Shown here one piece after another: positions 1 to 23,934 of a stretch of 23,934 nucleotides of DNA. The stretch's first letter is position 1; each line of letters starts with the position of its first letter. The stretch comes from a virus, in IMG/VR virus record IMGVR_UViG_3300030012_000407, positions 1 through 23,934 of that record; one strand, 5' to 3'. The notes beneath the pieces were generated by a model. It saw only the letters and a program-made list of their open reading frames with translations. It was not told the origin of the DNA and did not search any database. The translations under genes and the position numbers were made by a program.

Positions 1-63
1 GGCTTTCATTTTTTATATGCAAAATTAAAGCTAAATCGTAGGGATATAGATTTACCAAACTAA
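1..63 (+). CDS. Possible C-terminal end of an upstream gene (partial)
   Basis: Frame 1 is open from the first base to a TAA at 61-63 and encodes 20 residues ending in RRDIDLPN. No start is present, so if it is a gene it begins outside the window. The stretch is too short for a family call and may be a chance open frame in AT-rich DNA. It is in frame with the open end of the last bases of the window if the two ends are joined, because the window length is divisible by three. Confidence 0.22.
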   Translation, partial: GFHFLYAKLKLNRRDIDLPN

Positions 64-84
64 AACCAGTTTAAGTTCAATAAA

Positions 85-558
85 ATGAGAGGGAGAAAAA
101 AAATACCAACAAAGGTTAAGGAGTTGAAAGGTACTCTCGCAAAGTCTCGGACAGTGGGAAACGAGATGGAGACTTCGGCAGTTGTCTCAATGCCTTCAGC
201 TCCCTCCTTTCTCAATCAACAAGGTGCAGACGAATGGAACTTAGTCACTAACGAACTAGCCAATATTAAGATGTTACACTTGACTGACTTATCAATCTTA
301 GCAGCGTACTGCAATGAGATAGGAATCTACAGAGAGATAGCTCAAGAGTTACAAGGCAACTTTACAGAACAGACCGTTGATAAAGATGGCCGATTGAGGT
401 CTAGTAAGATTGCACCTAAGTACAAGGTAATGCAAAACGCTTTACAGAACGCTATGAAAATTGCTACGCAATTTGGTTTCACTCCAAGCTCAAGAGCATC
501 CCTTAGTATGCCAGAACAAGATGAGGAAAGGACTGATGATTTTAATTTCTTTGACTGA
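85..558 (+). CDS. terS: Terminase small subunit, P27-like
   Basis: This 157-residue protein has the hallmarks of P27-family small terminases: a basic N-terminus starting MRGRKKIPT, a KELKGT motif near residue 12, and a helical centre with 'ADEWNLVTNEL' and 'LHLTDLSILAAYC'. The end has the typical 'FGFTPSSRASL' segment. Small terminases recognise the packaging site on phage DNA and pass it to the large subunit. The ATG follows an A-rich stretch (TTCAATAAA) with no Shine-Dalgarno. The stop overlaps the methyltransferase start by one base, so the usual terS-terL neighbourhood is interrupted by one gene. The family call is by recognition of conserved blocks and its position before terL. Confidence 0.88.
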   Translation: MRGRKKIPTKVKELKGTLAKSRTVGNEMETSAVVSMPSAPSFLNQQGADEWNLVTNELANIKMLHLTDLSILAAYCNEIGIYREIAQELQGNFTEQTVDKDGRLRSSKIAPKYKVMQNALQNAMKIATQFGFTPSSRASLSMPEQDEERTDDFNFFD

Positions 559-1325
559 TGGAAATAAATAAAATATATAATGAGAATTGTATTGATACAA
601 TGGCAAGGATGTCTGACAATTTTATTGATTTGACGGTTACATCTCCTCCTTATGATAATCTAAGAGATTATAATGGATATATTTTTGATTTTGAAAACAT
701 TGCTAAAGAACTTTATAGAGTTACAAAAGAAGGTGGTGTAGTTGTGTGGATTGTGGGAGATGCTACAATAAATGGAAGTGAATCTGGAACAAGTTTTAAA
801 CAAGCTTTATATTTTAAAGAATGTGGTTTTAATTTACACGATACAATGATTTGGCTAAAACCTAACGCAATGCCACAGATTAATAAATCAAGATATACTC
901 AATGTTTTGAATATATGTTTGTATTATCAAAAGGAAAGCCAACTAAAACAAATTTATTAAAAACTAGAACTAAATATGGAGGACAAATAATCTCTAGAGG
1001 AGATGGAAATAATCAAAATATAAATAAAAAAGGAAAAAATTTAGTTAGTATAAAAAAAATTAAACAAAATATTTTTAGTTATAATGTTGGATGCTCTAAT
1101 TATGGACATCCAGCTATTTTTCCAGAAAAGTTAGCTGCTGACCATATATATAGCTGGAGTAATGAAGGAGATTTAGTTTATGATTGTTTTATGGGAAGTG
1201 GTACAACTGCAAAGATGTCTCATATTCATAATAGAAATTGGATAGGTTCTGAATTGTCAAAAGAATATTTTAACATAGCTAATAAAAGAATCAAAGAACA
1301 TCAATCTCAACTAAGGCTAATATGA
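558..1325 (+). CDS. Beta-class amino-methyltransferase for DNA (m4C or m6A)
   Basis: A 255-residue S-adenosylmethionine-dependent DNA methyltransferase. Catalytic motif IV, TSPPYDNLRDY, lies at about 28-38. The AdoMet-binding motif I, DCFMGSGTTA, lies at 209-218 and is preceded by GHPAIFPEKL (motif X region) at 183-192. The order IV...X-I defines the beta class. SPPY, unlike DPPY, is more common in N4-cytosine enzymes, but N6-adenine activity cannot be excluded. The likely role is self-protection against host restriction; no partner endonuclease is seen. It sits between terS and terL with a 1-nt overlap upstream and an ATGA overlap downstream, yet is far more AT-rich than both (only 6 G/C in 1021-1080), which suggests recent acquisition. 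Confidence 0.9.
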   Translation: MEINKIYNENCIDTMARMSDNFIDLTVTSPPYDNLRDYNGYIFDFENIAKELYRVTKEGGVVVWIVGDATINGSESGTSFKQALYFKECGFNLHDTMIWLKPNAMPQINKSRYTQCFEYMFVLSKGKPTKTNLLKTRTKYGGQIISRGDGNNQNINKKGKNLVSIKKIKQNIFSYNVGCSNYGHPAIFPEKLAADHIYSWSNEGDLVYDCFMGSGTTAKMSHIHNRNWIGSELSKEYFNIANKRIKEHQSQLRLI

Positions 1326-2890
1326 AACTTAAAGAGGACAAGACTTTTTACTTTGATGACAAGGCAGCCGATAGAGTAGTCTACTTTATAGAGAATCACA
1401 TCAAGCATATCAAAGGAGAGTTAGGAGGTCAGCCATTTAAGTTAGAACCATTCCAGAAAACAATAGTAAGAGATTTATTTGGTTGGAAGTATAGAGATAG
1501 TGGTCTAAGAAGATTTAGAACTGCTTACATTTGTCTACCAAGAAAGAACGGAAAGTCTACTCTGATAAGTGCTATTGCTTTGTATATGTTACTAGCCGAC
1601 AACGAGCCTTCGGCTGAGTGTTACATTGCTGCTGGAGATAGACAACAAGCTGGAATTATATTTGACGTTGCTAGTGGAATGGTTAGAGCAGATAGTCAAC
1701 TAAACAAGAATCTCAAAGTATTTAAGAACTCTATTATCCACGAGAAAAGCAACTCAGCTTTCAAGGCTATTAGTTCTGAGGCTTCTAGTAAGTTTGGATA
1801 CAACGCTTCGTTTATTTGTATGGATGAATTTTTCGTTCAGAAAGATTCTAGTCTGTGGGATGCTTTGACTACATCGGTTGGTAGTAGGAGGCAACCTATG
1901 ACAATAGCAATTACAACTGCTGGATATAATAGAGAGTCTATATGCTACAAGACTGAGGAGTACGGTCGTAAGGTATCTGAGGGAATAATAAAAGACGATA
2001 GCTTCTACTACGTTAAGTACTTTTGTGATTTAGAAACTGATTGGACCACAGAGGAAGCATTGAGAATAGCTAATCCAGGAATAGAAACTGGTGTAGTTAA
2101 ATTAGACTATCTAAAAAGAGAACAAGAGAAAGCTATCAAGTTACCTAGCTACGAGAATACTTTTAGAATGTTACACCTCAACCAATGGATGTCATCAGCT
2201 AGTAAGTGGCTATCGGACCAACAATGGATGGAGTGTAATAAAGCTCCAATACACTTAGAAGATTATAAAGGGATGACGGCTTACGCTGGATTAGATTTAG
2301 CCAGTGTTAGGGATATTTCTGCGTTTGTTATAATCATTCCAGAAGATGATAGATTTACTGTAATACCTTATTTCTTTGCTCCTAAAGAAAATGCTTTTAT
2401 TCGTTCAAGACGAGACCAAGTAGATTATATAGCTTGGTCTAAGGAGAATCTAATCGAACTCACAGATGGCGATGTCACCGATTACAACTACATCAAGAAA
2501 AAAATTAAAGAGGTTGCTGAGGTTGTTAACATTAAGTCTATTGCCTACGATAGATGGAACTCTAGCCAATTGATAATAGATTTATCTGAGGATGGTTTAC
2601 CTTGTGAACCTTTCGGACAAGGATTTGCGTCAATGAGTGCACCTTCAAAAATGTTAGAGGCTTTAGTTTTAGGTAAACAAATTAATCACGCTGGGAATAA
2701 AGTACTACGTTGGATGTGTTCAAACTTAGCTATGAAAACTGATCCAGCGGGTAATATTAAAATGGATAAGAGTAAGTCAAGCGAAAAGATTGATGGAATG
2801 GTAGCTCTTGTTATGGCTCTAGGATGTTATATGAATGATGATTCTAGTGATACTTCTACTTATGATGATAGAGGTATAATGTGGATTTGA
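1322..2890 (+). CDS. terL: Terminase large subunit (Terminase_1 / HK97 type)
   Basis: This 522-residue packaging motor has both enzymatic halves. The ATPase has Walker A PRKNGKST at 73-80, Walker B SFICMDEF at 163-170 and the coupling motif ITTAGYN at 197-203. The C-terminal RNase H-like nuclease shows its acidic residues in YAGLDLAS (D325), AYDRW (D410) and KIDGMVAL (D491). The enzyme docks on the portal, pumps DNA into the prohead and cuts the concatemer. Length is normal for the family. The start overlaps the methyltransferase stop as ATGA, implying translational coupling. A promoter candidate lies immediately after its stop. Termini type (cos or headful) cannot be read from this protein by eye. 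Confidence 0.96.
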   Translation: MKLKEDKTFYFDDKAADRVVYFIENHIKHIKGELGGQPFKLEPFQKTIVRDLFGWKYRDSGLRRFRTAYICLPRKNGKSTLISAIALYMLLADNEPSAECYIAAGDRQQAGIIFDVASGMVRADSQLNKNLKVFKNSIIHEKSNSAFKAISSEASSKFGYNASFICMDEFFVQKDSSLWDALTTSVGSRRQPMTIAITTAGYNRESICYKTEEYGRKVSEGIIKDDSFYYVKYFCDLETDWTTEEALRIANPGIETGVVKLDYLKREQEKAIKLPSYENTFRMLHLNQWMSSASKWLSDQQWMECNKAPIHLEDYKGMTAYAGLDLASVRDISAFVIIIPEDDRFTVIPYFFAPKENAFIRSRRDQVDYIAWSKENLIELTDGDVTDYNYIKKKIKEVAEVVNIKSIAYDRWNSSQLIIDLSEDGLPCEPFGQGFASMSAPSKMLEALVLGKQINHAGNKVLRWMCSNLAMKTDPAGNIKMDKSKSSEKIDGMVALVMALGCYMNDDSSDTSTYDDRGIMWI

Positions 2891-2914
2891 CTTTTGCGAT
2901 TTCTCTTATCTTTG
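2886..2914 (+). promoter_or_regulatory. Bacteroidota-type promoter before the portal gene
   Basis: TTTG at 2886-2889, a 17-nt spacer, then TATCTTTG at 2907-2914, an exact match to the TAnnTTTG -7 element of Bacteroidota sigma factors. A flavobacterial -33 TTG with a spacer of 17-23 nt is established. Transcription would start near 2920, leaving a leader of about a dozen bases before the portal ATG. It falls in one of the few gene-free gaps of the left half, which supports function over chance. Confidence 0.6.
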
Positions 2915-2928
2915 TAATGTAATTACAA
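2912..2928. promoter_or_regulatory. 17-bp inverted repeat overlapping the -7 box (operator candidate)
   Basis: TTGTAAT-GTA-ATTACAA is a perfect 7-bp inverted repeat with a 3-nt centre. It starts inside the TATCTTTG box and covers the expected transcription start. It also contains the perfect 10-bp palindrome TGTAATTACA (2918-2927). The geometry fits a dimeric regulator that would block or reset RNA polymerase. AT-rich DNA produces palindromes by chance, so the overlap with the promoter is the main argument. Confidence 0.42.
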
Positions 2929-2932
2929 TTTT

Positions 2933-4132
2933 ATGGGACTATTTGACTTCCTACGTTCAGAAAAGCGTGGAGATAATTTTTTAAGAGCTGTGTTTGGTGG
3001 TTATGGTGCAGCCAACAAAACGGCAGTTAATAGAGATACATCTTTAACATTCAGCGCAGTCTTTGCGTGTGTTAGAGTTATCAGCGAATCAATAGCAAGT
3101 CTACCCATAAAAGTTTACAGAGTCGAGGAGGATGACGATAAGATTACTGACGTTAGCCATCCAATCTACCGACTCTTAGCTCGTAACCCAAACGAGTATA
3201 TGACACCATACACATTTCTAGATACTCTAATGACCAACTTATTACTAGAGGGAAATGCGTATTTTTATATAGAAAGAGATACATCGGCTAGACCAATCTC
3301 ACTTATTCCTATCAATCCAGAATATGTTAAAGTAATAAAGCACGAAGGACAAATATACTACGACATTAAAGACTATGAGATAGGAGTGATGAAAGAGGAT
3401 ATGCTACACTTTTTCAACTTATCATTTAATGGTTATGAGGGTATAAGCGTATTAAAAGCACAGAATACAACGATTGCAACTTCAATAGCTGCTAATGATA
3501 CTGCTAATAGTTATCTCGGAAACTCAGCTCAAGTAGGTGGAGTGATTAAGCATCCTGGCAAACTAAGTAAAGAGGCTGTTGCAAGATTAAAAAACTCTTG
3601 GAATCAAAACTATTCAGGTTCATTTGTATCTGGTAAGACTGCTATCCTTGAGGAGGGTATGACATTTGAGCAAACTAACATAGATGCAAATAAATATCAA
3701 CTTTTAGAAACTAGACGTTTTCAGATTGAGGAAGTGGCAAGAATTTTTAAAGTACCATTGTCGTTGATTGGTCACTTAGAGAAAGCTGCTAACTACTCAT
3801 CTATTGAGGCTTTGTCTATTGACTTTGTAAGATTTACTCTAATGCCTTATATGGTAATGGTAGAACAAGAGTTAAATAGAAAGTTATTCAGAGATAGAGA
3901 GTTCGGTTTGTTTACTGTAAAGCTAGATGCTAAGGCTTTACTTAGAGGAGATAGTTCGAGTCGTGCAAGTTATTATAGAGAAATGGCTAGTATCGGTGCT
4001 TTGTCTATTAATGAGATTAGACGAATGGAAGACTTAAATAGAGTTGGACCAGAGGGAGACCAGTTGTTTATGCCGTTGAATTTTGCTCCTGTTGGAGACG
4101 TAGAAGAAGAAGACAATGCCGATACCGACTAA
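2933..4132 (+). CDS. Portal protein, HK97 family
   Basis: A 399-residue protein with the classic HK97-family portal start (MGLFDFLRSEKR) followed by 'TSLTFSAVFACVRVISESIASLPIKVYR' spread over residues 36-63. Further family signatures are 'HPIYRLLARNPNEYMTPYTF' near 76-95, 'LLEGNAYFYIERD' near 103-115 and 'RFQIEEVARIFKVPLSLIG' near 262-280. The dodecameric portal forms the DNA channel at one head vertex and binds the terminase and connector. Its start follows the promoter and inverted repeat at 2886-2928. Its last 17 bases overlap the protease gene in another frame. The acidic tail (VEEEDNADTD) is common in portals. Very secure call. Confidence 0.96.
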   Translation: MGLFDFLRSEKRGDNFLRAVFGGYGAANKTAVNRDTSLTFSAVFACVRVISESIASLPIKVYRVEEDDDKITDVSHPIYRLLARNPNEYMTPYTFLDTLMTNLLLEGNAYFYIERDTSARPISLIPINPEYVKVIKHEGQIYYDIKDYEIGVMKEDMLHFFNLSFNGYEGISVLKAQNTTIATSIAANDTANSYLGNSAQVGGVIKHPGKLSKEAVARLKNSWNQNYSGSFVSGKTAILEEGMTFEQTNIDANKYQLLETRRFQIEEVARIFKVPLSLIGHLEKAANYSSIEALSIDFVRFTLMPYMVMVEQELNRKLFRDREFGLFTVKLDAKALLRGDSSSRASYYREMASIGALSINEIRRMEDLNRVGPEGDQLFMPLNFAPVGDVEEEDNADTD

Positions 4133-5996
4133 AGAACAAAACGAAACTAATGAGGAATTCATCGAAAGATGTATGTCCGATGAGTTTATGAAAGAGTATG
4201 ACGACAACGACCAACGTCTAGCCGTTTGTTATGCTCAACTAGAAGATGATGAGGAAAGACAAACAAACTTTCCTAACAAGGGAGACGATAAAAAGATAAG
4301 TCTAAGAAATAGTGAAGAACCACAATTTGATTTTGACTTTGCTAAAACTATTAAAGAACAGACACCAGAGATTTGGAAAGCTGGAGGCAACATAAGAGGT
4401 AATGAGGCTTTTATGTTATGGGAAAGAGCTAGAGATGGTCAAGATACTGAGGCTATCAGAGAATGGATAAAAGAGAGAGAGTCTTGGATAAAAAGACACT
4501 TTGAAGATGGTAAACAATTTAAGGGTGATACAGAGCCAAACCTTTCTAATGTAGGTGGTGTAGTTGCTCAAATAAAGTGGGGTACGATTGGAACACTAGG
4601 AGAACAAGGAATGAAAGATGTAATTTTAGAACTAACTAAAAAGCTAGAGGGCAAGAAAGAAGAAAACCAAGTTAGTGCTAAAGTAAAAAAAGGGTTAGAG
4701 AACAAAGTTGAAAAACATAACGAAGAAATAAAAGAGCTGGATTTAGCTTGGAATGGTCGTACTACTTACGCTGAACTTGTAAAAGTATTTGAGAGAGGTG
4801 TAGGAGCTTACAATACCAATCCTGGCTCTGTAAGACCAAACGTATCAAGTCCAGAACAATGGGCGATGGCTAGAGTCAATTCGTTTTTATTTGCTCTTAA
4901 AAAAGGTAGATTTCAAGGTGGTAAACACGATACAGACTTACTACCAGACAATCATCCAGTAAAAAAAGAAATGGAAGAAAATAATAGATTTATGAAAAAG
5001 CACGATTTAAGACACATCCAAAAGATTGAGGAAACTGAAGACTCAATAATTATTACTTATGAAAAAATTATGGATGATATGGAAGATAATGGCTATAAAA
5101 AGGATGAGAAAAGAGGTAAAGTTGGTACAATGATTACTGATGGTATTGAGCTACCTTTATACGACACTAAAGAAGAAGCTGAAGCTGAAGCTGAAAAACT
5201 TGGAGGAAGTGGACACCACGAGCATACAATGGACGGAGAAGTTTATTATATGCCATTTGAAAATCACGAACAAGCAAAAGAAGTGATGGGTAAAATGAAT
5301 ATGAATGAACACACTCCATATCACGATGAAGAAGAAAAGTCTGAGATAAGAAGTAATCCTAACGCTGAGGTAAGAACTTTTGACGTACAAGACTTAGAGC
5401 TTAGAATGGACGGAGACAAACCAACCGTTGTAGGCTATGGTGCTGTCTTTAACTCAATGTCTAATGACTTAGGTGGATTTAGAGAGTTTATTGCTCCTAA
5501 TGCTTTTGAGGGTCGATTAGAGGATGACGTTAGATTTTTGGTTAACCACGATGCAAACTTAGTTTTAGCTAGAACAACTAACGGTACGCTAAGACTATCT
5601 GTTGATGAGAAGGGATTGAGATATGAGGCTGATATGCCAAACACATCAACTGCTAGAGATTTAATGGAACTACTAAAGAATGGTACTATTAGTCAGTCTA
5701 GCTTTGCGTTTACTGTTGAAGAAGATAGTTGGGAGGTAAAAGACGGAATGAATATAAGAACTATTGACAAGGTATCTCAACTTTACGATGTAAGCTCAGT
5801 CACATATCCAGCATATAATTCTGCTAGTAGTTCTGTAGCATTACGTTCTATGAAAGAATGGCAAGAAAAAGAAGAAGCTAAAAAACTAGAAGAAAGTTTA
5901 GAGGCTGAAAAATTAGAGGGTATAAAAGAAGAAGAAGATTTAAAGAAACGCTCCCTCAATGAAATGCGTTTAAAAATCTTAAAAAATAAATATTAA
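4116..5996 (+). CDS. Multidomain prohead protease (HK97 protease at the C-terminus)
   Basis: A 626-residue protein, about three times the size of HK97 gp4. The U35-type protease occupies about 415-580: VVGYGAVFN (438-446), the NHD histidine near 478, and ISQSSFAF near 525-532 with the nucleophile serine. Ahead of it lie at least four blocks of non-protease sequence: EEFIERCMSDEFMKEY with QRLAVCYAQ (about 13-41); a segment with AGGNIRGNEAF and VAQIKWGTIG (about 75-175); a segment with VSSPEQWAMARVNSF (about 207-285); and a segment with GGSGHHEHTMDGEVYYMPF (about 345-392). The tail after 580 is a charged coiled coil. I recognise these N-terminal blocks as recurring in phage head proteins but know no function. 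It would cleave the capsid delta domain and itself. Confidence 0.92.
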   Translation: MPIPTKEQNETNEEFIERCMSDEFMKEYDDNDQRLAVCYAQLEDDEERQTNFPNKGDDKKISLRNSEEPQFDFDFAKTIKEQTPEIWKAGGNIRGNEAFMLWERARDGQDTEAIREWIKERESWIKRHFEDGKQFKGDTEPNLSNVGGVVAQIKWGTIGTLGEQGMKDVILELTKKLEGKKEENQVSAKVKKGLENKVEKHNEEIKELDLAWNGRTTYAELVKVFERGVGAYNTNPGSVRPNVSSPEQWAMARVNSFLFALKKGRFQGGKHDTDLLPDNHPVKKEMEENNRFMKKHDLRHIQKIEETEDSIIITYEKIMDDMEDNGYKKDEKRGKVGTMITDGIELPLYDTKEEAEAEAEKLGGSGHHEHTMDGEVYYMPFENHEQAKEVMGKMNMNEHTPYHDEEEKSEIRSNPNAEVRTFDVQDLELRMDGDKPTVVGYGAVFNSMSNDLGGFREFIAPNAFEGRLEDDVRFLVNHDANLVLARTTNGTLRLSVDEKGLRYEADMPNTSTARDLMELLKNGTISQSSFAFTVEEDSWEVKDGMNIRTIDKVSQLYDVSSVTYPAYNSASSSVALRSMKEWQEKEEAKKLEESLEAEKLEGIKEEEDLKKRSLNEMRLKILKNKY

Positions 5997-6013
5997 TATT
6001 AATTTTCTATAAA

Positions 6014-7222
6014 ATGAAAACATCAAAACTTTATAAAGAAGAAAGAGCTGAGGTTATCGAAAAAATGGAAGGACTTGTAGCATCTGCTGAAGGTCGTGAT
6101 ATGACATCTGATGAGCAAGTTAGCTTTGATTCTTTGAATGAAAAAGTAGAGGAGTTAAATAAGATGGCAGTACGTGCTGAGTCTTTTGAAAAACTTCAAG
6201 CTACTAAAGCTGTTAAAGAAGTAACAGAAAACACTCCAAAAGAAGTTAGAGAGTATTCTTTCCAAGATGCTATGAATCAAGCGGCTACTGGTCGTTTAGA
6301 AGGTCTTGTAAAAGAGATGGATGCTGAGGCACGTTTAGAGGCTCGTTATACTGGTCAATCATTTAAGGGTATAGGTATACCATCTTCAGTATTGACAAGG
6401 GCTGCTGTTGCTACAGCTCCAGGTGCATCTTCTCAGACTATGGCTTGGACAGACCAATTAGAAGCAAACTTAGTTTTAGCTTCTGCTGGTGCTAATTTTT
6501 ACTCTGGAGTTGCAAATATGAAATTTCCAGTATTTAGCTCAATCAATTCTGGTTTCGTTGCTGAGACTGGTGGCTCTGCTCCAGCAGCAAACGGAACAGC
6601 TACAAGCGTAACATTAGAGCCAAAGAAACTTATCTCTATTGTTAATGTATCTGCTGAGGCTATTGCTCAAAACGCTTCTATTGAGGCTGCTTTGCAAAGA
6701 AATATGGCTCAGTCTGTAGCTTCTACATTAGAGGCTGCTTTATTAGGAACTGCTGATGTAACTAATGCTCCAGCTTCTATATTTGCTGATGCTGGTGCTG
6801 GTTCAACTTCTGCAATAAGTGCAACGTCTGTATTTGATATGGAAAGAGCTGTTTTAAATGCTGGTGTCCAAGTTGAAGGAGCTAGATTAGCTTACCTTAT
6901 GGACTTGAATGCTTATGCTGCTGCTAAAGCTGCTGTACAAGTTACGGGAGTTAGTGCTTTATATGACACGGCTGATAAGACAATGAATGGTTACTTTGCT
7001 TTCCAATCTACAAATGTTGGTAATGGTGGTACTGCTGGTAAAGACCACGCTTTATTTGGAGATTTCTCTAAGGTACACATCGCTCAATTTGGCGGATTAG
7101 ATGTTATCTATGATATTTATACGAATGCTGGAACAGGTGAGCCACGTTATATATTGACTTCATTAGTTGATGGTGATGCTGTTCAGAATGATGCTGCTTT
7201 CGCTACATTGATTGAAGCATAA
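6014..7222 (+). CDS. Major capsid protein, HK97 fold
   Basis: A 402-residue protein, close to HK97 gp5 in length. Residues 1 to about 100 form a charged helical delta domain acting as an internal scaffold (MKTSKLYKEERAEVIEKMEG at the start, EKVEELNKMAVRAESFEKL near 43-61), expected to be removed by the upstream protease. The body has 'LASAGANFYSGVANMKFPVFSS', a glycine/alanine-rich P-domain region, and 'AYLMDLNAYAAAKAAV' typical of this fold. The gene uses an A-rich start context (CTATAAAATG). It is followed by a hairpin with a T-tract at 7238-7274, so its transcripts are probably made in excess of downstream ones. Confidence 0.96.
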   Translation: MKTSKLYKEERAEVIEKMEGLVASAEGRDMTSDEQVSFDSLNEKVEELNKMAVRAESFEKLQATKAVKEVTENTPKEVREYSFQDAMNQAATGRLEGLVKEMDAEARLEARYTGQSFKGIGIPSSVLTRAAVATAPGASSQTMAWTDQLEANLVLASAGANFYSGVANMKFPVFSSINSGFVAETGGSAPAANGTATSVTLEPKKLISIVNVSAEAIAQNASIEAALQRNMAQSVASTLEAALLGTADVTNAPASIFADAGAGSTSAISATSVFDMERAVLNAGVQVEGARLAYLMDLNAYAAAKAAVQVTGVSALYDTADKTMNGYFAFQSTNVGNGGTAGKDHALFGDFSKVHIAQFGGLDVIYDIYTNAGTGEPRYILTSLVDGDAVQNDAAFATLIEA

Positions 7223-7237
7223 TTTGTTTATTTTAAC

Positions 7238-7274
7238 GGAGGGAGTGGAAACACTCTCTCCATTAATTTTTTTT
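7238..7274 (+). terminator. Rho-independent terminator/attenuator after the capsid gene
   Basis: GGAGGGAGTG, loop GAAA, CACTCTCTCC: a 10-bp stem with one G-U pair closed by a GNRA tetraloop, followed after five bases by eight T residues (7267-7274). It lies between the capsid stop and the connector ATG at 7277. Because tail genes follow on the same strand without an evident new promoter, it is more likely a partial terminator or mRNA-stabilising 3' end than a full stop. Confidence 0.78.
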
Positions 7275-7276
7275 AA

Positions 7277-7900
7277 ATGGAATACTACAACTTTAACACA
7301 TTAAGAGGCACTAACTATGTACCTTATGGTAAGTTAGTTTTAAAGACTGCTCCAACAACTACTGTTATAACACTAGCTGAGGCTAAAGCATTTTTAAGAA
7401 TAGACTCAGATTATGATGATGATGATAGCTATATTACGTCTTTAATTAATGTTGCTACTGGTGTGGTTGAAGAATTTACTAGACGTAGATTAGTCACTCA
7501 AACATTTAATATTTTTTATGATGAGTTTCCTCCCTATATTGATTTACAAGTTGGAGAGGTTGCTAGTGTTACACACGTCAAGTATTACGATACCAACAAT
7601 TCATTACAAACCTTAGCTGCATCAAATTACGATGTAGATACAAAGATAAGACCTGGTAGAATATATGAGTCAGAAAACGGAGACTTTCCCGATACTTTTG
7701 AAAGACCAAACGCTGTTGAAGTTGAGTTTGTAGTTGGTAGTGCTGCTAGTGACGTACCAGCTCCAATAGTACAAGCTGTTTATATTATCGTTGGTCGTTA
7801 CTATGAGAATAGACAAGACGTTGTAACTGGAACTATTGCAAGTGAATTACCATTAATGGTAGACCACTTATTAACTCCTTATAGATTGCTAGAACTATGA
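7277..7900 (+). CDS. Head-tail connector protein, gp6-like
   Basis: 207 residues with the family block ITLAEAKAFLRIDSDYDDDD near 31-50, then 'YITSLINVATGVVEEFTRRRL' and a C-terminal helical 'PAPIVQAVYIIVGRYYENR'. These are typical of the HK97 gp6-like connector family, which forms a ring under the portal. Position directly after the capsid gene and before the head-closure gene agrees. The ATG lies three bases after the T-tract of the capsid terminator, so the leader of this gene is the terminator itself. It overlaps the next gene by four bases. Confidence 0.85.
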   Translation: MEYYNFNTLRGTNYVPYGKLVLKTAPTTTVITLAEAKAFLRIDSDYDDDDSYITSLINVATGVVEEFTRRRLVTQTFNIFYDEFPPYIDLQVGEVASVTHVKYYDTNNSLQTLAASNYDVDTKIRPGRIYESENGDFPDTFERPNAVEVEFVVGSAASDVPAPIVQAVYIIVGRYYENRQDVVTGTIASELPLMVDHLLTPYRLLEL

Positions 7901-8235
7901 TAATAGGCAAACTAGATAGAAAGTTAAAACTATACAAAAGGACTTTTAATAACGACCTTTATGGAGAGAGAAGTGTAAATGTTCAAACTTTTGTAACTAT
8001 CTATGGTAGCTTTGATTTTAAAAGTGGCGAAACTAAATATGATGCTGATGCTTTAATCAACAAACAAATGATAGAATGTCTAGTAAGATATAGAACAGAC
8101 ATAGGAGTAAGTCCACAATATGCTTTAACTTTTGGTACAACGGTGTATTCAATAAAAAGCATAAAAGAGGTTGGAAGAAAAGATAAATTAATACTTACAT
8201 TGGTGGAAACTGATGCTCAAGATTTAACGGTATAA
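7897..8235 (+). CDS. Head-closure / head-tail joining protein
   Basis: A 112-residue beta-rich protein starting MIIGKLDRKLKLYKRT, with a 'YGERSVNVQTFVTIYGSFDFKSG' segment that matches the small head-tail joining family (SPP1 gp16 type). Such proteins plug the DNA channel after packaging and form the surface the tail attaches to. It overlaps the connector gene by ATGA and shares one base with the gp10-like gene downstream. The call depends on fold-level resemblance and on the standard connector, closure, gp10, terminator order. Confidence 0.78.
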   Translation: MIIGKLDRKLKLYKRTFNNDLYGERSVNVQTFVTIYGSFDFKSGETKYDADALINKQMIECLVRYRTDIGVSPQYALTFGTTVYSIKSIKEVGRKDKLILTLVETDAQDLTV

Positions 8236-8714
8236 TGGCAATAGGAACAAGTAAAGTATTAAGAGGTAATCAAGGTGGTCACGCTGGTTTTGTTACAGCT
8301 ACCATTGATGAGAAAGAGCTGAAGTCTTTAATTAAGGACTTAGAGAGTCTTAATATGTCTGATAGTAAAAACAAGACACTAATAAGACAAGGTATGAGAA
8401 AGGCTGCAAAGCCAATACTACAAGAGCTTAAAAATATAGTTCCAGTTAAATCTAAGCAACTTAAAAAATCTTTAGCTGTAATAAGTGGTAAAAACAGAAA
8501 GGGAGTATCTCCTAGTGTTTTTGTAGGACCAAGAGTAAAAAAATCATTTGCTGCTATGGATAAAAGTGGATTTTATTTCTATTTCTTAGAGTATGGATTT
8601 AGAGGAATACCAGGTCTAAGAATGTTGGATAAAGCTGCTGCTAGTCAAGGTAACACAGCTATCAATAGCGTAATATCTGAAATAAAAAAACTCATTGACA
8701 AAAGAATGAAATAA
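8235..8714 (+). CDS. Tail-completion / neck protein, HK97 gp10-like
   Basis: 159 residues with the HK97 gp10 pattern: a helical N-terminal part ('MRKAAKPILQELKNIVPVKS' near 49-68), the KSKQLKKSL stretch, a 'SVFVGPRVKKS' strand, 'FYFYFLEYGFRGIPG' and a final helix with 'MLDKAAASQGNTAINSV'. This family joins the tail tube to the head in siphoviruses. It overlaps both neighbours by one base (TAATG). It starts eight genes after terS in the normal morphogenetic order. Confidence 0.84.
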   Translation: MAIGTSKVLRGNQGGHAGFVTATIDEKELKSLIKDLESLNMSDSKNKTLIRQGMRKAAKPILQELKNIVPVKSKQLKKSLAVISGKNRKGVSPSVFVGPRVKKSFAAMDKSGFYFYFLEYGFRGIPGLRMLDKAAASQGNTAINSVISEIKKLIDKRMK

Positions 8715-9133
8715 TGGAAGTAGGAAAAGCAGTTTTTGACATATTAATTAGTGATGTAGATGTAAGAACAAGAATATCTGAGGATGGTGAAAATCCTAGA
8801 ATCTTTCCTAGTCGATATGACTTTCCTATTAATGTATTACTACCATATATCACTTATCAAATAGTATCAGACGAGCCAAACAACACAAAAAACGGCGTAA
8901 GCACTTATGACTATGTTACAATCCAAATAAGTATATACGATTTAAGATATAGCACTTTAGTAGATTTAGGTAGTAAAGTTAGAACAGCTTTAGATTATAC
9001 AAGTGGAACGTTTAGAGGGGTTGTAGTAGATAAGATATTTTTTCAAAATCAGAATGAATTATTTGACGATTCTGCTGGTGAACAAGGATTTTATGGAATA
9101 GCACAAGATTACAGATTTAACATAAATAGATAG
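8714..9133 (+). CDS. Tail terminator protein (DUF3168-like)
   Basis: 139 residues. The sequence 'VGKAVFDILISDVDVRTRI' at the start, 'NVLLPYITYQIVSDEPNNTKNG' in the middle and 'YVTIQISIYDLRYSTLVDLGSKVRTALD' resemble DUF3168 tail-completion proteins, which cap the tail tube and stop its polymerisation. The position between the gp10-like neck protein and the tube protein is where tail terminators are found. Moderate to good confidence from pattern and synteny. Confidence 0.78.
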   Translation: MEVGKAVFDILISDVDVRTRISEDGENPRIFPSRYDFPINVLLPYITYQIVSDEPNNTKNGVSTYDYVTIQISIYDLRYSTLVDLGSKVRTALDYTSGTFRGVVVDKIFFQNQNELFDDSAGEQGFYGIAQDYRFNINR

Positions 9134-9135
9134 AT

Positions 9136-9312
9136 ATGTATAAAGTAAAGATAAAAAAAGATATTGAATGTCGTGGGGTTGAGTATAAAGAAGGCGAATC
9201 TTACGAGGTAGTAAGAACAGTCTTTAATTTTCTCAGACATAACAATGCAATAGACACAACAAAGAAAAAATCTAAAAAGAAGGAAACTTCAAAGGATTTA
9301 GATATTAGCTAA
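9136..9312 (+). CDS. Small basic protein between tail terminator and tube genes
   Basis: 58 residues, start MYKVKIKKDIECRGVEYKEG, ending in a lysine-rich tail (KKKSKKKETSKDLDIS). The ATG is two bases after the upstream stop and the frame fills the otherwise empty gap before the tube gene, so it is very likely translated. The pattern of a short beta-rich domain with a 'G-x-x-Y-x-x-G' turn recalls small phage proteins at this position, but no function is known to me. Confidence 0.65.
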   Translation: MYKVKIKKDIECRGVEYKEGESYEVVRTVFNFLRHNNAIDTTKKKSKKKETSKDLDIS

Positions 9313-9336
9313 TTATAAATTTAAAATTAAAATATT

Positions 9337-9786
9337 ATGGCAATTTTTAACGGAACAGACCTAGTGCTTACGGTAAGTCCTAGTTCTGGTGGTGCGAATG
9401 CAAAATTGATGCATTCTCAGAATGTATCATTAAGTATGAACGTAGATACAATAGACATCTCAACAAAAGACTCTAGTGGTTTTAGAGATTTACTAGCTGG
9501 TCAGATGTCTTTTAGCTTATCAGCAGATGGACTTATGGACTTCGCTGGTGTAGATGGTGATACAGAAGTAGACGAGCTATTTAATCAAATGTTTCAGCCA
9601 GTAGGTGGAACTGGTAGAACAGCAGTAACTTTTGTATTTGGTTTAGCTTCTCCAGCATCTGGAGACTTTACTTATAGCGGTTCTGGTTTTATTACAAGTC
9701 TTGAGATTTCTGCTGGAAATGAAGATGCTCCAACTTATTCTGTAAGTATTGAAGGTACTGGTGCTTTAGTTCAGAACGCAATTTAA
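9337..9786 (+). CDS. Major tail tube protein
   Basis: 149 residues, beta-rich, with the TP901-1/phage major tail protein pattern: 'MAIFNGTDLVLTV' at the start, 'VDTIDISTKDSSGFRDLLAGQMSFSLSADGLMDF' spread over about 36-69, and 'YSGSGFITSLEISAGNEDAPTYSVSIEGTGAL' at the end. It would polymerise as hexameric rings around the tape measure. The length is typical of short tube proteins. A hairpin with a UACG tetraloop follows the gene (9800-9833), paralleling the hairpin after the capsid gene. Both are the most abundant proteins of the virion. Confidence 0.88.
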   Translation: MAIFNGTDLVLTVSPSSGGANAKLMHSQNVSLSMNVDTIDISTKDSSGFRDLLAGQMSFSLSADGLMDFAGVDGDTEVDELFNQMFQPVGGTGRTAVTFVFGLASPASGDFTYSGSGFITSLEISAGNEDAPTYSVSIEGTGALVQNAI

Positions 9787-9799
9787 TAATTTCTTTGTT

Positions 9800-9833
9800 G
9801 GTTGGGGATTGTGCTACGGCACGTCTCCCAACT
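9800..9833 (+). promoter_or_regulatory. UACG-tetraloop hairpin after the tube gene
   Basis: GTTGGGGATTGTGC (9801-9814), loop TACG, GCACGTCTCCCAAC (9819-9832): a stem of 14 positions with two mismatches and two G-U pairs, capped by a UNCG-type tetraloop; G9800-T9833 can extend it. No T-tract follows, so it is better seen as a 3'-end stabiliser or processing site, or a weak pause, than a classical terminator. Confidence 0.62.
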
Positions 9834-9855
9834 AGCAATATAAAACCAACAAGAT

Positions 9856-10206
9856 ATGTATGAAGTAGTTATAATAAACGGAAAAGATTACCCAGTAAGA
9901 TTTGGAATGAATAGTCTTAGGCTATTTTGCAAAGATACTAATAGAAGTTTGGCTGACTTAGATAAGCTAGGAGAGGGTATGAGCTTAGACGATGCTTGTT
10001 ATCTAATCTTAAATGGATTAAAAGACGGCTCTAGGGTGAGTGGTCAAGAATGTTCTTTGAGTGTTGATGATGTCGCTGATATGTTAGACGAGGATTTTGA
10101 GGCTTTAAATAAAGTGTTAGAGGTATTCTCGGAGCAATTCAATGCTAAATTCGAAACGGAGGGAAACGACAAAGCCACGAAGAAAGTGGCAAAGAAGAAG
10201 AAGTAA
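9856..10206 (+). CDS. Tail assembly chaperone, gpG-like (unshifted product)
   Basis: 116 residues, start MYEVVIINGKDYPVRFGMNS, with a helical body ('LRLFCKDTNRSLADLDKLGEGMSLDDACYLILNG') and a lysine-rich end. It lies in the invariant slot between the tube protein and the tape measure. In siphoviruses such proteins bind the tape measure and recruit tube subunits; they are not in the finished virion. The slippery heptamer near codons 102-104 gives a second, longer product by -1 frameshifting. Identity as gpG rests on position plus the frameshift architecture. Confidence 0.87.
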   Translation: MYEVVIINGKDYPVRFGMNSLRLFCKDTNRSLADLDKLGEGMSLDDACYLILNGLKDGSRVSGQECSLSVDDVADMLDEDFEALNKVLEVFSEQFNAKFETEGNDKATKKVAKKKK

Positions 10207-10532
10207 CTTGGGATAAATTAGAGTCTGTTGCTTATGGTCTAGGTTTATTACCTAAAGACTTTTGGAATCTAACCTTTCACGAGTTTCTATGTACTCAAAA
10301 AGGTATTAATGACCGATTTGAATTAGAACAACGTCAAGAGTGGGAACGAGTGCGATGGTTGGCTTGTGTTAATTTACAGCCACACACTAAGAAAGGACAA
10401 AATCTAACTCCTCAAAAACTTGTTAAGTTTGATTGGGAGAAAAAGAAAGTTAAGACTGACATCAACAAACAAAGAAAGAGAGCTGAATATGTTAAAAAGA
10501 AATACGAATTGCTAAATAAAGACAATGGCTGA
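9856..10532 (+). CDS. Tail assembly chaperone gpG-T (-1 frameshift fusion)
   Basis: The first 104 codons of the chaperone are read in the zero frame to AAC at 10165-10167. After a -1 slip, reading continues from CGA at 10167-10169 to the TGA at 10530-10532, giving 225 residues. The T part has 'WDKLESVAYGLGLLPKDFWNLT', a pattern very like T domains of other chaperones, then 'FHEFLCTQKGINDRFELEQ' and a basic helical end. The -1 frame is open from 10149 and lacks a sensible own start over most of its length; an internal ATG at 10350 would give only 60 residues. The stop overlaps the tape measure start. Confidence 0.86.
10161..10190 (+). promoter_or_regulatory. Programmed -1 ribosomal frameshift signal
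   Basis: The heptamer G-GGA-AAC (10161-10167) is a canonical X-XXY-YYZ slippery site in the chaperone frame. Six bases later comes a hairpin, GCCAC (10174-10178), loop GAAGAAA, GTGGC (10186-10190). Spacing of five to nine bases from a stem is the usual stimulatory arrangement. Lambda uses the related GGGAAAG at the same gene boundary. The stem is only 5 bp, so a pseudoknot or modest efficiency is possible. Confidence 0.87.
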
Positions 10533-12558
10533 GAAAACATTAAGCGTAAAACTATCCTTAAACGATAAGCAATTTCAAAGTGCTTTAAGAAAGTCTACTA
10601 GGTCTATCAAAAGATTTGGTAGTAAAATGCAAGGCTTTGGACAAACTTTGACTAGAAACATTACACTTCCAGTTATTGGTCTTGGAGCTGCTGCTGTTAA
10701 ATTGGCTTCAGACTTTGAAGAAACTCAGTCTAAATTCAATACTGTATTCAAAGATATATCTGACAATGCTCAAGAAGCATCAAAAGAGTTATCTAGTAGC
10801 TTTGGATTAAGTTCAAGAGCTTCTATGCAATTACTTTCTGACACTGGGGATTTATTGACTGGTTTTGGATTTACTCAAGAAGAAGCATTAAAACTATCAA
10901 CAGAGGTAAATCAATTGGCCGTAGATTTAGCTTCATTCACTAATTTTAGTGGAGGAGCTGAGGGAGCTAGTTTGGCTTTGACAAAGGCATTACTAGGTGA
11001 AAGAGAATCTATTAAGCAATTAGGAATAGCAATAACAGAAGCAGATTTAAAACAATTTGCTGCTGATCAGGGATTAGTTTTTAAAGAATTAGGCAGAGTA
11101 GAAAAAGCTAACTTAACATTTCAACTTGCTTTAAAACAAAGTGCTAACGCTGTTGGAGATTTTGCTAGGACTTCTGACAGTTTTGCTAATCAATTAAGAC
11201 AATTAAAATCAGACCTTGAAGATGTTGCAGTAGAGCTAGGAGTTGAACTTTTGCCAATAGCTAAATCTTTAGTAGTTGGATTGAGAGATTTGACTAAATT
11301 TACAAGTCAATTTTCTAGTGAACAAAAGAAAGGAGCTTTAAAAGTAGCTGGTTTTGCTGCTGCCTTAGGTCCTATACTAACGGTAGGTGGTAAACTTGTG
11401 ATAGTATTTGGAACACTTAGAAAGTTCTTTTTAGGTAAATTTTTACCAGCTATGAGATTGGTTGCAAAAGTATTGATGAATTTGACTCCACAAGGTAGAA
11501 TAATAAGTGGATTGATTGTTGCAGCTTCTTTTCTTGTCACAAATTGGGGTAAGGTAAAAAAAGGTTTTGATGACTTAGTAGATTCCACAACAACACTATT
11601 AGAAAAATTAGGTCTACTTAAAAAGCAAGAAGATTTAGGATTAGACTTTTCAATACAAGAGGGAGAGGTTTTAACTCGAGAAGAAATGATGCGTAGAGCT
11701 GCTGGTAGACAAGGTATAAAAATTATACCTAAAAAACAAGTATCACCAGAGGAAGCAGAACGTAAAAGACAAATGGCAATTGATAAACTAGCAGCAAGTC
11801 AATTAAATTTTGCAGATTCTATTAGTCACACATCAGTAGAACTAAAAAAAGTAGAAGATAATTTTGAAACATTAAAACCAATAGTAGAAGATTTTGCTGA
11901 AACTGGAGCAAAAAGTTTTAGTGAAGCTTTTTTTGATTTTAGTGAAGAATTTAAAGCTGAACTTCAAAACACATTTACAGAAATATCAAACTTAGTTTCA
12001 AGTATTTCTAATTTGTTTAGTCAAATACACAATAAAAGAATGATTGAGTTAGATAATGAAAAAGCTAAAGAATTAGATAAAATTGCTGCTTCTAAAATGA
12101 GTGAAGAAGAAAAAGAAAATGCAATAAATGCTATCAATGCAAAATTTGATAAGAAAAAAGCAGAAGCAGACAAGAAACAAGCAAAAAGAGCTAAGGCTAT
12201 GGCAATACTAGAGGCTACCGTTGCAACTGCTGCTGCTGTTGTAAAAGCATTACCTAACATTCCATTATCAATAGCTGCTAGTGTAATAGGTGCTGCACAA
12301 ATAGCAACTATTGCATCTACACAAATTCCAGCGTTTGCAGAAGGTGGATTAGTTTCTGGAGCAACATTAGGTCTAATTGGAGAAGGACCAGGCACATCAA
12401 TGTCCAATCCAGAAGTTATAGCACCACTTGACAAGCTACAATCTATGATTGGTCAAGGTAATGGAAGCGTTGAGGTCTTTGGTCGTATAAGTGGCTCAGA
12501 TATATTAATTAGCTCAGACAGAGCAAGAAAGAATAGAGATAGAACAAGAGGTTACTAA
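10525..12558 (+). CDS. Tail tape measure protein (TP901-like)
   Basis: 677 residues. The N-terminal 'MAEKTLSVKLSLNDKQFQSA' and 'MQGFGQTLTRNITLPVIGLGAAAVKLASDFEETQSKF' carry the TP901 tape measure signature. Hydrophobic segments lie around 270-320, a long coiled coil (about 500-560) carries 'KAKELDKIAASKMSEEEKENAINAINAKFDKKKAEADKK', and the end has 'FAEGGLVSGATLGLIGEGPG' with 'EVIAPLDKL', a common tape measure terminus. It sets tail length and later helps DNA cross the membranes; at about 1.5 angstrom per residue a tail near 100 nm is expected. It starts inside the end of the chaperone T frame and ends on the ATG of the tail-tip gene. Confidence 0.93.
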   Translation: MAEKTLSVKLSLNDKQFQSALRKSTRSIKRFGSKMQGFGQTLTRNITLPVIGLGAAAVKLASDFEETQSKFNTVFKDISDNAQEASKELSSSFGLSSRASMQLLSDTGDLLTGFGFTQEEALKLSTEVNQLAVDLASFTNFSGGAEGASLALTKALLGERESIKQLGIAITEADLKQFAADQGLVFKELGRVEKANLTFQLALKQSANAVGDFARTSDSFANQLRQLKSDLEDVAVELGVELLPIAKSLVVGLRDLTKFTSQFSSEQKKGALKVAGFAAALGPILTVGGKLVIVFGTLRKFFLGKFLPAMRLVAKVLMNLTPQGRIISGLIVAASFLVTNWGKVKKGFDDLVDSTTTLLEKLGLLKKQEDLGLDFSIQEGEVLTREEMMRRAAGRQGIKIIPKKQVSPEEAERKRQMAIDKLAASQLNFADSISHTSVELKKVEDNFETLKPIVEDFAETGAKSFSEAFFDFSEEFKAELQNTFTEISNLVSSISNLFSQIHNKRMIELDNEKAKELDKIAASKMSEEEKENAINAINAKFDKKKAEADKKQAKRAKAMAILEATVATAAAVVKALPNIPLSIAASVIGAAQIATIASTQIPAFAEGGLVSGATLGLIGEGPGTSMSNPEVIAPLDKLQSMIGQGNGSVEVFGRISGSDILISSDRARKNRDRTRGY

Positions 12559-14687
12559 TGGCAAGACATAGAAAGTTTTTTATAGAGTTTCAAACAGATA
12601 ATGGCACTTTTTATCAAATACAGATATTTAATAATGATTCTGCTGACTCAACTTTTCACACTCCTAATGTAGGGGATGATGGATTTAGTTTAACTTATCA
12701 GACCGATACAGATAATAGATTCACAGGTTTGATACCAAGTGAAGTTAAATTTGATATTTTTTTAGAAAATGATGCACAGAGAGCTGTTGTAAATAATATA
12801 CAGACAAAAGCTTATGGGACTTTTGATATGGCTATTTATAAAAGTACTGATGACTCAAGCTATGATTTGTATTGGGCTGGAGTATTATTGAATGACGTAT
12901 CAAATGAAAAAGACATTGACTATCCACAAAGGGTTACACTAACAGCAATAGATGGATTAGCAGCTTTAAAAGATAAACCATTTAATGAAAATGTAGGATA
13001 TGACACACCATCATCATTTAAAATTATTTTTTATTTTCTAAACGCTTTTAGACTGCAAATTCCTTGGACATCTAATTACATAGCAGCTAACGAGGATTTG
13101 ATTTTTACTTATGTCAATTGGAGTACTGATTCAGCTACTTACATCGCTAGTCGAGACCCATTAAATTTTAGTAGGTTTAATTTTATGACTTTTGTTGAAG
13201 TAGATGAAGATGATGGAACAAAAAAATATAAAGACACTTTCTTTTTATTAGACTCAATATGTAAGAGCTTTTGTGTAAGATGTTTTTTTAGTGAAGGCAC
13301 GTGGCATATTGTAAGCGTAAATAATTATGATAATTGGAAAAGTCCGAATACTAACTTTTTTAGAAAGTATATAAATGCTAATGTTTTAACTCCTTCAACA
13401 AATGGAACTACTTCAAAGACTTTAGCAGAGGGTACGACAATTAAAAGATTCGGAGCTAGTTTTGGTATGCTACCAATACTTAAAGAAGTACGAGCTAAAT
13501 ATAGTAATTTAACTCCTTACGATATTACACAAATAACATACAACAACAATAGTGATACTTCTACAGATTTTGAATTTAATTCTAATGAAATACCTATTTG
13601 GAATGGATATTCTTATGCTAATGTCAATTATACTGGTTCTAATTATGATTTTAACAGAGCTCCAAACGATGCGTTGATTATTGATTTAGGTAGTGTTGCT
13701 GCTGTATCTGGTTCTGGTTTGTTAATTAATAGAGATTTTTTATTTAGCACAACTCAAGTTTTAGATTTTAGTGATGTTGCTGGACAAAATGATGCTATAA
13801 AAGTAAAATTGGCTTTAAGATTTAGATTAGTAGGTGCTTCTGGTACGACACATTACTGGCCATTAAGTGCATCTAACGACACTTGGTTTACATCTAATAT
13901 ATTTCCAATTACGCAAGAATTAGGACCAGCGTTGTTTTGGTATAATTTTACATTTGGTAATAATTATATAAATGTAAATTTACAAACAACTGAACTCCCC
14001 GAGAGTGGTCAATTATTCTTTGAGGCTTTTGCTAAATGCTTTTATAATAATTATGCAGGAGTTCCAGTCGGAATAAATGCAATAGAAATAACAGACAGTA
14101 CTTCAACTGCTGACCCAACTAAAATTTTAGTTTTTTCTCAACCAGAATTTAGTGAGGAACAAGGTTTTAAATATACATTAAACAATGAAGTAATTACTGA
14201 TAAGTTCTTTATCTCAATCAACTCTCCATCTGGAACGGCTATAACCAATGGAGTAAAATTAGAATTAGATGATAATTTTTTTGGAACTGGACCAACAAGT
14301 GGAGCAGTTGGAAGATTGGAGACTTTTAACTTTACTTCAGGATCGTTTGACGATGGTACAAATGCAACTTGGAAAGCCTTTGGCTCTGGTAGCGGTGTAG
14401 AGTTTACTCAATTACAAGTTAATCAAGTTCTAAAAGGACAAATGCAAGGAGCAAAGATATTTAATGGTAGTTTAAAAATTACAGACAAGACTAATCAGTA
14501 TCATTTTATAAATGGAATAGAAATAGATTCAACAATGTATGCACCTTTTCAAGTTACTTATAATGCTAATGAAGAAGTTTGGTCTGGTGTATGGTATCAG
14601 ATAGATTTAAGCACTGATACTCAAACAGTATCAAGTGGATTTATTTCGGGAATAGGTGACGCAAATAATTTAGAAACAGCTTTCTAA
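12558..14687 (+). CDS. Tail tip / baseplate protein
   Basis: 709 residues, beta-rich, N-terminus MARHRKFFIEFQTDNGTFYQ. The first third ('DGFSLTYQTDTDNRFTGLIPSEVKFDIFLENDAQ', 'YDLYWAGVLLNDVSNEKDIDYPQRVTLTAIDGLAALKDKPF') is a pattern I associate with large tail-tip proteins of Bacteroidota phages, in the place of distal tail and hub proteins elsewhere. The rest has aromatic-rich repeats of beta strands and no enzymatic motif that I can see. It directly follows the tape measure (one-base overlap), so it is expected at the end of the tail where host contact starts. Domain-level function is inferred from position. Confidence 0.72.
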   Translation: MARHRKFFIEFQTDNGTFYQIQIFNNDSADSTFHTPNVGDDGFSLTYQTDTDNRFTGLIPSEVKFDIFLENDAQRAVVNNIQTKAYGTFDMAIYKSTDDSSYDLYWAGVLLNDVSNEKDIDYPQRVTLTAIDGLAALKDKPFNENVGYDTPSSFKIIFYFLNAFRLQIPWTSNYIAANEDLIFTYVNWSTDSATYIASRDPLNFSRFNFMTFVEVDEDDGTKKYKDTFFLLDSICKSFCVRCFFSEGTWHIVSVNNYDNWKSPNTNFFRKYINANVLTPSTNGTTSKTLAEGTTIKRFGASFGMLPILKEVRAKYSNLTPYDITQITYNNNSDTSTDFEFNSNEIPIWNGYSYANVNYTGSNYDFNRAPNDALIIDLGSVAAVSGSGLLINRDFLFSTTQVLDFSDVAGQNDAIKVKLALRFRLVGASGTTHYWPLSASNDTWFTSNIFPITQELGPALFWYNFTFGNNYINVNLQTTELPESGQLFFEAFAKCFYNNYAGVPVGINAIEITDSTSTADPTKILVFSQPEFSEEQGFKYTLNNEVITDKFFISINSPSGTAITNGVKLELDDNFFGTGPTSGAVGRLETFNFTSGSFDDGTNATWKAFGSGSGVEFTQLQVNQVLKGQMQGAKIFNGSLKITDKTNQYHFINGIEIDSTMYAPFQVTYNANEEVWSGVWYQIDLSTDTQTVSSGFISGIGDANNLETAF

Positions 14688-14688
14688 A

Positions 14689-15504
14689 ATGAGAAATTTA
14701 AGTAACTATATATATAATGAGTCAATTGGTGTTACCTCAGACAACACTACTAGTTTGACATTGACTTTTTTAAACATTATTCCATCAACATCAAGCACAG
14801 ATACAATAATTAAATCTGGCGATGTTGTAAATGTTATATGTTCTGATACAGGAGCTTTGATTTCATTTACTGCCAACGCTGATGTTAATTACAACTCAAC
14901 TAGATTGCAATTTGCATCTACAGCAGTAGATCAAATAATACCAGTTGGAAGCGTATTGTTAATGAACAGAGAAAAAAAGTTTGACAGAACACATTCAAGT
15001 CTGCAATACATTACTTTTTCTAGTCAAGCAGCCACAGCTGAACAATGGAAGACTTTTAGTTCTGCTGGTATATCAAACCATACTTGGAACACTGCAACAA
15101 CTGATAAAGGCACAACAGTTGGATCGTCACAAATAACATCAATATCTACAGCTATACAATCGGTTGGTATTGTTGTTCCTTATGCTTGTGAATTAATAGG
15201 TATTAGAGCAATAATTTATAGGGTTGGTAACTTCCAAACTGCTGTTGGTTTGTTTTGTGGAACTCCAGCTTATAACGACAATGCAACTCAAGACTTTACT
15301 TTAAGAGCTTATGCAGCTGCTGATAATTCTGCTGGTCCTGATTCTAATTATTCACAGCGACCAGTAAAAGCTGAGGACTTGACGAGGTCACATTCATTAG
15401 CTGCTGGAGATATTATACTACCAGCTTTTAATAGTGTTACAAATAATGGAGGTAATGCTAGGATTACATATACAATAGTGCTTAAAACAACTAACATACT
15501 ATGA
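14689..15504 (+). CDS. Probable tail appendage / receptor-binding candidate
   Basis: 271 residues rich in Ser, Thr, Asn and Ala, one base after the tail-tip gene. The N-terminal half looks like a small beta domain ('SGDVVNVICSDTGALISFTANADV', 'IIPVGSVLLMNREKKFDR'). The C-terminal half ('VGIVVPYACELIGIRAIIYRVG', 'TAVGLFCGTPAYND', 'DFTLRAYAAADNSAGPD') looks like a jelly-roll type module. Being the last structural gene before lysis, it is the best receptor-binding candidate in the window. No carbohydrate-binding or enzymatic motif is recognised, so the role is inference. Confidence 0.55.
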   Translation: MRNLSNYIYNESIGVTSDNTTSLTLTFLNIIPSTSSTDTIIKSGDVVNVICSDTGALISFTANADVNYNSTRLQFASTAVDQIIPVGSVLLMNREKKFDRTHSSLQYITFSSQAATAEQWKTFSSAGISNHTWNTATTDKGTTVGSSQITSISTAIQSVGIVVPYACELIGIRAIIYRVGNFQTAVGLFCGTPAYNDNATQDFTLRAYAAADNSAGPDSNYSQRPVKAEDLTRSHSLAAGDIILPAFNSVTNNGGNARITYTIVLKTTNIL

Positions 15505-15629
15505 TAAAAGAAGATATAGAAAAACTGAAAATTGATATTGAGGATGCTATGCTCTCAGGAGACTATGAAAGTATTGTTGTAATATTAAAATTAATTATAG
15601 ATAAAATAGAAGAACTAGAGAAAAAATGA
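15501..15629 (+). CDS. Small acidic helical protein, 42 residues
   Basis: MIKEDIEKLKIDIEDAMLSG, followed by a heptad-like helix ending in KIIEELEKK-type charged residues. It overlaps the upstream stop by four bases (ATGA) and the next ATG by four bases, so the frame is embedded in a translationally coupled chain. It is predicted all-alpha and may dimerise. I do not recognise a family. Confidence 0.6.
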   Translation: MIKEDIEKLKIDIEDAMLSGDYESIVVILKLIIDKIEELEKK

Positions 15630-15790
15630 AAAATTTATTAAAAGAATGTTCTGACGTTCTAACACTAAACATTACAACATTAGCTATTAGTTTCACTCAA
15701 GTTGAGATGATATTAAAAATAGTTCTTTTGATTTTGTCAATTGTATATACTACTGATAAGATAATAAAAAACCGTAAGAAAAATGGCTAA
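15626..15790 (+). CDS. Small membrane protein, holin-like
   Basis: 54 residues with two hydrophobic stretches, about 11-25 (VLTLNITTLAISFTQ) and about 29-47 (ILKIVLLILSIVYTTDKII), and a basic tail (KNRKKNG). Small two-segment membrane proteins with a charged C-terminus just before the endolysin are typical holins or holin modulators. It overlaps both neighbours by 4 and 8 bases. Function is inferred from size, hydrophobicity and the position upstream of the M15 peptidase. Confidence 0.62.
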   Translation: MKNLLKECSDVLTLNITTLAISFTQVEMILKIVLLILSIVYTTDKIIKNRKKNG

Positions 15791-15914
15791 ATTAATATCA
15801 AGTAATTTTAGAGAAAAGCCTAAAAAAAAGAGAAAGGGCATACATTCAAAAAATAAAAGTAAAACAAAAGGAGGCTCTCAATATTTAAAGCCTTACAATA
15901 AACAAGGTAGATAA
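15783..15914 (+). CDS. Very basic 43-residue protein
   Basis: MAKLISSNFREKPKKKRKGI then HSKNKSKTKGGSQYLKPYNKQGR. About a third of the residues are Lys or Arg and the end 'YLKPYNKQGR' resembles short basic proteins that I have seen near lysis genes in Bacteroidota phages. The stop overlaps the next ATG (TAATG). It could bind nucleic acid or lipid headgroups. No function is known to me. Confidence 0.6.
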   Translation: MAKLISSNFREKPKKKRKGIHSKNKSKTKGGSQYLKPYNKQGR

Positions 15915-16123
15915 TGGAAGATATATTAAAATTAATTGAAACATACGGAATAACACTAGTTTTATTAATTGGTAGTTGCTACGCATTATATAAGTTTTTT
16001 GTTTTTAGCATATACGAAGTCAAAGGACAATTCTCTAAATACCACGAAAACAACGCTAAGGATATGCAATATATTAAAAGTAAGATTGACATAATTTTAG
16101 AATTTATAAAACAAAAAAAATGA
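15914..16123 (+). CDS. Single-TM protein with coiled-coil tail, holin-like
   Basis: 69 residues. One membrane segment at about 11-31 (YGITLVLLIGSCYALYKFFVF), then a charged amphipathic helix ('KYHENNAKDMQYIKSKIDIILEFIKQKK'). This resembles BhlA/UviB-type small holins, which have one N-terminal TM and a cytoplasmic helix. It lies in the lysis region and its stop overlaps the ATG of the next tiny reading frame. BhlA-like function is an inference from topology. Confidence 0.6.
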   Translation: MEDILKLIETYGITLVLLIGSCYALYKFFVFSIYEVKGQFSKYHENNAKDMQYIKSKIDIILEFIKQKK

Positions 16124-16203
16124 AAAAGATTATTTGCACAATATTATTTAAGTTAAGTTTTGGCAAGATTTGTTTAGGACATTGTAAATGTATATTAAAA
16201 TGA
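16120..16203 (+). CDS. Cysteine-rich 27-residue peptide
   Basis: MKKIICTILFKLSFGKICLG then HCKCILK. It has four Cys (6, 18, 22, 24) and one His in a CLGHCKC cluster, a basic start and a hydrophobic stretch. It fits exactly between the flanking genes, overlapping the upstream stop by four bases (ATGA) and the M15 start by four bases (ATGA), which argues for real translation. The cluster could bind a metal or form disulfides after export. No lipobox of signal peptidase II is seen. Confidence 0.5.
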   Translation: MKKIICTILFKLSFGKICLGHCKCILK

Positions 16204-16547
16204 AATACTTTAAGATAGAGGAGTTTCATTGTGATGGAGTTATCTGTTATGATAAAATGGATTCTAATCTTTTAAAGATGTTAGATGAGGCAAGAGGCTA
16301 CGCTGACACTCCTTTTAAATTAACTAGCACCTGGAGAAGTGTGGAGAAAAATAACTCATTGAAAAACAGCTCAAAAAACAGCAGTCACCTTAAAGGTATG
16401 GCTGTCGATATTGCTTGTGCTAATAGTGTAACAAGACTAAAGATAGTTAGTGGACTTATAAAAGCTGGGTTTACTAGAATAGGTGTTTCTAAAACCTTTA
16501 TACACGCTGACAACGATGATAAAACTGATGCAATATGGCTATACTAA
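16200..16547 (+). CDS. Endolysin, peptidase M15 family
   Basis: 115 residues from the ATG at 16200. The alternative ATG at 16188 would add four residues, but 16200 overlaps the upstream TGA and gives the usual MKYFKIEEF start. The zinc ligands of Peptidase_M15_3 are visible: H63 and D70 in SSHLKGMAVDIAC, and H102 in FIHAD. 'STWRS' near 43-47 is the family's substrate-side motif. The enzyme would cut the peptide stem of peptidoglycan at the end of infection. No signal peptide is present, so it needs a holin to cross the membrane. The reading frame ends inside the start of the next gene. Confidence 0.88.
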   Translation: MKYFKIEEFHCDGVICYDKMDSNLLKMLDEARGYADTPFKLTSTWRSVEKNNSLKNSSKNSSHLKGMAVDIACANSVTRLKIVSGLIKAGFTRIGVSKTFIHADNDDKTDAIWLY

Positions 16548-16918
16548 AAAACATACTAAGCAACTTACTACCTAAAGCTGATAAGATAATCGATGAGGTT
16601 ATAACATCTCAAGAGGAAAAAATGCAGTTAAAAAACGAGCTGCAAAAGATTATACAAGAGCAAGAGGCTCTAATAGAAAAAGAAGTTACTAAGAGATGGG
16701 AGTCAGATAATTTACAATCAAGTTGGCTACCTAGAAATATCAGACCGTTAGTCTTAGCTTGGCTAGTAGTTTCTACTACTTTACTTATATTCATAGATGC
16801 TGGAGTTATAGACTTTGTAGTAGATGACAAATGGGTTGACTTACTGCAAATAGTTTTAATTACTTGTATTGGTGCTTATTTTGGTTCTAGAGGATTAGAG
16901 AAAATCAACAAAAAATAA
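16535..16918 (+). CDS. Holin, GTA 3TM-type
   Basis: 127 residues. A long charged helix (about 13-58) precedes 'WESDNLQSSWLPRNIRPLVL' at about 55-73, then membrane segments at about 70-88 (PLVLAWLVVSTTLLIFIDA) and 100-117 (WVDLLQIVLITCIGAYFG), ending GSRGLEKINKK. The SWLxRNIRPL and GxYFGxRGxEK blocks match the 3TM holin family found in gene transfer agents and many phages. It would open the inner membrane for the M15 peptidase. It overlaps the peptidase by 13 bases, a natural lysis pair. Confidence 0.85.
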   Translation: MAILKNILSNLLPKADKIIDEVITSQEEKMQLKNELQKIIQEQEALIEKEVTKRWESDNLQSSWLPRNIRPLVLAWLVVSTTLLIFIDAGVIDFVVDDKWVDLLQIVLITCIGAYFGSRGLEKINKK

Positions 16919-17656
16919 ATGAAAGACTTTAAGAGGTATAGACTTAAAGAAGATGAATGGAGTCTAATTGATAAATATAGACACTATAAAAAACAAAAAG
17001 TAAAAGAAAGCAATGTTTTAATTATAGGAGATTTGCACGAGCCTTTCTGTTTAGATGGGTATTTGCAATTTTGTCTTAATACTTATTATTACTATAAATG
17101 TACTGATGTTATATTCATTGGAGATATAATAGATAATCACTATTCTAGCTATCACGAAACTGATGCAGATGGTTTAGGTGGTGGAGATGAGCTAGAACTA
17201 GCAGTTAGTAAGATAGCTAATTGGTATAAAGCATTTCCAAATGCTAAAGTAATAATCGGTAATCACGATAGAATGATTATGAGAAAGGCACAAACATCAT
17301 CAATACCTAGCAAATGGATTAAAAGTTATCAAGATGTATTAGAAGTGCCTAATTGGGAGTTTTTAGAAAGATACGTTTTAAATGATGTCCAATATATACA
17401 CGGAGAGGCTGGTACTGCTAGAACTAAATGCAGAGCTGATATGATGAATACAGTACAAGGTCACTTACATACTCAATGCTATACAGAGAACTATGTAGGT
17501 GCTAAATATAGAATCTTCAGTATGCAAGTAGGCTGTGGTATTGACTTTAAATCTTACGCTATGGCTTACGCTAAGGCTGGTAAAAAACCAGCTATTGCTT
17601 GTGGTGTTATTCTTAACAACGGAAAAACTCCTATAAATGTTATGATGGAACTATAA
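16919..17656 (+). CDS. Calcineurin-like metallophosphoesterase
   Basis: 245 residues. All metal-binding motifs of the family are present: GDLH (37-40), GDIID (68-72), GNHD (114-117), YIHG with H161, and GHLH (181-184). The enzyme hydrolyses phosphoesters, but the substrate cannot be deduced; phage members are proposed to act on nucleic acid ends, cyclic or dinucleotides, or polynucleotides. It immediately follows the holin (the ATG is right after TAA) and is the last gene before the terminator at 17724, so it is probably transcribed with the late genes. Confidence 0.88.
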   Translation: MKDFKRYRLKEDEWSLIDKYRHYKKQKVKESNVLIIGDLHEPFCLDGYLQFCLNTYYYYKCTDVIFIGDIIDNHYSSYHETDADGLGGGDELELAVSKIANWYKAFPNAKVIIGNHDRMIMRKAQTSSIPSKWIKSYQDVLEVPNWEFLERYVLNDVQYIHGEAGTARTKCRADMMNTVQGHLHTQCYTENYVGAKYRIFSMQVGCGIDFKSYAMAYAKAGKKPAIACGVILNNGKTPINVMMEL

Positions 17657-17723
17657 TTTTTATATATTCGCATCGTTTTGGTTAGCAAATTAGTGTGATT
17701 TACTTGTTAATTAGTTTGTTTTT

Positions 17724-17755
17724 AGGGGATATTTTAACGAATATCCTCTTTTTTT
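17724..17755 (+). terminator. Rho-independent terminator closing the late operon
   Basis: AGGGGATATT (17724-17733), loop TTAACG, AATATCCTCT (17740-17749), with a single G-U pair, then a run of T (17749-17755). It lies 67 bases after the phosphoesterase stop, in the longest gene-free stretch of the window (17657-17894), and just before the promoter at 17831. Very convincing. Confidence 0.88.
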
Positions 17756-17785
17756 ATGCCTATATTTAAAAAACTTTAACATTTT

Positions 17786-17799
17786 TTTACTCTAGTAAA
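17786..17799. promoter_or_regulatory. Inverted repeat upstream of the early promoter
   Basis: TTTACT-CT-AGTAAA, a perfect 6-bp inverted repeat with a 2-nt centre, flanked by T- and A-runs, located about 32 bases before the -33 box. It could be an operator or activator site, or part of an AT-rich UP-like region. Short palindromes are frequent in such AT-rich DNA, so support is weak. Confidence 0.28.
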
Positions 17800-17830
17800 C
17801 TAAAAAAAATACACTTTTTTTGTTAAAAAG

Positions 17831-17862
17831 TTTGCACAGAAGTTTAGAATGTATTACTTTAG
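17831..17862 (+). promoter_or_regulatory. Bacteroidota-type promoter of the early/replication operon
   Basis: TTTG at 17831-17834 (in AAAAAGTTTGCAC), a 20-nt spacer, then TACTTTAG at 17855-17862, one mismatch from TAnnTTTG. The spacing is in the established 19-21 range for this promoter class. It follows the terminator and precedes the ATG at 17895 by about 32 bases. A T/A-rich region lies upstream. Confidence 0.66.
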
Positions 17863-17894
17863 CCAAAGAAATTAACAAACTAAAACAACTAACA

Positions 17895-18125
17895 ATGAAA
17901 GATTTACACAAACCAACTTACTTAGATGCTAAGATGGAATTGGGTACTCAAGTTCAATTCTTTAGCTTTTCATTAACACAATTATGTACTTATACAATGG
18001 TTTTAGCGTTTCTAACGATACTTCTATTGAATTTGATACCCACATACTACACAGAGGTATTAAGCCTTTATAGTGGCTCTTTTATCACTATGGTAGTATT
18101 TTACATTAAATACGGAACTAATTAA
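17895..18125 (+). CDS. Small two-TM membrane protein, first gene of the early operon
   Basis: 76 residues from ATG 17895. An upstream in-frame TTG at 17820 lies before the promoter and is not a credible start. Membrane segments are at about 31-49 (CTYTMVLAFLTILLLNLIP) and about 57-72 (LSLYSGSFITMVVFYI). As the first gene behind the promoter it would be made early, for example to alter the envelope or exclude other phages, but no family is recognised. Confidence 0.66.
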   Translation: MKDLHKPTYLDAKMELGTQVQFFSFSLTQLCTYTMVLAFLTILLLNLIPTYYTEVLSLYSGSFITMVVFYIKYGTN

Positions 18126-18131
18126 ACTAAT

Positions 18132-18341
18132 ATGGAAAAATTAACCGACAAACACATTCAAGCACAAGCCTTACAACATCTTTTGATACATTACGAGAAG
18201 AAATACGATAAATATAAGGAATTAGATAGAGATGATATTTTAAAAAACTTAGAGTTGTATATTGCAAAGATTAGAAGAACTCTGATTCACGTATTAGAGA
18301 AAGAAGAAGAAAATGAAAGCAAACCTATAAAATTTTATTAA
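18132..18341 (+). CDS. Small charged helical protein of unknown function
   Basis: 69 residues, start MEKLTDKHIQAQALQHLLIH, predicted all-helical with many Lys and Glu, ending KEEENESKPIKFY. It starts six bases after the membrane protein and one base before the SSB-like gene. Likely a small early protein. I do not recognise the family. Confidence 0.6.
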   Translation: MEKLTDKHIQAQALQHLLIHYEKKYDKYKELDRDDILKNLELYIAKIRRTLIHVLEKEEENESKPIKFY

Positions 18342-18342
18342 A

Positions 18343-18777
18343 ATGGAAAAAGTAGTTAAATCAGTAAAACAAGTAGGAGATTTTGAATCTCAGTATGGAC
18401 ACTTTTACAAGTGGTTATTAGAGTTTGAAGATGGATTTAAGGGTGAATACCTATCCAAGACAGAAACTCAAAACAAATTCATTGAAGGACAGACTGCTTC
18501 AATAGAAGTAACAACAAGAGAGTACAATGGTACTACAATCAACAAAATTAAACCAGCTTCTACTTTTCAAGGTGGAGGTAAAAGCTATACACCAGCTCCA
18601 AAAGACAATAAGACACAAGAGTACATTATCAAGCAGAACGCATTGACAAATGCTTGTAATATAGTCGGAGAGGCTGATATACCCAAGATTATAGAAATAG
18701 CTGATGCTTTTAAAGAATACGTTTTAAACGATGTAAAACCAAAATCAACAAACAATGGCACAGACCTACCTTTTTAG
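18343..18777 (+). CDS. Single-stranded DNA-binding-like OB-fold protein
   Basis: 144 residues. The first about 75 residues read as a five-strand OB fold ('VKSVKQVGDFESQYGHFYKW', 'EDGFKGEYLSKTE', 'GQTASIEVTTREYNGTTINKI'). A linker and a helix with 'KQNALTNACNIVGEADIP' follow. The protein ends DLPF, like the C-terminal tip with which bacterial SSBs recruit partner enzymes. The gene lies in the replication block, before the DnaA-like gene. I infer ssDNA binding; direct homology to canonical SSB is not obvious. Its last 23 bases overlap the next gene. Confidence 0.6.
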   Translation: MEKVVKSVKQVGDFESQYGHFYKWLLEFEDGFKGEYLSKTETQNKFIEGQTASIEVTTREYNGTTINKIKPASTFQGGGKSYTPAPKDNKTQEYIIKQNALTNACNIVGEADIPKIIEIADAFKEYVLNDVKPKSTNNGTDLPF

Positions 18778-19024
18778 TAAACAATCTCGTGACGAAGTAT
18801 ATGACTACGACACCAGCTACTGTTTTAAACTAAGACGTGGTAAAGGTTGGATTCACCTAAACAAGAAAGCAACAGAGCTAATAGAACACGATGACCACTT
18901 TGAGATAAGACTAGCAGATTGGTATATAAATGTTGGAGATAAATATATCTCTGAAACAATAATAAGACAAGAGCAATGTCAAGAGCTTCAAGAATGGTAT
19001 TTAAAAACTAAGACAAATGGATAA
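18755..19024 (+). CDS. Unknown protein, 89 residues
   Basis: Start MAQTYLFSKQSRDEVYDYDT. The sequence is beta-rich in its first two thirds ('CFKLRRGKGWIHLNKKAT', 'HFEIRLADWYINVGDKYISE') and ends with a helix. It overlaps the SSB-like gene by 23 bases and the DnaA-like gene by 8. Only one ATG fits. It belongs by position to the replication block; no family is recognised. Confidence 0.65.
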   Translation: MAQTYLFSKQSRDEVYDYDTSYCFKLRRGKGWIHLNKKATELIEHDDHFEIRLADWYINVGDKYISETIIRQEQCQELQEWYLKTKTNG

Positions 19025-19445
19025 AATAGATAGAGTAAAAAAAGTTGTGTGTTATGTTACTAAGATGACGGAAAAAGAACTTTTATCTAAAAGTAGAAAA
19101 AGACACATAGTTGATAATAGACGGATGGCTTTTGTAATTTGCAGAGATATATTAGAACTCAATTGGACTAAGATAGCCAAAGAGTTTAATTTAAACCACG
19201 CTAGTATCATACATCATTACAAAAAGCATAAAGACTTAATGGCTTACGATGATTATTATAATAGTAAATATAACGATATTTTAGATGTCTTTAAATTACA
19301 GATTGACTATGTTGAGCCTAAAGAACTCATCAGAGAAATAGTAAATATTAAAAAGCAAAGATATAATGATTATTTAAAACAAAAACTAAGAGAGAATGAA
19401 GGTAAAGGACAAAGTGAAACAACTTTTATTGGACCATCCATCTAA
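19017..19445 (+). CDS. Free-standing DnaA domain IV-like DNA-binding protein
   Basis: 142 residues. Residues about 8-75 follow the domain IV pattern of DnaA: 'VVCYVTKMTEKELLSKSRKRHIVDNRRMAFVICRDIL', then 'WTKIAKEFNLNHASIIHHYKKHKDLM'. LLSKSRKRHIVDNRRMA aligns with the LLSKRRTRxIVxARQxAM region, and NHASI (60-64) replaces the DHTTV signature that reads the DnaA box. The ATPase domain III and the N-terminal helicase-loading domain are missing. The rest (about 76-142) is charged and unrecognised. It may bind DnaA boxes to mark an origin, compete with host DnaA, or act as a repressor. The downstream gene overlaps it by 50 bases. Confidence 0.85.
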   Translation: MDKIDRVKKVVCYVTKMTEKELLSKSRKRHIVDNRRMAFVICRDILELNWTKIAKEFNLNHASIIHHYKKHKDLMAYDDYYNSKYNDILDVFKLQIDYVEPKELIREIVNIKKQRYNDYLKQKLRENEGKGQSETTFIGPSI

Positions 19446-19704
19446 TAGAGATTCAGATAGTAAACTTATAGCAAACTATTGGTATTATGAATTAAATAAA
19501 AAAGGTGTAGATTTACATCAGCTAAGTGCTTTTGATTTACTTCAATACTATGCTGATAGTAAGTTAACAAATGCTGAGTCAATAAGAAGAATGAGAGCAA
19601 AGTTGCAAGAGCAACACATTGAATTGAGAGGTAAGAAATACAATCTTAGAAAAACAACAATTCAAAATAAAGTTAGAAAGGAACTAGGATATGAAGCGAA
19701 TTAG
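19396..19704 (+). CDS. Conserved phage protein of unknown function, 102 residues
   Basis: Start MKVKDKVKQLLLDHPSNRDS. The blocks 'LLLDHPSNRDSDSKLIANYWYYEL' and 'KLTNAESIRRMRAKLQEQHIELRGKKYNLR' are ones I have seen in hypothetical phage proteins next to replication genes. All-helical and basic near the end, which suggests nucleic acid or protein binding. Long overlap (50 bases) with the DnaA-like gene and 14 bases with the initiator gene. No function is assigned. Confidence 0.7.
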   Translation: MKVKDKVKQLLLDHPSNRDSDSKLIANYWYYELNKKGVDLHQLSAFDLLQYYADSKLTNAESIRRMRAKLQEQHIELRGKKYNLRKTTIQNKVRKELGYEAN

Positions 19705-20365
19705 AGTTGAGAAATCTAAGAACTTCACTACAATAAATAATGAGTTTATTTTTAATAAAAACTTATCGTTAAAAGCTAAGGGGTTGCTATGCCATCTCTT
19801 AGCTTTGCCTAACGACTGGAAGCTATATGTTGAGGAGGTTGAGAAATGGAGTACAGATGGCAAGTCTGCTATCTACTCAGCGTTTAAAGAACTAACAACT
19901 AATGGCTATATGAAACGAAAGCAGATTAGAGAAAAAGGTAAGATAGTTAGCTGGGATTATATAGTCTTTGAGAAACCACATACCGATTTTCAAGATATAG
20001 AAAAATTAGATGTAGAAAATCGACCACTACTAAATACTAATATTAAACTAAATACTAATAATACTAAAACAGAAAGGGATTATCCTTTTGAATTGAATTT
20101 AGAGGCTTGGGAATTATGGAAAGAATTTAGAAAGGAACAATTTAGAACTACTTACAAACCATTAGGTGAGGCTGCTGCCATTTCTAAGCTATTAAGAATC
20201 TCCAACAACAACAAAGAACACCAGGCGCAAATTATCCAGCAATCCATTGAAAATGGATGGAAAGGATTGTTTGAGCTTAAAACAGAAAAACAAAACAAAG
20301 TTCAAAAGATATTAAGCAACTATCACAAAGGACTAGAAATGATAAATAAAGAATACAATGACTGA
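19691..20365 (+). CDS. Replication initiator / replisome organiser (winged helix)
   Basis: 224 residues in three parts. Residues about 8-95 form a winged helix-turn-helix of the HTH_36 type ('FTTINNEFIFNKNLSLKAKGLLCHLLALP', 'STDGKSAIYSAFKELTTNGYMKRKQ'). Residues about 110-130 are an Asn/Thr-rich linker encoded by direct repeats. Residues about 133-224 resemble the C-terminal part of phage replisome organisers or DnaT-like loaders ('EAWELWKEFRKEQF', 'IIQQSIENGWKGLFEL'). The layout parallels lambda O: DNA-binding domain, linker containing the origin, partner-binding domain. It is therefore the best candidate for the origin-binding protein. It overlaps genes on both sides. Confidence 0.78.
   Translation: MKRIRVEKSKNFTTINNEFIFNKNLSLKAKGLLCHLLALPNDWKLYVEEVEKWSTDGKSAIYSAFKELTTNGYMKRKQIREKGKIVSWDYIVFEKPHTDFQDIEKLDVENRPLLNTNIKLNTNNTKTERDYPFELNLEAWELWKEFRKEQFRTTYKPLGEAAAISKLLRISNNNKEHQAQIIQQSIENGWKGLFELKTEKQNKVQKILSNYHKGLEMINKEYND
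20029..20069. repeat. Iteron-like direct repeats inside the initiator gene (origin candidate)
   Basis: ACTAAATACTAATA occurs at 20029-20042 and exactly again at 20047-20060 (period 18). The core AATACTAA occurs three times, at 20033, 20051 and 20060, with spacings of 18 and 9. The stretch is extremely AT-rich and encodes the Asn/Thr-rich linker between the two domains of the initiator, the position of the lambda O-gene iterons. No further copies outside this stretch were found by eye. Confidence 0.5.
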
Positions 20366-20525
20366 TTACTTAGATATAAAAGAACGCAAAGACGTTACTG
20401 TCAAAAATATGTTTGAAATTTACAAGACTGACAATAAATACAGAAACAGAATAACTTGGGATGCACATTATTTAGTAACTGGTTGGAAACACATACAAAA
20501 CACTAAAAATGACAAACAAAAGTAA
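20358..20525 (+). CDS. Small unknown protein, 55 residues
   Basis: MTDYLDIKERKDVTVKNMFE is followed by aromatic-rich 'WDAHYLVTGWKHIQ'. The ATG overlaps the end of the initiator gene by 8 bases and the stop overlaps the next gene by 17, so it fills a gap that would otherwise be empty. No family is recognised. Confidence 0.58.
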   Translation: MTDYLDIKERKDVTVKNMFEIYKTDNKYRNRITWDAHYLVTGWKHIQNTKNDKQK

Positions 20526-20916
20526 ACAAGTTTGGTATTTATATGCCAATGACATTAAAGAACTTAAAAGACAATGTTATGACGTTATATCAACGCTATA
20601 TGTTCAGCTTGGACAAGCTCCAGAAGCTGAGATAATAGTACAGATGACTAATTTATTCTGTAACGATTTAGCAACTAACTATGGCTCTATGGAATTAGAG
20701 GAGGTTAGATTCGCTTTAAATCAACACATAAGAGAGAATGACGGACCACACTTTGTTAATGTACCAACGTGGAACGAGGCTCTCAGAAGCTATAAGATGT
20801 CAAAAGCATTAAAGAGGCAAACTAATCAAATAGACCAATACGAACTATACAAAAAGCGTGTAGAGTCTTTTACTAAGGCAATAGATAAAAGAGAGATAAA
20901 AAAGATAGGTAAATGA
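20509..20916 (+). CDS. Unknown helical protein in the replication block
   Basis: 135 residues, start MTNKSKQVWYLYANDIKELK. The body is helical ('APEAEIIVQMTNLFCNDLATNYGSMELEEVRFALNQHIRENDGPHFVN') followed by 'VPTWNEALRSYK' and a basic end. Pattern and position just behind the initiator suggest an accessory replication role, for example a helicase-loader equivalent, but I see no ATP-binding motif and no firm family. It overlaps the methyltransferase start by four bases. Confidence 0.66.
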   Translation: MTNKSKQVWYLYANDIKELKRQCYDVISTLYVQLGQAPEAEIIVQMTNLFCNDLATNYGSMELEEVRFALNQHIRENDGPHFVNVPTWNEALRSYKMSKALKRQTNQIDQYELYKKRVESFTKAIDKREIKKIGK

Positions 20917-21545
20917 AGATATTAAATTTATATGCTTGTCTAGGTGGCAATCGTTACAAGTGGGGAGATGAACACGAGATAACGGCAGTTGAGTTAGATA
21001 AAGATTTAGCTTATTTATATCAAGAGAGGTTTCCTAATGATACAGTAATAATAGCTGATGCACATCAATATCTTTTAGACAACTATAAAGAATTTGATTT
21101 TATATGGACATCTCCTCCTTGTCCAACTCATTCAAGAGCTAGATTTGCTAGAAGAAATACAACAAAACCAGCATATCCAGACCTAAAACTTTATGAAGAA
21201 ATCATTTTTTTAAGTAAATGGTTTGATGGTCAATATGTTGTTGAAAATGTAATCCCATATTATGAACCATTAATACCAGCTAAAAAAAGGGGAAGACACT
21301 TATATTGGACTAACTTTAATTTACCTAATAATTTAAATGAAAGAAAATCATCAATAATGGAGGGTAAAGATGAAGTTACGCTATGGTGCAAATTTCACGA
21401 TTATGACTTTAGAAAGTATAAAGGTAAACAAAGAATAGACAAAGTAGCAAGAAACTTAGTAGACTATGAAGCTGGTAAAACTATATTAGATACTGCTATG
21501 GGCATTATACAAAAGCAAGACTTGAACCAAACTGAATTATTCTAA
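20913..21545 (+). CDS. Compact DNA cytosine-C5 methyltransferase-like protein
   Basis: 210 residues. Motif I is LNLYACLGGNRYKWG (4-18), where the usual form is FAGxGG. The acidic AdoMet contact is in ITAVELDK. Motif IV TSPPCPTHS (66-74) carries the catalytic Cys70, motif VI is VENV (110-113), and RGRHLYWTNF (126-135) fits the motif VIII position. A C-terminal 'NLVDYEAGKTILDTAM' resembles motif X. It lacks a full target recognition domain, being much shorter than ordinary C5 enzymes. I have seen similar short proteins in Bacteroidota phages. Cytosine methylation for anti-restriction is likely; specificity is unknown. It is coupled by 4- and 1-base overlaps. Confidence 0.84.
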   Translation: MKILNLYACLGGNRYKWGDEHEITAVELDKDLAYLYQERFPNDTVIIADAHQYLLDNYKEFDFIWTSPPCPTHSRARFARRNTTKPAYPDLKLYEEIIFLSKWFDGQYVVENVIPYYEPLIPAKKRGRHLYWTNFNLPNNLNERKSSIMEGKDEVTLWCKFHDYDFRKYKGKQRIDKVARNLVDYEAGKTILDTAMGIIQKQDLNQTELF

Positions 21546-21937
21546 TGCCAACGACAATAAGTAAACTAAAGAAAAAGCTAGATAAAGTATTTAGCGAGTA
21601 TATAAGACGTAGAAATGCAGACCATTTAGGTTTTATTACTTGTTTTACTTGTGGAGTTAAAAGACATTGGAAAGATAGAATGCAAGCTGGACATTTTATG
21701 ACAAGAGCTAGAATGGCAACTCGATACTGCGAATATAACGTACAAAATCAGTGTGTGTCTTGTAATATTTATAAAAATGGATGTCAGTACAAATTCGGAG
21801 TTTACTTAGATGAAATATTTGGAAAAGGTACTGCCGCAGAAATAGAAATAAGAAGTAACACAATTATAAAACTAAACAGAGTAGATTATGAAGAAGCAAT
21901 CGAAAGGTATAAGCAAAAGATTAAAGAGCTGGATTAA
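21545..21937 (+). CDS. ninG: NinG/Rap-like recombination protein
   Basis: 130 residues with the NinG pattern: 'KKLDKVFSEYIRRRNAD' (10-26), CFTCG (C33, C36), 'MQAGHFMTRARMATRYCEYNVQNQC' with AGHF (H50), CVSCN (C70, C73) and C80. The Cys/His set forms a zinc-bound HNH-like nuclease core. In lambda, Rap/NinG resolves recombination intermediates by cutting branched DNA. Its presence between methyltransferase and small early genes matches a nin-like region. It shares one base with the methyltransferase stop. Confidence 0.85.
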   Translation: MPTTISKLKKKLDKVFSEYIRRRNADHLGFITCFTCGVKRHWKDRMQAGHFMTRARMATRYCEYNVQNQCVSCNIYKNGCQYKFGVYLDEIFGKGTAAEIEIRSNTIIKLNRVDYEEAIERYKQKIKELD

Positions 21938-22028
21938 CAATCACTTGTTTAAAACTTTAAACTATGAAGATTGGATAATTGAATCTATTTTATATATTTA
22001 CAAAGATGAAGAAAACAGTAATATTTGA
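21888..22028 (+). CDS. Possible small overlapping gene, 46 residues
   Basis: MKKQSKGISKRLKSWINNHL followed by 'FKTLNYEDWIIESILYIYKDEENSNI'. It overlaps NinG by 50 bases and the next gene by 23 bases, and bridges a 68-base gap between them. The start is basic and amphipathic. Such bridging overlaps are common in this window, but the short length leaves doubt. Confidence 0.4.
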   Translation: MKKQSKGISKRLKSWINNHLFKTLNYEDWIIESILYIYKDEENSNI

Positions 22029-22371
22029 AGGAGGAGTGAACAAGATAAGTACTCTAGCAGATGGAACTCTAAGTATTAACATACATACTCAAGAGCTTCC
22101 AGAGGAAACAATGATGAGAGTGTTTAGCTTACGAAAGTCTCCTGGAATGGTTTTAATAAGCTCTGATGACATTAGCAAAGCAGAGCAAGAAGAAGTAGAG
22201 AAGTTTACCACAGACTTTGAAGTAGGTAAGACAAAGACTTCTTCACAAAGATTAAGAGCCGTATTGTATAGAGTATGGGAGCAAAGCGAACAAGCTTACG
22301 ATTTTCCAATATGGTATGAGACACAGATGGAAAGGATAATAAATAAATATAAATCAACTCTTGAAGTCTAA
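22006..22371 (+). CDS. Conserved phage protein of unknown function, 121 residues
   Basis: Start MKKTVIFEGGVNKISTLADG at ATG 22006; an in-frame TTG at 21979 would add nine residues and is less likely. The C-terminal block 'KTKTSSQRLRAVLYRVWEQSEQAYDFPIWYETQMERIINKYKSTL' matches a motif I have seen in many phage early proteins next to recombination genes. N-terminal part is a small beta domain, C-terminal part helical. Function unknown. Confidence 0.72.
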   Translation: MKKTVIFEGGVNKISTLADGTLSINIHTQELPEETMMRVFSLRKSPGMVLISSDDISKAEQEEVEKFTTDFEVGKTKTSSQRLRAVLYRVWEQSEQAYDFPIWYETQMERIINKYKSTLEV

Positions 22372-22582
22372 TAGGGCAACCAGACACCAAGAGATTTATA
22401 AAAGAACGGAAAACGGACTAAAATTAGTATTGCCAAAAAAGATAACATCAGACATAGGATTTCAACTAATGTTTGGATATAGAGAGGATTACAGAGTCGA
22501 ACAAGAAAATATACAAAAGAATGCAGACAAATACTATACTAAAACTTATTTAGATATTGAGGACTTTAAAAAGTATATTTAG
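22361..22582 (+). CDS. Small unknown protein with probable TTG start
   Basis: 73 residues from TTG 22361, which overlaps the upstream gene by 11 bases. No early in-frame ATG exists; the first Met lies near residue 37. The sequence is charged ('RATRHQEIYKRTENGLKLVLPKKITSD', 'NADKYYTKTYLDIEDFKKYI'). Translation from TTG is inferred from the tight packing. Family unknown. Confidence 0.5.
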   Translation: MKSNRATRHQEIYKRTENGLKLVLPKKITSDIGFQLMFGYREDYRVEQENIQKNADKYYTKTYLDIEDFKKYI

Positions 22583-22616
22583 AACGCTGATAGCTTTGAT
22601 AATACTATTGAGCTGT

Positions 22617-22709
22617 ATGCCAATTTTTTTAGTGATATTTATACACTTTTTTATAGTCGGCTTTGTTAAAGAAGAAAATAAAAGAAATGAAGATAATTGC
22701 AAGTGTTAG
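22617..22709 (+). CDS. Possible 30-residue membrane peptide
   Basis: MPIFLVIFIHFFIVGFVKEE then NKRNEDNCKC. It has one hydrophobic segment and a charged, Cys-ending tail. The frame is open upstream to TTG codons (22557, 22596) that would lengthen the hydrophobic part. It fills the 104-base gap before the next gene and overlaps it by 23 bases. Short and without homology evidence. Confidence 0.32.
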   Translation: MPIFLVIFIHFFIVGFVKEENKRNEDNCKC

Positions 22710-22884
22710 CATTGAAATAAAATTAGACGATACAGAACTACTAGACGATGCCAAAGATAGAGCAGTTGATACTTTAATTGATAACCTAGATGATTGGCTT
22801 AACAACAATGGAATACCTCCAATTATATCAATAGAGTATAAGCTGCCAGAATATGATGACAACGATTTAGAATTTTTAAACTAA
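22687..22884 (+). CDS. Small acidic protein, 65 residues
   Basis: From ATG 22687 (an in-frame TTG at 22663 is less likely). Strand MKIIASVSIEIKLDD, helix with 'DAKDRAVDTLIDNLDDWLNN', strand 'PPIISIEYKLPEYDDNDLEF'. Strongly acidic, beta-alpha-beta. The stop overlaps the HNH start by one base (TAATG). A DNA mimic is conceivable from charge alone, but this is speculation; no family is recognised. Confidence 0.62.
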   Translation: MKIIASVSIEIKLDDTELLDDAKDRAVDTLIDNLDDWLNNNGIPPIISIEYKLPEYDDNDLEFLN

Positions 22885-23216
22885 TGCCTAATTTACCAAA
22901 GGGAAAGAAAAAGAAATGGATAGCAAGTAGTAAAAAGACTACTGGCTTTACTGAAAAGCATAAGTCTGAAAACTATGACTTTTATAATAGCAGAGCTTGG
23001 AGACAGCTTAGAAAGTGGCACATAGAACGAGAGCCACATTGCAGATGGTGTAGTGAAGAAGGCAAAGTAAATTATAAAGATAAGATAATCATTGACCACA
23101 TCATCGAGATTAAAGACGGTGGGGACAGATTAAACCAAGATAACTTAATGACTTTATGTCTACCACATCACAATCAAAAGACAGCGTGGTCAAAAGCTAA
23201 AAGAAAAAAGAAATGA
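22884..23216 (+). CDS. HNH endonuclease
   Basis: 110 residues. 'NSRAWRQLRKWHIEREPHCRWC' with C53 and C56, the DH pair (71-72) in IIIDHIIEIKDGGDRLN, and NLMTLCLPHHNQKT with C92 and H96 give a complete HNH site with its structural zinc. This is the small HNH type that in many HK97-like phages lies next to terS and helps the terminase cut at cos sites. Here terS is at the opposite edge of the window. A free-standing homing or defence role is the alternative. Basic ends suggest DNA binding. It overlaps the following gene by ATGA. Confidence 0.93.
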   Translation: MPNLPKGKKKKWIASSKKTTGFTEKHKSENYDFYNSRAWRQLRKWHIEREPHCRWCSEEGKVNYKDKIIIDHIIEIKDGGDRLNQDNLMTLCLPHHNQKTAWSKAKRKKK

Positions 23217-23407
23217 CAGAGAAAGAACTATTGTATGAGTTAAACGAATTAGCTGAAAATATTTTAGCTCCAACAGATTTATTACAATCTATAAATTACT
23301 ATACAAATCAAATAGTAATAGATGAGCTGGAAGGTATTAAAGAATTTACAGAAGATTATGTTGCACAATTAATAGATGAAAGAATTAAATATTATGAGCA
23401 AATCTAA
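23213..23407 (+). CDS. Small acidic unknown protein, 64 residues
   Basis: MTEKELLYELNELAENILAP, all-helical and acidic, ending DERIKYYEQI. It overlaps the HNH gene by four bases and the next gene by 14 bases. No family is recognised. Confidence 0.6.
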   Translation: MTEKELLYELNELAENILAPTDLLQSINYYTNQIVIDELEGIKEFTEDYVAQLIDERIKYYEQI

Positions 23408-23681
23408 ATACTACTACGACTATACAAGGAACAGAGATGAGTCTAAAGAATATTCAGTTGACTACGAAAGTAATCCAATACCAAACTATTACATTGGTAG
23501 TACTTACGGTTATGAAGCTAGGAAAGTATGTGAGGACTGGGATTTAAGCTATAACATAGGCACAGCAGTAACCTATCTACTTAGAAGTAGCTACAAGCAC
23601 GACAGCCCATACGATTGCATACAGAAAGCAATAAATCATTTACAATTTGAATTAGATAAACTAAACAACAGAGAAGAATGA
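23394..23681 (+). CDS. DUF3310 family protein
   Basis: 95 residues from ATG 23394; ATG 23376 would add six residues and deepen the overlap with the previous gene. 'GYEARKVCEDWDLSYNIGTAVTYLLRSSYKHDSPYDCIQKAINHLQFELDKL' is the DUF3310 pattern (E-x-x-x-D-W, G-x-A-V-x-Y-L-x-R, K-A-x-x-H-L). These proteins are common in the early regions of tailed phages and have been suggested to be linked to nucleotide metabolism, without a firm activity. Confidence 0.82.
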   Translation: MSKSKYYYDYTRNRDESKEYSVDYESNPIPNYYIGSTYGYEARKVCEDWDLSYNIGTAVTYLLRSSYKHDSPYDCIQKAINHLQFELDKLNNREE

Positions 23682-23908
23682 CAAGCGAACTACTAGACTT
23701 ATTTGACGAGGCTAAAAGAATAATAGACAAACAAGAGCAACTAATAAAGATGCAACAATCTTTAATTAAGACAATGCAAAAAGGACTGCAAGGAGTAGAA
23801 CTAAACGAGCTACTACTTAAGAAACAATTAGCAGACTTACAAGAGGAGTTACAAGCTATAACCAATGACTATATAGATACAAAAAATAATTTTAGGGAGG
23901 GGGCATAA
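23678..23908 (+). CDS. Small coiled-coil protein
   Basis: 76 residues, start MTSELLDLFDEAKRIIDKQE, almost entirely heptad-like helix ('IKMQQSLIKTMQKGLQG', 'LLLKKQLADLQEELQAI'). It overlaps DUF3310 by four bases. Likely an oligomer; function unknown. Last complete gene of the window. Confidence 0.6.
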   Translation: MTSELLDLFDEAKRIIDKQEQLIKMQQSLIKTMQKGLQGVELNELLLKKQLADLQEELQAITNDYIDTKNNFREGA

Positions 23909-23911
23909 AAA

Positions 23912-23931
23912 GTATATTGATATACGACGTA
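23912..23931. promoter_or_regulatory. Adjacent palindromes at the right edge
   Basis: GTATAT-TG-ATATAC (23912-23925) is a perfect 6-bp inverted repeat, and TACG-A-CGTA (23923-23931) is a second one overlapping it. They follow the last gene by three bases. They could be an operator or nuclease/packaging site, or arise by chance; the right context is cut off. Confidence 0.25.
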
Positions 23932-23934
23932 CAT

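Follow-up and report, generated by a model that had tools for sequence, protein, structure and literature searches.

The window, the whole 23,934-nt stretch of viral DNA analyzed here (IMG/VR record IMGVR_UViG_3300030012_000407), harbors on its plus strand, at 19691-20365, an initiator (replisome-organizer) gene encoding a 224-residue protein composed of a winged helix, a linker, and a helical C-terminal domain, an assignment that draws on HTH_36 and PHROG profile matches, an AlphaFold model, and Foldseek. A domain profile search places the HTH_36 winged helix at residues 23-74 (E = 3.1e-6), and the PHROG match is to replication initiation proteins (phrog_4707, E = 4.7e-25). The AlphaFold model contains two ordered domains, and the linker, residues 100-128, is its single long low-confidence stretch and is predicted to be disordered. 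The top Foldseek match of this model is the Geobacillus primosome protein DnaB (E = 1.1e-3 over ~100 residues), with domain 1 of RctB found at lower rank, and a sequence search of solved structures returned zero matches. By tblastn, the initiator matches those of TP901-1 (E = 1e-16) and 80alpha (E = 2e-12).

Two neighboring genes are conserved with the initiator. Upstream, at 19017-19445 on the plus strand, is a stand-alone DnaA C-terminal (domain IV) protein that lacks the AAA+ part (PF08299, E = 3.4e-15; TIGR00362, E = 1.5e-13); among the 75 relatives whose upstream DNA is long enough, 68 have this gene before the initiator, a median of ~600 nt away; it probably belongs to the same replication module, and its product could help recruit, or block, host DnaA. 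Just downstream, at 20509-20916, lies a gene for a conserved protein of 135 residues, present in 69 of 75 loci and without a confident family match, which is a candidate for a helicase loader or other partner; none of the window's genes was identified as a helicase loader.

The linker-coding DNA contains two copies of the 14-mer ACTAAATACTAATA (20029-20042 and 20047-20060, period 18) and a third copy of the AATACTAA core (20060-20067), such that cores start at 20033, 20051, and 20060, every one within the open reading frame at 19691-20365. The repeats are in frame (18 nt corresponds to six codons) and encode LLNTNIKLNTNNTK between the HTH_36 winged helix and the helical C-terminal domain. The first-pass annotation had reported this exact repeat and its third core, which are indeed present, and their position between the two domains, which is borne out by the HTH_36 match and the predicted structure. 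The window contains no additional exact copies of CTAAATACTAAT. In window-wide shuffles of synonymous codons that preserve the proteins, the linker acquires a 14-bp repeat in 2.4% of shuffles, compared with 16% for such a repeat anywhere in the window; for an 8-mer triple, the corresponding figures are 5.1% and 91%. Taken alone, the repeats of the window are suggestive; they constitute weak evidence, since 2-5% of synonymous shuffles yield them at the linker, and as chance is not excluded from the window alone, a comparison with relatives is needed.

We carried out this comparison with 80 IMG/VR viral loci that are 56-96% identical, from which a codon alignment of 73 distinct genes was obtained. 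Relatives with the same domain pair and a repeat-less linker were looked for, and AATACT is instead found in two to five copies within a 75-nt module in 72 of the 73 genes, and is missing from the remainder of the gene in 67. We denote this region module B (20027-20068 in the window, CTACTAAATACTAATATTAAACTAAATACTAATAATACTAAA), a candidate AT-rich unwinding element delineated by codon invariance, A/T-ending codons, TA steps, and low stability; it contains the ACTAAATACTAATA/AATACTAA repeats and the AT-rich CTACTAAATACT segment, and its codons are frozen as A/T-ending even in genes of 50-59% GC. The most invariant codons of the whole gene with at least three synonyms are Leu113 (CTA, 73/73), Thr116 (ACT, 71/71), and Thr122 (ACT, 69/69), whereas Thr and Leu codons outside module B vary freely in the same alignment. 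Within module B, Asn is written AAT in 315 of 326 cases (54% elsewhere) and Thr is written ACT in 204 of 220 (39% elsewhere), which counters a reading of the repeats as pure Asn/Thr codon reuse. Copy number and spacing differ among relatives (18, 33, or 16+17 nt), the last of these in genes such as L004 and L005; 17 of the 73 genes hold an extra CTAAATACT out of frame (ACT AAA TAC TTA), and the AATACT repeat is thus not merely a peptide repeat. In the window, module B is the ninth least stable separate 50-bp stretch, within the top 0.4% of positions.

A second element, module A (19991-20015), lies immediately upstream and consists of 15-nt units, each with a 10-bp palindrome of the form XYZ-N4-Z'Y'X' upstream of the Leu-Leu codons, in registers of -21 and -36 nt, and partly -51 nt, relative to those codons. 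The family averages 2.49 symmetric pairs of three at register -21 (1.12±0.08 in synonymous shuffles) and 2.20 at -36 (1.29±0.08 in the shuffles); these two registers are the best among 49 offsets, with a mean symmetry above that of every synonymous shuffle. In the window, unit -36 (19991-20000, CAAGATATAG, followed by AAAAA) and unit -21 (20006-20015, TTAGATGTAG, or CTAGATGTAG in close relatives, followed by AAAAT) were each assigned from register and family symmetry, the latter also because its register is the best one in the 59 distant homologues; they are the two units recognizable in all, and each is imperfect, with two of three half-site pairs symmetric. The half-sites covary by clade (CTA/TAG, CCG/CGG, CGG/CCG, CTG/CAG, GTA/TAC, and CCA/TGG) and are mostly symmetric, and they employ codons that are rare elsewhere in the same genes (CCG, 4%; ACG, 4%; CGG, 1%). 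On a tree that leaves out the linker, the second pair switches at least 17 times and the third pair seven times, with symmetry mostly kept. An exact match to the module A consensus (AAGATATAGAAAAA) also occurs at 15511-15524, distant from the initiator and within a short open frame (MIKEDIEKLK), and is probably due to chance.

The identity of the half-sites tracks the protein that would read them. Wing hairpin codons 85-88 (Ile-Val-Ser-Trp; 19943-19954, plus strand) begin with a residue, Ile or Phe at position 85 (alignment column 86), that is Ile in every one of the 39 sequences with A or T as third half-site base (the pair being symmetric in 38) and Phe in each of the 20 with a G-C third pair, giving concordance in 59 of 59 distinct sequences. 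On a tree from which both wing and linker are left out, the residue and the third pair each change eight times; the supported independent pairs number four to five, all of them concordant and too few for significance in a sign test. Exchange of adjacent DNA as a cassette could contribute in part to this match. Since wing residue 85 and the half-site vary together, module A is a candidate for the site that the winged helix reads, and this covariation points to it as the recognition site.

Both modules extend well beyond the close family. We assembled a distant set of 59 homologues from TP901-1, 80alpha, phages of Lactobacillus, Bacteroides, and Alistipes, plasmids of Firmicutes and Piscirickettsia, and clostridial genomes, the counts from which overstate independence because many are related clostridial elements. 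Palindromes in this set are strongest at -21, -36, and -51, the registers seen in the close family. A/T-ending codons comprise 91% of module B vs 47% expected for the same amino acids and exceed expectation in 58 of the 59 (0.92 vs 0.58 when only the 15 phage and plasmid genes are counted), and in 93% the point of lowest GC in the gene is no more than 11 codons from module B, including genes of 50-59% GC. Of the Asn-Thr pairs, 57 of 79 inside module B are written AATACT, as against six of 55 outside; copies of AAATACT exceed even a null limited to A/T-ending codons, with 26 of the 59 homologues lacking any copy. Module B was not seen in the matches of highest GC (63-72%), which lie outside the 59-gene set and come from actinobacterial Gordonia and Microbacterium and cyanobacterial Microcystis, and the two-module design is therefore not universal in the family. 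The same two-module linker is found in an E. faecium plasmid (L101, in a DUF6017 protein), in L100, and in clostridial loci L133-L212, the origins of which can probably be located from it. A Bacteroidota host, proposed in the first-pass annotation, found no confirmation: scanning genomes with the full initiator protein gave no relative, scanning with the winged-helix profile gave distant homologues only, mostly from Clostridia, and the nearest named phages of the terminase are streptococcal, at 44% identity.

Both modules show constraint at the DNA level, sit in a fixed register, and recur in distant homologues of several phyla. By analogy with published homologues, from which we take the position of an origin within the gene and the binding of the initiator to repeats there, this location is very probably the replication origin of the phage, inside its own initiator gene. 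We consider it likely that the linker DNA at 19991-20068 functions as this origin, with the winged helix binding module A, module B melting, and the C-terminal domain bringing the helicase. In such a model, the winged-helix domain encoded by the gene itself would bind the 15-nt palindromic units of module A, probably as one dimer per site; binding would strain and melt the adjoining AT-rich module B, which starts 11 bp downstream of the last palindrome; and the C-terminal domain, by itself or together with a loader, would deliver the helicase to the opened strand. We infer which of the two modules is bound and which one melts. An origin inside the initiator gene, in the manner of lambda O, had been proposed in the first-pass annotation, and its location stands on the conserved DNA and on the TP901-1 and 80alpha precedents; the designation of the AATACT repeats as the iterons is less likely to hold, as it is module A that covaries with the wing. 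The ACTAAATACTAATA/AATACTAA repeats are probably an unwinding element rather than initiator-binding iterons, and the probable iterons are the 10-bp palindromes of module A, which form their own array a short way upstream (19991-20015).

The strongest competitor to this division of labor is that the AATACT repeats are themselves lambda-like direct-repeat iterons bound by the initiator, with module A secondary. Their repetition in 72 of 73 close relatives, the out-of-frame copies in 17, and the retention of AAATACT in distant homologues above an AT-matched null are all features that a bound repeat would share. We nonetheless regard this as unlikely, as module B is nearly constant between clades, whereas the half-sites of module A shift with the wing, as a recognized site should; moreover, the copy number and spacing of AATACT are variable, and the distant homologues without AAATACT are numerous (26/59).

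Somewhat less likely again is a regulatory role, in which module A is an operator where the initiator controls its own transcription or that of genes downstream, with the true origin located outside the linker. Palindromes bound by a winged helix are typical of operators, the sequence would look alike under both uses, and another origin could sit outside the contig, which may be a fragment. Against this, module A is found mid-gene, far from any start, its AT-rich companion is kept in 59 distant homologues, plasmid genes included, and the homologous TP901-1 and 80alpha have their origins at this place. DnaA boxes give no sign of another origin in the window, with five near-matches vs 7.0 expected and none in the linker, and a DnaA-box origin elsewhere in the window was rejected on the lack of any excess. 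The GC skew is monotonic and uninformative in the window's one-strand gene map.

A constraint on messenger RNA (hairpins or translation) or on the peptide linker, instead of on DNA, is very improbable. The array can be folded as RNA in some relatives (L052, z = -4.25; L036, z = -2.8), but the RNA fold of the window does not improve on its shuffles (z = 0.06), non-pairing combinations such as A/A are common in unit -36 of the family, and Rfam gives no match in 18900-20900; a purely peptide cause is excluded by the synonymous constraint. Chance combined with Asn/Thr codon reuse in an AT-rich genome, which window-only shuffles allow at the linker in 2-5% and often somewhere, can be dismissed with near certainty, as all comparative tests speak against it and A/T-ending codons frozen in GC-rich genes of relatives refute it.

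Among known systems, the chromosomal basal unwinding system (DnaA-trios and the DnaD recognition element) resembles the window in sequence and layout only. In chromosomal oriC, the spacer from the DnaA box is most commonly around 10-13 bp (PMC8287927), and the strand opposite the DnaA-trios of B. subtilis oriC is CTACTATTACTTCTACTA (PMC10201434); the window presents sites, an 11-bp spacer, and then CTACTAAATACTAATATTA, but has no DnaA boxes at the linker and no AAA+ initiator. Steps of TA spaced 3 nt apart are in excess in the close family (5.26 vs 3.93±0.16 in an AT-matched null), whereas the distant set shows no excess (1.42 vs 1.80±0.13); the DnaA-trio reading of module B holds in the close family alone, and the comparison is a lead rather than a finding because this excess is missing in the distant set. 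A far broader proposal is that initiators from phages, plasmids, and integrative elements, together a large family, carry within their coding sequence one origin design across phyla, in which palindromic iterons coevolve with the wing next to a melting element like the DnaA-trios or DnaD recognition element; by imitating the chromosomal unwinding element, with no DnaA boxes present, this design would capture the host machinery for origin opening or helicase loading; we advance this tentatively and think it rather doubtful as a whole. We found no description of the two-module register across phyla or of the match between wing and half-site in the literature searched, which leaves out most subscription papers. 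If the in-gene origin proposed for the window is correct, sequence alone would reveal the origins of uncultured phages, plasmids, and clostridial elements in their hundreds, namely those with this initiator, in which origins are rarely mapped. The 59/59 match between wing residue and half-site base pair makes initiator-iteron specificity testable through natural variants, and the likeness of module B to the chromosomal unwinding strand raises the question of whether the origin-opening step of the host has been borrowed.

RepA_N plasmids such as pSK41 and the hybrid pPR9 share with the window a winged helix, a central linker encoded by ori DNA (a candidate ori in the window), and a C-terminal domain; the ori of pSK41 lies in the center of rep, and the Rep of pPR9 has an HTH of family pfam13730, the same as that of the window protein (PMC5703833). 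The window protein differs in lacking the RepA_N domain PF06970 in a domain profile search, and membership among the RepA_N plasmid initiators was dropped on this basis. In lambda, iterons and an adjoining AT-rich tract inside the O gene form the origin, and two iterons plus the tract are enough for unwinding (PMC7466680). Here too, an origin-like element lies between DNA-binding and C-terminal domains, with candidate inverted-repeat iterons beside an AT-rich tract; lambda has four 19-bp iterons vs two recognizable 10-bp palindromes in 15-nt units in the window, and the profile match of the window protein to O-like proteins is partial (phrog_678, residues 58-205, E = 8.9e-8, a family named "replication initiation O-like"), with several other initiator PHROGs scoring better. 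Lambda also has its partner helicase loader, P, encoded beside O; the conserved gene next to the initiator of the window is the one at 20509-20916. We treat lambda as an analogue.

By sequence, the closest characterized homologues are TP901-1 Rep and 80alpha ORF20. The latter, from a staphylococcal phage and an organizer like G38P of SPP1, has a homologous winged helix and a long run of NTA triplets in its linker. Genetics places the 80alpha origin within the organizer gene, as ORF20 mutants show no complementation in trans and autonomous replication is seen with the ORF20-21 segment (PMC5499656), and the 80alpha record annotates a rep_origin within that gene; the candidate origin of the window is likewise in-gene. 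80alpha differs in the arrangement of its palindromes (ACCGTTAACGGT) and in having a gene for a DnaC-like loader directly downstream, which is not seen in the window. TP901-1 Rep (ORF13) has a homologous winged helix, with 48% identity over the matched part, and its linker harbors the palindrome CCAGATGTGG twice, in registers -36 and -21 as in the window, followed by CTACTAAATACTAAT. It differs in its half-site (CCA/TGG vs CWA/TWG in the clade of the window), its C-terminal domain, and its Lactococcus host. The conserved repeats of both the window and TP901-1 lie within the organizer's own gene, and for TP901-1, as for Tuc2009, the organizer is reported to bind its in-gene repeats, which act as the ori (PMC8965321). 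The best reading of the window is as a further putative in-gene origin of this known TP901-1 and 80alpha organizer kind.
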